Shown here in pieces: positions 1 to 64,000 of a stretch of 64,000 bases of DNA. This DNA is from Chloroflexota bacterium (GTDB lineage: Bacteria > Chloroflexota > Dehalococcoidia > Lucifugimonadales > SAR202-VII-2), in contig QEVV01000003.1 of assembly GCA_003228115.1 (NCBI GenBank), forward strand, positions 141,466 through 205,465, given 5' to 3'. Position numbers and translations under genes: made by a program. Below the pieces are notes generated by a model that was given only the letters and a program-made list of their open reading frames with translations, made no database searches and had not been told where the DNA came from. Numbering within the stretch: the stretch's first letter is position 1; each line of letters begins with the position of its first letter.

Positions 1-630
1 CCGCTTGAGGACAGCTGGGTCAAGATTGCCGCGGCGGGCCTCTTTGAACATCGCATCAATGCGGTCCCGAGCATCCCTGGGAATACCACTGGAGTCCATA
101 TCTAGGAGACCGTGGCTCTGCATCTCTTGCACATTGGTTGCCACCGACCGGGCTGTCAACTCATAAATGAACTTGAGCAGCGAAACATCCCAGAGATCGT
201 CCACGCCCCTTATGACGGCTGCAAGATTCACTCCCCGATGATCCAGGTCCCCAATAATGTTGTTGGCAACTTTATGGAGATTACCCGAGGTTATGGTGGT
301 GCCACCAGGCTCGTTCCGGTAGCCGTACATCAGACCAGGAAGGCTAGTGCCGTAGCGCTCCGCCTCCATCTGGAAGTAGCGCTTGGCCTCCGTACTGAAG
401 CCCTCTAAGTTCGAGACGTAGTACGGGGTAACGACCTGAGGACGCTGTGCAGTCACCGTTCCTTCGCGGACAACCGAGTCCTCGGAGCTTTCCACCACCC
501 CAGCGTAAGCCGGCTCGGTGACAACATAGTACTTGAGGATGGTAGTACCGAAGGTTGCCAGGGTTTGACGGGGCAGGCGGAGCACCTCAGTGCTCTTAAT
601 GGCGTGAGCTATGCGTTCGTCGGGGATCAT
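1..630 (-). CDS. Conserved hypothetical protein, C-terminus truncated by window edge
   Basis: Not in the ORF track; reverse complement from ATG at 630 reads MIPDERIAHAIKSTEVLRLPRQTLATFGTTILKYYVVTEPAYAGVVESSEDSVVREGTVTAQRPQVVTPYYVSNLEGFSTEAKRYFQMEAERYG... open to base 1. Confidence 0.7.
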   Translation of the reverse strand, partial: MIPDERIAHAIKSTEVLRLPRQTLATFGTTILKYYVVTEPAYAGVVESSEDSVVREGTVTAQRPQVVTPYYVSNLEGFSTEAKRYFQMEAERYGTSLPGLMYGYRNEPGGTTITSGNLHKVANNIIGDLDHRGVNLAAVIRGVDDLWDVSLLKFIYELTARSVATNVQEMQSHGLLDMDSSGIPRDARDRIDAMFKEARRGNLDPAVLKR

Positions 631-779
631 GGCCCTCTGGGCATCGGCGGATCGAGGCCATTGTAGCAGCAACAGTTGCAGCCAACTAGGCTTGTCCATC
701 GCCGAGGGGCTCCGGTAAGATAGCCTTAACAGTTACGAATTCGTTCACACCGCCGGACACCCACAGGAGGATAGACCCC

Positions 780-1754
780 TTGCTGACGACTACAGTTGGA
801 AACTACCCCAAGATAGGGGGAAAGGCCCCAAATCTGAGGGCCGCCAAGAACCGCCTCGACAGAGGCGAGACTAGCCCCGAAGAAGTAGCCCGCATTGCAG
901 ATGAGGTAACGAAAGAAGTCCTTCAGGAGCAGATTGATGCGGGCGTTGACCTTGTGACAGACGGACAAATTCGTTGGGACGACGGCCAGACCTACTTCGC
1001 CCGAGGAATGACAGGCTTCTCCATCAAAGGGCTGACTAGATACTTCGACAACAACACCTACTATCGGCAGCCGGTTGTCGAAGGCAAGATCGGATGGTCC
1101 AGTCCCATATCCACGGACCACTTCACGTTCGCCAGCGGCAACAGCAGCAAGCCCGTCAAAGCAATCCTCACCGGGCCCTATTCACTGGGCCGGTTGTCAG
1201 TACTCGAAGCTGGCTATGAAGGCCTGGGTCCCTTGGTATTGGACCTTGCTGAGGCCTTGAACAATGAAGCGTTGGCCCTGCAGAAGGCCGGAGCCTCGAT
1301 CATACAGTTCGACGAGCCGTGCATCTTGAGGCACCCCGAAGATATAGACCTCTTCCTGGAGGCTTCCGAACGAGTGGTGAGAGGGTTAACCGTGAAAACA
1401 GCGGTTTACACCTACTTTGCCGATGCTTCAAAGGTCGCTGACGGATTGTTGCGATCGCCCTTCCTAATCATAGGATTGGACTTCGCGTCGAGCGACGGCA
1501 ACTGGCAAGTTGTGGAGAAATTCCCGGCTGATAAGGAACTGGGCTTCGGCATCGTGAACGGCCGCAACACTGGCCTAGAAACCGCCGACCAAATAGCCCA
1601 GGCGTGCCAAAGAGTCATGCAGCACGTGCCGCAGGACCGCCTCTACGTGAATCCAAACTCTGGTCTGGAATATCTACCAAGAGAGAAAGCCCAACAGAAG
1701 CTGGAACGACTCGTAGAGGGAGTTAATAAAGCCAGAGAGGTGGTACGTGCATAA
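780..1754 (+). CDS. MetE C-terminal-domain-like (cobalamin-independent methionine synthase family) paralog lacking the Zn-ligand residues
   Basis: LTTTVGNYPK start, LTGPYSLG and QFDEP motifs of the MetE/UROD-like barrel; TTG start preceded by AGGAGG; HxC replaced by YTY and terminal Cys by Ser. Confidence 0.8.
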   Translation: MLTTTVGNYPKIGGKAPNLRAAKNRLDRGETSPEEVARIADEVTKEVLQEQIDAGVDLVTDGQIRWDDGQTYFARGMTGFSIKGLTRYFDNNTYYRQPVVEGKIGWSSPISTDHFTFASGNSSKPVKAILTGPYSLGRLSVLEAGYEGLGPLVLDLAEALNNEALALQKAGASIIQFDEPCILRHPEDIDLFLEASERVVRGLTVKTAVYTYFADASKVADGLLRSPFLIIGLDFASSDGNWQVVEKFPADKELGFGIVNGRNTGLETADQIAQACQRVMQHVPQDRLYVNPNSGLEYLPREKAQQKLERLVEGVNKAREVVRA

Positions 1755-2721
1755 CAACCTGATCACCACTGCGGTCGGAAGCTATCCCAAGCCTCCTCAT
1801 CTCATGGAGGCTCGCGCCAAGGCGGCGCGAGCGCAGATCAGCCGAGACGAGCTGATGGACCTTGAAAAAAAGGCCACTGAGCACTGGATCCGCCTCCAAG
1901 AAGACCTGGACATGGATATCCTTGTGGACGGCGAGATGTACCGGGGCGACATGGCCACATACTTTGCCGAAAATCTGGAGGGTATGGACATCAGCGGATT
2001 GGTCCGTTCCTACGGCAACCGCTACTACCGCAAGCCGGTGGCAACAGGCGCAATAAAGCGCCCAAAGGCAATTACCGTGGATTGGTGGAAGTACTCCCAG
2101 AGCCTGACCGACCGGCCCGTCAAAGGAATGCTCACCGGTCCCTACACCATTGCCGACTGGTCCTTCGACGAGCACTTCGGAAGCCGGGAAGCGTTCGTCC
2201 TCAACCTTGCCCGCGTCATCAATGAAGAAGCCCGCGACCTTCAGGCGGCGGGCTGCCGGTATATTCAAATCGACGAACCCGCTGCGTCGACGAGGCCTGA
2301 AGAAATGGCCCTCGTCGCCGAGGGCCTAAGGGTCTCCACTGAGGGTCTGGACGCGGTGACCATCACGCACATTTGCTACGGGGATTTCGCCACGGTCTTC
2401 GACGGCATTCTTACGCTCCCTGTGGACGTGTTGGACCTGGAGATGGCCAACTCCGACTACCACTTGCTTGAGTACTTCGAGGACAAGAAAACCGACAAGA
2501 TCCTGGCCTTGGGCGTCTTCGATGTGCACCACCATGCCCCTGAGAGCATTGAGGCCATGGAGGCGGGCATTGAAAGGGCACTGAACGTGCTACCAGGGAA
2601 GCAAATATGGGTTACGCCCGACTGCGGCCTGAAGACCCGGACTGAGGAAGAGTCCATGGCCAAGCTGAAGAACATGATGCAGGCCACCAACAACGTACGA
2701 GCCAGGCGCGGACTGAGCTAA
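1747..2721 (+). CDS. Core-MetE-like methionine synthase with intact putative Zn site
   Basis: TTAVGSYPKP, LTGPYTIADWS, QIDEPA, THICYGDF (HxC), LDLEMANSD (E) and VTPDCGLKTR (C) motifs; GTG start overlaps previous gene by 8 bp. Confidence 0.85.
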   Translation: MHNNLITTAVGSYPKPPHLMEARAKAARAQISRDELMDLEKKATEHWIRLQEDLDMDILVDGEMYRGDMATYFAENLEGMDISGLVRSYGNRYYRKPVATGAIKRPKAITVDWWKYSQSLTDRPVKGMLTGPYTIADWSFDEHFGSREAFVLNLARVINEEARDLQAAGCRYIQIDEPAASTRPEEMALVAEGLRVSTEGLDAVTITHICYGDFATVFDGILTLPVDVLDLEMANSDYHLLEYFEDKKTDKILALGVFDVHHHAPESIEAMEAGIERALNVLPGKQIWVTPDCGLKTRTEEESMAKLKNMMQATNNVRARRGLS

Positions 2722-2777
2722 GGTATCGCCTGAAGTGATCTAGGGAATGAAATCGACACTGCGAGTGGAGGCTCACG

Positions 2778-2999
2778 ATGGCTGAGGAAGACGGGGCTGC
2801 AATCAAGGTGCAGAAGAACGGATCTTACAGAGTCTCAGGAAACGTCAAGCTGATTGATGCAGACGGGAATGAGTTTGAGGTGACGGAGAATCCGTTCTTT
2901 CTCTGTCGCTGCGGGGGCTCCTCCGACAAGCCCTTCTGCGACTCTACCCACAAGACCAACGGCTTCGACAGTGTCTGCCCCGCCCGAACGGGCCCCTAG
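2778..2999 (+). CDS. CDGSH-type iron-sulfur protein
   Basis: FFLCRCGGSSDKPFCDSTHKTNGF matches the CxC...CDxxH motif. Confidence 0.85.
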   Translation: MAEEDGAAIKVQKNGSYRVSGNVKLIDADGNEFEVTENPFFLCRCGGSSDKPFCDSTHKTNGFDSVCPARTGP

Positions 3000-3020
3000 C
3001 AGAACGCGGCAACAAGCGAA

Positions 3021-3058
3021 AAAGAGAGAGGCGGCCAAATATGGCCGCCTCTCTCTTT
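3021..3058. terminator. Bidirectional intrinsic terminator
   Basis: AAAGAGAGAGGCGGCCA aata TGGCCGCCTCTCTCTTT with A/T runs on both sides, between convergent genes. Confidence 0.85.
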
Positions 3059-3077
3059 TTCATCAATCTCAGTTCCC

Positions 3078-3599
3078 TTACGACTCGTCTATCGTCACCT
3101 TCGTGATGTTGACGTCCTTTGCGGGCACCGATCGTTCGCCTCTCTCGTTGGCCGTCACTGGCGTGGTGCCAATGGTGTCGAGAGTATCCAGGCCATCGGA
3201 AACCTTGCCAAATATCGTGTAGTTCTTCGGCAACCCCATGTCCCCATGCATGATGAAGAACTGGCTTCCGTTGGTATTGGGGCCTGAGTTGGCCATGGCA
3301 ACGATGCCTTTGACGTAATCCTGAGTTACCGGCTCGTCATCGAAGCGGTATCCTGGGCCGCCTCTGCCTGTCCCCGTCGGGTCACCTGTCTGGATCATGA
3401 AACCTTCAATGATCCGGTGGAACGGTACACCGTCGTAGTAGCCTTCCCGGGCCAGGAACACGAAGTTGTTCACGGTCGCCGGCGCAACCTTGGGCAACAA
3501 CTCAAGAACCAAGGTTCCCTCTGATGTTTCCAGGGTCGCAGTGTAGGTCTTCTCTGCATCGATAGTCATGGGCGGCGGACTGGAGTATTCCTTAGCCAA
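3078..3599 (-). CDS. Peptidyl-prolyl cis-trans isomerase, cyclophilin type
   Basis: FHRIIEGFMIQTGDPTGTGRGGPGYRFDDE and NGSQFFIMHGD cyclophilin motifs. Confidence 0.9.
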   Translation of the reverse strand: MAKEYSSPPPMTIDAEKTYTATLETSEGTLVLELLPKVAPATVNNFVFLAREGYYDGVPFHRIIEGFMIQTGDPTGTGRGGPGYRFDDEPVTQDYVKGIVAMANSGPNTNGSQFFIMHGDMGLPKNYTIFGKVSDGLDTLDTIGTTPVTANERGERSVPAKDVNITKVTIDES

Positions 3600-3720
3600 T
3601 TTGGTTGCTCCTTCTGTTGATGTTGGCGAAACCGTTGCTGTGGCGGTGCAGCCCTGCCCTAGAGGGAGGTCCAGAAGCAGTGGGCATCTGGTCGCACGTC
3701 AAGGAAACAGGATGCGATAG

Positions 3721-4422
3721 CTAGCTTTCCGTGATCGTCACACTGGTAATCCTAATCTCCGTTAAAGGAGCCGAGACTTCTCCGTTGGCGTCGGCTACCA
3801 CCACAGTACCGGCGATCTTGTCCAAAGTGCCGAGTCCGTCTGAGACGTTGCCGAATATCGTGTACAACTTTGGCAGGGACCTATCCCCGTGCATGATAAA
3901 GAATTGGCTGCCATTGGTATCGGCACCAGCATTGGCCATCGCGATTGTGCCTCTCGTGTACTCAAGGGTTACAGGTTCATCTTCGAAACTATAGCCAGGA
4001 CCGCCCCGGCCGGTTCCTGTCGGATCGCCGGTTTGAACCATGAAGCCCTCAAGTATCCGGTGAAAAGGCACACCGTCGTAGTAACCCTCCCTAGCCAGGA
4101 ACACAAAGTTGTTCACCGTCACCGGCGCCACCTTGGGCAACAACGCAAGAACCATGGTTCCCTCTGATGTTTCCAGAGTCGCGGTATAGATCTTCTCTGC
4201 GCTAATTGTCATCGGAGGGGGACTTGAATACTGCTTAGGCAATACGATCTCAGTCGCGGCTGAAGTTGGCGAGGCTGTTGGTGCAACAGTTGGGTCTCCC
4301 GAACCGTTGGAGCCGATTGGGATCAATGTCGCCGTTGGGGTGCCTTCTGGGGAGTTTCCGCCACAGGCGACCGCCAACGTTAGAATACCTGCAAGAGCGG
4401 AAACGATTAAAAACGTCCTCAA
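3721..4422 (-). CDS. Cyclophilin-type peptidyl-prolyl isomerase, predicted lipoprotein
   Basis: N-terminal signal with LAVACGG lipobox, Ser/Thr/Pro linker, then FHRILEGFMVQTGDPTGTGRGGPGY cyclophilin domain. Confidence 0.9.
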   Translation of the reverse strand: MRTFLIVSALAGILTLAVACGGNSPEGTPTATLIPIGSNGSGDPTVAPTASPTSAATEIVLPKQYSSPPPMTISAEKIYTATLETSEGTMVLALLPKVAPVTVNNFVFLAREGYYDGVPFHRILEGFMVQTGDPTGTGRGGPGYSFEDEPVTLEYTRGTIAMANAGADTNGSQFFIMHGDRSLPKLYTIFGNVSDGLGTLDKIAGTVVVADANGEVSAPLTEIRITSVTITES

Positions 4423-4604
4423 CGCAACTCTTCCTTTCTCCCTAGGTTCAAGGCCGCTGGGTAGGATATCAGATGCTGCGCCGGTTGGGAACGTCTGCCC
4501 AGTTCATCTTCTTCATACCTAATATGCAGAGTTCGTCTTGAGTTTGGCCTATTGCTTTGCTATAGTAGCGCAGGCACGAAAGCACCCCAGCGCTGGGAGG
4601 GTCA

Positions 4605-6281
4605 ATGTACGAGCATGATGTGGTAGTCGTCGGTGCGGGTCTGGCTGGCATGCGTGCCGCCCTCGCTGCCGCTCAGCAGGGAGCCGACACCGCTATTATC
4701 ACAAAGGTTCACCCTGTGCGTAGCCACTCCAACGCTGCCCAGGGAGGCATCAACGCCGCTCTAACAGACCGAGGTGACGACTGGGAAGACCACGCCTACG
4801 CTACGGTAAAAGGTAGCGACTATCTAGGCGACCAGGATGCTATTGAGGTCATGGCCCAGGAGGCCGGAGCCGCGGTCATTGAGTTGGAGCACATGGGCGT
4901 CATCTTCAGCCGCGACGAAACGGGCCACCTTGGCACACGCCGTTTCGGAGGCCAGGAGCGCGCCCGAACGTTCTTCGTGGCGGACATCACCGGCCAGGCC
5001 ATGCTCCATGTCCTCTACGAACAGGTCATGAAGGAAAACGTACGCGTGTATGAGGAATGGTTCGTAACCTCCCTCATCATGGTCGATGGAGAGTGCCGCG
5101 GGGTCGTGGCCATGGACATCATGTCGGGCAAAATAGAGGCCATCAGGGCCAAGTCCGTCATTTTGTGCACAGGAGGAGTTGGCCGGGCCTACGAGCCCAG
5201 CACCAACGGGCTCATTGTCACGGGCGACGGGATGGGCCTAGCCTACCCTGCCGGGGCAGCGCTCATGGACATGGAAATGATCCAGTACCACCCAACCACC
5301 CTCAAGGGCAACGGAGTGCTGATCACTGAAGCCGCCCGCGGTGAAGGAGCCTACCTCCTCAACTCGGAAGGCGACCGGTTCATGAAGACCTATGCACCGA
5401 ACATGCTGGAACTGGCGTCAAGAGATGTCGTGTCCCGATCTGAGGCAACGGAGATCCAGGAAGGAAGAGGCGTCGACGGTTGCGTGTTCCTGGACCTTCG
5501 GCATCTTGGCCGAGAACTCATTGAAACCAAGCTGAGCTACATCAATGAAGTGGCTCTCGACTATATGAATATCAACCTGGCCGACGAACCCATTCCCATA
5601 CAGCCAGGCATGCACTACATCATGGGCGGCATCAAGACTGATGTCTGGGGCGCTACTCCAATTCCAGGCCTGTACGCAGCCGGTGAATGCGCATGCGTCA
5701 GTGTTCACGGCGGGAACCGCCTGGGAGCCAACTCGCTGTTGGACACGGTGGTCTTCGGGCGGCGCTCAGGCGAAGCCGCTGCTGCCCGCGCTCTAGAGCG
5801 GCCCTTCGGCAGGGTATCCGAACACGCCGCTTATTTGGACGAGACCAGGATCATTTCGCTCCTTGATCGGAAGGACAACGGCGACAGCGTCGCCAAGGTC
5901 CGCCTGGCTATGGGCGAGACCCTCAACGAGCACCTGGCTGTGTTCCGCGAGGAACAGGGGATGCAGACAGCAGCGAAGGCCATTCAGCAATTGAAAGAGC
6001 GTTACCGGTACATGCCCGTCAAGGCCAAGGGCAAGGTCTTCAATACCGCTTTGGTATTCGCTCTTGAACTTGGCTTCATGCTGGACTGTGCTGAGACCAT
6101 CTGTGCCAGCGGCCTAACCCGAAAAGAGAGCCGTGGCGCTCACTATCGAACAGACATGCCCACGCGGGATGACGAGAACTGGCTCAAGCACGTGACCTGC
6201 ACTTGGTCACCAGATGGGCCGGTTGTGGACACGATCCCAGTAACCTTTACCCGATGGGAACCCGTGGAGAGAACCTACTAA
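4605..6281 (+). CDS. sdhA: Succinate dehydrogenase/fumarate reductase flavoprotein subunit
   Basis: [23 protein letters not shown] motif, [26 protein letters not shown]. Confidence 0.93.
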
Positions 6282-7231
6282 TGCAAGTCAAACTAGCCGT
6301 CAAGCGGTTCGATCCAGAAAGAGAGCAGGACCAGTCCTATGTTCAGGACTACACTCTTGACGTCCCCGACCATTACACCGTCCTTGATGCGTTAATCCAG
6401 ACTCGAGAAGAAGTCGACGAGTCTCTGGCCGTGCGCTGCTCTTGCAGGGCGTCCATTTGCGGGTCCTGTGCTATGCGCGTTAATGGCCACGCAGGACTGG
6501 GATGCAAGACGAAGCTCCTCGACTCCATGGATAAAGACGGAGTGGTGCAGGTGGAGCCGATGGGCAACCAGCCCGTTGTCAAAGACCTCGTTGTGGATAT
6601 GAGTGTCTTTTGGAACAAGATCCGAGCGGTGAAGCCCTACCTTCAACCGGAGGGTCCAGAGCCAGAGCGAGAGTACGTCGCCTCAAACGACTCCATGCTG
6701 AAGCTGCTGCAAACGATGGGCTGCATCATGTGCGGCGCTTGTGTCTCCGACTGCACGGTCTTAGAGGTCAACGAGAACTTCCTTGGGCCCGCAGCACTGG
6801 CCAAGGCCTATCGATTCGTGGGCGACCCCAGGGACGGCGCCACCAACCAGCGCTTCGGCGAGCTCGATGAGCCCGGTGGCATGTGGGACTGCACCCGCTG
6901 CTTTGAATGCGTCGAGGCTTGCCCCAAGGGCGTAGCCCCAATGGACCAGATTATGAACCTCAGAGAAGAAGCGGCAGCGGCTGGCTTCACCAGCACCATC
7001 GGTGCACGGCACGCCGAGATCTTCGCTGACACGGTCAAACACAGCGGGTGGCTTGATGAACTGCAGCTGGCAGTGAAGACGCCTGGCATGTTCAACATCG
7101 GCGCCCAGCTCCACAACATGCCGGTGGGTATCCGTGCATTCCTGCGGGGTAAGCTCCCGCCGATAGTTCACAAGGCAATCCCAAGCGTCCGTTTCGTCCG
7201 CCGCATCTTTGAAAAGATCGAGGAAGACTAA
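6281..7231 (+). CDS. sdhB: Succinate dehydrogenase/fumarate reductase iron-sulfur subunit
   Basis: CSCRASICGSCAMRVNG [2Fe-2S], CIMCGACVSDC and CTRCFECVEACPKGVAP [Fe-S] motifs; ATG at 6281 overlaps the sdhA stop (TAATG); ORF-track start at 6203 is too far upstream. Confidence 0.93.
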   Translation: MQVKLAVKRFDPEREQDQSYVQDYTLDVPDHYTVLDALIQTREEVDESLAVRCSCRASICGSCAMRVNGHAGLGCKTKLLDSMDKDGVVQVEPMGNQPVVKDLVVDMSVFWNKIRAVKPYLQPEGPEPEREYVASNDSMLKLLQTMGCIMCGACVSDCTVLEVNENFLGPAALAKAYRFVGDPRDGATNQRFGELDEPGGMWDCTRCFECVEACPKGVAPMDQIMNLREEAAAAGFTSTIGARHAEIFADTVKHSGWLDELQLAVKTPGMFNIGAQLHNMPVGIRAFLRGKLPPIVHKAIPSVRFVRRIFEKIEED

Positions 7232-8115
7232 TGAAGTACGCTTTCTTTCCTGGTTGTGTCTCTCGAGGCGGCTGCCCAGAACTCTACCCCGCAGCTTTGA
7301 AGGTCTGTGAGCGGCTGGGTATTGAGTTGGATGAGATGGTTGATGCTTCGTGCACTGGGGCCGGGGTGCTCCAGGAAAAGAACAAGAAGTTGGGCGACAC
7401 GCTAAACGCCCGGACCATGGCCATCGCCGAGAGGATGGGCTATGACACCATCATGGTCATCTGCTCAACGTGCCAGGGTGTCATGAGCAGAGCGAAGTAC
7501 ACCCTGGACAATGACGATACCTACCGAGCCGAGATCAACGCCCTATTGGCTGAAGAGGAGTTGGTGTACACAGGCAACGTGCAACCCAAGCACCTCCTCT
7601 GGGTACTCATCGAAGATGTCGGCTTGGACAAGATTCGCGAGCAGGTCCAGCAACCTCTGTCCGGCGTTAAGCTAGCTCCGTTCTACGGGTGCTACATCGT
7701 GCGGCCCAGTGACTCGTTGGGGTTTGACGAGAACCCGGAACGGCAGACCTCGCTGGAAACGCTGATCGAGCTTGTAGGGGCAGAGACCATCGACTTCGCT
7801 GGAAAGACTCGATGCTGCGGCTTCCCCATCCTCACGATCAACGAAAAGGCTTCCGTGAATATGGTCGCAAACCACACTGGCGATGCTAAAGACCTAGGCG
7901 CTGACGCTATGGTCACCCCCTGCCCGCTCTGCCACCTCAACCTGGATGGCTATCAGCCCGCTGCTGCTAAGCAGCGGGGAAAGAGCATTTCGCTGCCGAT
8001 CCTGCACTTCCCCCAGATGATGGGGCTAGCAATGGGTATGTCGGCCAAAGAGTTGGGGCTGCAGCGACACGTTATCGACACCAAGCCCGTTCAGAAGAAG
8101 GTTGGGCAAGTCTAA
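7231..8115 (+). CDS. HdrB-like/SdhE-type CCG-domain subunit of a non-classical succinate:quinone (fumarate) reductase
   Basis: MKYAFFPGCVSRGGCPELYP..., CCGFP and PCPLCHLNLDG (cysteine-rich CCG domain); TAATG overlap with sdhB. Confidence 0.85.
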   Translation: MKYAFFPGCVSRGGCPELYPAALKVCERLGIELDEMVDASCTGAGVLQEKNKKLGDTLNARTMAIAERMGYDTIMVICSTCQGVMSRAKYTLDNDDTYRAEINALLAEEELVYTGNVQPKHLLWVLIEDVGLDKIREQVQQPLSGVKLAPFYGCYIVRPSDSLGFDENPERQTSLETLIELVGAETIDFAGKTRCCGFPILTINEKASVNMVANHTGDAKDLGADAMVTPCPLCHLNLDGYQPAAAKQRGKSISLPILHFPQMMGLAMGMSAKELGLQRHVIDTKPVQKKVGQV

Positions 8116-8187
8116 CCTCCCGCTTGACAATTCCGTAATTCGGCATTAGGCTCTCTACGTCGTCACGAAATTCGTGGCGATACGAAT

Positions 8188-8211
8188 AAAAACCCCAGGT
8201 CCCGGGGTTTT
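8188..8211 (+). terminator. Putative intrinsic terminator 1 after the sdh operon
   Basis: AAAACCCC aggtccc GGGGTTTT followed by T-rich sequence. Confidence 0.65.
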
Positions 8212-8217
8212 CGTTTT

Positions 8218-8244
8218 GCGCCCGTCCTGAAGCAGGACGGGCGC
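8218..8244 (+). terminator. Putative intrinsic terminator 2 after the sdh operon
   Basis: GCGCCCGTCCTG aag CAGGACGGGCGC followed by TTCGTTTTC. Confidence 0.75.
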
Positions 8245-8499
8245 TTCGTTTTCTCAAGGGGGGCAACTTCCTCCCGCATCTCCCGCCAGGCTTGACGTGC
8301 CCATCCACCGAACCCTCGTCCTCAATGATGGTAATATCACCGGGGTGTTCGACAGCCCGGGCCCAAAGACCGGGAACTCGTGATTGAAATCGGCTGTGCT
8401 TCGTCTTTCCGGCCCTTCGGCCTGGCTCAGGACAGGCTCCAGTCGGAACCCAGGAAGCGTCCATCCATCACATGCGTGGGCCAATAGGCCAGATGTCTA

Positions 8500-8530
8500 C
8501 TGGATTCCGGCCTTCGCCGGAAAGACGGTA
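8500..8530. repeat. REP-like palindromic intergenic sequence
   Basis: ctggaTTCCGGCcttcGCCGGAAagacggt, small hairpin in noncoding DNA. Confidence 0.5.
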
Positions 8531-8564
8531 ACCGGGTGCACTCAATGACTCCCGCCCTCTGAAC

Positions 8565-9848
8565 CTATCTTATGATGTCGATGGCTTGCTTAAAGGCGTC
8601 GAGCGTCCTATCCACGTCTTGCTGATCGTGGGCCAGAGATACATAGAACTTGTGACCAGCCCGCAGGATGCCCTGGTCGACAAGAGAAGAAACGAACTTC
8701 TTGTGCATCGTGCTGTCGGCCCTCATCGTAGCCCTGTAGTCGACGATCTCCTCCTCAGTGAAATAGACGTCGAACATGGGTGCCTCGCCGGAAACCTTGG
8801 CGGGTATCTCCGCCTCTCGGAGCAACTGCTCCAAGCCTCCCATGAGCTGGCGGCCTGTGGCGAAGAGGCGCTCATAGGCGCCCGGTTGCCGAAGTACTTC
8901 CAAGGTTGCCAGGCCCGCCGCCGCCGCAATGGGGTTCCCGTTGAGCGTGCCAACCTGGGGAACGTATTCGTCGGTGCCTTCCATTTCAGGGTCGAAGCTG
9001 TGCATGATGTCCCGCTTGCCCACGACACCAGCCAGCGGGAAGCCACCCCCGACAATCTTGCCTATAGCAGCAATGTCAGGCTCTACACCGTAGTATTCCT
9101 GCGCGCCACCGTAGGCGAATCGAAAGCCGGTGACAATCTCGTCAAAAATGAGCGGTATCTCGTACTGTTGCGTCACTTTGCGTAGGCCCTGAAGGAATCC
9201 AGGCATCGGTTCGATCACACGCTGTAGCGGCTCCACAATCACTGCGGCCAGGTCGTCATGGTTCTGCTCAATGAGTTCGGTCGCGTAATCAAGGTCATTG
9301 AAGGGTGCCACAAGCACCGTGTCCTGGACCGCCTTTGGCACCCCGGCAGAGTTGGCAACGGGCGTAGGGAACGGGGACAGCTTCGTTGGGGACAGGCTCA
9401 TGATTGCGTAGTCATGCATGCCGTGGTAGCCACCCTCAAACTTGAGAATCTTGTCCCGCTTCCGGTAGGCCCTGGCAATCCTCAAGGCATAGAACGTCGC
9501 CTCTGTGCCGCTGGAGACATACCTGACCTGTTCGGCGCAGGGAACGGCCCTCACAATCTCCTCAGCAAGCTCAATGGCTAGCTCGTTGGTGATAAAGAAC
9601 GTGCTGCCCCGGGCCATTTGCCGCTGCACGGCCTCGACGACAGCTGGGTGAGCGTGACCCAATATCATGGGGCCCGAGCCGATCATGTAGTCGAGGTATT
9701 CACGTCCATCGACGTCGTAGACCTTCGATCCCCTGCCCTCTCGAATGATGACGGGATGGTCCTTCGACATTGGGACGTTGCCGATAGTGCCGCCAGGCAA
9801 GGCCCGAATGGCTCGCTCAACGAGGTCTTGGCTGGAGGTAGAAGCCAT
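8565..9848 (-). CDS. Class III aminotransferase, glutamate-1-semialdehyde 2,1-aminomutase-like
   Basis: LPGGTIGNVPM..., YVSSGTEATFYALRIARAYRKRDKILKFEGGYHG, IFDEIVTGFR, GKIVGGGFPLAGVVG (PLP Lys region). Confidence 0.85.
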   Translation of the reverse strand: MASTSSQDLVERAIRALPGGTIGNVPMSKDHPVIIREGRGSKVYDVDGREYLDYMIGSGPMILGHAHPAVVEAVQRQMARGSTFFITNELAIELAEEIVRAVPCAEQVRYVSSGTEATFYALRIARAYRKRDKILKFEGGYHGMHDYAIMSLSPTKLSPFPTPVANSAGVPKAVQDTVLVAPFNDLDYATELIEQNHDDLAAVIVEPLQRVIEPMPGFLQGLRKVTQQYEIPLIFDEIVTGFRFAYGGAQEYYGVEPDIAAIGKIVGGGFPLAGVVGKRDIMHSFDPEMEGTDEYVPQVGTLNGNPIAAAAGLATLEVLRQPGAYERLFATGRQLMGGLEQLLREAEIPAKVSGEAPMFDVYFTEEEIVDYRATMRADSTMHKKFVSSLVDQGILRAGHKFYVSLAHDQQDVDRTLDAFKQAIDIIR

Positions 9849-9900
9849 ACATTGCTCCGAGGTAGGGGAAATGAAAACTCACTGTGTCAAACAGCACGAT

Positions 9901-9966
9901 CCGTGTCAACCGAGACCGTTTCAATCGGACGAAACAGGAGAGGGCGGGTCACCGACCCGCCCCTAC
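9901..9966. repeat. Intergenic repeat copy 1 ending in GC-rich inverted repeat
   Basis: ccgtgtc...gaccg...GGGCGGGTCaccGACCCGCCCctac; partner copy at 10021-10085. Confidence 0.65.
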
Positions 9967-10020
9967 AGGGTATTGGTTCGCAAATCGAAGTTGATCGGCT
10001 TCCAGAGGTTTCGGTAGGGG

Positions 10021-10085
10021 CCGTGTCTCAGACCGGCCCGCTCCAGGCGGAGGTTAACGGGGCGGGTCACCAACCCGCCCCTACC
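10021..10085. repeat. Intergenic repeat copy 2 ending in GC-rich inverted repeat
   Basis: ccgtgtc...gaccg...GGGCGGGTcaccaACCCGCCCctac, direct repeat of 9901-9966. Confidence 0.65.
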
Positions 10086-10092
10086 ATAGCCC

Positions 10093-10620
10093 TTAGGGGG
10101 CTTGGTCTAGCAGGTAGAGAGCGGCAATACTTTTTGAATCCTTGATCTGACCGGATCTGACCAATGCCGGCATCTTCGACGCTGGATGTCGCTCTAGTTG
10201 AATGTCTTCATCTTCGTCGCCCTTCATAGGGCTGTGGTGGAGACCTCGGGCCAGGAAGACGTGCATGTACTCCGTTGCATAGCCAGGGACCATCCAGAAG
10301 CTTCCCAGGGGCACGATCTCATCAGCGGCGTAGCCCGTCTCCTCTCGCAGCTCCCGCTGGGCGCAGGTCTCAGGGTCCTCACCGGCGTCAATTCCGCCTG
10401 CGGGGAACTCCAACAGGAACTCCTCTGCCGCTTTCCGGTACTGACGGACCAGCAGCAGGTTACCCTCCTGGTCCACTGGAACGATGGTCACTGCCCCTGA
10501 ATGTTCAACAATCTCCCGGGACGAAGTATTCCCGTCCGGCAGTCGCACGGTGTCAACGCGCACATTGAGGATGCGCCCCTCGTAGACGCGCCGGGTTTCT
10601 AAGGTGGGTTCCTGGTTCAT
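10093..10620 (-). CDS. NUDIX hydrolase, ADP-ribose pyrophosphatase-like
   Basis: EFPAGGIDAGEDPETCAQRELREETGYAADEIVPLG matches Nudix box GX5EX7REUXEEXGU. Confidence 0.92.
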   Translation of the reverse strand: MNQEPTLETRRVYEGRILNVRVDTVRLPDGNTSSREIVEHSGAVTIVPVDQEGNLLLVRQYRKAAEEFLLEFPAGGIDAGEDPETCAQRELREETGYAADEIVPLGSFWMVPGYATEYMHVFLARGLHHSPMKGDEDEDIQLERHPASKMPALVRSGQIKDSKSIAALYLLDQAP

Positions 10621-10796
10621 TCGACGATCTCCGCGTAGGACTCCGCGGGCTCCATGAAGTCCGTAGGAGATTGGATGGTGACGGGCCGGTTATGGCTGAG
10701 CACTTGGTAGTCAAAAGACACGGACGTGTCGCCCGGTTGAATGTCCTTCGGAGCTCCCGCTATTCCCGCATGGTTGTGCGACGCTGGTACTCCTCC
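10617..10796 (-). pseudogene. Candidate gene remnant: open frame resembling a lipoprotein/secreted-protein C-terminus without a recognisable start
   Basis: Reverse frame reads ...IAGAPKDIQPGDTSVSFDYQVLSHNRPVTIQSPTDFMEPAESYAEIVE*, its TGA overlapping the NUDIX ATG (ATGA); no upstream ATG in frame. Confidence 0.35.
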
Positions 10797-10820
10797 TCAT
10801 CAACCGGCTGTGCGCCCCTC

Positions 10821-11687
10821 CTAAGACATCTGGTTGCCGGCATCCAAGCCAAGGCGCTCACGGACTGTGCTGTAAAAGAACTCAGGCGGGTGGAACCGGA
10901 GGAACTTCGCTCGGTGCTCGCTCCTACGGATGCGCACCAAGTCACCATCTTGGAGGTCTAGGTCCACATAGCCGTCGACACTGAGGACTGCCTGGTAGTC
11001 AGTGTGAACGGTGAGTTCAATAACGCAGGTAGCCGGGATAACCAGCGAGCCCGAGAAGCTGATGTGAGGGGCCACGGCCGTCACAACAAGATCAGAGGTT
11101 GAGGGGTGCAAAATGGGGCCACCCGCCGAAAAAGCGTAGCCGGTACTCCCTGTTGCGGTCGCTACGATCACAGCATCTGCCGTGTACCGCGTGAGCCGCA
11201 CGCCGTCGATGCTGACCTCAACCCTTGCCAGGCGAGGAACAGCACCACGGCCTACCAGAGCGTCGTTCAAAGCATGAAAGGGTTGAGATGCCGATGGAGA
11301 CGAGCGGTCAGGCACCGTTTCGACCGCAAGCATCGTCCGCTCTTCCATCCAAATTTCATCGCTTTCAAGAAGGGTAGGAAAGTTTGAGGCCGCCTGCGCC
11401 GGAGTCAGTTCGGCCATGAACCCCACCCGTCCCATGTTGACGCCCAGCAAAGGGACACCAAAGGGGGCAGCCACTCGAGCCGTGCTTAGAATGGTGCCGT
11501 CCCCGCCAACAGTTACAACGAGGTGGGTGCCCTCCACCTGGGCCTTCTTGGCCTCCAGTTCCGCCACGGCGCATATCCAGGTATTCCGGGCATTCCCGAG
11601 TTGTTCGGCAATACTACGAGCGAGCTCCCCGGCCTTACCAACGCGCCCGTTGTAGACGATACCGACGGTTCCGTAGGAAATGGGCAT
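10821..11687 (-). CDS. nadK: NAD kinase
   Basis: VTVGGDGTILSTARVAAPFGVPLLGVNMGRVGFMAEL and ATGSTGYAFSAGGPI. Confidence 0.93.
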   Translation of the reverse strand: MPISYGTVGIVYNGRVGKAGELARSIAEQLGNARNTWICAVAELEAKKAQVEGTHLVVTVGGDGTILSTARVAAPFGVPLLGVNMGRVGFMAELTPAQAASNFPTLLESDEIWMEERTMLAVETVPDRSSPSASQPFHALNDALVGRGAVPRLARVEVSIDGVRLTRYTADAVIVATATGSTGYAFSAGGPILHPSTSDLVVTAVAPHISFSGSLVIPATCVIELTVHTDYQAVLSVDGYVDLDLQDGDLVRIRRSEHRAKFLRFHPPEFFYSTVRERLGLDAGNQMS

Positions 11688-11771
11688 GACTCGTCCAAGG
11701 ATAGGCGTAGGGAGACATTAAACCACAAAGAGGCGGCTGCGTACGAAGGGGCGCCTGCAAAGAGGCAGGAG

Positions 11772-13271
11772 CTAGCCGCCGACGATGACGCCTACAGCGG
11801 ACTGGGCGACATCCAAGACGTAACCGGGAATGACACCCAGAACGACTATACCAACAGCGCTGATTGCCAAGGCCCCACGCGCCGCCAGAGAGAAAGGCAC
11901 GGTCTCGCGCTCCGTTTCGTTGCCGGTGTACATCACACGGATTACCCGTAGGTAGTAGTAGGCGGAGATCACGCTATTGATTGCCCCAGCCACAACCAGC
12001 CATGCCAAGTCAGCACGAACGGCAGCATTAAAGAGGTAGATCTTGCCGATGAACCCCGCCGTCGGAGGGATTCCAATCAGTGAGATCAAGCTGATGGCAA
12101 GAACGGCGGCCAAAAGCGGCGCCTTGAACCCCATCCCTGCGAAGTCGTCTATTCGCTCGCTCTTGATCTTGTTGGCAATTGCGATGATAGCGAAGAATGC
12201 TGCCAGGTTCGTTGCACCATAGGCCACGAGATAGAACAGCACACCGCCAAGACCGAGGTCGGTCGGCCCGTCGCCTACTCGAGCAGCCACGGCTGCAACG
12301 CCCACCATCAGGTAACCCGCGTGGGCCACCGTGCTATAGGCCAACAGACGCTTAATGTTGGTTTGGGCTATCGCCATCAGGTTACCGACCGTCATCGACA
12401 AGACAGCCAAGACGGCGAAGCCGATGCTCCAGTCCAGGCTAAGTCCACCAAAGGCAAGGTAGAACACACGAATGAGGACAGCGAAAGCTGCTGCCTTGCT
12501 GGCGACGGACAGGTAAGCGGTAATGGGAGTTGGGGAACCCTCATACACGTCCGGAACCCACATTTGGAAGGGGGCCAACGCCATCTTGAAACCAAATCCC
12601 GCAACTATGAGCACCACGCCCAGCAAGAGTGGAGCGGCGCCGAAGGCAATACTCTCCACGGGCTGTTCCTGAATCCGCTCAGCAATAACGGAAAGCTGAG
12701 TGCTTCCCGTGAAGCCGTAGACCAAGACCATTCCGTAGAGCAGAAGCGCTGAACTGACCGCAGCAAGGACGAAGAACTTCATGGCCGCTTCTGTGGAACG
12801 GGCGTCCCGCAGGAAAGCGGACAAGACCACCAAGGGAATGGTGGCTAGTTCCAGAGATACGTAGATCGTGATCAACTCTGTCGTAGATGGCAAGAGCATC
12901 ATGCCAACGGCAGAGAGAAGAATTAGTGCGTAGTACTCACCGCGGTATTTGGCGAAACGGCCCACATAGTCCTGAGACACCAACAACACCAAGCCTACAA
13001 CCGCTATAACCAAGAACTTGAAGAACAGCGAGAAATGGTCGACAGCGAATGTGGTGGCCTGGCCTAGTTCGAGGAAGCGCTGCGAAGTCGCCTCGCCGTC
13101 GATGTCTATCCACAGAGCGATCGAGAATGCGACGGGCACCGCCAGACCAACGATGGCCAAGAACGCCACAACGCCCTTCTGGCGAAAAATCAGGTCAGCC
13201 AGAACCACCAGCACGGCCAACCCGACCATGCTGATTTCTGGCGATAGTAGATAAACGTCGCTAGCCGTCAT
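11772..13271 (-). CDS. nuoN: NADH-quinone oxidoreductase subunit N
   Basis: Multi-TM antiporter-like subunit, KMALAPFQMWVPDVYEGSPTPITAYLSVASKAA. Confidence 0.93.
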   Translation of the reverse strand: MTASDVYLLSPEISMVGLAVLVVLADLIFRQKGVVAFLAIVGLAVPVAFSIALWIDIDGEATSQRFLELGQATTFAVDHFSLFFKFLVIAVVGLVLLVSQDYVGRFAKYRGEYYALILLSAVGMMLLPSTTELITIYVSLELATIPLVVLSAFLRDARSTEAAMKFFVLAAVSSALLLYGMVLVYGFTGSTQLSVIAERIQEQPVESIAFGAAPLLLGVVLIVAGFGFKMALAPFQMWVPDVYEGSPTPITAYLSVASKAAAFAVLIRVFYLAFGGLSLDWSIGFAVLAVLSMTVGNLMAIAQTNIKRLLAYSTVAHAGYLMVGVAAVAARVGDGPTDLGLGGVLFYLVAYGATNLAAFFAIIAIANKIKSERIDDFAGMGFKAPLLAAVLAISLISLIGIPPTAGFIGKIYLFNAAVRADLAWLVVAGAINSVISAYYYLRVIRVMYTGNETERETVPFSLAARGALAISAVGIVVLGVIPGYVLDVAQSAVGVIVGG

Positions 13272-13337
13272 CCTAACTCCGCAGGCTTTTTAAGGGCCTG
13301 ACGATAACTTGTGCTGTTGAACTCAATGCCGGCCATG

Positions 13338-14837
13338 CTATGGCATCCTGAAGTTGATGAGGTTGGGCAAGGCGGTGTCCAACACGTCGGTAATCACGGC
13401 CGGGTACACACCAACCACAACTATCGCAATAATCAACGTTACTATTGGCAACCTCTCCATCCACGATGCGTCCGTGAGGCCCTCTTGGCGGTCTGATGGT
13501 GGACCAAACAGAATCCGCTGAAGGGTCCAGAGAATATACCCGGCTGCCAGAACGACTCCAAAAGCGGCGAAGGCTACCGGCCAGGGGTTCGCCTTGAAGG
13601 CTCCGAGGAAAATCATGATTTCCGCCACGAAACCGCTCAATCCGGGCAGACCGAGAGAGGCAAGCCCTGCGATAACGAAGCTCACCGCGACGAATGGCAC
13701 CCGCACGGCCAGGCCCGTGATATCTGGAATGTGCCGGGTGTGCACCTTCTCGTACACCAAGCCAACCAGGACGAACAAAAGACCGGTTATCGTGCCATGG
13801 GTAAACATCTGGACCGAGGCGCCAGTTATGCCAACGGTGGCGAATCCACCTCCTACAGCGGAGACAGAGGTCACCCCCAGCAAAACAAAGCCCATATGGC
13901 TCACAGAGCTATAGGCCACAAGTCGTTTAAGGTCGGTCTGGCGCATTGTCACGACTGCGCCGTAGAGGATGGAGAAGGCCGCCAGAATAGCCAACGGCGT
14001 TCCATAATCCCTGGCCACGTCCGGGAAAATCGATAGACAGACCCGAAGGATGCCATAGCCACCCATCTTCAGCAGAACTCCGGCAAGCATAACGCTGACC
14101 GCGGTGGGAGCATCCGTGTGGGCGTCAGGCAGCCACGTGTGCACCGGCCATATCGGCAGCTTCACTGCGAACGCCGCAAAGAAGAAGAAGAAGGTGACCG
14201 CCGCAGGCATGATTAGCCGGGAGTAAGGGGTGTCGAATCCCAACTCCTGAGTGATGCGGATCATGTCAAACGTGCCAGTGGCGAAGTAGAGCGCCAGGAT
14301 GGCAACCAACATGAAGGCAGAGCCCAGGAAGGTGAAGGCAACAAACTTCATTGCTGAGTATGTGGGCCTTCCGGTTCCCCACATAGAGATCAGCATGTAC
14401 ATCGGAATCAGTTCGATTTCCCAGAAGATGAAGAACAGGAGGAAGTCCAAAGCCACGAACACGCCCATGACAGCCGTCCAGAGGAGCAGCAGCCACATGA
14501 AGTATTCCTTGACCCGGTGCTCAACCCTCCAAGACACGAATATGGCGCAGGCGCCCAATAGGCCGGTGAGCAACACCATTGGAGCGTTCAGCCCATCAAG
14601 ACCCAAGAAGTACTGTGCGTTGAGGGCAGGGATCCAATCGGAGATCCTGTCCACCAACTGCACGCCGCCTTCTGCTGTGTCATAGGAGGCAAAGGCGACA
14701 ATACTGAGGACAAGTTCAGCCACAGCAACGATGCCAGCGAACACCCGGACTTGCCGCTTCTCCTTAAGGAAGAGCGCTATGATGAGCGCTGCCGCTGCCG
14801 GCAGGAATACCAAGGTGGTTAAGAGACCTACGAACAC
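13338..14837 (-). CDS. nuoM: NADH-quinone oxidoreductase subunit M
   Basis: KLPIWPVHTWLPDAHTDAPTAVSVMLAGVLLKMGGYG. Confidence 0.93.
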   Translation of the reverse strand: MFVGLLTTLVFLPAAAALIIALFLKEKRQVRVFAGIVAVAELVLSIVAFASYDTAEGGVQLVDRISDWIPALNAQYFLGLDGLNAPMVLLTGLLGACAIFVSWRVEHRVKEYFMWLLLLWTAVMGVFVALDFLLFFIFWEIELIPMYMLISMWGTGRPTYSAMKFVAFTFLGSAFMLVAILALYFATGTFDMIRITQELGFDTPYSRLIMPAAVTFFFFFAAFAVKLPIWPVHTWLPDAHTDAPTAVSVMLAGVLLKMGGYGILRVCLSIFPDVARDYGTPLAILAAFSILYGAVVTMRQTDLKRLVAYSSVSHMGFVLLGVTSVSAVGGGFATVGITGASVQMFTHGTITGLLFVLVGLVYEKVHTRHIPDITGLAVRVPFVAVSFVIAGLASLGLPGLSGFVAEIMIFLGAFKANPWPVAFAAFGVVLAAGYILWTLQRILFGPPSDRQEGLTDASWMERLPIVTLIIAIVVVGVYPAVITDVLDTALPNLINFRMP

Positions 14838-14911
14838 CCGGCTATCCTCCTGATACCTTTACGACTGTCATTCTCATTCCACTCGCCGCGAGGGGGATAC
14901 TTCCCCCACCG

Positions 14912-16972
14912 CTAACCCCAGACAATGAACGCTGCCACAATCAAAATGATTCCTGCGGACAACCCCAAGCCATATACCTGAACCTGCCCCGTCTGAGCCT
15001 GAGCCATTGCCCGTCCCAGATTGCGGCTCGTCCAGCCAAACATGTTGACGATGCCATCCACGAAGCGGGAATCGAAGCCGGCTGCGAAGAAAGCCAAGCC
15101 ACGGTAGAATACCCGGTTGACCAGACCGCCTTCGTACAGTTCATCAATGTAGTACTTGCGATAGAGCAACCGGTACAGACCCGGGAAGGCTCCAGCGATC
15201 CGGTCGGTCGAAATTCCCTTAGCCTGGTAAATCCAATAAGAAAGGAGAATTCCCGCCAGGGCCACGATGCTAGCGACGGTGGCCAAGCCAACCTCGATTC
15301 CAGCGGCTTTCTCCTCGAAATGGAGCAGAGGCTCTTGGGCCATCACAAGGTTGTGAGAGAACCAGTGGGCCTGAATGACGCCAAGATCGAAGGGAGGATT
15401 GGCGATGAACCCCGCCACGACCGCAGCCACGGCTAGAAGCGCCATAGGCAGAACCATAGTGACCGGGGACTCGCCAAGGTGGACATGCTCGCCACGCTTT
15501 GACTCCTCGTCGGCCGTTATTGTCACCACTGCGCCGTCTCTCACCACTCCGGCAGAGGCGTCAGCGATCTTCTTTTCAACACCGCCGCGGAATTCACCAT
15601 GGAAAGTTAAGTGAACGACTCTGAAGATGTAGAACGCCGTCATAAAGGCCGCCACAATTCCGAGGCCATAAACGACGAGCCCTACGCCTCCTTGATTAAA
15701 GGCGTGTGCAAGAATCTCATCCTTGCTCCACCACCCTGCGAAGAACGGGAAGCCAGCCAGGCTCAATGAGCCCAGCAGGAAAGTCACATAGGTCCAGGGC
15801 ATATGCTTGCGAAGCCCGCCCATATAGCGCATGTCGAAGGTACCGGCCGCGTGATTCACGCTGCCGGACCCAAGGAAGAGCAACGCCTTGAAGAATGCGT
15901 GAGTGAAGAGATGGAAAATGGCGGCATCGTAGGCGCCCACGCCAAGGGCAAGCATCATGAAGCCCAGCTGGCTGATCGTCGAATAGGCCAGCACTCGCTT
16001 TATGTCGTGCATGACGAGGCCTATGGTTGCCGCACCGAATGCCGTAATGCCTCCGACAAGGGCGACCAGCGTCATGGCAGCGGTCATTCCCGCATGTGGG
16101 TCTGGAGAGAAGACGGGGAAGAACCGAGCCACCAAGAACACGCCCGCTGCCACCATCGTGGCGGCATGGATGAGAGCGCTGACAGGCGTCGGGCCTTCCA
16201 TCGCGTCGGGAAGCCACGTGTGAAGGGGCACCTGCGCCGACTTGCCAATGGCTCCGGCGAAGATGCCGCCAGCCAACCATGCCAGGGCCACCGTGCCTAT
16301 CAGGCCCATTACTGCGGCTTGATGAATGTCGGGGATCTCAAGGGAGTTGAGGCCGGCAGCTGCGAACGTATCTTGATTGAAGAAGAAGTACAGAATAGCC
16401 AGCAGCAAACCAAAGTCGCCTATGCGGGTAACGATGAAGGCCTTCTTGGCAGCGGCAGCGGCTGAGGGCCGCTGGTACCAGAAGCCGATGAGCAGGTAGG
16501 AGCATACCCCCACCAACTCCCAGAAGACGAAGAGTTGAACGATGTTCCTAGCCATCACGAGCCCAATCATGGAAGCGGTAAACAAAGACATGATGGCGAA
16601 GTAGCGGGCATAGCCCGCGTCGTCCTTCATGTAGCCCATGGAATAGATCTGGACCATCAAGCTAACGCTTGTAGCCACGACGAGCATGATGGCCGTCAGG
16701 CTATCCATGTAAATGCCGATCGAGAACGTGAACGCCTCGCCGCCGCCAAGGCTAAACCATTCATGCGCCGCCCAGCCAATGGCTTCTTCATGGCCGAGGA
16801 CGGACTTCAGGGCATAGCTGGAGAGAACCAGCGAGCCTCCAATGGCCAGGATGGCCAGGTAGGCGCTGATCTTAGAAAAGCGATTGAAAAAGGGCCGAAC
16901 AACCAGCCCTATGATGAGGAAGCTGGCTATCGGGAGGAAGAATATAGCCCAGGCAGCGGATTCAGAGATCAT
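14912..16972 (-). CDS. nuoL: NADH-quinone oxidoreductase subunit L
   Basis: FWELVGVCSYLLIGFWYQRPSAA, KSAQVPLHTWLPDAMEGPTPVSALIHAATMV; 686 aa. Confidence 0.94.
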   Translation of the reverse strand: MISESAAWAIFFLPIASFLIIGLVVRPFFNRFSKISAYLAILAIGGSLVLSSYALKSVLGHEEAIGWAAHEWFSLGGGEAFTFSIGIYMDSLTAIMLVVATSVSLMVQIYSMGYMKDDAGYARYFAIMSLFTASMIGLVMARNIVQLFVFWELVGVCSYLLIGFWYQRPSAAAAAKKAFIVTRIGDFGLLLAILYFFFNQDTFAAAGLNSLEIPDIHQAAVMGLIGTVALAWLAGGIFAGAIGKSAQVPLHTWLPDAMEGPTPVSALIHAATMVAAGVFLVARFFPVFSPDPHAGMTAAMTLVALVGGITAFGAATIGLVMHDIKRVLAYSTISQLGFMMLALGVGAYDAAIFHLFTHAFFKALLFLGSGSVNHAAGTFDMRYMGGLRKHMPWTYVTFLLGSLSLAGFPFFAGWWSKDEILAHAFNQGGVGLVVYGLGIVAAFMTAFYIFRVVHLTFHGEFRGGVEKKIADASAGVVRDGAVVTITADEESKRGEHVHLGESPVTMVLPMALLAVAAVVAGFIANPPFDLGVIQAHWFSHNLVMAQEPLLHFEEKAAGIEVGLATVASIVALAGILLSYWIYQAKGISTDRIAGAFPGLYRLLYRKYYIDELYEGGLVNRVFYRGLAFFAAGFDSRFVDGIVNMFGWTSRNLGRAMAQAQTGQVQVYGLGLSAGIILIVAAFIVWG

Positions 16973-16975
16973 CGA

Positions 16976-17170
16976 CTACAGTTTCCTCAAGATTTCGTCT
17001 GCTACATGCTCGCGTCCATGGGGAACCATGACGCGGAAGGGCACCCGTTCACCCCAGTCAAGAATATCGCCCTCGGGAAGAATGCGCGTAGGCAGGCCCT
17101 CGCCTTCCAGGATGTTCTTCCACATCTCGGCGATCATAAGGTTAGGTACTTTTTTGTACTCGGCCCACAT
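16976..17170 (-). CDS. Small DUF2007-like protein within the nuo operon
   Basis: MWAEYKKVPNLMIAEMWKNILEGEGLPTRILPEGDILDWGERVPFRVMVPHGREHVADEILRKL; ORF-track start at 17257 probably too long. Confidence 0.65.
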   Translation of the reverse strand: MWAEYKKVPNLMIAEMWKNILEGEGLPTRILPEGDILDWGERVPFRVMVPHGREHVADEILRKL

Positions 17171-17305
17171 GGCCGTCTCCCTTAAGCAAATTGCGGCGGG
17201 CTTTGACCCTTTGCGCATCTCTCGTTGAGAGCACCTGCCCCTCAACCCCGTCGGCAAGTCTTACGTCGTCTCTCCCACCCACACCGCCCCGAGCGCTTTT
17301 AATAC

Positions 17306-17356
17306 AGGAGGACACCCCCTGTATCCCCCGGCGGGGCTCCGCCCCTGCACCCGGAA
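17306..17356. repeat. REP-like GC-rich palindromic sequence between nuoK and the DUF2007-like gene
   Basis: aggaggacaccccctgtatcccccggcGGGGCtccGCCCCtgcacccgg, noncoding, internal hairpins. Confidence 0.45.
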
Positions 17357-17373
17357 GGAATTCCGCAGGCGCT

Positions 17374-17727
17374 TTAGTACCGCATCTCGCTTAACTCCGT
17401 CACATCCACTGACTTGCGGATGCGATAAGCGGCGATGACGATAGCCAATCCTACAGCGACTTCTGCCGCCGCCACGGTAATGATGAACAGCGCAAATGCC
17501 TGCCCCGTTAGCACCGAGTTCAAGATGATGCCCGTATCGTTGGGGTTGGCCAGGACCACTGCAGGAGCAATATAACGCGACATGCTCACCGCAGCGATGG
17601 TAACCCCGGTGAACATTAGTTCCACCGACATAAGTACGGTAATCATGTTCCGCTTGGACAGGGCCCCATAGAGCCCAATGCAAAACACAATCCCTGATAG
17701 TACGAGGTAGTGTTCTAATCCTGGCAT
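17374..17727 (-). CDS. nuoK: NADH-quinone oxidoreductase subunit K
   Basis: GIVFCIGLYGALSKRNMITVLMSVELMFTGV. Confidence 0.92.
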   Translation of the reverse strand: MPGLEHYLVLSGIVFCIGLYGALSKRNMITVLMSVELMFTGVTIAAVSMSRYIAPAVVLANPNDTGIILNSVLTGQAFALFIITVAAAEVAVGLAIVIAAYRIRKSVDVTELSEMRY

Positions 17728-18240
17728 CTATCGCTCCTTCACCAGGACAATCGCTCCGATGATGGCCGATACGAGCAACACAGCCGATATTTCAATCGCC
17801 AAGGCATAGTCATTAAGAAGAACAGTACCCAGATTGGCAGTGGTGTCGCCGAAAACCTTATGGATGGCGGAACCCGAGGTGAGTTCCGGCAACTTGGTCC
17901 AGTTTGCAGATGCCACAGCATAAACAATCGTGGCCAGCAGCAGGCTGGATACCGTCATTGCAGGCATGCGCAGACGGTTAAAGGGGTTGCCTTCATGAAC
18001 GTCCCGCGTAAGCATCACAGCGAAAATAACAAGAATAGATATCGCCCCTACATAGATGAGAAGTTGGACCACTGCCAAGAACTCAGCCCTCAACAGGATG
18101 AACAACCCAACCACCGTCAGAAATGTGAGGGCCAAGAATAGCGCCGCCTTGAACAGGTCCTTGAGGTGAATAACCATCAAGGATGCCAGGACTACGCCAG
18201 CGGCCACGTTATACCAGACGATGACTTCAAAGGCGGGCAT
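17728..18240 (-). CDS. nuoJ: NADH-quinone oxidoreductase subunit J
   Basis: FLALTFLTVVGLFILLRAEFLAVVQLLIYVGAISILVIFAVMLT. Confidence 0.93.
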   Translation of the reverse strand: MPAFEVIVWYNVAAGVVLASLMVIHLKDLFKAALFLALTFLTVVGLFILLRAEFLAVVQLLIYVGAISILVIFAVMLTRDVHEGNPFNRLRMPAMTVSSLLLATIVYAVASANWTKLPELTSGSAIHKVFGDTTANLGTVLLNDYALAIEISAVLLVSAIIGAIVLVKER

Positions 18241-18879
18241 CTACTCCTCTTCCTCCCCGTATTCTTCATCGTGGCCGGACAATTCGGGAGACTGAGACGG
18301 CGTCTCAAGCGCGCCAGGAGTCTCAAGCTGATACTCATAGGTGGGGCCGGCGGGGCCGTGCATTGTCTGGCCCAGGTAGCGCCGCCCAACCTCTTGCCAC
18401 TCAAGGGACTTGCCCTCAAACGGATCATAGCGGCGCTGCTCCAATTGCGGCCGGAACCACGTTGAGGGATGCTTCTCAGCAGCCTTCAACTCATCAATGG
18501 TAATTACCAGGCTATCCCTGCGGTAGCGGCCACGTTCAAAGCCAGATCCCATGAACAGAGCGTCATAGGGGCATGCCTCGACACAGAAGCCGCAGAACAT
18601 GCATCGTCCGATGTCGATGTCGAAAGTATCAATCTTGTAACTGTCCCCTTCCTGCGGGAACTCCCCGCTGGGACTGGTCTCAATTTTGATAATGCCCAGG
18701 GGGCAGTATTTGGCGCACGAGGCGCAACCAGTGCAGCGCTCTTCGTACCAAACGAACTCCTCACCACGGAAGCGGCTGTGTTGAGGCATTCGTTCTTCAG
18801 GATAGTTGACGGTAACCGGCGTCCTGAAAAGGTTCCGCAACGTGACGCTCATCCCTTTTACGATCCCCATTCCATACAT
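18241..18879 (-). CDS. nuoI: NADH-quinone oxidoreductase subunit I
   Basis: CTGCASCAKYCPLGII and CMFCGFCVEACPYDAL 2x[4Fe-4S]. Confidence 0.94.
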   Translation of the reverse strand: MYGMGIVKGMSVTLRNLFRTPVTVNYPEERMPQHSRFRGEEFVWYEERCTGCASCAKYCPLGIIKIETSPSGEFPQEGDSYKIDTFDIDIGRCMFCGFCVEACPYDALFMGSGFERGRYRRDSLVITIDELKAAEKHPSTWFRPQLEQRRYDPFEGKSLEWQEVGRRYLGQTMHGPAGPTYEYQLETPGALETPSQSPELSGHDEEYGEEEE

Positions 18880-20094
18880 CTACTGAACCTCCACGGGCCG
18901 GCTACCCAGTGGGCCATCTCGATACATGCTGGCGATTCTGGGCGCTGGGTTATAGCGCCGGTGGCCCAAGACATTGGCCCATCCGACCAGGGCTACGATA
19001 GCCAAACCGAAGTTAATGCCAGACATAATCCACAACGTGTTCGTAGTCAAGCTCCCGTCAGGCTCTCGAAGGAAGAACACCTCCAAGGCAGTGGCGAACA
19101 GCGATACGACGCTAAGCGGCAAGAGAAACTTCCATGCGAAGGCCAGAATTTGGTCCACACGCAACCTCGGAATCGTCGCCCGAATCCAGAGGAAGAGGAA
19201 GACAAACATACCCATCTTCAACAGGAACCAAATCGCAGAAGGCAGGAACGGCCAGCGCCACCCCTGGAGGAAAATCGTAGTTGCTAGGCCGGATGCCACG
19301 ATAACCGCGGCGAACTCCGCCAGCATAAACATGCCAAACTTCATGCCGCTGTACTCGGTGTGATACCCCGCAATAAGCTCAGACTCAGCTTCCACGATAT
19401 CGAAGGGAGAACGGTTCATCTCCGCCGATATGGCCATCATGAAGATAACGAAGGCCAAGGGCTGAACCAAGAGGTAGGGCACGTTCTGTGTCGCTACTAT
19501 GGTGCCCATTGCCAAGGATCCGGACAGCAGCGCAATCGAACCAAGCGTAATTATCAGAGGGATCTCGTAGCTAATGAGCATGGCCACTGCCCGGGCCGCT
19601 CCAAAGAGAGCGTAACGATTGCCGGAGGCCCACCCTGCCATAAAGATAGCCAGAGTGGAGAAGCCCGTAATCGCAACAACGAACAGCAGCCCGACGTTAA
19701 TATCGGTGATCGCTACGTTCTTAGCGATGGGCAGTACAGCAACAATCATGGGAACGGGGAAGAACATAACAATCGGAGCAATGTTGAAAACCCATCGGTC
19801 GGCGCCGTGAGGGACAATGTCCTCTTTGCCCAAAATCTTTAAAGCATCGGCTATCGGTTGAAGTAGACCGAAGGGTCCCCAGCGGTTGGGGCCCTGCCTC
19901 ACCTGGAACCTGCCCAGCGCGCGGCGTTCGAACCAGATGTAGAGGGTGGCCAACAGCATCATTGCGTTCACGATGGCAAACATCACCGCGAACCCTGCTA
20001 TGAAGTAGGACATCCAACTTGGCAACACGTTATCAAGGGTCAGATAGAGACCCCTGTACCACGTATTTAGTTCGAAAAATCCTCGAGGATCCAC
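18880..20094 (-). CDS. nuoH: NADH-quinone oxidoreductase subunit H
   Basis: ERRALGRFQVRQGPNRWGPFGLLQPIADALKILGKEDI. Confidence 0.95.
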   Translation of the reverse strand: MDPRGFFELNTWYRGLYLTLDNVLPSWMSYFIAGFAVMFAIVNAMMLLATLYIWFERRALGRFQVRQGPNRWGPFGLLQPIADALKILGKEDIVPHGADRWVFNIAPIVMFFPVPMIVAVLPIAKNVAITDINVGLLFVVAITGFSTLAIFMAGWASGNRYALFGAARAVAMLISYEIPLIITLGSIALLSGSLAMGTIVATQNVPYLLVQPLAFVIFMMAISAEMNRSPFDIVEAESELIAGYHTEYSGMKFGMFMLAEFAAVIVASGLATTIFLQGWRWPFLPSAIWFLLKMGMFVFLFLWIRATIPRLRVDQILAFAWKFLLPLSVVSLFATALEVFFLREPDGSLTTNTLWIMSGINFGLAIVALVGWANVLGHRRYNPAPRIASMYRDGPLGSRPVEVQ

Positions 20095-21200
20095 TAGCGG
20101 TCAACCTCGCCCATGTTGATGTCAGTGCTACCGAACGTCACGATAAGGTCGGCCAATTTGTAACCGACCAAGATATCTGACAAGACAGAAAGATTGATCA
20201 TTGACGGCGACCGTATCTTGCAGCGATACGGGGCAATAGTGCCGTCGCTCACAAGATAGAAACCCAACTCTCCCTTCGGAGCTTCCACTCTGCCGTATGC
20301 CTCAGCGCCAGCAGGGGGCCGAAAAACGAAGGGAACCTCGGCGCGGGCAGGTCCCTCGGGAATCTGGGCCACGCATTGTTCGACAATGCGCAGGCTCTGC
20401 CGCATCTCTTCCAGCCGCACCTTGTAGCGATCCCAGTTGTCGCCACGTGTCCCTATTGGGACATCGAACTCAATGCGGTCGTATATGTCATAGGGGTCAG
20501 CCTTCCGAATATCCCACCGAACGCCCGTGGAGCGAAGAATTGGCCCGGATACCGAACCATTGATAGCAATCTCAGGCTTGAGAACGCCGACGTCAAAGGT
20601 GCGCCCAACGATAATCTCATTCCCCGTCAGGAGCATGTCTAGCTCATCTAGGTAGCCGGGCATGTCCTCAAGAAAAGTAGTGAGCGCTGGCCAAAAGTCT
20701 TCAGGAGCGTCCTGGAAAACGCCTCCTGGGCGCATGTAGCTGACGGTTATGCGAGCGCCGCACAGCATCTCGAACATTTCAAGGATGCGCTCCCGCTCGC
20801 GGAAGCAGTACATGAGAGGGGTTGCGAAAGCGCCAAGGTCTTGAAGCAAGAACCCAGTAGCGACCAAGTGGCTGGCAATGCGCTGAAGCTCGGCGGCAAT
20901 AACCCGAAGGTACATGCCTCGCTCGGTTGGCTGAATGCCAGCAAGCTTTTCGACTGCGATGCAGTAGGCCTGGTTGTTGGTTTGAGAGGCAACGTAGTCC
21001 AAGCGGTCAGTCAGCGTTATGACCTGGGTGTAGTTCCGCTCCTCAGCGAGCTTCTCGGAGCCCCTGTGGAGGTACCCAAACACGGGCTCAACGTTGAGGA
21101 TATCCTCACCGTCGAACGTGACCCGCATCCTGAACACCCCATGAGTGCTGGGGTGCTGAGGCCCAATGTTTACCGTTATTGGCTCGGTCCTGGTAGCCAT
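20094..21200 (-). CDS. nuoD: NADH-quinone oxidoreductase subunit D
   Basis: NIGPQHPSTHGVFRMRVTFDGEDILNVEPVFGYLHRGSEKLAEERNYTQ. Confidence 0.96.
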   Translation of the reverse strand: MATRTEPITVNIGPQHPSTHGVFRMRVTFDGEDILNVEPVFGYLHRGSEKLAEERNYTQVITLTDRLDYVASQTNNQAYCIAVEKLAGIQPTERGMYLRVIAAELQRIASHLVATGFLLQDLGAFATPLMYCFRERERILEMFEMLCGARITVSYMRPGGVFQDAPEDFWPALTTFLEDMPGYLDELDMLLTGNEIIVGRTFDVGVLKPEIAINGSVSGPILRSTGVRWDIRKADPYDIYDRIEFDVPIGTRGDNWDRYKVRLEEMRQSLRIVEQCVAQIPEGPARAEVPFVFRPPAGAEAYGRVEAPKGELGFYLVSDGTIAPYRCKIRSPSMINLSVLSDILVGYKLADLIVTFGSTDINMGEVDR

Positions 21201-21283
21201 GCCTGTTCTATGTTCTCCGACGCAGCGATTTCCAACAGCACGGGACAGGAAACGTTCCTGTCCATTAGGGCCAAGCCCTCTAG

Positions 21284-21760
21284 CTACCCACCATGGGGCC
21301 AGGAGTAGGGCAACGGCTCCTCCAGATAATCCCGTCGGAGCGGGTGCCCTATGTAGCCTTCCCAGAGAAGGAGCCGTCTCAGGCTGGGATGCCCGGTGAA
21401 GACGACGCCCATAAGATCGTATATCTCTCGTTCTTGTAAATCAGCGCCCTGCCACAGGTCCACTACAGAAGGCAGGGACGGCTCATCCCGGCCCCAACAC
21501 TTGACCTTAATAATGCAGGCCTGATTGATGCGCATCGAAGTGAGGTGGTAGATAACCTCAAAGTACTCAACGTAGTCGACGGCAGTAATCGCATTCAGGT
21601 ATTCGAAGTCCCAAGCCTCGGCTTGCTTCAGGCGGGCGGCCACATCATGTAGACGTTCCGGCCGAACCCACACGGCAGTTGCGTTGGAGCTTTCCACAGA
21701 GCCAGGAACAGCTTCCTCAATGCCGCGGGCGAGTTCCACACCATCAAGCCAAGCGGTCAT
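21284..21760 (-). CDS. nuoC: NADH-quinone oxidoreductase subunit C
   Basis: WQGADLQEREIYDLMGVVFTGHPSLRRLLLWEGYIGHPLRRDY. Confidence 0.94.
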   Translation of the reverse strand: MTAWLDGVELARGIEEAVPGSVESSNATAVWVRPERLHDVAARLKQAEAWDFEYLNAITAVDYVEYFEVIYHLTSMRINQACIIKVKCWGRDEPSLPSVVDLWQGADLQEREIYDLMGVVFTGHPSLRRLLLWEGYIGHPLRRDYLEEPLPYSWPHGG

Positions 21761-22393
21761 CTAGGCCCCTGCCCGATTCCCTACTAGACTGTACTGCTTG
21801 ATTTTCTCATGGAGCTGCATGATGCCGTAAAGGAGCGCGTCTGGCCTTGGCGGGCATCCCGGCACGTAAACATCCACCGGGATAATGTGGTTCACGCCTG
21901 GTACAACGCTGTATGCCTGGTAGTAAGGACCGCCGCTGGTAGCGCAGACGCCCATCGATATGACCCACTTAGGCTCTGCCATCTGGTCGTAGATGCGCCT
22001 GATGGCCGGAGCCATTTTCCAGGTAACAGTTCCTGCGACAATCATGAGGTCTGCCTGTCTGGGCGTAGCCCTGAAAGCCTCCATGCCAAAGCGGGCTATA
22101 TCAAACCTCGACATGGCCGTTGCCATCATTTCGAAGGCGCAGCATGCCAAACCGAAGGCCACCGGCCACACCGCCGACTTGCGGCTCCAATTAAGCAGCG
22201 CGTCGACTGTGGTGACCGCAATATTCCGGTCCAGGCCTTCCGGCACTTCGATAACGGGATCAGGAAATGGCTCGATGCATGAGGCCTTGAAGGCCGATAC
22301 CGTCTTGCCCTCCTCGATGTCCATGGCCCGGACTGCATCATGGAGGCTGAGCCCAGGCTCGATCTCAATGGTCTTCATAAATTCGATTGTCAT
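21761..22393 (-). CDS. nuoB: NADH-quinone oxidoreductase subunit B
   Basis: [67 protein letters not shown] at 22393 preferred over 22423. Confidence 0.94.
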
Positions 22394-22403
22394 TAGGCTC
22401 CCG

Positions 22404-22787
22404 CTACTCCCATTCCAGAGCACCCTTGCGCCAGGCGTAAACCCAGCCCAAGAGCAAGATGGACATGAAAACAGCGATGGTGATGAGGGCGAACCCTCCC
22501 AAATTGCTGAACTGAGTAGCCCACGGATACAGGAACACTACTACTACATCGAAGGCTACGAAGAGCAGGCCAAAGATATAGTAGCGGAAGTTGAACTGTA
22601 GGTACTGCCGACCAATGGGCGTAACGCCGCACTCGTACAGGCTGGACTTCACGGGGCTTGGCTTGTGGGGGCGCACACCCACCAGCCGCAGGGCGAATGA
22701 GAGAATGAGCATGGTTGCGGGAATCATGATGGCAATCCCGCTGTAGATCATGATCAGGCCGTATTGGCGCAGGTAATCGTCGACCAT
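22404..22787 (-). CDS. nuoA: NADH-quinone oxidoreductase subunit A
   Basis: [43 protein letters not shown]. Confidence 0.93.
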
Positions 22788-23033
22788 GAACTGCCACTCC
22801 CGACGCTGTCGAATAGTCGGGTGGGACTATAGCACAGGGTTTTTGGTTATGCAAGTGAAATTCGCCACAAAGTCATCCCCCACACGACTGTGCCTAGACA
22901 ACCCCGTCATCTCCTGAACGCTGCCGCCCACATGCGCCCTATGGCCTCGGCGAGGGTATCGGCCAAAGCCCCGCCTTGGGGAGGTGGGTTATAATGGACT
23001 GAACAAGGCGTCAAGGCACACCCACGGAGCACT

Positions 23034-23786
23034 ATGTCTCTCAGCTTTGAAATCGGCTCTGCCGGTAGCCCCAAGGGGCATACCCTTCTCTACTTTCAAG
23101 ATGGCTCTAACTCGGGTAGCTGGCTGGTCACCTATGTAGTGGTCCTGCCGGTAAAGGTGGATCTGTCTCGCTATCTGCCCCCGATGTTCCTGTCTCAGGT
23201 ACAAATGGGAAATCTTGACGTTCAGGATATGTCAGCATTCGCCTTCCCCCCAGTCCCTGAACCGTTCGATAGCAAGTCAAGAATGGAGCAGTTGGCGGCG
23301 CTGAGAGGCGACGACCTCCTGTATGGAGGCGCCTTATCTGGCGAAGACCTCCAACACTCAATGCTCGTGGTGAATGAGCTTGTGCAGGAGTACGCACAGC
23401 TCTGCCTGCAGTACCAGGCGGCGGCGCCGGGTCCGGCGGACGAGCCGCCACAGGTAGGAGAGTTGTCTGTCTCGCGTTTTATGTACGAATTCATGTCGCC
23501 CGTTGAAAGGCTTGCGGAACTGTCCAAGCTCATGGGCAAGCTCCAGTTCGCTGTGGCTGGCCCAGACGAGCACATGGTGAAGGAGACCAAGGGAGAGCTC
23601 GAAGCCATAGCCTCCCACTTTGCCGAGCATTTCTGGATGAACCGGCTCCTCGAAGCCGCAGGCAGCTCAAGCAGTGAAGGCCGTCAACTAGCGCAACTTT
23701 ATCTAGACCGCTGCTACCGGCTTGTGGATGAAGACTTCCTTAAGGCCAAGGCCATAGAAGAGGAGATCGGGAAGATCACCTCTTGA
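23034..23786 (+). CDS. Conserved hypothetical protein
   Basis: 250-aa ORF with coherent charged helical C-terminus; no recognised family. Confidence 0.7.
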   Translation: MSLSFEIGSAGSPKGHTLLYFQDGSNSGSWLVTYVVVLPVKVDLSRYLPPMFLSQVQMGNLDVQDMSAFAFPPVPEPFDSKSRMEQLAALRGDDLLYGGALSGEDLQHSMLVVNELVQEYAQLCLQYQAAAPGPADEPPQVGELSVSRFMYEFMSPVERLAELSKLMGKLQFAVAGPDEHMVKETKGELEAIASHFAEHFWMNRLLEAAGSSSSEGRQLAQLYLDRCYRLVDEDFLKAKAIEEEIGKITS

Positions 23787-23856
23787 GGGCCGCACTTCAC
23801 AGGTCGCCGACGGCTCCCTTATGGAACGAACGGTGTCGCATTTTGTAATTAAATCC

Positions 23857-23888
23857 GATATTATTCTGAATATATTCAGAATAATATC
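23857..23888. promoter_or_regulatory. Perfect 32-bp AT-rich palindrome, putative operator of the hicBA-like locus
   Basis: GATATTATTCTGAATA|TATTCAGAATAATATC, 24 bp upstream of the HicB-like start. Confidence 0.7.
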
Positions 23889-23911
23889 ACTTTGCGGGAA
23901 TGGAGGGATGA

Positions 23912-24400
23912 ATGCAAAGCATAAAGACTCTCGGTCCATCGCGGAAGATTGTGCTTGAGAAACTACGAAAGAACCCAGGCGTGGGCTATGAACGGAGCGG
24001 GGAGGCCATTCGGCTGTTAGCCAAGGAACACGGCTTGAGCCCGCTGACGCTAGACGCCGCACTCTGGGAAGTTGCGAGTAAGGGCTTCATAGCAAGGGAA
24101 CGAGTCGGACGGAGGGTTCAGTATTACTACCCTGCAGAGAGCCAGGCGCTCCCCGGACGCGCATCTCGCGACAACGGAGGAGCGTCCGCCCGGTATACAG
24201 TGACCTATGTCAGGGATGAAGACGGCTACATAGTGGCAAGCGTGGGTGCCTTGCAGGGATGCCACTCTCAAGGACGGACACTTGAAGAAGCCAAACGCAA
24301 CATCCGAGAAGCCATGCGGGGCTATCTAGCTAGTATGCAATACCACGGCGAGCGAGTACCCACTGAGGAGGAGGCGGAGCCAGTCGAGGTTCTCTTCTAG
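23912..24400 (+). CDS. HicB-family antitoxin with N-terminal winged-helix-like extension
   Basis: C-terminal half YTVTYVRDEDGYIVASVGALQGCHSQGRTLEEAKRNIREAMRGYL is HicB-like; N-terminal ~80 aa RKIVLEKLRKNPGVGY...LTLDAALWEVASKGFIARERVGRRVQYYYP looks wHTH-like. Confidence 0.75.
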   Translation: MQSIKTLGPSRKIVLEKLRKNPGVGYERSGEAIRLLAKEHGLSPLTLDAALWEVASKGFIARERVGRRVQYYYPAESQALPGRASRDNGGASARYTVTYVRDEDGYIVASVGALQGCHSQGRTLEEAKRNIREAMRGYLASMQYHGERVPTEEEAEPVEVLF

Positions 24401-24621
24401 TGCCCCCTCTGCCGGTCCTCTCTGGCGATGAGTTCGTGCGAGCGATGCAGCGAATTGGTTACCGAAAAGAGCGGACGGTGGGAAGCCATATGATCTTGGC
24501 CCACTTGACACGTTCTACGTTATCAGTACCACGTCATCCAGAGCTTGGCCGAGGGCTTCTTCGGCGCCTGGTTCGCGACGCTGATCTCACCGTGGACGAG
24601 CTCGTGTCACTGCTGAAGTAG
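24400..24621 (+). CDS. HicA-family toxin (mRNA interferase-like)
   Basis: LSGDEFVRAMQRIGYRKERTVGSHMILAH...SVPRHPELGRGLLRRLVRDADLTVDEL; GSHxxxxH motif; overlaps hicB-like stop by 1 nt. Confidence 0.85.
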   Translation: MPPLPVLSGDEFVRAMQRIGYRKERTVGSHMILAHLTRSTLSVPRHPELGRGLLRRLVRDADLTVDELVSLLK

Positions 24622-24764
24622 GATACCAGCCCTCCCCCTATGGTCAATCACCCGACTCCAACGTAAGCAAGGGCCGTTACATGGCAGACGACTGCCCTCC
24701 CATAGGTTGGCCTGTAACATGGGCGGTCCCCCTGGACCCGCCTGGCCGCAAGCCAAGAAAGCTC

Positions 24765-25253
24765 TTAGATGGCCAAACCCAAGAACTGCTCCAGTAGGTG
24801 AATGGCGGCATCGGCCGCCCTTTCCTTGTTCGCCATGCGATCTGTGCTGTTCCAGCGGTGTTCCACCGCAAGATCCGAGCCGTCGCTGGATGAAACGGCA
24901 ATCCAAAAGGTGCCAGGCGGCTTCTGCGGCGAGCCCCCTGTGGGACCGGCCACTCCCGACGCCGAAATGCCAACGTCGGTCCCGAAGAATGCCCTCGCTT
25001 GCTTTGCCATGGCTAGGGCCATCTCCTGACTGACCGCCCCATAGCGCGGATACACGTCAGGAGCGACCCCCAACACACGGCTCTTGGTCTCCCCGACGTA
25101 TGCGATTACCCCACCGTGGAAGTATCTACTCGCTCCCGGCGGTGAGCACAACAAGTGCCCTATGTAGCCCGCCGTATCTGCCTCAGCCGTAGCGATCGTC
25201 ATACCCCGGCGGATCATTTCTTCGGCGATTCGTTCCATCCTCTTAGGTTCCAT
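24765..25253 (-). CDS. CinA C-terminal-domain protein (nicotinamide-nucleotide amidohydrolase-like)
   Basis: MTIATAEADTAGYIGHLL, GGVIAYVGETKSRVLGV, SASGVAGPTGGSPQKPPGTFWIAV; RBS AGGAGG before ATG at 25253. Confidence 0.85.
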   Translation of the reverse strand: MEPKRMERIAEEMIRRGMTIATAEADTAGYIGHLLCSPPGASRYFHGGVIAYVGETKSRVLGVAPDVYPRYGAVSQEMALAMAKQARAFFGTDVGISASGVAGPTGGSPQKPPGTFWIAVSSSDGSDLAVEHRWNSTDRMANKERAADAAIHLLEQFLGLAI

Positions 25254-25405
25254 GACAGTCCTCCTCTGCTTATTCAAGGCCGTTCACATTCTCATTGAGG
25301 GTAGAAGCTGCGGCCAGCCGAAGGTGAAGGACTTCGGCGCAAAAACATAGCTCAGCCAAATTCACAGCGCAGGAAGAGACTCAGAATTTTGGATTTGGCA
25401 ACCTA

Positions 25406-25456
25406 TTAACAACATCGTTTAACAACATCGTTACAGTTTCGTAACAATTCTGAAAC
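25406..25456 (+). promoter_or_regulatory. Repeat array upstream of amtB, putative OmpR-family (GlnR-like) binding region
   Basis: 13-nt direct repeat TTAACAACATCGT x2 (25406-25418, 25419-25431) and 11-nt-spaced TTAAC/GTTAC/GTAAC/GAAAC at 25419/25430/25441/25452. Confidence 0.5.
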
Positions 25457-25514
25457 ATTCGTGCGCTAGGGTCGCGCTTGACATCTGTGCGCAATTCCCC
25501 AGAAGGAGGTTCCC

Positions 25515-26732
25515 ATGGATTCAGGGCATACCGCTTGGATTCTAGTCGCTTCAGCGATGGTCTTGCTCATGACGCCGGGCCTAGCGTTCTTCTACAGCGG
25601 CTTGGTACGGGGCAAGAACGTCGTCAGCACGATCATGTACAGCTTCGCGGCCATGGGAGTCGTGAGCATTGTATGGGTGCTCTGGGGTTACAGCCTCGCC
25701 TTCGGACCGGACCAGGGCCACGTCATAGGGAACTTGCTCTACTTCGGCTTCGCTAACGTGGGGCAGGAGGCAGGGCCCTATTCGGACTTGATACCTCACA
25801 ACGTCTTCGCGATCTTCCAGATGATGTTTGCCATCATCACGCCGGCGCTGATCACCGGGGCGATAGCTGAACGCTTCAAGTTCAGCACCTACCTAGTCTT
25901 TCTTGTATTGTGGCTCACCTTCGTTTACTCGCCAATAGCCCACTGGGTGTGGGGAGGCGGCTGGATTGGCGACATGGGCGCCCTGGACTTTGCAGGCGGC
26001 ACCGTCGTTCACATCAACTCAGGCATAGCAGCGCTTGCAGCTGCAATCATGGTTGGTAAGAGAAAGGGGTTGGGACGAGACCCAATGGAACCCCATAACA
26101 TTCCTTACGTTGTTCTTGGAGCGGGTCTGCTGTGGTTCGGCTGGTTCGGATTCAATGCTGGCAGCGCCCTAGCAGCCGATGGCCTGGCAGGAAACGCCTT
26201 CTTGGTCACCAACACAGCAGCGGCGGCAGCAGCACTCACATGGATGGTGCTGGCCTGGAGGGTTGGCGGCAAGCCAAGCGCCGTGGCGGCGGCTTCGGGA
26301 GCTGTGGCAGGACTGGTAGCCATTACTCCTGCGGCGGGGTTCGTCGGGCCACTGGCAGCGATCGCCATCGGTGTTGGAGCTGGCACATTCTGCTTCTTAG
26401 GATTACGACTGCGAACGAAGCTGGGCTACGACGACGCTCTGGACGTATTTGCGGTGCACGGCATTGGCGGCATATGGGGTGCGCTCGCCACGGGCATATT
26501 CGCCACCGTCGCTATCAATGCTGGCATCGAGCTTGAGGGGTTAGTTGCAGGAGAATTCGAGCTATTCTGGAAGCAGATCGTAGCGATAGCGGCCACAATG
26601 GGCTACTCCTTCGTAGTCACTGTCGTTATCCTGAAGGTCCTCGATCTTACGATGGGGTTGCGCGTCTCCGAAGCCCAAGAGGCGGAAGGTCTGGACATGT
26701 CGCAGCACGGCGAGAGAGGTTACTCAGATTAG
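25515..26732 (+). CDS. amtB: Ammonium transporter
   Basis: MTPGLAFFYSGLVRGKNVVSTIMYSF, DFAGGTVVHINSGIAALAAAIMVGKRKG, DVFAVHGIGGIWGALATG. Confidence 0.95.
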   Translation: MDSGHTAWILVASAMVLLMTPGLAFFYSGLVRGKNVVSTIMYSFAAMGVVSIVWVLWGYSLAFGPDQGHVIGNLLYFGFANVGQEAGPYSDLIPHNVFAIFQMMFAIITPALITGAIAERFKFSTYLVFLVLWLTFVYSPIAHWVWGGGWIGDMGALDFAGGTVVHINSGIAALAAAIMVGKRKGLGRDPMEPHNIPYVVLGAGLLWFGWFGFNAGSALAADGLAGNAFLVTNTAAAAAALTWMVLAWRVGGKPSAVAAASGAVAGLVAITPAAGFVGPLAAIAIGVGAGTFCFLGLRLRTKLGYDDALDVFAVHGIGGIWGALATGIFATVAINAGIELEGLVAGEFELFWKQIVAIAATMGYSFVVTVVILKVLDLTMGLRVSEAQEAEGLDMSQHGERGYSD

Positions 26733-26777
26733 CTATGACCGGCCAATTCGCTTAGAAAGCACAGGAGATTTATAGAG

Positions 26778-27122
26778 ATGAACAAAATAGAGGCCATCAT
26801 CCGGCCCGAGAAGCTGACAGACGTTAAAGACGCCCTGGCCGCAATCGGCGTTGTGGGAATGAACTCAGAGAACGTTATGGGTCGCGGTAGGCAGAAGGGC
26901 GTGGTAGTCCACGAAGGAAGAGGCTCTAACCCCGTCACCATAGACATGCTGCCGAAGGTACGGGTCAACGTGGTCGTTTCCGACGCCGACACCGAGAAGG
27001 TATGCCAAACGATCATCGACGCAGCGCGCACGGGAGAAATCGGGGACGGCAAAGTGTTCATCATCCCGGTGTCGCAGGTGATCCGGGTGCGCACGGGAGA
27101 GCAAGGGGACGAGGCCATATAG
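26778..27122 (+). CDS. PII family nitrogen regulatory protein
   Basis: MNKIEAIIRPEKLTDVKDALAAIGVVGMNSENVMGRGRQKG...LPKVRVNVVV...TGEIGDGKVFIIPVSQVIRVRTGE. Confidence 0.93.
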   Translation: MNKIEAIIRPEKLTDVKDALAAIGVVGMNSENVMGRGRQKGVVVHEGRGSNPVTIDMLPKVRVNVVVSDADTEKVCQTIIDAARTGEIGDGKVFIIPVSQVIRVRTGEQGDEAI

Positions 27123-27146
27123 GCCCAACCCCCAACGAGCATGCTT

Positions 27147-27177
27147 GAAAGGGACGGCGCAATGCGCCGTCCCTTTC
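27147..27177 (+). terminator. Intrinsic terminator after amtB-PII
   Basis: GAAAGGGACGGCGC aat GCGCCGTCCCTTTC then ATTTTG. Confidence 0.85.
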
Positions 27178-27247
27178 ATTTTGTTGAGGAACGTTGACGA
27201 CCATAAGAACCAGCCTTTCTCAAGCGGGTGGTTCGCTGTATGCTTTG

Positions 27248-27275
27248 GAGGGCTCTCCTGGGTAGGAGAGCCCTC
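27248..27275 (+). other. Leader hairpin upstream of the COG2426-like gene
   Basis: GAGGGCTCTCC tgggta GGAGAGCCCTC, ends 25 bp before the proposed ATG at 27300. Confidence 0.5.
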
Positions 27276-27299
27276 TTGCTGACCGCTGGAACAATCAAA

Positions 27300-27797
27300 A
27301 TGGAAACTCTTTTCGACAGCCTTTCAGGCCCCTTGGGCACTTTTCTTTCCGCAATGCTACCGGTGGGAGAGTTGCGCTTGGCCATCCCCCTTGGAATCAT
27401 TCATTTTGATATGCCGTGGTACCAGGCATTGTTCTACGGCGTCCTGGGGAACCTGGTGCCGGTGATACCTTTGCTACTGGGCCTCAAGCTAGCTGCCAGA
27501 ATACTGACCAGCTTCTCCAATCCATTGGGCAGGTTCCTTCTCTGGCGAGAGGGCAAAATCCGATCGTCCTATGGGGCCCGCTTTCAACGTTACGGAGCGC
27601 TGGCCCTTCTGCCTTTCGTGGCCATTCCTTTGCCCCTGACCGGCGCATGGACGGGTTGCCTGGCCGCCTGGGCTTTCGAGGTCCCACCCCGCAAGGCCTT
27701 TCCGGTGATCGCCGTCGGCGTCATTCTTGCCGGCGTAGTTGTCACGGCTCTGGTCCAATTGAGCGTTGACTTCCCCTTTCTCCGCAACTTCAACTAG
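27300..27797 (+). CDS. Small multidrug efflux-like membrane protein (COG2426 type)
   Basis: METLFDSLSGPLGTFLSAMLPVGELRLAIPLGI...GNLVPVIPLLL...RYGALALLPFVAIPLPLTGAWTG. Confidence 0.75.
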   Translation: METLFDSLSGPLGTFLSAMLPVGELRLAIPLGIIHFDMPWYQALFYGVLGNLVPVIPLLLGLKLAARILTSFSNPLGRFLLWREGKIRSSYGARFQRYGALALLPFVAIPLPLTGAWTGCLAAWAFEVPPRKAFPVIAVGVILAGVVVTALVQLSVDFPFLRNFN

Positions 27798-27879
27798 CGC
27801 CCTAATAGGCACTTCCCTCCTTGCTACGATTGTTACGGCGTCGCTATCATTGATAGCAACGGAACAAGGGGCGTTTTTT

Positions 27880-28674
27880 ATGGACTTGGGTCTCAGCGGC
27901 AAAGTGGCGATCGTGGGCGGCTCCAGCAAGGGCATGGGCAGAGCTACCGCGGGCCGCTTGGCCGAGGAAGGAGCTAGAGTAACCCTCGTAGCCAGAGGTG
28001 AAGCTGGCCTCGCCAAGGCCGCCGAAGAGATAGCCGCTGCCACTACTCCGGAACAAGTGTTATCCGTCTGTGCTGATTTGTCCCGCGCTGGGGATGTAGA
28101 CCGGGTCATCAGCGAAACAGTCAGGGCGTTCGGGAAACTGGATATCCTCGTTAATAACGTGGGTGGGCCGCCGCCTGGACTGGCCGCAAGCGCTACCGAA
28201 GACCAGTGGCGAGCAGCCCTGGACCAGAACTTCTTCAGTGTTCAACGAATGTGCGTGCAGGCGCTCCCGTTAATGATCAAGCAAGGCGGTGGACGCATCG
28301 TTACGATCCTTTCCTACTCCCTGAAGGAGCCTGTAGCCAACTTGGTGTTATCCAACGCCGTCCGAATGGCCGCCCTTGGGTTCAGCAAGACCCTGGCTGA
28401 CGAGGTCGGGCCGGACAACATCACCGTAAACGTCGTTGGGCCTGGCGCTGTGATGACGGAGCGGTACCTGAGTCTAGTCAACGTCTGGGCCAAGGACGCG
28501 GGTGTTACTCCCGAAGAAATGTTAGCCCAGAAGCAAGCGGCGATCCCGTTGCGCAGAATAGGAAAGCCCGAAGAGATGGCCGACCTGATAGCCTTTTTGG
28601 TATCCGAAAGAGCCAGCTACATCACCGGCGCCTTCATCCCCTTGGACGGTGGCCTGATTCGAGCGCCCCTCTAG
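27880..28674 (+). CDS. SDR family oxidoreductase
   Basis: GKVAIVGGSSKGMGRATAGRLAEEGA, DILVNNVGG, Ser-Tyr-containing SYSLKEPVANLVLSNAVRMAALGFSKTLADE, ASYITGAFIPLDGG. Confidence 0.88.
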   Translation: MDLGLSGKVAIVGGSSKGMGRATAGRLAEEGARVTLVARGEAGLAKAAEEIAAATTPEQVLSVCADLSRAGDVDRVISETVRAFGKLDILVNNVGGPPPGLAASATEDQWRAALDQNFFSVQRMCVQALPLMIKQGGGRIVTILSYSLKEPVANLVLSNAVRMAALGFSKTLADEVGPDNITVNVVGPGAVMTERYLSLVNVWAKDAGVTPEEMLAQKQAAIPLRRIGKPEEMADLIAFLVSERASYITGAFIPLDGGLIRAPL

Positions 28675-28722
28675 CCCTAGTCCATACCAGCTCACCGCTT
28701 TAAGCCCAAGAGAGGAGTCACT

Positions 28723-29991
28723 GTGCGTTACCGGGCACCCAGAGGCACTACGGATATCCTGCCAGAAGAGCAGGTCTACTGGCGCTATGTCCAGGAATGC
28801 GCATCGTCCTTGGCGGAGACGTTCGGGTATGGCCGTATAGACACGCCCATATTCGAGGACACCGGCCTCTTCGTCCGAACTGTGGGTGAAGCCACCGACA
28901 TCGTCGACAAGGAGATGTACACGTTCGAGGACCGGGGCAGCGACCAAGTTACGCTGCGCCCCGAGGGCACGGCGCCGGTTTGCAGAGCGTATCTAGAGCA
29001 CGGGATGCACAACCTGCCGCAGCCCGTGCGTCTTTATTACCAGATATCCCTCTTCCGGTACGACCGGCCGCAGGCGGGACGCTACCGGCAGTTCCACCAA
29101 TTCGGTGTAGAGGCCATTGGGGACAGCGACCCAGCCGTCGATGCAGAGGTCATTGAGCTTGCCTGGCGCTTCTACGAGCGGCTGGGCCTTCAGGGACTAA
29201 CCCTAGCGCTGAACTCGATCGGGGACAAAACGTGCCGACCTCTCTATCTGGAACGCCTGGTGGAGTATTACACACCGCACGTTGAGCATTTGTGCCAGGA
29301 CTGCCAGGCACGTATCCACCGCAACCCACTTAGGCTACTGGACTGCAAACAGCTATCATGCCAACCCTATATCGCCGAAGCGCCGGTTTCCACCGAGTCT
29401 CTGTGCGACGATTGCAGAGAACACTGGGGTAGACTGACGACGCACCTTGGTGACCTCGGCATCGCCTATTCCGTGGACCATAGGCTCGTGCGGGGCCTCG
29501 ACTACTATAGCCGCACTGTCTTCGAGATCCTCCCTCCAGAGGAAGGTTCCCAAAGCACCTTGTGCGGCGGGGGGCGCTACGACGGCTTGATGGAGCAGTT
29601 GGGAGGTAAGCCAACGCCCGGAATCGGGTTTGCACTCGGCATTGAGCGGACCATTCTTAACCTGAAGCGCCAAGGCGTCACCGTACCCGATCAATCTACA
29701 ACAGCGGTTGCTATCGCCCATATGGGTGAAGCAGGCGGGAGAGAGGCCGTGAAGCTAGCCGCCCAGCTGCGCTCCGCAAAAACAAGCACCATTCTCTTGC
29801 CAGGCCAAAAGAGTCTTAAGGGGCAAATGCGCCACGCCGGGTCTCTGGGCGCTCGGTATGTCGTCATCATTGGAGACAAGGAAGCGGCCAATGGTGTGGC
29901 CACGGTGCGGGACCTTGCTGCCGCGGAGCAGCGCGAGGTTCCTCTGGGAGAGGTCATTGCCGCGGTGTCGCAAGATCATTCACATGATTGA
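28723..29991 (+). CDS. hisS: Histidyl-tRNA synthetase
   Basis: YRAPRGTTDILPEE, TLRPEGTAPVCRAY, QFHQFGVEAIG, VRGLDYYSRTVFE, GGRYDGL; GTG start. Confidence 0.95.
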   Translation: MRYRAPRGTTDILPEEQVYWRYVQECASSLAETFGYGRIDTPIFEDTGLFVRTVGEATDIVDKEMYTFEDRGSDQVTLRPEGTAPVCRAYLEHGMHNLPQPVRLYYQISLFRYDRPQAGRYRQFHQFGVEAIGDSDPAVDAEVIELAWRFYERLGLQGLTLALNSIGDKTCRPLYLERLVEYYTPHVEHLCQDCQARIHRNPLRLLDCKQLSCQPYIAEAPVSTESLCDDCREHWGRLTTHLGDLGIAYSVDHRLVRGLDYYSRTVFEILPPEEGSQSTLCGGGRYDGLMEQLGGKPTPGIGFALGIERTILNLKRQGVTVPDQSTTAVAIAHMGEAGGREAVKLAAQLRSAKTSTILLPGQKSLKGQMRHAGSLGARYVVIIGDKEAANGVATVRDLAAAEQREVPLGEVIAAVSQDHSHD

Positions 29992-30083
29992 ATCCCGAAC
30001 GACATGGGAAGGCGTTGACTGCTTACCAGCTTCTCTGGCGACTGGGAGGCAATCCTCCTCTGTTACAAGGCCACGGTAGCTGA

Positions 30084-30440
30084 ATGAAAGCGATTCCTGG
30101 ACGTTTCCTCACTGGTTTCGCATGGTTCATGGGGCTGTCGATGATAGCCCTCGGGATGGTCCACATCGTATTCATCACCACCAATTTGGGCCCGGAGGTT
30201 ACCGGCGACGAATGGTTCTCCCCAGTCTGGATGATTGCTGCCTGGGAGCTCCCTACCGCCGCCGCAATCCTTGGAGGCCTGATTTACGCTCGGCGATGGC
30301 CCTGGCCCGCAGCCCTAGCATTGGCGGTGGGGGCCATTTCTTACGGTGTTCATCTTTACTATTTCTGGCTGGTTGCTTTCCTCGCTGTGCTCGTCGCGGC
30401 CAGGGCATTGGCGATGGCGCGCCGCCTCTCGGCGGAATAG
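30084..30440 (+). CDS. Hypothetical membrane protein
   Basis: 118 aa with about four hydrophobic segments. Confidence 0.6.
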   Translation: MKAIPGRFLTGFAWFMGLSMIALGMVHIVFITTNLGPEVTGDEWFSPVWMIAAWELPTAAAILGGLIYARRWPWPAALALAVGAISYGVHLYYFWLVAFLAVLVAARALAMARRLSAE

Positions 30441-30510
30441 GACGCATAACACTGAGATGACTGAGGGTGATCCAATTAACTCCAAATCGATCAACAAGTA
30501 GCAGCAGGCC

Positions 30511-31353
30511 ATGACAACTGTCCGCGAACAAACGATAGAGGCCAACGGCATCCCCACGCACGTTTACGTTGCTGGCTCAGGGCCTGCCGTAGTGTTGCTC
30601 CACGGGTTGGGAGGAGCGGCGGTCACGTGGCACCCCACCTGGGAGGGCCTAGCGGACCGGTTCACGGTCATCGTCCCGGATCTGCCAGGGCACGGCCGCA
30701 GCGAGGAGCCTCAGGGCAAATATGCCTTCGATGAAGCTCCGCTGTGGGTCATAGGCGTACTCGACGCCCTGGATATCCCTACGGCAGCCCTCGTCGGCAA
30801 CTCCATGGGAGGACTCTGGGCGGCGGCAACAGCGCTTAGATACCCGGACCGCGTGACCCAACTCGTCCTGGAGGACAGCGCTGGCTTGGGCCAGGAGATC
30901 TCCATAATCCTTCGGGTTTTGTCGATCCCGTTCTTAGGGGAGCTTCTGGCAAGGCCTTCACGCAAAAGTCTTCACACTGTCCTGAACAGGCTGGTGTACG
31001 ACCCCACCACCATTTCATCCGACTTTTTCGAGGAACTCTATTTGGAGCGCGCTCGGCCCAAGAACATGCGATCCTGGCTGAAAATGCTGCGGATCGGGGT
31101 TGGGCCGAGGGGAACCAGGCCCGAGATCCTTTTGCTCGACCGCTTGCCCAAGCTTGAGATGCCCACCCTTGTGATCTGGGGACAGCAAGACGCCGTGTTC
31201 CCAGTTCATCACGCGCAGCGTGCCATTGGCCTCATCCCCAACGGTCTTCTTCACATCTTCCCCATGTGCGGCCACTGGCCCCACATTGAGCACTCGGTGA
31301 AGTTCAATGGGTTGGTCGGCGACTTCTTGACCGAAGAGTTGACCCAAGCCTGA
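30511..31353 (+). CDS. Alpha/beta hydrolase
   Basis: VVLLHGLGGAAVTW, VPDLPGHGRS, VGNSMGG nucleophile elbow, CGHWPHIE. Confidence 0.92.
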   Translation: MTTVREQTIEANGIPTHVYVAGSGPAVVLLHGLGGAAVTWHPTWEGLADRFTVIVPDLPGHGRSEEPQGKYAFDEAPLWVIGVLDALDIPTAALVGNSMGGLWAAATALRYPDRVTQLVLEDSAGLGQEISIILRVLSIPFLGELLARPSRKSLHTVLNRLVYDPTTISSDFFEELYLERARPKNMRSWLKMLRIGVGPRGTRPEILLLDRLPKLEMPTLVIWGQQDAVFPVHHAQRAIGLIPNGLLHIFPMCGHWPHIEHSVKFNGLVGDFLTEELTQA

Positions 31354-31520
31354 ACCGGGCTCAATTACCTAGCAACGTCATCCCGATCCCGCTTCCTTTG
31401 GCCCCTGCCTATCGCGGTGAGAAGGAACTCGCCGACTGACCGTTTCCAGAGGCCGGAAACCCATGCGCTATACTAAATAGCAGCCAACAAACGATTCATG
31501 AACCCAAGGAACTACCCCCG

Positions 31521-32603
31521 ATGACGATGCGAATCAATATCCCCGTGGCCAGGCTCGACAGCCTTCAAGCCCGCTACGAGGAAATCGAAGAACAAATGGC
31601 CCTGCCCGAGGTGGCCACGAACCCAGACGAGATACAGCGATTGGCCAAGGAACGTTCCTCTCTTGAAGTGGCCGTGTCCCTTTATCGCTCATACACGTCG
31701 GCGCTCAAGTCACTGGAAGACGCCAAAGAGATGCTCCGAGACCCCGAGATGGAAGACATGGCCAGGGCTGAGATAGATGGGATTGAACAGCGCCGTGCTG
31801 ACATTGAAGGTCAGCTTCAACTTGCCCTGGTATCCAAAGACCCGAACGACGAAAAGAACGTCATCGTAGAGATTCGGTCGGGCACGGGCGGCGACGAAGC
31901 CGCACTATTCGCCGCGGACCTGTTTCGCATTTATGGCCGCTATGCGGAAGGCCGAAAGTGGCAGGTCGACGTAGTGGATACCAGTGGGACTGCCGGCGGG
32001 GGCTTCAAAGAGATTGTTTTCGAGATCAGAGGCCAGGGCGCTTACAGCCGCTTGAAGCACGAAAGCGGCGTACACCGGGTGCAACGAGTCCCCACAACGG
32101 AAGCCAATGGGCGAATCCACACCTCAACGGCCACCGTCGCAGTGCTGCCGGAAGCTGAAGAGGTTGAAGTCGGCATCAGCCCAGAAGACGTCCGTATCGA
32201 CATCTTCCACGCCGGGGGCGCAGGCGGGCAGAACGTCAACAAAGTCGCCACCGCTGTCCGCATAACCCATCTGCCGACGGGCCTCGTAGTGGTCTGCCAG
32301 GATGAGCGGTCCCAGCACAGAAACCGAAGTAAGGCAATGGGCGTTCTTCGCGCCAGACTCCTGGATATAGAAACACGGCGGCAACACGAAGAGACGGCGG
32401 CCGACCGACGCTCCCAGGTTGGGTCGGGCGAGCGAGCCGAGAAGGTTCGAACCTACAACTTCCCTCAGAACCGAGTTACCGACCACCGTATAAATCTGAC
32501 GACCTACAACCTAGACCGTGTGTTGGAAGGCGATCTTGGCGAGTTTATCGACGCCTTGAGCGCCGACGAACACGCCCGCAAGCTGGAAGAGGCGGCTGTG
32601 TGA
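31521..32603 (+). CDS. prfA: Peptide chain release factor 1
   Basis: EIRSGTGGDEAALFA, GAGGQNVNKVATAVRITHLPTGLVVVCQDERSQHRN (GGQ). Confidence 0.95.
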   Translation: MTMRINIPVARLDSLQARYEEIEEQMALPEVATNPDEIQRLAKERSSLEVAVSLYRSYTSALKSLEDAKEMLRDPEMEDMARAEIDGIEQRRADIEGQLQLALVSKDPNDEKNVIVEIRSGTGGDEAALFAADLFRIYGRYAEGRKWQVDVVDTSGTAGGGFKEIVFEIRGQGAYSRLKHESGVHRVQRVPTTEANGRIHTSTATVAVLPEAEEVEVGISPEDVRIDIFHAGGAGGQNVNKVATAVRITHLPTGLVVVCQDERSQHRNRSKAMGVLRARLLDIETRRQHEETAADRRSQVGSGERAEKVRTYNFPQNRVTDHRINLTTYNLDRVLEGDLGEFIDALSADEHARKLEEAAV

Positions 32604-33469
32604 CCCCCTTCGAGGCTATTCGCCGGCTAGAGACGACGCTGGCGGCTGCCGGTTTAACAGAGTCCCGAATAGAAGCCGAAGCCCTTGTCATGCATGTCCT
32701 GGGTATGAACAGGACGGCCCTCTACATGGCCTGGCGTGACCCCATAGTTTCGGATGAGCAACGTGAAAGCCTCAATGCTCTGGGTAACAGAAGGCTCCGC
32801 CGGGAGCCCCTCGCCTACATTCTCGGTCATCGCGAGTTCTATGGCTTGGACTTCTTGGTCGATGAACGAGTCCTCATCCCCCGCCCTGAAACGGAACTGC
32901 TCGTCGATCTCGCCTTGGAAACCGCCCGCAGTATGGACATGGCAGGTGCGTTGACCGTGGCAGATATCTGCACGGGCTCCGGAGCGATTGCTATAAGTTT
33001 AGCCATCAATCTGCCACGGGCAGTTGTTTGGGCCACCGACATCTCCAGAGACGCGCTTGAGGTCGCTTCGGCCAACGCGCGTCTGCATGGTGTCGAGCAA
33101 CGCATACACTTCGCCCATGGCGACCTGCTTGTACCCCTATCCACTCAGTTCGACATCCTGGTGAGCAATCCCCCCTACGTCCCGAAGGACATCCTTAAGG
33201 CGCTGGAACCAGAAGTCCTCCGCGAACCGTCGCTGGCACTGGACGGAGGCGAGCAGGGACTCTCTGTAATTCGCCGCCTCCTGACGCAGGCAGCGCGAGG
33301 CCTCACAGACAGCGGTGTTTTTTTGATGGAATTCAGCCCCGAACAGGCAGAAGGGATTGCAGGTTTGGCCGCGATTGAGTTCGTTGGCGCTCAAGTGGGT
33401 ATCGTACGAGACCTAGCTGGGATGGACCGCTTTCTCATCGTTCGGACAGCGCACCGGGCACGGGGCTAG
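32600..33469 (+). CDS. prmC: Peptide chain release factor N5-glutamine methyltransferase
   Basis: VLIPRPETELLVDLAL, DICTGSGAIAISLA, ILVSNPPYVP; GTGA overlap with prfA. Confidence 0.93.
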   Translation: MTPFEAIRRLETTLAAAGLTESRIEAEALVMHVLGMNRTALYMAWRDPIVSDEQRESLNALGNRRLRREPLAYILGHREFYGLDFLVDERVLIPRPETELLVDLALETARSMDMAGALTVADICTGSGAIAISLAINLPRAVVWATDISRDALEVASANARLHGVEQRIHFAHGDLLVPLSTQFDILVSNPPYVPKDILKALEPEVLREPSLALDGGEQGLSVIRRLLTQAARGLTDSGVFLMEFSPEQAEGIAGLAAIEFVGAQVGIVRDLAGMDRFLIVRTAHRARG

Positions 33470-33596
33470 GTCAGACTAAGAGGGTGGCATCCTTAGTGGC
33501 AACGGGACGGCGGGCGGGTCTGGAATCCGCATCTACCAAGAGCGCTCGTGAGACGAGCCCAACTAGTCTAGGCATAGAGCAGGTAAAAGCCTACCT

Positions 33597-34205
33597 CTAG
33601 GACAGCATCTCCGTAGGAGTCTGGCGGGGGCCGTAACCCTGCCAGTACTTGTTAGTAGCTGGGTCGAAGCGGCCCTGGAGGAAGGCACCCTGCTTCTCGC
33701 TCCTAATGATCACGGCGACGCTTCGCACGCCCTTGTTGTTCTCGGCGTGGATTTCCCAAGGCCTGACGAGGTCGACGACACCAGGACCCACGAAGTCGTT
33801 GGCGCTCTGTTCTATGACCGCTACATCGGGGTCTGAACCATCGTCGGTGCGCTTGTAGCGCTCAATGTACTCTGTCCCATCCAACACGCCATAGAGAGTG
33901 TAGATATGGGCGTGGTCGTGGACTTGGCTGACGCCGTCGTAACGGCTGTTGGCAGCCTTGGTCAGTCCATTGATGACGAAATTGTAGTCGGGGTCTTCAT
34001 AGAAAAGAAGGTTCTCAGCCCTGCCATCCTGGGGCACACAGTCAGGCCAATTCTTGGACGACTCCATCACCTGAGGGTCGCTTAGTAGCTCCAAGAGGAC
34101 GGGCCTCATGGACTCCCAGCGCTTCTCGGGATCCGGCTCGCCAGCAAACAACTCGCGGGTTTGAGCGATGAACTTCGTTACTGCGTTTTCTGTCTTTACG
34201 ACCAT
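33597..34205 (-). CDS. Cupin-like/hypothetical protein
   Basis: MVVKTENAVTKFIAQTRELFAGEPDPEKRWESM...VHDHAHIYTLYGVLDGTEYIERY...VRPWEIHAENN; RBS AGGAGG supports ATG at 34205. Confidence 0.75.
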   Translation of the reverse strand: MVVKTENAVTKFIAQTRELFAGEPDPEKRWESMRPVLLELLSDPQVMESSKNWPDCVPQDGRAENLLFYEDPDYNFVINGLTKAANSRYDGVSQVHDHAHIYTLYGVLDGTEYIERYKRTDDGSDPDVAVIEQSANDFVGPGVVDLVRPWEIHAENNKGVRSVAVIIRSEKQGAFLQGRFDPATNKYWQGYGPRQTPTEMLS

Positions 34206-34295
34206 CTCTTGCCTCCTAGGGCAGACATCCAGCAATTCTCCCTGAACATACGCTCGGCGACGAAAGCTTGTCAAGCCGTTCGTGGAACCTTCAAA

Positions 34296-34383
34296 TGGTG
34301 CCGAGGGTGGGAATCGAACCCACACCCCCGTTGCCAGGGAAAGGGTTTTAAGCCCCTCGCGTCTGCCGTTCCGCCACCTCGGC
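34296..34383 (-). tRNA. tRNA-Leu (anticodon TAA), CCA encoded
   Basis: Reverse complement GCCGAGGTGGCGGAACGGCAGACGCGAGGGGCTTAAAACCC...GGTTCGATTCCCACCCTCGGCACCA; acceptor GCCGAGG/CCTCGGC. Confidence 0.93.
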
Positions 34384-34413
34384 ACGATCTTCGAAACCAT
34401 ACCTGCTCAAGCT

Positions 34414-34881
34414 CTAACTCCCCGCCTCCTCCCTGAAGCCCTCAATATGTCTAGTCCGAGGAAATGATAGCAGCAAGGCGACTAAGCTGATCGCAATGAA
34501 AGGAAAGGCCAGTTCCCACCTTGATCCCACCAGGCCGACAATCAAGCCAAATATGGCTGGGAGCTCATAGCATGCCGCCCGGATCAGAAACACCAACACA
34601 ATTGCGTTTTCCGGCTTCTGGCTCTGCTTTACGCTAACCCTGGCCAGTATAGGGGGCAGGTAGAGGCCAGCGAGCATTAGAGCCGCGCCGAGCACACCCA
34701 ATACCACGACCAAAGAGAACAGTACGGCGTCACCTATGGAAAACAGTTCTCCCGACGCCGAGAAAGACACTCTCAATACTATGAGGTATATCAGAGGCGA
34801 TGCAGCAAAGGCGCTATGCAATATCCTAGCGGACGTTAGGGCGGATGCGGAGCCGTTTTCGTCCATGGTCACCCTGATCAC
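34414..34881 (-). CDS. Hypothetical membrane protein
   Basis: 155 aa, four hydrophobic segments. Confidence 0.65.
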   Translation of the reverse strand: MIRVTMDENGSASALTSARILHSAFAASPLIYLIVLRVSFSASGELFSIGDAVLFSLVVVLGVLGAALMLAGLYLPPILARVSVKQSQKPENAIVLVFLIRAACYELPAIFGLIVGLVGSRWELAFPFIAISLVALLLSFPRTRHIEGFREEAGS

Positions 34882-35076
34882 CGAGGTATGAGCGTAGATT
34901 ATACCACCGGGCCGTATTCCCTTAGCCGCAAACTAGGGGCAACCTATGCAGTGCGCTTCTCCCTTGACGGCCCCCAGCCTAGCTGGTCTAATCGCAGCGC
35001 CAATTGGGTCAACCATCTGGCTCCGCAACGAGTACGCTGCAGACAACTGCCGGCCAGCTTATGCCCAGGAGGCCAG

Positions 35077-35961
35077 ATGACAGAACAACACATTTCGTCA
35101 GCATTCCCCTTCCAGTCCAACTACATAGAAGTGGCGGGCTCGAAGATTCACTATGTGGATGAGGGCCAGGGAGACCCAGTCCTTTTCCTCCATGGCAACC
35201 CCACGTCATCTTATTTATGGCGCAACATTATCCCCCATATCACGCCCACAGCCCGAGCTATCGCGCCGGATCTTATCGGTATGGGCAAGTCCGACAAGCC
35301 CGACATCGAGTACCGCTTCTTCGATCACTATCAATACGTAGAGGGCTTCATAGACGCCTTGGGCCTAAAGAACCTGACTTTGGTCATCCACGACTGGGGG
35401 TCGGCCCTGGGCTTCTGCTACGCCATGCGCCACGAGGACAACGTCAAAGGGCTTGTTTTCATGGAGGCCATCTGGCAGGAACGCCACTGGGCGGACTTCC
35501 CTGATCGCAGTAAAAGCCTGTTCGAATCGCTTCGGACGCCGGGCAAGGGCTGGGACATGATCCACAATGACAACTTTTTCGTGGAGAGGGTCCTGCCGGC
35601 TTCTATCGTCCGCAAACTGAGCGACGAAGAGATGGAGGCTTACCGGGAGCCCTTCAAGGAGCCTGCCAGCCGCCTACCAACGTGGCGCTGGCCCAATGAG
35701 ATTCCTATCGAAGGCGAACCGGCTGACGTAGCCGAAGCGGTTCGAGAGATCAACTCTTGGATACAACAAACGCCTCTACCTAAACTGCTGGTCCATGTTG
35801 AGCCAGGCTCCATTACCGGGACGGCGGCCGTGGAGTGGGGTCAGGCCCACATGAAGGCCCTGGAAACAGTGAACGTGGGGGAAGGCATTCATTTCTTGCA
35901 GGAGGACCATCCCCACGCGATAGGACAGGCGCTGGCGTCGTGGTACCAGCGACTCAAGTGA
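35077..35961 (+). CDS. Haloalkane dehalogenase-like alpha/beta hydrolase
   Basis: LFLHGNPTSSYLWRNIIPH, VIHDWGSALGFCYA (Asp nucleophile followed by Trp), FMEAIWQ, EGIHFLQEDHPHAIG; ATG at 35077 preferred. Confidence 0.88.
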   Translation: MTEQHISSAFPFQSNYIEVAGSKIHYVDEGQGDPVLFLHGNPTSSYLWRNIIPHITPTARAIAPDLIGMGKSDKPDIEYRFFDHYQYVEGFIDALGLKNLTLVIHDWGSALGFCYAMRHEDNVKGLVFMEAIWQERHWADFPDRSKSLFESLRTPGKGWDMIHNDNFFVERVLPASIVRKLSDEEMEAYREPFKEPASRLPTWRWPNEIPIEGEPADVAEAVREINSWIQQTPLPKLLVHVEPGSITGTAAVEWGQAHMKALETVNVGEGIHFLQEDHPHAIGQALASWYQRLK

Positions 35962-36150
35962 TATTGGGACTTGGAAGCGGAAAGCCGCTAGACCTCTGGC
36001 CTTTAATGCATCCCCGACACCGTTCCTCAGGGATGATGCCGCACTGACTAATCCAGCCAGCAGAAGCACTCCTTCCCCACACTGCCCCGCAAGCCCACTG
36101 ATGGGGTATCATGTGGCGCGGCGGCTAGGTGGCCGCAATAAGGAGGCAGC

Positions 36151-37137
36151 ATGAACATTCTCGTTACTGGGGGCCTGGGCGTGAACGGCTGCTGGGTCAC
36201 CCGGCAGCTCCTAGAGATGGGCCACAACCCCGTGGTCTTCGACATCCGGCCCGATTTCTCCCTTGTATCCGACATCGCCAGCGACATAAATGTCGTCCAA
36301 GGAGATGTGGCGGACTACGCAGCGGTGCTGCGAGCGCTCAAAGAGCACCGCATCGAGCGAATATGCCACCTCGCAGCTATCTACCCCGACGCAGCGGATG
36401 CAAACCCGGTCCGGGGGTTCCACCTCAACGCCAGCGTAACAGTGCAGATCCTAGAAGCGGCCCGAGTTATGGACGTGGACCGGGTCGTATTCACCAGCTC
36501 TCTGGGAGCACTGTCGCCGATCGGTGAGGACTACCTGGCCTCAGAGCGCAAGCCGATCAACGAAGACCATCACGCATACCCAACCAACAGCGTCTATGGT
36601 GCAACCAAGGCGGCCAGCGAGCTAATGGGTATCAACTACGAGCGCCTTTACGGCCTAAAATTCGTCGCGCTCCGTTTCGCTCCCATCTACGGGCCGGGCA
36701 AACACGCTCCCCGGCATGGCAACATAAACGTGCTATGGAATCGCATCGTGGAACACGCGCTCATGGGCGAGCCTATGAAGTTCGACACCGGCGGTGACCA
36801 ACCCTATGACATGACCTATTCCCAAGATGTTGCTCACAGTGTCGTATTGGGTTGCCTAGCCCCAAGGCCTGAGCACAGCGTCTTTCACATTGGCAGTGGC
36901 CGGAGCCACACACTTAGGGAATTCGTCGATGGCGTGAAAGCGGCCATTCCCAGCGCACCGATAGAGGTCGGTCCCGGCTTTGCGGAAGGCGTGGGGCCTG
37001 GCGGCGCTTGGATATTCGACACCAGCCGGGCCAAGGCAGAGTTGGGTTACGAGGCCCAATACCCGCCCAAAGAAGCGGTGCAGGACTGGTTGCACTGGCT
37101 CGAACGACTGGAACTGGAGATCATTCCCTCTAAGTAG
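36151..37137 (+). CDS. NAD-dependent epimerase/dehydratase (extended SDR)
   Basis: ILVTGGLGVNGCWVTRQLLEMGH, VYGATKAASE (YxxxK), RFAPIYGPG. Confidence 0.9.
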   Translation: MNILVTGGLGVNGCWVTRQLLEMGHNPVVFDIRPDFSLVSDIASDINVVQGDVADYAAVLRALKEHRIERICHLAAIYPDAADANPVRGFHLNASVTVQILEAARVMDVDRVVFTSSLGALSPIGEDYLASERKPINEDHHAYPTNSVYGATKAASELMGINYERLYGLKFVALRFAPIYGPGKHAPRHGNINVLWNRIVEHALMGEPMKFDTGGDQPYDMTYSQDVAHSVVLGCLAPRPEHSVFHIGSGRSHTLREFVDGVKAAIPSAPIEVGPGFAEGVGPGGAWIFDTSRAKAELGYEAQYPPKEAVQDWLHWLERLELEIIPSK

Positions 37138-37199
37138 CACCGGAGGCCTCGTGGCCCCTGGACAGCACAACAGATCAGAACTCAGCAAGGAGGAACGTC

Positions 37200-38288
37200 A
37201 TGGCAGGTACCGCAAAGGCAGCCGTCTTCGTTGGAGCCGGCAAGCCGCTGGAGATTCAGGAGTTCCCCATTCCGCCGGTCGAGCCCGGGGCGGCGCTCAT
37301 CAGCATGGACATGGCGGCCATCTGCGGCACTGATGCCCATGCCATCCACCTAGAATCAACGCCCCACCCCGTTATCTTTGGGCACGAGAACATCGGCATC
37401 ATTGCCGGGTTGAGCTCCGAGGTGAAGGAAGACGTCCTAGGCCAGCCCTTAAAGGAAGGTGACCGGGCGCTCTTCCGTGCGGCTCCCTGCGGTCAATGCA
37501 AGGGTTGCGCCATGGGCGACCGTTGCCGGAACAGTCTGTCCTATGGATTCCTGCCGTCGGACGAGCCTCCGTACCTACGGGGAGGGTTCGGCCAGTATTT
37601 GTACCTTGACCCTGGCCCCTGGATACTAAGAGTCCCCGACGACATGTCGTCGGAAAGGGCTCTGTTGAGTGTAGTGGGCAACCACACCGCCCTTCACGGC
37701 ATGGAGAAGATCGGCGGTCTCACGCTGTCGGACACCGTTGTTGTGCAAGGTTCTGGACCCATCGGCATCGGAGCAATGCTCCAGGCCAGGATGGCAGGCG
37801 CGGAAAGGGTCATCATGATTGGCGCCCCGGCGAATCGACTGGAACTTTCTACCGAAATGGGCGCAGATGAGACCATCGATATCACCAAGATGAAGGAGCC
37901 GGAAGCAAGAGTCGCCCGAATAATGGAGCTAACCAACGGCCAGGGCGCAGACATGGTTATCGAGTGCTCCGGAGCACCCTCGGCCTTCCAAGAAGGTCTG
38001 GAGATGGTAGCCCAAGGCGGCAAATACCTTGTCATCGGCCAATGGACCGACTATGGCCCCCGCCCCATTAACCCATCGATCATCACTAGGAAGGGCATCA
38101 GGGTTGAGGGTGTTATCTCAGCGAGGCCCAGCCACATCATCCGCTCGCTACAAGCGATGCACACCATGGTGAAATACCCGGTAGAGAAGCTGATAACCCA
38201 CCAGTTCGCCTTGGAGGATATCAACAAGGGTTTCGACACGCACGAGAGCCTGGAGGCTATGGTGGCCGTTATCCGGCCGAACCAGTAG
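37200..38288 (+). CDS. Zinc-binding alcohol dehydrogenase family (MDR), copy 1
   Basis: FGHENIGIIAGL, PCGQCKGCAMGDRC structural Zn loop, VVQGSGPIGIGAMLQA. Confidence 0.88.
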   Translation: MAGTAKAAVFVGAGKPLEIQEFPIPPVEPGAALISMDMAAICGTDAHAIHLESTPHPVIFGHENIGIIAGLSSEVKEDVLGQPLKEGDRALFRAAPCGQCKGCAMGDRCRNSLSYGFLPSDEPPYLRGGFGQYLYLDPGPWILRVPDDMSSERALLSVVGNHTALHGMEKIGGLTLSDTVVVQGSGPIGIGAMLQARMAGAERVIMIGAPANRLELSTEMGADETIDITKMKEPEARVARIMELTNGQGADMVIECSGAPSAFQEGLEMVAQGGKYLVIGQWTDYGPRPINPSIITRKGIRVEGVISARPSHIIRSLQAMHTMVKYPVEKLITHQFALEDINKGFDTHESLEAMVAVIRPNQ

Positions 38289-38324
38289 TCCAGACCGACC
38301 AATCAAACATTCAGACCGGAGGTA

Positions 38325-39416
38325 ATGATGGCAGACACAGCCAAGGCCGCCGTCTTCGTTGGGGCGGGCAAGCCCCTTGAGATCCAGGAGTTCCCCGTCC
38401 CCACCCTGGCGCCGGGGGCGATCTTGGTCAGTATGGAAATGGCCGCGATCTGCGGCTCCGACGCCCACGCGCTACACCATGACAGCACGCCTGCGCCCAT
38501 GATCTTCGGGCACGAGAACATTGGAACAATCGCCGACTTGGGAAGCGGGCCTAGGACCGATTGCATGGGCGATCCACTGAGGGAAGGCGACCGCATCTTG
38601 TTCAGAGCTTCACCATGTGGGCGCTGCCTCAACTGTGCAAGAGGCAACTTCTGCATGGTCCCTCCCCAGCCGGGCTTCATCAAGAGCGACGAGCCTCCCC
38701 ACTTGCAAGGCGGCTTCGGCCAGTACCTCTACCTGAACCCCAACCCCTGGCTGCTCAAAGTGCCAGATGACATGTCGACGGAGCGAGCCTTGGTCAGCGT
38801 CGTTGGAACTCACACGCTGCTGAACGGCCTCGAGCGGATGGGCGGCATTTCTCTGGGTGACACCGTTGTCATTCAGGGTTCAGGCCCTATGGGTATCGGC
38901 GGTCTCATCATGGCGAAGCTCTTAGGCGCGGGGCGATGCATCGTCATTGGAGCGCCCGCAAACCGGTTGGACCTAGCGACGGAGATGGGCGCCGACGACA
39001 CTGTCGATATCGGCTATTACAAGGACGCTGAATCCAGAGTGACCAAGATTCAGGAGATGACCGGCGGAAAGGGTGCGGACGTCGTGATCGAATGCTCAGG
39101 GGCTCCCGCAGCGACTGAGGAGGGCCTGGAAATGGTCCGTTTCGATGGCAAGTACCTGATCGTGGGACCCTGGACGGACTACGGACCGCAGCCCATCAAC
39201 CCTTCATGGTTTCCCCGCAAGGCAATCAAAGCCACTGGCGTCCTGGCGTCGGAGCCGCGCCACATCATTCGCGCAATGAGAGCCATCCACAACATGGTAG
39301 AAGCGCCGGTGGAAAAACTGGTCACGCACCAGTTCCCCTTGGCTGAAGTGAATGAGGCCTTCGAGTCGCACGAAAAACTGACGGCGATGATCGCCGTCAT
39401 CCGGCCCAACGCCTAA
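38325..39416 (+). CDS. Zinc-binding alcohol dehydrogenase family (MDR), copy 2
   Basis: Same N-terminus TAKAAVFVGAGKPLEIQEFP as copy 1; PCGRCLNCARGNFC, VIQGSGPMGIGGLIMA. Confidence 0.88.
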   Translation: MMADTAKAAVFVGAGKPLEIQEFPVPTLAPGAILVSMEMAAICGSDAHALHHDSTPAPMIFGHENIGTIADLGSGPRTDCMGDPLREGDRILFRASPCGRCLNCARGNFCMVPPQPGFIKSDEPPHLQGGFGQYLYLNPNPWLLKVPDDMSTERALVSVVGTHTLLNGLERMGGISLGDTVVIQGSGPMGIGGLIMAKLLGAGRCIVIGAPANRLDLATEMGADDTVDIGYYKDAESRVTKIQEMTGGKGADVVIECSGAPAATEEGLEMVRFDGKYLIVGPWTDYGPQPINPSWFPRKAIKATGVLASEPRHIIRAMRAIHNMVEAPVEKLVTHQFPLAEVNEAFESHEKLTAMIAVIRPNA

Positions 39417-39419
39417 GCC

Positions 39420-40421
39420 ATGAAAGTTGGACTGATGCTCGGCACCGAACTCCCAGCTCGAGAGCCTCTTGGGCCCCGGCTGGACTCCATCTTGCGGCAG
39501 GTAGCCGTCGCTCGCGATTACGGCTTCGACTGCATCAGCGTGGGCCAGCACTATCTGAGTTGGCCTCTCCAAATCATCCAGCCCTTGCCGCTTCTGGGCC
39601 GTCTGGCCGCAGAGGCCGGCGATATGTGGCTGGGCACCGGCATTCTATTGTTACCACTGCTTCACCCCGTCGACATCGCCGAGCAGGTTGCGACACTGGA
39701 TCATATCTGCGGCGGCAAATTCATCTTCGGCATCGGGCTTGGCTATGAAGAAGAAGAGTTTCACGCCTTCGGTCTGCAGAGGCGGGACCGTGTTGCCAGA
39801 TTTGAAGAGTCCTTGGAAGTCATCACACGGCTGTGGACGGAGGACCGGGTGACCTTCAAGGGCAAGCATTTCTCGCTGGATGATGTTGTTCCCAGCGCCA
39901 GGCCACTGCAGAGCCCGCACCCGCCCATCTGGATAGCGGCCAACAACCACCCAGGAGTGCAGCGGGCGGGCCGCCTAGGCCACGCCTGGTACGCCAACCC
40001 TCACGCTGTCCTAGCGACGCTGGCAGAGCAAATGGGACTTTATCGTGCGGCCCTGGCAGAGGGTGGCCACGAGGCTCCGGCAGACATGCCGTTCAGCCGG
40101 GAGATCTTCGTCGCCGGGAGCCGTGAGGAAGCCATTGAGCGCGCTCGGCCCTACCTTGAAAAGCGGTACCAAGTCTACGTCGAACAGGGCCAGGACGAAG
40201 CCTTGCCTCCGGGCGACCGCTTCAACAAACCCTTCGAGGAGTTGGCCAAGGACCGTTTCATCTTCGGCAACCCCGAGGAGTGCGCTCAAGAGTTAAAGCG
40301 CTACGAGGCCCTCGGCTTCAACTACGCCCTACTCGACTACCAGTGGGTAGACATGAACGAGGACCAGGCCATGGAGTGCCTTCACCTCATGGGGAGTGAG
40401 TTGCTGCCGCTGGTTAAGTAG
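39420..40421 (+). CDS. LLM class (luciferase-like) flavin/F420-dependent oxidoreductase
   Basis: MKVGLMLGTELP..., GTGILLLPLLHPVDIAEQVATLDHICGGKFIFGIGLGYEEEEF. Confidence 0.88.
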   Translation: MKVGLMLGTELPAREPLGPRLDSILRQVAVARDYGFDCISVGQHYLSWPLQIIQPLPLLGRLAAEAGDMWLGTGILLLPLLHPVDIAEQVATLDHICGGKFIFGIGLGYEEEEFHAFGLQRRDRVARFEESLEVITRLWTEDRVTFKGKHFSLDDVVPSARPLQSPHPPIWIAANNHPGVQRAGRLGHAWYANPHAVLATLAEQMGLYRAALAEGGHEAPADMPFSREIFVAGSREEAIERARPYLEKRYQVYVEQGQDEALPPGDRFNKPFEELAKDRFIFGNPEECAQELKRYEALGFNYALLDYQWVDMNEDQAMECLHLMGSELLPLVK

Positions 40422-40440
40422 GTCTGAACATAAGCTAGAA

Positions 40441-40469
40441 AGGGGGCAGCCCGTTGCGGGCTGCCCCCT
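40441..40469. terminator. Bidirectional terminator between convergent genes
   Basis: AGGGGGCAGCCCG ttg CGGGCTGCCCCCT then CTCTCTTTCTG. Confidence 0.8.
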
Positions 40470-40493
40470 CTCTCTTTCTGTCAATTTGAAGAC

Positions 40494-41219
40494 CTAGGCC
40501 TTTAGGTGCTGGTCGAAAAAGGCGAAGGTCTTGCCCCAGGCGTCGACGGCGGCGTCTCGGCGGTAGCTGTCCCGGGTGTCGCAGTGGAAAGCGTGCCCGG
40601 CTCCAGGGTAGGTGTGGAACTCGAACGACTTCCCTAGCTTTGTCAGTTCGGCTGCAATGCCTGCAACATCAGCGGGCGACGGATTGCCGTCGTCCTCGCC
40701 AAAAAGGCCAAGGATGGGGCAGTTGATGCCGGCGCTCCGCTCCACGGGCGAAGGGCCTTCGCCGCGGGGCTGGAGCATGCCGCCGCCGTAGAAAACGGAG
40801 GCGGCTGAGATACCGGGCACTGAAGTAGCCGCTAGGTATGAAACCCTTCCGCCGAAGCAGAACCCGACGATGCCGATGCGGTTGGCATCAACGTTGGGTT
40901 GAGCCTGGAGGTAGCTCACGGCAGCGTTAATGTCGGCCAAGATACCGACGTCAGTGGATCGTCCCGCATATCCGATGGCGGTCTCGCGCTCCTCGTGAAG
41001 GGCCATGATCATGGGGCCCTCGCGGTGGAACATCGAAGGCGCAAGACCTACATAGCCTTTCGAGGGAAGACGATCGGTTACCGACTGAATATGGGAGTTC
41101 GCCCCCCAAATTTCTTGGATGACGATGACTGCCGGGTACTTCCCCTCGGCCTCCGGCTCGGCGACGTAGCTGTCCATGTTTTCGCCATCAACATCGATGT
41201 TTACCCACTTTGCTGGCAT
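40494..41219 (-). CDS. Dienelactone hydrolase family protein
   Basis: PAVIVIQEIWGANSHIQSVTDRLPSKGYVGLAPSMF, VGFCFGGRVSYLAA, YPGAGHAFHCDT. Confidence 0.92.
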   Translation of the reverse strand: MPAKWVNIDVDGENMDSYVAEPEAEGKYPAVIVIQEIWGANSHIQSVTDRLPSKGYVGLAPSMFHREGPMIMALHEERETAIGYAGRSTDVGILADINAAVSYLQAQPNVDANRIGIVGFCFGGRVSYLAATSVPGISAASVFYGGGMLQPRGEGPSPVERSAGINCPILGLFGEDDGNPSPADVAGIAAELTKLGKSFEFHTYPGAGHAFHCDTRDSYRRDAAVDAWGKTFAFFDQHLKA

Positions 41220-41337
41220 GTGGTACCTCCTCAGGGTGTGTCTTATGAAGCGCCGCCCATTCTAGCACGGCGAGGGGAGCGGAAGCCCCAGGAAAGGGAG
41301 TTCAGATCCATAATGGGCGCACGCAAGAACTGATCTT

Positions 41338-41377
41338 ACCCCCTCTCCCCAGCCCTCTCCCTCAAGGGCGAGGGGGC
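41338..41377. repeat. Dispersed intergenic repeat copy a
   Basis: accccctctccccagccCTCTCCCTCAAGGGCGAGGGggc; near-identical to 45521-45558. Confidence 0.6.
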
Positions 41378-41467
41378 AGAATGTCATTCCTCCATGGGGG
41401 AAGCTAGGGGACGGGGAAGCGCACGCCTAGCCGGCTCGCGGCGTCCACTTCACTGGCAGTGGGCGTC

Positions 41468-41836
41468 CTATTCAGATGAGGGTGCATCCCCTCGGCTGCC
41501 TTCGAGCAAGGGGCGGAAGAAGCTATGCAGCAGGTTGCGGTGATGGGCCCACTGATGGGCTTGCCGGATGACTTCCGGCGGGGCGACGCGGCCACCATAG
41601 GTGATCTTGATCGTTGAGAAGCGAGGGCCGGGGCTCTGTCTGGAATGGGCCGGATACTCGACTTCGCAGCCCAGTGCCTCAACAACCCTTTTCAGGTCAA
41701 GATAGCCCTTTACCTGTTTATTGGGAGGAATGAATATCTCGAACTCAGAACTGCCCACGACCTCGTGGAGATGGTCCTCCCCGGTACCGCGGCCGCCTCC
41801 CTTCCTAATTTCACTACGAGTGAGGTTCCTTTTCAT
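41468..41836 (-). CDS. Small protein translationally coupled to HyuB-like gene (possible accessory/small subunit)
   Basis: 122 aa, start overlaps HyuB stop by ATGA; MKRNLTRSEIRKGGGRGTGEDHLHEVVGSSEFEIFIPPNKQVKGYLDLKRVVEALGCEVEYP... Confidence 0.65.
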   Translation of the reverse strand: MKRNLTRSEIRKGGGRGTGEDHLHEVVGSSEFEIFIPPNKQVKGYLDLKRVVEALGCEVEYPAHSRQSPGPRFSTIKITYGGRVAPPEVIRQAHQWAHHRNLLHSFFRPLLEGSRGDAPSSE

Positions 41837-43563
41837 ACCTGGGACTCCGTAATAGCTTCCCCTCCCCCCCAGTTTTCAGCGGCGCTGATCTCTTCATCAG
41901 TTAGGCCGTAGACATCGCGAGCGGCCTCAGGCGACACATAACCGTCGAGTAAGTCGCCAACGACCTGCTCCCTGTCGCGCTCTTTCGGATTGCCGACCCC
42001 GCCGCCGCTTCCTGTCTGGAGGCGGACTAGGTAGCCAGTCTTGAGTTCCACGTTGGAAACATGTGACCAATAACGCTTCTCATTCCCCTCACCCGGATTG
42101 ACCACAAGAGAGCCTACAACGCCGTTACCGCCGCCAGCCGCGCCCGGAGGCTCAACCATGTACCGCATCCCTCCGCCAGAATACGTCCCGTCTTGAAGAA
42201 TGTCGTAGTCCCGGACATAAGCCAAGCCGCCTCGGTACTGCCCCACTCCTCCGGAGTCTTTCACCAAAGTAAATTGGTTCATCTGGATCGGATATTCAGT
42301 TTCCAAGACTTCAACGCAGGCGATCTTGGGTCCGGTGCCGCTGAAGCCACAGCCGGTCCAGCCGTCGCCACCCATGTAAGCGCCGCCGCCGCCGGGGGTA
42401 ATTTCGTATTGCAGCGTAGTGCGAGCACCTAGTTTGCTACTTCCTATCGTAACGTTGCCACGTGCGCCATGGTGAGCCCTGGCTGGGCGACCGGAAGCTT
42501 CAACCAATGCGTCCATAACCATGTCTTCCAGCGTGGCCAGTACATAAGAATAAAGGCTGACCGGAGCTGGGTAGATGGGGTTGAACACGCTACCGGGCCG
42601 TAGCACGTAGTCTATGACCCGGCCTACGCCGTGGTTATTGGCTGGGGGGCTGTCCATCATGCTGAGGATGGCATAGAGACAACTGCCAGTGATGATGGGT
42701 GGACGGCAATTCACGGGGCCTCGGTTCTGGTCAGGGCTCCCGGAGAAATCCAGGGTGATATGGTCATCTTGCTTGATGAGTTTGACCTGGAAGAGGATGG
42801 GCGTGTCCATGTCCACCATGTCGTTGTCGAGGTAAGCCTCGGCTTCGTAGACGCCGTCCTTCCACTTGGATATCTCCGCCCTTAGGTACTGCTCTGTCTT
42901 GTCCCCGACCATCTCGAACACGCCCAGGACGGTTTCCTTGCCATACCTGGCCATCAATTCTTGGAGACGTCGCCCGCCAATGCTGCTCTCAGGCCCGGCT
43001 TGCGAATTGTAGTCGCCCAGAAGAAGTTCAGGGGTACGGGAGTTGGCCCGGATAAGAACGTCGGTCTCACGCACGACCTTACCTCGGCTTCGGTACTTGA
43101 CCGGTGGTACGAGGGTGCCCTCGCCAAAGAGGTCCCGTGCGTCGACCTGACGGCTTCCCGGAGTCAGCCCGCCAATATCTCCCTTGTGGGTGATACCAAT
43201 GCAGAAAGCGACAAGTTCGCCCTCGAAGAAGATGGGGGTGATGGCGGCGCTGTCGAGCGAGTGGGCGCACCCGCTGTAGTAGGGATGATTGACGAAGAAG
43301 CAGTCCCCGTCCTCTATCTGGTCGTAACTATAGAACTGAAGGAGACCCTGAATGCAGGCGGGATACGATCCCAGGTGAATGGGGATGCTGGCGTGCTGGG
43401 CAACGACGTTGCCCTCGCGGTCTACGAGGCCGCAGCTCATATCGTGGGTCTCACGAATGAGGGTGGAGTAGCCTGTGCGGTACATGGCAATCTGCATCTC
43501 CTGGACGATGCCGTCCAGTTGAGACCGCACGATCTCATAGGTTATGGGATCAACGTTGGTCAT
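41833..43563 (-). CDS. Hydantoinase B/oxoprolinase family protein, copy 1
   Basis: MTNVDPITYEIVRSQLDGIVQEMQIAMYRTGYSTLIRETHDMSCGLVD, FVNHPYYSG, HKGDIGGLTPGS, GDGWTGCGF. Confidence 0.92.
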   Translation of the reverse strand: MTNVDPITYEIVRSQLDGIVQEMQIAMYRTGYSTLIRETHDMSCGLVDREGNVVAQHASIPIHLGSYPACIQGLLQFYSYDQIEDGDCFFVNHPYYSGCAHSLDSAAITPIFFEGELVAFCIGITHKGDIGGLTPGSRQVDARDLFGEGTLVPPVKYRSRGKVVRETDVLIRANSRTPELLLGDYNSQAGPESSIGGRRLQELMARYGKETVLGVFEMVGDKTEQYLRAEISKWKDGVYEAEAYLDNDMVDMDTPILFQVKLIKQDDHITLDFSGSPDQNRGPVNCRPPIITGSCLYAILSMMDSPPANNHGVGRVIDYVLRPGSVFNPIYPAPVSLYSYVLATLEDMVMDALVEASGRPARAHHGARGNVTIGSSKLGARTTLQYEITPGGGGAYMGGDGWTGCGFSGTGPKIACVEVLETEYPIQMNQFTLVKDSGGVGQYRGGLAYVRDYDILQDGTYSGGGMRYMVEPPGAAGGGNGVVGSLVVNPGEGNEKRYWSHVSNVELKTGYLVRLQTGSGGGVGNPKERDREQVVGDLLDGYVSPEAARDVYGLTDEEISAAENWGGGEAITESQV

Positions 43564-43695
43564 GTTGTCTGCCGGAATTACGAATGGATTGAACGTGCCT
43601 GTCGAGGTTGGTAGGGCTGCCCCCTCACCCTTGGATGACTGAACCATCCGCCCCCATCCTAACCTTCCCCCGAATACGGAGGAAGGGACTCGATG

Positions 43696-43715
43696 CTCTC
43701 CCTCAAGGGCAAGGG
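43696..43715. repeat. Dispersed intergenic repeat copy b (partial)
   Basis: CTCTCCCTCAAGGGCAAGGG between the two HyuB genes. Confidence 0.5.
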
Positions 43716-43737
43716 AACAAGAGGCAGAAACCCCCGC

Positions 43738-45459
43738 CTAGCCGGTTGCGCCGTGAGCGCCAGGGCCTTGAGCAACGGCCTGTATTTCATCATCGCTTAG
43801 GCCATATACATCGCGGGCATTGGTCGGCGTGACGTAACCATCCAGCAAGTCGCTGGCGACGCGCTGCCTATCCCGCTTCTTGGGGTCGCCTGCGCCGCCG
43901 CCGCTTCCGGTCTGAAGCCGGAGTATGTCGCCAGCTTTGAACTCAATGTTAGAGACGCGGGCGGTAAACTTGCGCTCCTCCGGCGTACCCGGGTTGATTA
44001 CGGTGTAACCACAAGCTCCAGGACTGCCGCCCTCAACACCTTGAGGCTGAATCATGTAACGAGCGGCCCCACCGGAATAGGTCCCATCCAACAGAATCTC
44101 ATAGTCACGAATGTATGCCAGACCGCCGCGGAACTGTCCAGGCCCGGCGGAGTCGGGGACCAGGCTGAACTGTTGCATCCTGATCGGATATTCGGTCTCA
44201 AGAACCTCGACACAGGCTATCTTTGGGCCGGTGCCACCAAAACCACAGCCTGTCCAGCCATCGCCTCCGGCAAAAGCGCCGCTTCCACCTGGAGTCAATT
44301 CATACTGGACGGTTGTGCGGGCGTTGGCACGCCTAGTGCCGATAATGATGTTGCCCGCTGCGCCATGATGCGCCCGGGATGGCCGACCCGATGCCTGGGT
44401 CAAGGCACTGATGACCATGTCTTCAAGGGTGAACAGTACCTGAGCGTACACGCTCACTGGCGCTGGATATGTGGGGTTGAAGACACTGCCCGGCCGCAAC
44501 ACGAAGTCAATAACGCGTGTGACACCGTGGTTGTTGGGCGGAGGCTCCTCCATCATGTCCAGCATGGCATAGAGGCAGCTTCCTGCAATGATCGGCGGAC
44601 GGCAGTTGACGGGCCCACGGTTCTGGTCAGCCGTTTCAGAAAAGTCGAGGGTAAGGTGGTCGCCCTCTTTGATAACCTTGACGTGGAAGCGGACAGGCTT
44701 GTTCATGTCCACGAGGTCATTGTCCAAGAATGCCTCGGCCTCGTAGACGCCGTCCTTCCATTTTGAAATCTCAGCCCGCAGATGCTGCTCCGTCTTGTCC
44801 CCCGCCATGTCAAACACCGCCAGCACGGTGTCCTTGCCGTACTTGGCCATCAATGCCTTGAGGCGGCGCCCACCAATGCTGGACTCCGGGCCAGCCTGGG
44901 AATTGTAGTCGCCAAGCAAAAGCTCGGGAGTACGGGTGTTGGCCCGAATGAGTACATCGGTCTCTCTGACGAGCTTGCCCCGACTGCGGTACTTGACCGG
45001 CGGAACGAGCGTCCCTTCGCCGAAGAGGTCCCTGGCGTTCACCTGGCGGCTGCCAGGAGTCAATCCACCAATGTCGCCCTTATGGGTGATGCTGATGGCA
45101 AAAGCCACCAACTCGCTTTCAAAGAAAATCGGGGTAATGACCGCGCTGTCCAGGCTATGGGCGATACCGCTGTAATAGGGATGGTTGACGAAGAAGCAGT
45201 CGCCGTCTTCGATCTCTTCGTAGTTGTAGAACTGAAGGAGCCCTTCGATGCAGGCTGGGTAGCAGCCCAGGTGGATAGGGATGCTGGCGTGCTGAGCAAC
45301 GACCCGTCCCTCCCGATCGACGAGGCCACAGCTCATGTCATGGGTCTCGCGGATGAGGGTTGAGTAGCCCGTCCGGTAGATGGCAATCTGCATCTCTTGG
45401 ACGATGCCACCGAGTTGGGAACTAACGAGTTCGTACGTTATGGGGTCTACTTCTGTCAT
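43738..45459 (-). CDS. Hydantoinase B/oxoprolinase family protein, copy 2
   Basis: Strongly similar to copy 1 along its length. Confidence 0.92.
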   Translation of the reverse strand: MTEVDPITYELVSSQLGGIVQEMQIAIYRTGYSTLIRETHDMSCGLVDREGRVVAQHASIPIHLGCYPACIEGLLQFYNYEEIEDGDCFFVNHPYYSGIAHSLDSAVITPIFFESELVAFAISITHKGDIGGLTPGSRQVNARDLFGEGTLVPPVKYRSRGKLVRETDVLIRANTRTPELLLGDYNSQAGPESSIGGRRLKALMAKYGKDTVLAVFDMAGDKTEQHLRAEISKWKDGVYEAEAFLDNDLVDMNKPVRFHVKVIKEGDHLTLDFSETADQNRGPVNCRPPIIAGSCLYAMLDMMEEPPPNNHGVTRVIDFVLRPGSVFNPTYPAPVSVYAQVLFTLEDMVISALTQASGRPSRAHHGAAGNIIIGTRRANARTTVQYELTPGGSGAFAGGDGWTGCGFGGTGPKIACVEVLETEYPIRMQQFSLVPDSAGPGQFRGGLAYIRDYEILLDGTYSGGAARYMIQPQGVEGGSPGACGYTVINPGTPEERKFTARVSNIEFKAGDILRLQTGSGGGAGDPKKRDRQRVASDLLDGYVTPTNARDVYGLSDDEIQAVAQGPGAHGATG

Positions 45460-45520
45460 ACAGCCTTCCTACGTTGATCTGGTATATCGGGAGGGCTGAG
45501 GTCGAAGAGATAAGGGACAT

Positions 45521-45558
45521 CTCCCCCTCTCCCCTGCCCTCTCCCTCAAGGGCGAGGG
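45521..45558. repeat. Dispersed intergenic repeat copy c
   Basis: ctccccctctcccctgccCTCTCCCTCAAGGGCGAGGG, same orientation as copies a and b. Confidence 0.6.
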
Positions 45559-45584
45559 TTCAAAAAAGCTTCATCTTGCTGGCG

Positions 45585-46022
45585 CTATGAGGCCCAGGCC
45601 TGCTGTAAAGCAGCCAGGCCTATGAGGGCAAGCTCTTCATCCTCTTCATTGCTGCGTCCGCTCACTCCGATGCCACCCATGATGGTCTCGCCCGAAGGGT
45701 GCATGACCACGAGGCCACCGGCACCACCCGTAAAGTTAGGGTTGCCGTAGTTTGCGACGCTACCGATGCCTTGGGCAACGGCCCTGGCTGCCATATCGCG
45801 AACATTGACTCGCATGCAGGCAGCGGTGTACGCCTTCTTAAATGCGTTCTGCCGAGCCAGCGCAGTATTGACCTCTCCCATCGAAGCGAAGCAAACCATG
45901 TCGCCGCGGTGGTCTAGGACTGTGGTAGCTATGGGACGGCCCGGTACCCGGTCGGCTTCGGCCATAATGGCCTTCACCGCAGCCATGGCTTCTTTAATGC
46001 CCAAGTATGCCCGTGAGTGCAT
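45585..46022 (-). CDS. GlcG/HbpS (DUF336) family heme-degrading/binding-like protein, copy 1
   Basis: MAAVKAIMAEADRVPGRPIATTVLDHRGDMVCFASM...GGAGGLVVMHPSGETIMGGIGVSGRSNEEDEELALIGL. Confidence 0.82.
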   Translation of the reverse strand: MHSRAYLGIKEAMAAVKAIMAEADRVPGRPIATTVLDHRGDMVCFASMGEVNTALARQNAFKKAYTAACMRVNVRDMAARAVAQGIGSVANYGNPNFTGGAGGLVVMHPSGETIMGGIGVSGRSNEEDEELALIGLAALQQAWAS

Positions 46023-46031
46023 GCCGCTCCC

Positions 46032-46451
46032 CTAAAGGCTCACGGCCTGAAGGCCGATGTTAGCCAACTCTTCGTCTTGGTCTGGGGTTGCCCCGCTAAC
46101 CCCGACGCCGCCCACCACTATCCCTTGGCTAGTACGAATGGCCAGCCCGCCTCTGGCGGAGGCGACGAACCCAGAGTCACCGTAGTCCGATATGTTTCGG
46201 CTTTGGGCGCCTCTCTGAGCAGCGAAGTCCCTAAGGTCCAGCCGCATCCGGGACGCCGTGTAGGCCTTCCGGACGGCATAGTGCCGCCCAAAATGCGTAC
46301 CGCCATCCATGAGGGCGAACGCCAGCAACTCGCCCCGGTCGTCGACGACGGCTAGGGCGAGTGGCTGATTGGTAATACCAGGCGCCGCCGCCATCATTGC
46401 ATCAACGATGGCGAGGGCGTCTGTATGGTCGAGAATAGTCTTTTCGTACAT
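46032..46451 (-). CDS. GlcG/HbpS (DUF336) family protein, copy 2
   Basis: LALAVVDDRGELLAFALMDG...GGLAIRTSQGIVVGGVGVSGATPDQDEELANIGL. Confidence 0.82.
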   Translation of the reverse strand: MYEKTILDHTDALAIVDAMMAAAPGITNQPLALAVVDDRGELLAFALMDGGTHFGRHYAVRKAYTASRMRLDLRDFAAQRGAQSRNISDYGDSGFVASARGGLAIRTSQGIVVGGVGVSGATPDQDEELANIGLQAVSL

Positions 46452-46466
46452 AGGCTTTCCGGTTGC

Positions 46467-47333
46467 CTAGGATACCACATCGGCTAGCCGATCCAGTTCT
46501 TCACTGTCAGCTACACCGGGGAAAATAGCGAGTTCGTCCATGCCAATGTCAGCGTACCGCCGGATTCCGTCACGCACTTCTTTGGGGGAGCCGTAGATGG
46601 AGTTGGCAACCGCTTTAGCGACAGCGGGTCCATTGGGTGTGTAGTACTGATGTGCGGCTTCCACAGCCCGTTCTAGTGCGCCGGGGCCAAGAGCGAAATA
46701 GGCGGTGCCCACTAAGCGCGGTCTGCCCTCCCTCTCATGCTCGCGCCACGATTCAAGAACCAGAGCGTACTGTTCCTCCACGCGCGCAGGCTCCACAGGG
46801 CTAGCCAAATAGCCGTCCGCCCAGCGCCCTACGCGGCTGATTGCCGCAGGAGCGCGTCCACCGATAAGCACCTCTGGACCGCCCTCCTGCACCGGAGCGG
46901 GGCCTATCGGCCCAACTCCATCCGCCACGGCCTCCCCTGACCAGACGCGCCTCATGAGAGCAAGCTGCTCATCGAAGCGCTTGCCCCTGTCGTGAAAGTT
47001 GGATGGAGCAGCTAGGTAGTCGTCTTGCCGAATGCCGATACCCAGGCCAAGGGATAGCCGCCCTGCGCTCAACGCATCCAGCGTTGCAGCCTGCTTAGCC
47101 AACATCCCAGAGTTCCTCAGAGGCGCAAGCAAGACCGCGGGCATGAGCCTGACCCGGCTGGTTACCGAGGCAATGGCTCCTAGAAGTATCAGGGGCTCGT
47201 AGTTGGGATAAACCAAGCGATCGATGATGGCCAGGCTGGAGAATGGGCCAGCGTCAGCCTTCCTAGCCCAGTCAAGCAAATGGCCCGCATCGACGCCCGC
47301 ATACGTGGAAGGAAGCCCTATGCCGATTTTCAC
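46467..47333 (-). CDS. LLM class flavin/F420-dependent oxidoreductase
   Basis: VKIGIGLPSTYAGVDAGHLLDWARKADAGPFSSLAIIDRLVYPNYEPLILLGAIASVTSRVRLMPAVLLAPLRNSGMLAKQAATLDALSAGRLSLGLGIG; GTG start at 47333 with upstream RBS. Confidence 0.88.
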   Translation of the reverse strand: MKIGIGLPSTYAGVDAGHLLDWARKADAGPFSSLAIIDRLVYPNYEPLILLGAIASVTSRVRLMPAVLLAPLRNSGMLAKQAATLDALSAGRLSLGLGIGIRQDDYLAAPSNFHDRGKRFDEQLALMRRVWSGEAVADGVGPIGPAPVQEGGPEVLIGGRAPAAISRVGRWADGYLASPVEPARVEEQYALVLESWREHEREGRPRLVGTAYFALGPGALERAVEAAHQYYTPNGPAVAKAVANSIYGSPKEVRDGIRRYADIGMDELAIFPGVADSEELDRLADVVS

Positions 47334-47518
47334 GCTGATCCTCCCCAGAAATAGGGTGGGCCTCACTATTGCAGACAGTTGGCAGGGTAACAAGATGGGC
47401 AACCGGAGATAGCCTATTTTCGTGCTACAATAGCGCCAGCGACAGCACTGTTCATTCAGGCGACCAGGGACACGACCGCAACCCGCACCCGGAGCACACA
47501 GCAAAGGGAGAATGCCTG

Positions 47519-48289
47519 ATGGAGAATCTTTCCGAAGGGCAAGTTCAAGGTGTTTCAGTAGTGACCGCTGAACTTCCCAAAGCCCGCATTATCGACCGCC
47601 GCCAATATGCTCGTGACCTCTTCGTTTTTCATTTAGAACCCCAAGCTCCCTTCTCCTTCAAAGCAGGCCAGTACGTCACCCTAGGCATCAACGGCATCGA
47701 GCGCCCGTACTCCATCGCCTCAGCGCCCTTTGAACCCCTCCTTGAAATTTTCATACGCCGGGTGGACCCAGAAAAGGGTGGCGTGCTCACTCCCCTGCTT
47801 TGGGAACTCGGAAAAGGCGATGAAGTAACCATGCGGCCCAGGGCCAAAGGGATATTCACCTTTGAACCGGATGTTCAAAATCACGTCATGGTGGCAACTA
47901 CCACCGGCATAGCGCCGTTCATCAGCATCCTGCGACAACACTTCCAGGAAGGCCCTCACGGCCACCGATTCTTCTTGTTCGACGGGTCTAGCTTTCAGGA
48001 CGAGTTTGTGTACGACGGCGAGCTCATCGAGTTGACGAGGCGCTACGTAGAGTGGGTGGAATTCCTGCCTGTGGTAAGCATGCCGGAGTCCGAGATCAAC
48101 CTGGGTTGGAAGGGGCATACCGGCATGGTGCACGGGTTAATCAAAGAACACCTCGCCGTGTGGGGGCTGGACCGGGCCCATACATTGGTCTACGCCTGCG
48201 GGCACCCAGGTATGATCGCCGGAGTGAAGGAAGACCTTCAGCCTGAGGGCTGGCGGGTGAAGGAAGAGCGCTTTTGGAGGGACCCATAG
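47519..48289 (+). CDS. Ferredoxin--NADP reductase-like FAD/NAD-binding oxidoreductase
   Basis: FKAGQYVTLGINGIERPYSIAS, ATTTGIAPFISILRQH, YACGHPGMIAGVKEDL. Confidence 0.88.
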   Translation: MENLSEGQVQGVSVVTAELPKARIIDRRQYARDLFVFHLEPQAPFSFKAGQYVTLGINGIERPYSIASAPFEPLLEIFIRRVDPEKGGVLTPLLWELGKGDEVTMRPRAKGIFTFEPDVQNHVMVATTTGIAPFISILRQHFQEGPHGHRFFLFDGSSFQDEFVYDGELIELTRRYVEWVEFLPVVSMPESEINLGWKGHTGMVHGLIKEHLAVWGLDRAHTLVYACGHPGMIAGVKEDLQPEGWRVKEERFWRDP

Positions 48290-48313
48290 GAAGCTTCAGC
48301 AAGTCGCTCGAAT

Positions 48314-48347
48314 AGAAAAGGGCCGCCATATGGGGCGGCCCTTTTCT
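48314..48347 (+). terminator. Intrinsic terminator
   Basis: AGAAAAGGGCCGCC atatgg GGCGGCCCTTTTCT. Confidence 0.8.
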
Positions 48348-48356
48348 GTGCTAAAT

Positions 48357-48384
48357 TTCGAGTGGATTCCTTCGAGTGGATTCC
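48357..48384. repeat. 14-bp tandem duplication
   Basis: TTCGAGTGGATTCC x2 head-to-tail. Confidence 0.8.
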
Positions 48385-48523
48385 TTATGGTAATCCGTAT
48401 TTCCAGAAGTCCGTAGTGCTCCCGCCACGTCATATCGCCAGGAGCTGTCCTGGTGGCAATCCGGTATCAGTACCGTTCCGAAGCGTTTTCAGGCGCTGGT
48501 CAATGGAACTCACTCTCGGAAGC

Positions 48524-48561
48524 ATCAAAGAACCCAAGCTGGCCAGCTTGGGTTCTTTGAT
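48524..48561 (-). terminator. 38-bp perfect palindrome, probable terminator of the 48566-49723 gene
   Basis: ATCAAAGAACCCAAGCTGG|CCAGCTTGGGTTCTTTGAT immediately downstream of the minus-strand stop. Confidence 0.7.
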
Positions 48562-48565
48562 AAGC

Positions 48566-49723
48566 CTACCGCTCTCCTTGTAGCGTTAGGGGGCCGATCC
48601 CCCCTACGAAGGAAAGCCGCTGCCCATTGATGTCAAGGGTGTAAGTCACGTCATTATCGAACCCACTTCCGAGGGGAACGATCACTTCGCCGGTGCCGTA
48701 TACCTGGGTGCACATGACATCCCCGGTGGGGACGCGGTTGTGAATCTGGACCGTTAGCATCGCATCTTCTCCGTCCACCGAATAGCCTTCGAATGTGTGG
48801 CAACCCGAGGGCAGGCCGTAGGTCACCGCAAGGTTGTATTCGTCCCCACTAGTATTCAATGACAGACTCTCAATGGGCGCCAAGACAAGTTTGTACCCAT
48901 CGTCCAAGTCTCCCTTCCCTGTTTCGAAAGGGCCGGTGGCTCCGTCTCGAAACTTCAGGCTTCTTGAACCAACCTGCACGGTATAGGTGACTCCCGCATC
49001 GAAATCACTTCCCAGGTCGACGTTCGTCTCAACCATGCCATAGATTTCGGCACAGGCGATTGAGGTGTCCCCAATCCTGAAGTTGTAAAGGTCCACCAGG
49101 ACGGTTGTCCCATCCAGCGTCACGTCAAAGCCACCAAAGGATTCGCAGGAATTCCGCAGGCCAGAAACAACCCGCAGGCGATACTGGACGGGGAAGCTTT
49201 CCAGAATAATCAGGTCTAACTCATCTATTGGCGCATCAACCCTTATGGTGTCCGGCGCATCGCCCCTTGGATCCTCCCATAAGAGGCGAGGATTTTGAGC
49301 CTTGTCGAAGAAGTCCGGAAGGCGGAAGTCACCTTGGCCGGTAATGCCCCCGTCTGGATGGCCCAGGATGTTTCCATCGGCGTCGTACACGGTGCCGAAG
49401 ACATCGCAGCAGACGGGCGGTTGATAGTAGACCACCCGGCCCTCGTAGTCATATCGGACAATGGAAGAGGGAGGATTCGTCACCTCCTGGCTCTCTAACC
49501 CTTGGATCATGTCCGTTAGCCAAGAGGGCAACGCCGTCGGTGACGGCGTTTGGGTCGCGACGGGAGTTGGCGTTGGTGCGGGGAACGTGGGCGGGGTCGA
49601 CCCTGCGACCGGCGAGGTAGGCTTAGGGGGAGTCGGGGAAGTCCCGGCTACTCCACAGGCCACCAATACAAGCATCAGGGAGGCCAACATGGCCAGGGTT
49701 GTGAGAAGAACTGTGCGTCTCAT
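48566..49723 (-). CDS. Predicted lipoprotein with two tandem homologous extracellular domains
   Basis: MRRTVLLTTLAMLASLMLVLVACG lipobox, Pro/Thr linker, then two ~90-aa units with C..F.G and C..YG..E motifs. Confidence 0.75.
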   Translation of the reverse strand: MRRTVLLTTLAMLASLMLVLVACGVAGTSPTPPKPTSPVAGSTPPTFPAPTPTPVATQTPSPTALPSWLTDMIQGLESQEVTNPPSSIVRYDYEGRVVYYQPPVCCDVFGTVYDADGNILGHPDGGITGQGDFRLPDFFDKAQNPRLLWEDPRGDAPDTIRVDAPIDELDLIILESFPVQYRLRVVSGLRNSCESFGGFDVTLDGTTVLVDLYNFRIGDTSIACAEIYGMVETNVDLGSDFDAGVTYTVQVGSRSLKFRDGATGPFETGKGDLDDGYKLVLAPIESLSLNTSGDEYNLAVTYGLPSGCHTFEGYSVDGEDAMLTVQIHNRVPTGDVMCTQVYGTGEVIVPLGSGFDNDVTYTLDINGQRLSFVGGIGPLTLQGER

Positions 49724-49965
49724 GATTCCTACCTCTGAGTGAGCTATCCACCATAACATTTAGACGAACTCGACCTGCTTTTTGTTCCCTGGCGGCCGAG
49801 CCCCCAGGTACCCCAAGGTTACCTACCCTTTAGCGTAACGATCAGAGTCGCCAATGCTGACGACACCCTACGAGCGACGGCTTGAAGCCACTGAACCCCT
49901 CGTTGACACCAATCTCAGGCCTGCCTAAGATGCAGCCCAACGGCCATCCTGGCGGGAGGAGAGCC

Positions 49966-51237
49966 ATGCTGACAGCCCGTGAGAACGCTGAGCTTACCCA
50001 AGTGGGTCCCGGAACACCTATGGGAGCGCTACTGCGGCGCTATTGGCATCCGGTCGCCGCGGCGGTAGAACTCCACGATGATCCAGCCAAGGAAGTACGC
50101 CTCCTAGGAGAGGATCTCGTGCTGTATCAGGATCGTTCTGGAGGAATTGGCCTTATTGACCGCTTCTGCGCCCATCGCCGGGTCAACCTGGCCTATGGCA
50201 TTCCCGAAGAGCATGGCCTCCGATGCATGTACCACGGTTGGCTCTACGATAAGACCGGGCAGTGCATAGAGCAGCCCTTCGAGGAGACGGTGCGGCCAGA
50301 GGCCCGTTTCAAAGACAAGATCAAGATGAAAGGCTACCCTGTCCAAGAATTGGGTGGACTGCTGTTTGCCTACCTGGGCCCGCAGCCCGCTCCCCTTCTC
50401 CCTCGATGGGACCTGTTGGTTAGAGAGAACGTTTACCGGCACATTGGTTCCGCGGTAGTGAAGGCCAACTGGCTGCAGACCATGGAAAACTCGCTTGACC
50501 CTATCCATTTGGAGCACCTCCACGGGACCTACATGGAGTACGTCCTCCGCCAGGCAGGTGGCGGTCAACTGACTCAGAACCAAGAAGGATTCCTGCGCTT
50601 CTTCAAGCGTCAGCACCTCAAAGTCGGCTTCGAAATCTTCGAACACGGTATCATCAAGCGCCGGGTGCTTGAGGGAGAAACAGAGAACGACGAGGGCTGG
50701 CGAACGGGGCACCCAATCCTTTTCCCAAACATCCTCCGTCTGGGAGGGGGGCTGCTGGAGTTCCAATTCCGGGTCCCTCTGGACGACCAACACACGCGGA
50801 ATTTTTGGTACGGATGCTTCGACCCCGGACCGGATGTCGTTCTGCCGCCACAGACGGTAGTTTCGTTAACTGAAGTGCCCCACCAACGCGCAGACGGACG
50901 CTTCGTCACAGACTTTGTCGACGCGCAGGACATGCTGTCGTGGGCTGCCACTGGCCTCCCTACGGTTGACCGTCAGGAGGAATCATTGGGCGAGTCGGAT
51001 GTGGGGATCATTCTGTACCGGAGGCTGCTTAAGGAGCAGATGGGCTTGGTGCAGGATGGCGCCGATCCCATGAACGTCTTCAGGGACCCGGCACGGAACC
51101 AGTACATCTCGGTTGTGGAGGAAAAGGACTTCTACTCGCGGACCGGAACGAAGGGAGCGGACGCTATCAAATACCCTGAAGCGGCCTGGTACGGCCCCGT
51201 TGTAGAAGCCCTTCGCAAGGTGCTGGCAGAGGTCTGA
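49966..51237 (+). CDS. Rieske 2Fe-2S aromatic ring-hydroxylating oxygenase (phthalate 4,5-dioxygenase-like)
   Basis: CAHRRVNLAYGIPEEHGLRCMYHGW Rieske motif, NSLDPIHLEHLHG mononuclear Fe motif; RBS GGAGGA before 49966. Confidence 0.92.
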   Translation: MLTARENAELTQVGPGTPMGALLRRYWHPVAAAVELHDDPAKEVRLLGEDLVLYQDRSGGIGLIDRFCAHRRVNLAYGIPEEHGLRCMYHGWLYDKTGQCIEQPFEETVRPEARFKDKIKMKGYPVQELGGLLFAYLGPQPAPLLPRWDLLVRENVYRHIGSAVVKANWLQTMENSLDPIHLEHLHGTYMEYVLRQAGGGQLTQNQEGFLRFFKRQHLKVGFEIFEHGIIKRRVLEGETENDEGWRTGHPILFPNILRLGGGLLEFQFRVPLDDQHTRNFWYGCFDPGPDVVLPPQTVVSLTEVPHQRADGRFVTDFVDAQDMLSWAATGLPTVDRQEESLGESDVGIILYRRLLKEQMGLVQDGADPMNVFRDPARNQYISVVEEKDFYSRTGTKGADAIKYPEAAWYGPVVEALRKVLAEV

Positions 51238-51332
51238 CGACCAGATTAACGTCGTGGAGCAATCTGAGAAGAGAGCGCTACGCTGGCCCAGGGGCTCGCT
51301 TCTGAGCGAAAGATTTGCTGCCTTCCCATTCT

Positions 51333-51425
51333 TTACCCCAGAGACCACCAGGCCCCTCCGCCGAGCACGTTTAGAAACAGCCCGGAAAAGGTCGCGCCGA
51401 TGAGGCCAAGTGTAGGAGCAGCCAT
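51333..51425 (-). CDS. Candidate 30-aa small membrane protein or gene remnant
   Basis: MAAPTLGLIGATFSGLFLNVLGGGAWWSLG*, preceded by GAGAAGG; single hydrophobic helix-like. Confidence 0.25.
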   Translation of the reverse strand: MAAPTLGLIGATFSGLFLNVLGGGAWWSLG

Positions 51426-51457
51426 TGGCTGGCCTTCTCGTGCCAGCCAATGGCTGC
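51418..51457. other. Intergenic inverted repeat with 15-bp perfect stem
   Basis: GCAGCCATTGGCTGG ccttctcgtg CCAGCCAATGGCTGC between convergent genes. Confidence 0.7.
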
Positions 51458-51601
51458 AGCGTTACCGGGGAAGACAGACTGGGGGTAGGAAGGATCGGGG
51501 CATGAAGTGGCGACTGCCAAGCGGTAGGGCGGGTTACGCAACGAATCCATAGGCGGCGCAGGGAAATACGCTCAATTAACGGCACACGGTTGACAGAACA
51601 G

Positions 51602-52498
51602 CTAGCGCCTTAGGATCGAGTCCCACAGTAAAGATTTGGTCCAAAGGCGAAGGGTTAGAGCAAGTTTAGAGGGGGTACTCAGGCCTACACGTTCGCTAAA
51701 CACGTCGTAATTGCGTGCTTCAATACGATCAAGGATACGAGAGTAAAGACCTTCCAACACGCTGACACAGGCTCGTGAACGAATCGGCAACAAGGGCAGA
51801 AGTTTGCGGCCATTTAGGAAAAGGGAACGAGCGCGACCAGCCTGAAAGGCCATGAGATCCCGAAACCTATCGTTGGTCACTCCATTGATGAGGTCTTCAT
51901 CTGAGTAGCCAAAGCGGGTCAACTCATCCTGCGGAAGATAAACCCTGTCCCGCTGAGCGTCCTCTTGGAGATCGCGAAGGATATTGGTCAGTTGCATGGC
52001 CAGGCCCAGATCGATTGCGTACTCTCTAGCGGCCGGGTCCTTGTAACCGAAGATCTGGATGCAAACTAAGCCAACAGTGGAAGCCACCCCATAGCAGTAT
52101 TCCCGTAGCTCCTCAAACGTCTGGTAACGGCGCTTGATGAGGTCAACCTGAACGCCTCGGACAATGTCGTCCAGGTACTCGCGGGGAATATCGAATGTCC
52201 TGGCGGAGTCCATGACGGCGGGGAACACCGGCCCAGAAGAGTGGCCCTCGTAGGCAGCTCCCAAGTCTGAGCGCAACCCTTCGAGCGCGTGGGCCTGTTG
52301 CTCAATGGAGAGGTCGGAGCCATCCGTGATGTCGTCACACAGGCGACAAAAAGCGTAGGAAGCATAGATCGCAGACCTCTGCTTTGGGGGCAGAGTGATG
52401 AAAGCAAAGTAGAAGTTCTTGGCTTGCTCGCGTGTGAGGTTCCGGCAGTACCGGTAAGCTTCAACAATCGTTGGACTCGCAGAGGAACTCATCTTCAC
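51602..52498 (-). CDS. hpnD: Squalene/phytoene synthase family, HpnD-like
   Basis: CRNLTREQAKNFYFAFITLPPKQRSAIYASYAFCRLCDDITD, LAMQLTNILRDLQEDAQRDRVYLP. Confidence 0.8.
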   Translation of the reverse strand: MKMSSSASPTIVEAYRYCRNLTREQAKNFYFAFITLPPKQRSAIYASYAFCRLCDDITDGSDLSIEQQAHALEGLRSDLGAAYEGHSSGPVFPAVMDSARTFDIPREYLDDIVRGVQVDLIKRRYQTFEELREYCYGVASTVGLVCIQIFGYKDPAAREYAIDLGLAMQLTNILRDLQEDAQRDRVYLPQDELTRFGYSDEDLINGVTNDRFRDLMAFQAGRARSLFLNGRKLLPLLPIRSRACVSVLEGLYSRILDRIEARNYDVFSERVGLSTPSKLALTLRLWTKSLLWDSILRR

Positions 52499-52528
52499 GA
52501 TAATCCTGCCTCGCGGGCTCGGCGCACG

Positions 52529-53416
52529 CTAGACCAGCCTCCGCCTTGCTAGAAGCTTCGCCACTGTTACGGCCATCAAAGCAAGCTTGCTGCGAGAGGA
52601 CACTGTAGGGCGGCTGGAAAAGACATCATATCCCTGTCGTTCAATAGCCTTCAGGATGCTCAGCCCGCCGACACTAAACAATGCGATGTCCAATTTTCCG
52701 CGTCCCTTCACTAGGGCCACCAGAGCGAGCCCTTCGTGGAAAAGCGTCTTGGCCCGGTCCACCTCGAACGCCATCAAACTGCGAAGGTTGTCGTTGACCA
52801 CATGGTGAAGGAGCTCTTCTTCCGTGTAGCCAAACGTTGTCATGTCCTCTAATGGAATGTAGATGCGCCCAGCTGCGGCGTCCCTGGCCACGTCCTGCCA
52901 AAAATTGGCCAGTTGTAGGGCCATGCACGTGGCGTCAGACAGTTGCTGGCGCTTCGCGTCCCTGTGGCCCAGGAGGTAGAGGACCAGCCGGCCCACCGGA
53001 GTTGCCGAGTGCTCGCAATAGTGGAGAAGGTCGGCGTAAGTCTCAAAACGTCCGCTTCCCTGGTCGATCCGGTTCGCCTCAATGAGGCTCAGGAAGGGCT
53101 CGATCGGAATGTCGTGGGCCCGGATCGTTTGTTGAAGAGCAATGAGGAAGGGGTGGCGGGGAGTGCCCTCGTAGCAGCGACGGAGATCAGCTTCCCATTC
53201 GTCGAGTAAGACAAGACGGTCGCCAGACGCCTCGTCTCCGAGGTCATCAACGTGCCGACAGTAAGCGTAAACGGCGTGGAAGTGCTTTCGCACTGTACGA
53301 GGCAGCAGCCAAGAAACGACGGTGAAGTTCTCATAGTGGGTCTTGGTCAGCCGTTCACATTGCGCATAGGCATCCTCTGCCGAGACGCTCGCAGGGCCAG
53401 CCAAAAGCGGCTTCAT
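52529..53416 (-). CDS. hpnC: Squalene/phytoene synthase family, HpnC-like
   Basis: AYAQCERLTKTHYENFTVVSWLLPRTVRKHFHAVYAYCRHVDDLGDE, LANFWQDVARDAAAGRIYIP. Confidence 0.82.
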   Translation of the reverse strand: MKPLLAGPASVSAEDAYAQCERLTKTHYENFTVVSWLLPRTVRKHFHAVYAYCRHVDDLGDEASGDRLVLLDEWEADLRRCYEGTPRHPFLIALQQTIRAHDIPIEPFLSLIEANRIDQGSGRFETYADLLHYCEHSATPVGRLVLYLLGHRDAKRQQLSDATCMALQLANFWQDVARDAAAGRIYIPLEDMTTFGYTEEELLHHVVNDNLRSLMAFEVDRAKTLFHEGLALVALVKGRGKLDIALFSVGGLSILKAIERQGYDVFSSRPTVSSRSKLALMAVTVAKLLARRRLV

Positions 53417-53426
53417 GTCGCGACCC

Positions 53427-53930
53427 CTAGCATCCAATAATCTGGACCAGCACCTCTCGCGAGCGAGGCCGATCCAGCTCCACCAGGAAAATCCGCTGCC
53501 ACTTGCCTAGCAGCAACTCTCCGTTCATCACGGGAATCGTCTCGCTGGTGCCCATAATGAGGTGCTGACAGTGAGCGTGGCCGTTCGGACACTCATCCTC
53601 TTCCATGTTGACAGTACGGATGGTGAAATCGTTGTGCCAGTAGTGGGCATCCCTGGGAGAGATGTTCTCCAAGAAGCGTTCCATGTCCTGGAGGAGAAGC
53701 GGCTCGTTCTCATTAAGCTTGATGGCGGCCGTGGTGTGCCGGGAGAACACGACGATAAATCCGGCGTTAATACCCGCCTTCTTAACAAAGCCACGCACTT
53801 CGTCAGTTATATCGAGGAACTCGGGTGCGCGGGTAGTCTCGACCTTGATAGTGTAGAGGCGAGCCTCCCACACAAGCTGTCGGTCACCCATTGCAGTAGA
53901 GAGAAGACGGGGTTCCATCATGTTGATCAC
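53427..53930 (-). CDS. YjbQ family (UPF0047) protein
   Basis: GINAGFIVVFSRHTTAAIKLNENEPLLLQDMERFLENISP, WHNDFTIRTVNMEEDECPNGHAHCQHLIMGTSETIPVMNGELLLGKWQRIFLVELDRPRSREV. Confidence 0.92.
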   Translation of the reverse strand: MINMMEPRLLSTAMGDRQLVWEARLYTIKVETTRAPEFLDITDEVRGFVKKAGINAGFIVVFSRHTTAAIKLNENEPLLLQDMERFLENISPRDAHYWHNDFTIRTVNMEEDECPNGHAHCQHLIMGTSETIPVMNGELLLGKWQRIFLVELDRPRSREVLVQIIGC

Positions 53931-54060
53931 CCTGGCACTTCAAGGATTAGGTCGCTTTGCATTCATCGGTGGGACTGGCGCTGGAGCCAGATTCCCTACC
54001 TCTAGAGCGTTGATTAATTATGTTTTTCTCACTAGCTCATTCAAACCGCGTTCGGCGCTT

Positions 54061-56088
54061 CTAGCTCCCCGAGGATTGAGCTGCCCGCCGATAGCGTCCC
54101 AAAGCCATCAAGGGAAAGTAGTTCCGGTACATATGATAGTTAATCATGAAACCTGCGGATAGCTCCTGCCCCTGGAAGTTTCGGTCCCCCTGTCGAGGCA
54201 GCTGGTCCGGCTGGTCGCCGATACCGTACCCTGGGAAGCCGCAACCGGTAAAGTATGGCTCTTCCCATGTCCCATCCTCTTGTTGCGAATCGGTCAGGAA
54301 TGCCAAGCCTCGTTGGGCAGCCTCGTGTTGACTCAAGCCAGCGGCCAAGAGTCCCATAAGGGCCCAAGCCGTCTGCGACGCCGTGCTCTCCCCTACCCCT
54401 CTGAGACTCGGGTCTGCATACGAAGCGCAGCTTTCCCCCCACCCGCCATCAACGTTTTGATGTCCCACCAACCAGTCCACCGCCCGCTGGACCGCGGGCT
54501 GTGTCATGTCCTGGCCCAAGGCTTCCAGAGCGGGCAGGACGGCACCGCATCCATACACGCAGTTGACGCCCCAGCGCCCGAACCACGAGCCGTCAGGCTC
54601 TTGGTTCTCCATCATGAATTTCAAGCCTCGGCGGACAGCAGAGTGCTCCTTGGTGTAACCGAGACGCCCCAGAGCTTCAAGGACGTGGGCCGTAACATCA
54701 ACGCTGGGTGGGTCCAGCACTTCGCCAAAGTCGGCGAAGGGTATCCTTGCCAACAGAGTTGTATTGTTGTCCTTGTCAAAAGCAGCCCAGCCACCATTGG
54801 AACTCTGCATCGCCAGAGTCCATACGACCCCACGGCGAACAGCAAGACGACGCTGCTCCTCTTCCTGCTCCGGTAGTCGGCACTGGTCCAAGCCGATAAG
54901 GATGATGGCCGTATCGTCGACGTCCGGATAGAGGTCGTTTTCGAACTCGAAGGCCCAGCCGCTGGGCTCAACGCCCTTCACCTTCTTGGCCCAGTCACCA
55001 GGCACGCGAATCTCTTCCTTCAGCAGATAGCGGCATGCCTCTTGGACCGCTGGGTGGTCAGGCGGGATGTCCGAATCCAACATAGCCATCAAAGCAAGAC
55101 AAGTGTCCCAGACAGGCGAAAGACACGCCTGGACTCGCATGGCAGCCCCGTCCTGGTACTCAAGGCTCCACTTATCCTTGAAGCCTTCCAACCCCAGCTT
55201 CATGACGGGATGATCCAAGCTGTAGCCACGATGCTTGAGAGCCAAGAGCGCATAGACCCAGGGGGGCTGGATGCCACCCCAGCTGCCATCCGCCTCCTGG
55301 TGCTCAACTATCCATCGCTCGGCGCGATGCCGGGCCAATTCTCTCAATGGATTGAGAGGTATTCGGTTGTACAACTGGATGGCCTTATCGGCCACCAGGA
55401 ACGCGGCCTCCAGGCTAAGCAGGCCGCCACGCCTCGGCAGGGAATATTTCACTCTCTCTCGAGACACTGGGTACAGATCGTCGATCGCAGCTCCAGCCGG
55501 AATGGGGCATACCGGATGATCCGTGAGGAGGATAAGCATCGGCACAATGGTCGCTCTCGCCCAGGATGAGAAGCGGTAGATGCTGAAAGGAGCCCAAGAG
55601 GGCAAGAGCATGATCTCAGGGGGCATGGCCGGCGTCCCTGCCCAGTCCCACTGGCCGAAGAGCGCCAGCCATATCTTGGTAAAGACGCGGACGTTCGGAA
55701 CACCGCCCTTGGAGAGGATGAATTCTTTGGCCTTGGCCATGGACGGGTCATCTGCCGGAATGCCAGCCAACTTCAAGGCGAAGTAGCACTCAACAGAGGT
55801 AGAAAGATCTCCGGGCGCTCCGTAATACATGCCCCAAGAGCCGTCCTCCCTCTGGCGGTTCCGGATGTCCTGGGAAATCTTGCGCCAGCGATCTTCTTCC
55901 ACGTATCCCAAAAAGTAGGAAAGGAGCAGATGCTCAGCTTCCATCGTTGGGTTGGACTCAAGCTCCGCCCACCAGTAACCTTCCGGATACTGCACACGCA
56001 GGAAGTAGTCCTGAGAGCGGCGGATAGTCGCACCAACCCGCTCTTTCAGGCCCTCAAAACTGAACTTGGATTTCGTTTCTGTGCTCAT
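54061..56088 (-). CDS. shc: Squalene-hopene cyclase
   Basis: Multiple QW repeats, YPDVDDTAI (DXDDTA catalytic motif), GWGESCASYADPSLRG. Confidence 0.95.
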   Translation of the reverse strand: MSTETKSKFSFEGLKERVGATIRRSQDYFLRVQYPEGYWWAELESNPTMEAEHLLLSYFLGYVEEDRWRKISQDIRNRQREDGSWGMYYGAPGDLSTSVECYFALKLAGIPADDPSMAKAKEFILSKGGVPNVRVFTKIWLALFGQWDWAGTPAMPPEIMLLPSWAPFSIYRFSSWARATIVPMLILLTDHPVCPIPAGAAIDDLYPVSRERVKYSLPRRGGLLSLEAAFLVADKAIQLYNRIPLNPLRELARHRAERWIVEHQEADGSWGGIQPPWVYALLALKHRGYSLDHPVMKLGLEGFKDKWSLEYQDGAAMRVQACLSPVWDTCLALMAMLDSDIPPDHPAVQEACRYLLKEEIRVPGDWAKKVKGVEPSGWAFEFENDLYPDVDDTAIILIGLDQCRLPEQEEEQRRLAVRRGVVWTLAMQSSNGGWAAFDKDNNTTLLARIPFADFGEVLDPPSVDVTAHVLEALGRLGYTKEHSAVRRGLKFMMENQEPDGSWFGRWGVNCVYGCGAVLPALEALGQDMTQPAVQRAVDWLVGHQNVDGGWGESCASYADPSLRGVGESTASQTAWALMGLLAAGLSQHEAAQRGLAFLTDSQQEDGTWEEPYFTGCGFPGYGIGDQPDQLPRQGDRNFQGQELSAGFMINYHMYRNYFPLMALGRYRRAAQSSGS

Positions 56089-56093
56089 GATGT

Positions 56094-57119
56094 CTATAGC
56101 ATCTGTGTGACGCTGCGGTTCTCCAGCCAAGGAAGATTCTCGACGTGGCCGTGGCTAGCAAACCAGGCGACGGCCTTCTTGAAGGCCTCTTCAACGGATG
56201 TCTGCGGCAGACCTAGCTCATTAATGGCCTTGGAACTGTCCACGTAGGCGTATTTCCTAGCCGCTTTGACTCCCTCCAACGGAATCTCTGGCGTCCTTCT
56301 CAGCAGATACCCTTCGATCCAAGTGTCTAGGTAGCTCATGGCCAAAGCCACAGGAATGGGGATTTTAAACTTAGGCGGCCTCATGCCAGCGATCTTCGCT
56401 AGCTGCTCCAGGGCAGCCTTCAGCGTCATGTTCTGATTGCCCAGTATGTATCGCTCTCCTGATCTGCCCTTCTTCCAGGCGAGCACATGTCCTTGCGCGA
56501 CATCTTCAACGTCAACGACGTTGATTCCGGTATCGACGTAGGCTGGTAGCCGCCCACTTAGGAAATCGACGATGACCTTCCCTGTTGGGGTGGGCTTCAC
56601 GTCGCCTTCGCCAATTGGGAATGACGGGTTGACGATAACCACATCTAGGCCTTGCTGGTGGAAGTCCCGGGCTACACCCTCCGCTTCCCACTTGGACCGT
56701 TTGTACGGACCAGACAAGTGTTTGGGCTCCGGAAGCCATGTCTCGTCAGCAACGTCACGGCCGTTGGTCTGAGCCACGGCGGCAACGCTAGAGGTATGGA
56801 CAACTCGCTCCACGCCTTCATCCATGGCGGCCTTGAGCACATTACGGGTCCCTTCAACGTTGACCTGGCGAATGACCTTTGGCTTGACCCAGAGGGAGTA
56901 CAAGGCAGCGACGTGAAACACGACATCGCAACCTTTCACGGCTCTCTCGACGGAGGCCGCATCAAGAATGTCTCCGGTGACCGCTTCAACCTCACCGTCC
57001 CCTATATTCAAGGCGCTTCCGTCACGCATAAGCGCGCGCACCTCAGTGCCTTCTTCAAGGAGCGCGCTTGCTACAGCGCCACCGATGAACCCGGTTGCCC
57101 CTGTGACTAGCGCTTTCAC
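56094..57119 (-). CDS. hpnA: Hopanoid-associated NAD-dependent epimerase HpnA
   Basis: MKALVTGATGFIGGAVASALLEEGTEVRALMRDGS, YKRSKWEAE, VDVEDVAQGHVLAWKKGRSGERYILG; adjacency to shc. Confidence 0.88.
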   Translation of the reverse strand: MKALVTGATGFIGGAVASALLEEGTEVRALMRDGSALNIGDGEVEAVTGDILDAASVERAVKGCDVVFHVAALYSLWVKPKVIRQVNVEGTRNVLKAAMDEGVERVVHTSSVAAVAQTNGRDVADETWLPEPKHLSGPYKRSKWEAEGVARDFHQQGLDVVIVNPSFPIGEGDVKPTPTGKVIVDFLSGRLPAYVDTGINVVDVEDVAQGHVLAWKKGRSGERYILGNQNMTLKAALEQLAKIAGMRPPKFKIPIPVALAMSYLDTWIEGYLLRRTPEIPLEGVKAARKYAYVDSSKAINELGLPQTSVEEAFKKAVAWFASHGHVENLPWLENRSVTQML

Positions 57120-57817
57120 AGCGTCACCGGTAACTGGGTCAGGATGGCAGGAAGGATAGCCCCAACGCCCCGTTCAATGGAGGCCCTGGCTTTTCGAGAT
57201 GCCAGCCCCAACCAAGCGAGATTTGGAATGCCAGCCGGCGTCGTCAAAATATACTTAAGGGCTGGTAGGACCCAGTCCCTAATGTTTTTCCCGTCTTTGC
57301 CTACCACAAACGGAGGCAGGGCTCTGTTAAGCGGATCGACAATGGCCCGTAAAGCCAGCCAAGGCACCCCAGCCGCTGCTGCCTCCCAGGCTATCCAGTA
57401 GCTTTCCATGTCCACGACCGCAGCGCCGGTCTTGCTGCCAAGAGCCGCTTTGCTCTCTGCATTTCCCGCCACCTGATCAACAGTCAGGCAGTTCCCAAGC
57501 TGAAACGGGACTCCCATGTTCTTTAAACTCTCCGTGGCTGCGGACAACAACGACGAATCGGCATCCAGCGAAGGTTGGCCCTCGACCTGAAGCCTAGGGC
57601 TTACAACCAGTGACCCAGCTTCCAATCCATCCCTGAGACCCCCACCGAACCCCAAGCTGAGAACCGCCGCCGGCCCATGTTCATCGAGGATACCCTTCGT
57701 TACCGAACGGGCTCCCTCGTGGCCAATACCAGTAGTCCCGGTCACCAAGGTATGACCATCCAATTGCATCTTGGGCAGTTCAGCCTCCAGGGCTGCTATG
57801 ACAGCCAAAGTCGTCAT
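57116..57817 (-). CDS. hpnG: Nucleoside phosphorylase-like, hopanoid-associated HpnG
   Basis: AALEAELPKM, TGIGHEGARSVTKGIL, LSLGFGGGL, VVDMESYWIAWEAAAAGVPWLALRAIVDP. Confidence 0.82.
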   Translation of the reverse strand: MTTLAVIAALEAELPKMQLDGHTLVTGTTGIGHEGARSVTKGILDEHGPAAVLSLGFGGGLRDGLEAGSLVVSPRLQVEGQPSLDADSSLLSAATESLKNMGVPFQLGNCLTVDQVAGNAESKAALGSKTGAAVVDMESYWIAWEAAAAGVPWLALRAIVDPLNRALPPFVVGKDGKNIRDWVLPALKYILTTPAGIPNLAWLGLASRKARASIERGVGAILPAILTQLPVTL

Positions 57818-58152
57818 TGGATGGCCTGCTCCGCCTTCTCTTCTTCCTTGCGACGCTTCCAGGCCTCGTAAGACTGACCGGCAGCAGTGTCCCGGCCGGT
57901 GAATTTGATGTTTTCGATCTCTTCAATGGCTATCTTGCTAGCTTCGCCCTCTTGATCAAGAAGCTGAACGAACGGTATGGAAACGTTAATGTTTCGATTA
58001 AAAAGGTACCCGACCAACTCGCCGCCATCCCTTCGTATCAGCGTTACGTTGCCGCGATAGTCGAAGGCGAACTCGACAACTTCGGTCAAGGTAACGCCGT
58101 TCTCAAGGTCAGGGACCCAACCCTGCAGGCTTTGTTCTTGGTCTTGAGTCAT
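57814..58152 (-). CDS. Uncharacterised 112-aa protein inside the hopanoid cluster
   Basis: Overlaps the hpnG start by ATGA; MTQDQEQSLQGWVPDLENGVTLTEVVEFAFDYRGNVTLIRRDGGELVGYLFNRN... Confidence 0.8.
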   Translation of the reverse strand: MTQDQEQSLQGWVPDLENGVTLTEVVEFAFDYRGNVTLIRRDGGELVGYLFNRNINVSIPFVQLLDQEGEASKIAIEEIENIKFTGRDTAAGQSYEAWKRRKEEEKAEQAIQ

Positions 58153-58162
58153 CCAGCCCTTC

Positions 58163-59185
58163 CTACAACTTTCCCTTGATGGTTGCCACGGCGGTATCTT
58201 TCAGAGCCCTGAGAGATGAGAAAGTATGATCGACAGCCGTAGCCTCGTAGCCACAATGAACCATGCAGTCCTGACACTTGGGGTTACCGCTGGCCTTTCC
58301 ATAGCTCTTCCACTCGGTCTCTTCCATAAGCTCCTCGAAGGTCTCAGCGTAGCCCTCCTGAAGCAAATAGCATGGCTTTTGCCAGCCATACATGTTGTAC
58401 GTTGGGTTACCCCACGGCGTGCACTCGTAGTCTCGCTTGCCCATGAGGAACTGGAGAAACAAGGGAGACTGATTAAAGTTCCACTCGGGCTTCTTATTCT
58501 CCAGGGCAGCGGCGAACAACTCCTGCGTTCTTGCCCGGCGTAGGAAGTGCTCTTGGTCTGGAGCCTTGGAATAGCTGTATCCCGGGGATATCATCATTCC
58601 CTCGACACCAAGGCCGCTCATCTCATCAAAGAATCCGCGCATTCGGTCTGGGTCGGCGCCTTCAAAGAAGGTTGTGTTGGTAGTAACTCTGAAGCCACGA
58701 TCCCTGGCTTCGCGAATGGCTTCCACTGCTATGTCGAAAACGCCATCACGGCATACTGAATCATCGTGCTCTTCGCGGAGACCATCCATGTGAATGCTGA
58801 AGCTGAGGAACTTCGAAGGCTGAAAGAGGCCTGCCTCGAGCTTCTCTTTGAGCAAGATCGCATTGGTGCAGAGGTAGATGTACTTCTTGCGTTGGATGAG
58901 CGCTTCCACCAATTCGCCAATAAATGGGTACATCAGTGGTTCGCCGCCTGCGATGCTCACTATCGGTGCTCCACAATCGTCGACTGCCTGAAGGCAGTCC
59001 TCGAGCGAGACATGTTTCTTGATGACCTGGGATGGATATTGAATCTTTCCGCAGCCAGCACACGCCAGGTTGCAGCGGAACAGGGGCTCCAGCATGAGTA
59101 CCAAGGGGTACCGCTTCCGACGCGAAACCTTTTGCTTGATTACGTAGCTAGCGACCGCATAGCTCTGGGATATTGGAACCGTCAT
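58163..59185 (-). CDS. hpnH: Radical SAM adenosyl-hopene transferase HpnH
   Basis: LVLMLEPLFRCNLACAGCGKIQYPSQVIKKHVSLEDCLQAVDDCGAPIVSIAGGEPLMYP. Confidence 0.93.
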   Translation of the reverse strand: MTVPISQSYAVASYVIKQKVSRRKRYPLVLMLEPLFRCNLACAGCGKIQYPSQVIKKHVSLEDCLQAVDDCGAPIVSIAGGEPLMYPFIGELVEALIQRKKYIYLCTNAILLKEKLEAGLFQPSKFLSFSIHMDGLREEHDDSVCRDGVFDIAVEAIREARDRGFRVTTNTTFFEGADPDRMRGFFDEMSGLGVEGMMISPGYSYSKAPDQEHFLRRARTQELFAAALENKKPEWNFNQSPLFLQFLMGKRDYECTPWGNPTYNMYGWQKPCYLLQEGYAETFEELMEETEWKSYGKASGNPKCQDCMVHCGYEATAVDHTFSSLRALKDTAVATIKGKL

Positions 59186-59227
59186 GGTTAACCTTTTGCC
59201 TCAGCCACTGCTTCAGTTGTCATAGCT

Positions 59228-60301
59228 CTATGATTCCCGGCGGAGCAGGAAACCGGCGAGGTCTTCCAACTCTGTCCTCGCCCACGACTCAAGGGCAACC
59301 TGGTCAGCCTCCAGCAATGCCTTCTCACATTGCTCCTCAGCCAACTCCTGTGCTGCCTCTCTGGCCCCTACTGCATCCATGACCGACAGCACGTGATCCA
59401 CATCTTCGTCGTTCATCTCTTCTGTCGAAGAATAGAGCCGCTGGAGGATGTCGGCTGCAGCGCCAGTGGCGTGCTCAAGTGCGTAAAGCGTAGGGAAAGC
59501 CTTCTTCCGACGCCGTATATCTGCTCCGATTGGCTTGCCCAGCTTGTTGCTATCACCCCAAACGCCCAGGACGTCATCCCTCAGCTGGAAGGTCAAGCCT
59601 AGATACCGCCCGCATTGCGCAAGGTGTTCAACAGCGGCGGCGTTAGGGTTGGCCGCCAGCGCCCCCATTTCCATTGCCGAACTGATGAGCGCGCCCGTCT
59701 TCCGGGAAATCATTATTAGGTATTCGTCTACGTTGACGTTTAGGCGGCGCTCGAACGTCACATCCATAACCTGACCCTCGATCATTTCCAAGCAACGCTC
59801 GGTCAAAATCCGCTCAATTTGCATTGCATTTCCAAGCCGAACGCCAGCATCGCGGAGGGAATGAGTGCATAAGTCTGACACGGCTTTCATCGCATCGCCC
59901 GCGGTCAAGGCTTCAGCCTCACCCCAGATGGCCCAGACGGTGGCCCGCTTCCGGCGCTCCCGGTCACCATCCTGAATATCGTCGTGAATAAGCGAGTAGT
60001 TGTGTATGAGTTCTAGAGCTACCGCAGCGGGGAGGGCTGCCTCCGGCCTCCCTCCAAGAGCAGTGGCGGTGAAGACGCAGAGAGCAGGTCGAAATGCCTT
60101 GCCTCTGTCGTATTTCGCCGCCTTCCCGTCCGGATCAACCCAGCCCAGGTGGTAGCGCAACATCCCAAAGAGCTTCGACTCCCGATCCCCTACGGCCTCT
60201 CGTAGCCCGTCTTCTATCAAGGAAAGATGACGGGTCAGCAGAGGCGGCGCCGAAGGCGGCGTCAATGGGGTCCTGCGAAGGCGGTTGCGCAGGGAAGTCA
60301 T
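59228..60301 (-). CDS. Polyprenyl (farnesyl/geranylgeranyl) diphosphate synthase
   Basis: ALELIHNYSLIHDDIQDGDRERRKRATVW and LTFQLRDDVLGVWGD (first and second Asp-rich motifs). Confidence 0.92.
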   Translation of the reverse strand: MTSLRNRLRRTPLTPPSAPPLLTRHLSLIEDGLREAVGDRESKLFGMLRYHLGWVDPDGKAAKYDRGKAFRPALCVFTATALGGRPEAALPAAVALELIHNYSLIHDDIQDGDRERRKRATVWAIWGEAEALTAGDAMKAVSDLCTHSLRDAGVRLGNAMQIERILTERCLEMIEGQVMDVTFERRLNVNVDEYLIMISRKTGALISSAMEMGALAANPNAAAVEHLAQCGRYLGLTFQLRDDVLGVWGDSNKLGKPIGADIRRRKKAFPTLYALEHATGAAADILQRLYSSTEEMNDEDVDHVLSVMDAVGAREAAQELAEEQCEKALLEADQVALESWARTELEDLAGFLLRRES

Positions 60302-60830
60302 GAGCCTCCTGGAAGCTTGTCCCGAGAAGGATTTCCGTGCCCAAAACTACCTCGTAATCCGATGGTGAGACTAACAAACAGCACATATGGTGTCAAGCCA
60401 AGGATAGTGCGCTCAGTAAACCCTCAGCTATGGGCCGTAGGAACCCCATTCGATTGGCCTACCGTGTGGCCCCACCGTTACACTCTTGGCACCGGTGCTG
60501 ACCACCATTCCTTTTGAACTGGCAGGGTCTCCAATAGGGCCATAAACTGATCGTGACGTGGAAAGGACAAATTAACCAGATTCGTTCGACGGTGAAAGAA
60601 AGCGGCCATACGCGGTGACGACGCCCCCAACCGGGAACGCCGTCATGCCGAACCAGGCAACCATCTCTCACTCTCTCCCGCTCAGAGGTAACACTCCCTC
60701 CGAATTCCCCTGCAGCCCACTGCATGCACCGATTCCCTCCTCTGTAAGACAACGGCTATAAGACAACGGCCCATTCGCGTCAATTGCGACAATCCGGTAC
60801 CATAGCCACAGCACGCTGGAGGCAACAAAC

Positions 60831-63401
60831 ATGGGCATCCGAAAGCGTATCCTTCTCGCCGCTACCGCCGGCACAGCCCTTCTTGCGATGGCGACCCCCC
60901 TGGCCGTGGCGCTAACGAACGAGCAAACGGAACTTTATGAAGGCGAATTGGTAGTCTCCACTCCTGCCGACGCCAGAGGACCGGTGTCGCTATCGTCGGG
61001 AGACGTGGACGACGATGGCGACCTTGATATCCTCTCGGCGTCGTCAGAGGACGATCGCCTCGTGTGGTACGAGAACCTGGATGACAATGGGCGGAGTTGG
61101 GAGACTCACGTAGTAGCGGCAGACGCCGACGGGGCTTCCTCCGTCGCCACCGGTGACATCGACGGTGACGGTGACCTCGACGCCGTCTCTGCCTCGCGAT
61201 TGGACGACCGCATAACGTGGTATGAAAACACGGCCTCCGGCACCGTGTGGACGACCCGCTCTATTGCTGATGACGCCCTGGGAGCTTCTTCCGTTGCCGT
61301 CGCCGATTTGGACGGTGATGGGGACATGGACGTATTGGCCGCCTCATTTGACGACGATACCGTTGCTTGGTACGAGAACAGGGCTGACGACGGAAGCCTC
61401 TGGGCCAAACGGATCATCTCCGTGGTGGCAGACGGAGTAATGGACGTCAAAGCCGCAGACTTCGATGGAGATGGCGACCTGGACGTGGTGTCGGCCTCTG
61501 CGACCGACGGCCGGGTCTTGTGGTTCCGCAACCGAAGAGGCGACGGGTCCGATTGGACCTCATTCACCATCTCCGCCGACGCAGCAGGCGCCCGATCGGT
61601 TGCCGTAGGCGATGTCGACGGAGACGATGACCTCGATGTAATGGCCGTTCTTGAAGACGGCGATCGGGTTCTTTGGTATGAAAACCAGGGTGGGTCCACC
61701 ATTCAGTGGAGACCCGGATTCGTGTCGACGAGCCTCATAGATCCAACCTCGGTTTCTCTGGGAGACGTCGACAACGACGGCGACCTGGATGCCGTGACAA
61801 CTTCTGCCGGTGATGACAAGGTGGCCTGGTTTCAAAACCGCGATGGAGACGGCACGTTCTGGGTGGAACAAATCGTCACCCGGTCCGCCAACGGTGCCCG
61901 GGCGCTCCTCATAGCCGACGTGGATGATGACCTCAGCCTTGATGTTGTGGCCGCATCATTCAACGACAACAAGATTACGTTGTACCGGAATCGCGCAGGT
62001 GACGGGTCCAACTGGGAAGCAGCCCAGGTGGCGCGAGTTCAGGACGTCAACGGCCCCCAATCAGCCTATGCTGCGGATGTAGATGGTGACGGCGACTTAG
62101 ACGTTCTGGCCGCCTCCTCGAGGGACCACCAAACAGCTTGGTTTGAGAACCTGGATACCTTCGGTACGGAGTGGAGATTCCACGTCATCGGGGCAGGACT
62201 GTTCAGAGCCAATACCGTTGCTGCAGGAGACATTGACGGAGACGGAGATATAGATGTGCTGTCCGCATCCCAGCCCGCTGTTTCGTGGCACAAGAACGTG
62301 AAGGGAGACGGTTCGAAATGGGAAACTCAGTCACTTTCAACAAACACCCTCTGGGCCAGTGATGTGACGGCGGTTGATATGGACGGTGACGGCGACCTGG
62401 ATGCCCTTTCAACATCCCGCCTCAGCCGCAGGATAGCCTGGCACGAGAACCGGAATGGCGACGGAACCCTGTGGACCGACAGACTTATCGCAACCGCTGA
62501 CTGGGATCCTAGCGCGGTCGCTTATGGGGATATTGACGGTGACGGCGACCTGGACGTATTGAGCGCCTTCCAGGGCGGCGACCGGGTCCTGTGGTACGAG
62601 AATAGGAATGGCGACGCCTCAGCTTGGGGCCGAGGACCCACGATTTCGTCTCAGGTGGACGGAATACGGGCCCTCGCTGTGGGAGATATGGATGGCGATG
62701 GAAACCTAGACGTGCTTACCGCCTCATCCAATGGCCACAAGATCGTTTGGCACAGCAACACGAGGGGCGACGGCTCTCGATGGAGTAAGCAGTTTATCGG
62801 CACGCTCACCGAAGCGCGGGATGTCATGGTGGCCGACCCTGACAGGGATGGAGACCTTGATGTCATTGCCGCCTCCTTTGCCGACGGCCGCGTAGTCTGG
62901 TTTGAGAATGTTGATGGTGACGCTTCAACTTGGTCGGAGCACCCATTGGCCAGTGGCGTCGCCGAGATACAGGGATTGGCAATCGGAGACCTAGACGGCG
63001 ACAAAGACTCCGACGTGCTGTCCGTTGGATTTGCCGATAACCGGATAACTTGGCACGAGAACTTGATCATCAGGCCAGGCGCTGTCGGCGGATCGATACA
63101 GCTACAGACTCGCCCGGACCCATCCGGGGCGACGGTGACCGTAGCAGGCGAGACAGCGGTCGTAGGGCCCAACGGACGTTTCTCGTTTCCGAGGGTTCGT
63201 CCTGGTACCTACACCGTAACGGTGGAGCACCCTGGCTTTCTTCCGGCGACCAGATCAATAGCAGTTGGCTCCTTCGAGACGGTAAACCTCTCGGAAGCCA
63301 TACTGAGGGGAGGTGACGTCAACTCCGATGGCAGAGTTGACGTCCTGGACTTGCTCGTGACGTTGCGGAATATGGGAGAGTCACAAAGCCCTTGGGAATA
63401 G
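60831..63401 (+). CDS. Secreted FG-GAP/VCBS repeat protein with C-terminal carboxypeptidase-regulatory-like and single dockerin-like segment
   Basis: Signal peptide; about 14 repeats of GDVDGDGDLDVLSAS...W(Y/F/H)EN; terminus GGDVNSDGRVDVLDLLVTLRNMG. Confidence 0.88.
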   Translation: MGIRKRILLAATAGTALLAMATPLAVALTNEQTELYEGELVVSTPADARGPVSLSSGDVDDDGDLDILSASSEDDRLVWYENLDDNGRSWETHVVAADADGASSVATGDIDGDGDLDAVSASRLDDRITWYENTASGTVWTTRSIADDALGASSVAVADLDGDGDMDVLAASFDDDTVAWYENRADDGSLWAKRIISVVADGVMDVKAADFDGDGDLDVVSASATDGRVLWFRNRRGDGSDWTSFTISADAAGARSVAVGDVDGDDDLDVMAVLEDGDRVLWYENQGGSTIQWRPGFVSTSLIDPTSVSLGDVDNDGDLDAVTTSAGDDKVAWFQNRDGDGTFWVEQIVTRSANGARALLIADVDDDLSLDVVAASFNDNKITLYRNRAGDGSNWEAAQVARVQDVNGPQSAYAADVDGDGDLDVLAASSRDHQTAWFENLDTFGTEWRFHVIGAGLFRANTVAAGDIDGDGDIDVLSASQPAVSWHKNVKGDGSKWETQSLSTNTLWASDVTAVDMDGDGDLDALSTSRLSRRIAWHENRNGDGTLWTDRLIATADWDPSAVAYGDIDGDGDLDVLSAFQGGDRVLWYENRNGDASAWGRGPTISSQVDGIRALAVGDMDGDGNLDVLTASSNGHKIVWHSNTRGDGSRWSKQFIGTLTEARDVMVADPDRDGDLDVIAASFADGRVVWFENVDGDASTWSEHPLASGVAEIQGLAIGDLDGDKDSDVLSVGFADNRITWHENLIIRPGAVGGSIQLQTRPDPSGATVTVAGETAVVGPNGRFSFPRVRPGTYTVTVEHPGFLPATRSIAVGSFETVNLSEAILRGGDVNSDGRVDVLDLLVTLRNMGESQSPWE

Positions 63402-63429
63402 TCTTACCGCCAGTCAGTCAAGCGAAAAG

Positions 63430-63461
63430 AAGGGCCGCTGCCTTTAGAGGCAGCGGCCCTT
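63430..63461 (+). terminator. Intrinsic terminator
   Basis: AAGGGCCGCTGCCT ttag AGGCAGCGGCCCTT. Confidence 0.8.
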
Positions 63462-63588
63462 TCGCCTAGGGTAAGGCGAAGGATCCACCTCTACCCAATT
63501 CGAAAGCAAGTAAGGGCGTCTGAGGGAGTAATGGATTCCCCTTCGTTGACCCTATCCCCCGTGCAAGTTAGCATGGCGACGCTCCGGC

Positions 63589-64000
63589 ATGGAGGATTGG
63601 ATGGACTCAAGGCCCGGCTTCCGGATAGGTAAGCACCGCATCTTTTATGGTTGGGCCATTGTCGGTACATCGTTTCTGGTTGTTTTCAGCGAAGCCCCTA
63701 CACGCAGCTTTCTCCTATCGGTCTTTGTCGTCCCCATTACGGAGGAATTCGGCTGGAGCCGAACCGTCCTAACCGGGGCCGTCTCAATAGGCGCAGCCCT
63801 CAGTGCCCTCATGGCCCCAGCCGTGGGCCCACTCATCGATAGGTACGGCCCCCGCTTGGTTATCGCTGGGTCAGTGGCGATCACCGGCGCCTGCATCCTG
63901 GGCCTCGCTTTCATCAGCGAGGTCTGGCACTTCTATCTTCTACTCGTTTTTGCACGCGCCTTTTCGTCCTCTGCGGCCATGATGGCGGCCACCGTGGCGG
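63589..64000 (+). CDS. MFS transporter, N-terminal part, truncated by window edge
   Basis: Not in ORF track; reads (MEDW)MDSRPGFRIGKHRIFYGWAIVGTSFLVVFSEAPTRSFLLSVFVVPITEEFGWSRTVLTGAVSIGAALSALMAPAVGPLIDRYGPRLVIAGS... Confidence 0.82.
   Translation, partial: MEDWMDSRPGFRIGKHRIFYGWAIVGTSFLVVFSEAPTRSFLLSVFVVPITEEFGWSRTVLTGAVSIGAALSALMAPAVGPLIDRYGPRLVIAGSVAITGACILGLAFISEVWHFYLLLVFARAFSSSAAMMAATVA

Follow-up and report, generated by a model that had tools for sequence, protein, structure and literature searches.

A conserved, probable split methionine synthase (MetE) in a Chloroflexota bacterium, strongly associated with a lack of B12-dependent methionine synthesis

Price and co-workers described split MetE, a two-gene form of cobalamin-independent methionine synthase, from archaea and named a single bacterial bearer, Sulfobacillus sp. 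hq2 (PMC7857596). The split MetE components PF1268 and PF1269 form a complex in Pyrococcus furiosus, the pair is the only methionine synthase in most halophilic and thermophilic archaea, and methyl pterins were predicted as its methyl donors (PMC7857596). In the published screen, N components had to score higher with PF08267 than with PF01717 (AMET1_0515 was named as a likely false exclusion), and C components had to reach at least 200 bits to PF1269 (PMC7857596). Full-length MetE (TIGR01371) carries both barrels as a tandem repeat in one chain. In the N-barrel of the T. maritima enzyme F230, Y232 and D253 are in place and C309 is retained, and K18 and K104 of this barrel contact folate (PMC539065, Pejchal and Ludwig). 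The core methionine synthases MesA-MesD (core-MetE) are half-size catalytic barrels with a zinc site, for which no N-type partner was described; MesA-MesC have been linked to the corrinoid proteins that serve methanogenesis or the Wood-Ljungdahl pathway (PMC7857596, PMC7005905).

The window, a stretch of 64,000 nucleotides from a Chloroflexota bacterium (contig QEVV01000003.1), contains the following features:

762..779, + strand: Shine-Dalgarno-like sequence (AGGAGG) ahead of the TTG start of the upstream gene
780..1754, + strand: upstream gene, predicted N-type (silent, folate-side) split MetE subunit, 324 aa, TTG start
1747..2721, + strand: downstream gene, predicted C-type (catalytic zinc/homocysteine) split MetE subunit, 324 aa, GTG start

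A preliminary description had reported two 324-aa MetE-barrel reading frames overlapping by 8 bp, which was confirmed by the ORF coordinates and by Pfam. The HMM placement that it had proposed put both proteins in the MetE families: the upstream protein matched PF01717 with 126 bits and PF08267 with 89 bits (cut-off 27), the downstream protein PF01717 with 288 bits. The overlap probably couples translation, so that both subunits would be made together. A riboswitch upstream of the pair was considered and rejected, as Rfam found none in 400-900 or near the gene pair. Right after the pair, from window position 2780 onward, begins a short + strand ORF that by look encodes a CDGSH-type iron-sulfur protein (first residues only, judged by eye).

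The pair resembles archaeal split MetE (PF1268/PF1269; Halobacteria, Thermoprotei; Sulfobacillus sp. hq2) in its two separate barrels (approximately 320-360 aa), in the position of the N-type gene directly before the C-type gene with a short overlap, and in the restriction of the zinc/homocysteine site to the second barrel, the first being silent. It differs in its bearers, which are Chloroflexota and other bacteria. With full-length MetE it shares the barrels, their order, the active-site residues and the silent-barrel replacements, but it consists of two ORFs without an inter-barrel linker, and the equivalent of T. maritima E583 is not conserved. A fused form was sought in 74 related pairs and found in 0/74. 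The downstream protein has the half-size barrel and zinc site of the Mes families; unlike those as described, it belongs to a pair in which a partner is nearly always encoded, and its genome gave no match to B12-binding_2 or CoFeSP. Very probably, the genes encode a split cobalamin-independent methionine synthase, composed of a half-size catalytic component with intact zinc and homocysteine residues and a separate N-barrel counterpart, which would form a complex.

One of the results that count against split MetE is that the upstream protein gets a lower score from PF08267, the N-domain model, than from PF01717, the catalytic-domain model (89 vs 126 bits), contrary to the published rule. This rule is not a defining property of split MetE, and the haloarchaeal N component in locus L053 likewise fails it. 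Because of this order of scores, the published screen would have missed the window pair. For the C component, tblastn yielded 238 bits to a haloarchaeal homologue (haloarchaeal, not PF1269).

When aligned with E. coli MetE, the upstream protein has Y210, Y212, D234 and S294 at the zinc-ligand positions H641, C643, E665 and C726. The loss of all four ligands, previously noticed in the motifs VYTYFAD, LDFASSD and VNPNSGLE, therefore holds for the window protein but not as a family trait. The fourth position is Cys in 57/74 upstream homologues, as in the ordinary MetE N-barrel, and Ser in only 3/74, so the Ser of the window genome is a minority state. The first three positions never form the zinc-ligand set among the 74 homologues: the C643 position is Y, W or F in 73/74, and E665 is replaced by D in 74/74. 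H694 is R in all 74 as well. Basic residues occupy the folate-contact positions, T. maritima K18 and K104 aligning with R20 and R87 of the upstream protein. These two residues are conserved together with N92; in E. coli numbering, position K20 is R in 67/74 homologues, position K117 is always R (74/74) and N122 is invariant (74/74). Judged from sequence, the residue states of the upstream family are those of the MetE N-barrel, or conservative equivalents.

The downstream protein keeps the zinc ligands as H208, C210, E232 and C293 in the same alignment. They map to the motifs THICYGDF (H, C), LDLEMANSD (E) and VTPDCGLK (C), as the preliminary description had it. S12, E63, R92, W138, D176 and H261 are present as well. 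Among 64 downstream homologues, S433, E484, R515, W561, D599, H641, H694 and C726 (E. coli numbering) are invariant, including the homocysteine contacts S433, E484 and D599 (64/64); C643 is kept in 61/64 and E665 in 56/64. This protein would thus be predicted to bind zinc and homocysteine and to carry out methyl transfer. A point against split MetE is that T or V stands in 63/64 downstream homologues where MetE has its pterin-anchoring glutamate (T. maritima E583, E. coli E605). E186, near this position, is conserved in 61/64; its role is a guess. Two zinc-site variants were observed among downstream proteins. In some, the motif THICYG is changed to THTAEYTxTY, with loss of the Cys ligand and insertion of five residues; in a further subgroup the zinc-ligand Glu is Ala (HLAFKN for DLEMAN), with H, C and C retained:

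THTAEYTxTY variant downstream genes: L055:5966-6958, L071:6130-7122, L074:5102-6094; also in L010 and L025
HLAFKN variant downstream genes: in L060, L069, L082, L085, L086, L088, L096 and L099

AlphaFold modelled the upstream and downstream proteins confidently as barrels, with pLDDT values of 96.3 and 93.8. The best PDB fold match was MetE for the upstream protein and T. maritima MetE for the downstream protein (TMq 0.93). In the tree, N-type barrels (upstream proteins, MetE N-barrels, haloarchaeal N subunits) were separated from C-type barrels (downstream proteins, MetE C-barrels, haloarchaeal C subunits) with support of 100/97. Downstream proteins and MetE C-barrels were grouped with the haloarchaeal C subunits outside (100/99), which places the bacterial pair nearer to fused MetE than the haloarchaeal pair is. 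The downstream protein grouped with MetE C-barrels, apart from the MetE-like paralogues of the window genome.

For linkage analysis, 84,980 species genomes were scanned with the upstream family, which yielded 164 relatives, and 80 loci were kept. By record titles these belong to Chloroflexota, Omnitrophota, Zixibacteria, Methylomirabilota, Acidobacteria, Dormibacteraeota, Calditrichota and Thermoplasmata or Euryarchaeota, among others; the names are those given to metagenome-assembled genomes, some of which have probably been misbinned. The downstream partner lies directly next on the same strand in 76/80 loci from many phyla, which excludes chance and upholds the pair order for which the preliminary description had suggested looking in related genomes. 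Two of the four loci without partner stop at a contig edge. The other two, both from Zixibacteria (L106, L110), do not; there the upstream gene stands without a downstream gene in the stretch seen, which counts against split MetE. The set of relatives comprised 117 genomes, the window genome among them; in 17 of these the upstream gene was present (identity of at least 52%), with the partner adjacent in 17/17. A 4-bp overlap was the commonest spacing in the 74 pairs compared, and haloarchaeal plasmids carry split MetE in the same gene order, also with a 4-bp overlap. No relatives were found in viral contigs, and a viral reservoir was discarded on this ground.

The B12-binding_2 cap domain (PF02607), a domain of MetH and corrinoid methyl carriers, was absent from 16/17 pair-carrying relatives versus 10/100 relatives without the pair (Fisher p 4e-12). 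The sole pair genome with a match has it in a 261-aa frame, not in a full-length MetH. When counted by family, the domain was absent in 12/13 pair-carrying families. Families f7, f13 and f19 hold both kinds of genome, with carriers lacking PF02607 and some non-carriers possessing it. The association was present but weaker in 300 genomes sampled from the phylum (domain absent in 14/24 pair genomes vs 52/276 others, p 6e-5). In this sample some downstream-type hits may have passed the 1e-50 threshold, and the short proteins with weak PF02607 matches may have regulatory functions and not carry methyl groups. Neither B12-binding_2 nor the CdhD/CoFeSP family PF03599 was matched in the window genome, which is approximately 92% complete, so that both absences are uncertain. 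The pair appears to stand in for B12-dependent methionine synthase, which this genome seems to lack. Full-length or nearly full-length MetE was present in six relatives, all from family f18 and all without the pair. Five relatives (G006, G054, G058, G079, G102) showed none of the three, that is no pair, no full-length MetE and no B12-binding_2 domain. In Bacterium HR37, a complete MetH gene (L126:1255-6972) is located directly before the split MetE pair.

The window genome encodes a methylenetetrahydrofolate reductase (MTHFR) fused to homocysteine S-methyltransferase, a second MTHFR-like protein and a further S-methyltransferase. Given the fusion protein and the additional S-methyltransferase, methionine may also be formed without the pair. 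A homologue of the fusion adjoins the pair in L072, L081, L084, L109 and L115, and Pfam confirmed its MTHFR domains in L072, L081 and L084. From gene content, methyl-tetrahydrofolate is the likely donor: the pair is anticorrelated with PF02607, no CoFeSP match was obtained, MTHFR is present, and it lies beside the pair in these five loci. The donor question, which the preliminary description had raised, clearly leans to methyl-folate over a corrinoid protein.

Alternatively, the downstream protein could be a corrinoid-dependent core methionine synthase that is methylated by a methyl-corrinoid protein, with the upstream barrel serving for docking or regulation. Corrinoid proteins are the supposed methyl source of half-size MetE proteins in the Mes families (PMC7857596, PMC7005905), and the poor conservation of the pterin-anchoring Glu in the downstream homologues would fit. 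However, two residues with which MetE holds pterin and the glutamate tail, the Trp and one Arg, do not vary among the downstream homologues, and corrinoid cap domains are missing from almost all pair-carrying relatives. Together with the window genome, which gave neither B12-binding_2 nor CdhD/CoFeSP matches, and the MTHFR genes beside the pair, this makes a corrinoid-dependent enzyme very unlikely. In another reading the pair, as some MetE-like paralogues may, acts on a different thiol from homocysteine and makes no methionine; several such paralogues of uncertain role in the same genome would fit. This is hardly to be expected of a protein with invariant homocysteine contacts that groups with the MetE C-barrels apart from those paralogues, and of a pair that is largely mutually exclusive with the B12-binding cap domain.

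Two distant homologues (L103, L105) showed a weak URO-D match besides their MetE matches, as might be seen if the upstream gene encoded an unrelated UROD/MetE-like enzyme that is adjacent by chance. With the adjacency conserved as described, the grouping with MetE N-barrels and a fold search that put MetE far ahead of UROD (E 1e-21 vs 2e-8), the probability of this is negligible, and a UROD-like origin was rejected. Clustering with UROD, named beforehand as one outcome that would speak against the proposal, was thus seen neither in residues nor in fold search or tree. Split MetE, with a silent N-type and a catalytic C-type barrel as originally proposed, is borne out by residues, tree and linkage (76/80).

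Two-gene MetE, known mainly from archaea, is found to be common among uncultivated bacteria: beyond archaea and a single bacterium, the range of split MetE now takes in many of their lineages. The preliminary description mentioned two-gene MetE pairs but under-rated the published split MetE, which includes a bacterial case (PMC7857596). The pair would explain methionine synthesis by B12-lacking members of the order to which the window belongs. Standard annotation could wrongly score genomes that carry it as devoid of methionine synthase or credit them with a corrinoid-dependent core enzyme. It also offers material for testing a two-gene origin of fused MetE. In the free tree, MetE N- and C-barrels fell next to or within the bacterial subunits, on long branches, and trees holding the upstream or the downstream proteins together without MetE were unrejected (AU p 0.21 and 0.34). 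It is conceivable, though we think it rather unlikely, that bacterial split MetE represents an unfused stage and that joining of two neighbouring genes gave the fused MetE of bacteria and eukaryotes. If so, duplication and zinc-site loss would predate fusion.

At least five more MetE-like proteins of approximately 340-400 aa, with HxC or similar zinc motifs, are encoded in the window genome (G000):

MetE-like paralogues, by contig and position: C1:481104, C8:81810, C9:40635, C1:432589, C1:616435, C3:9556
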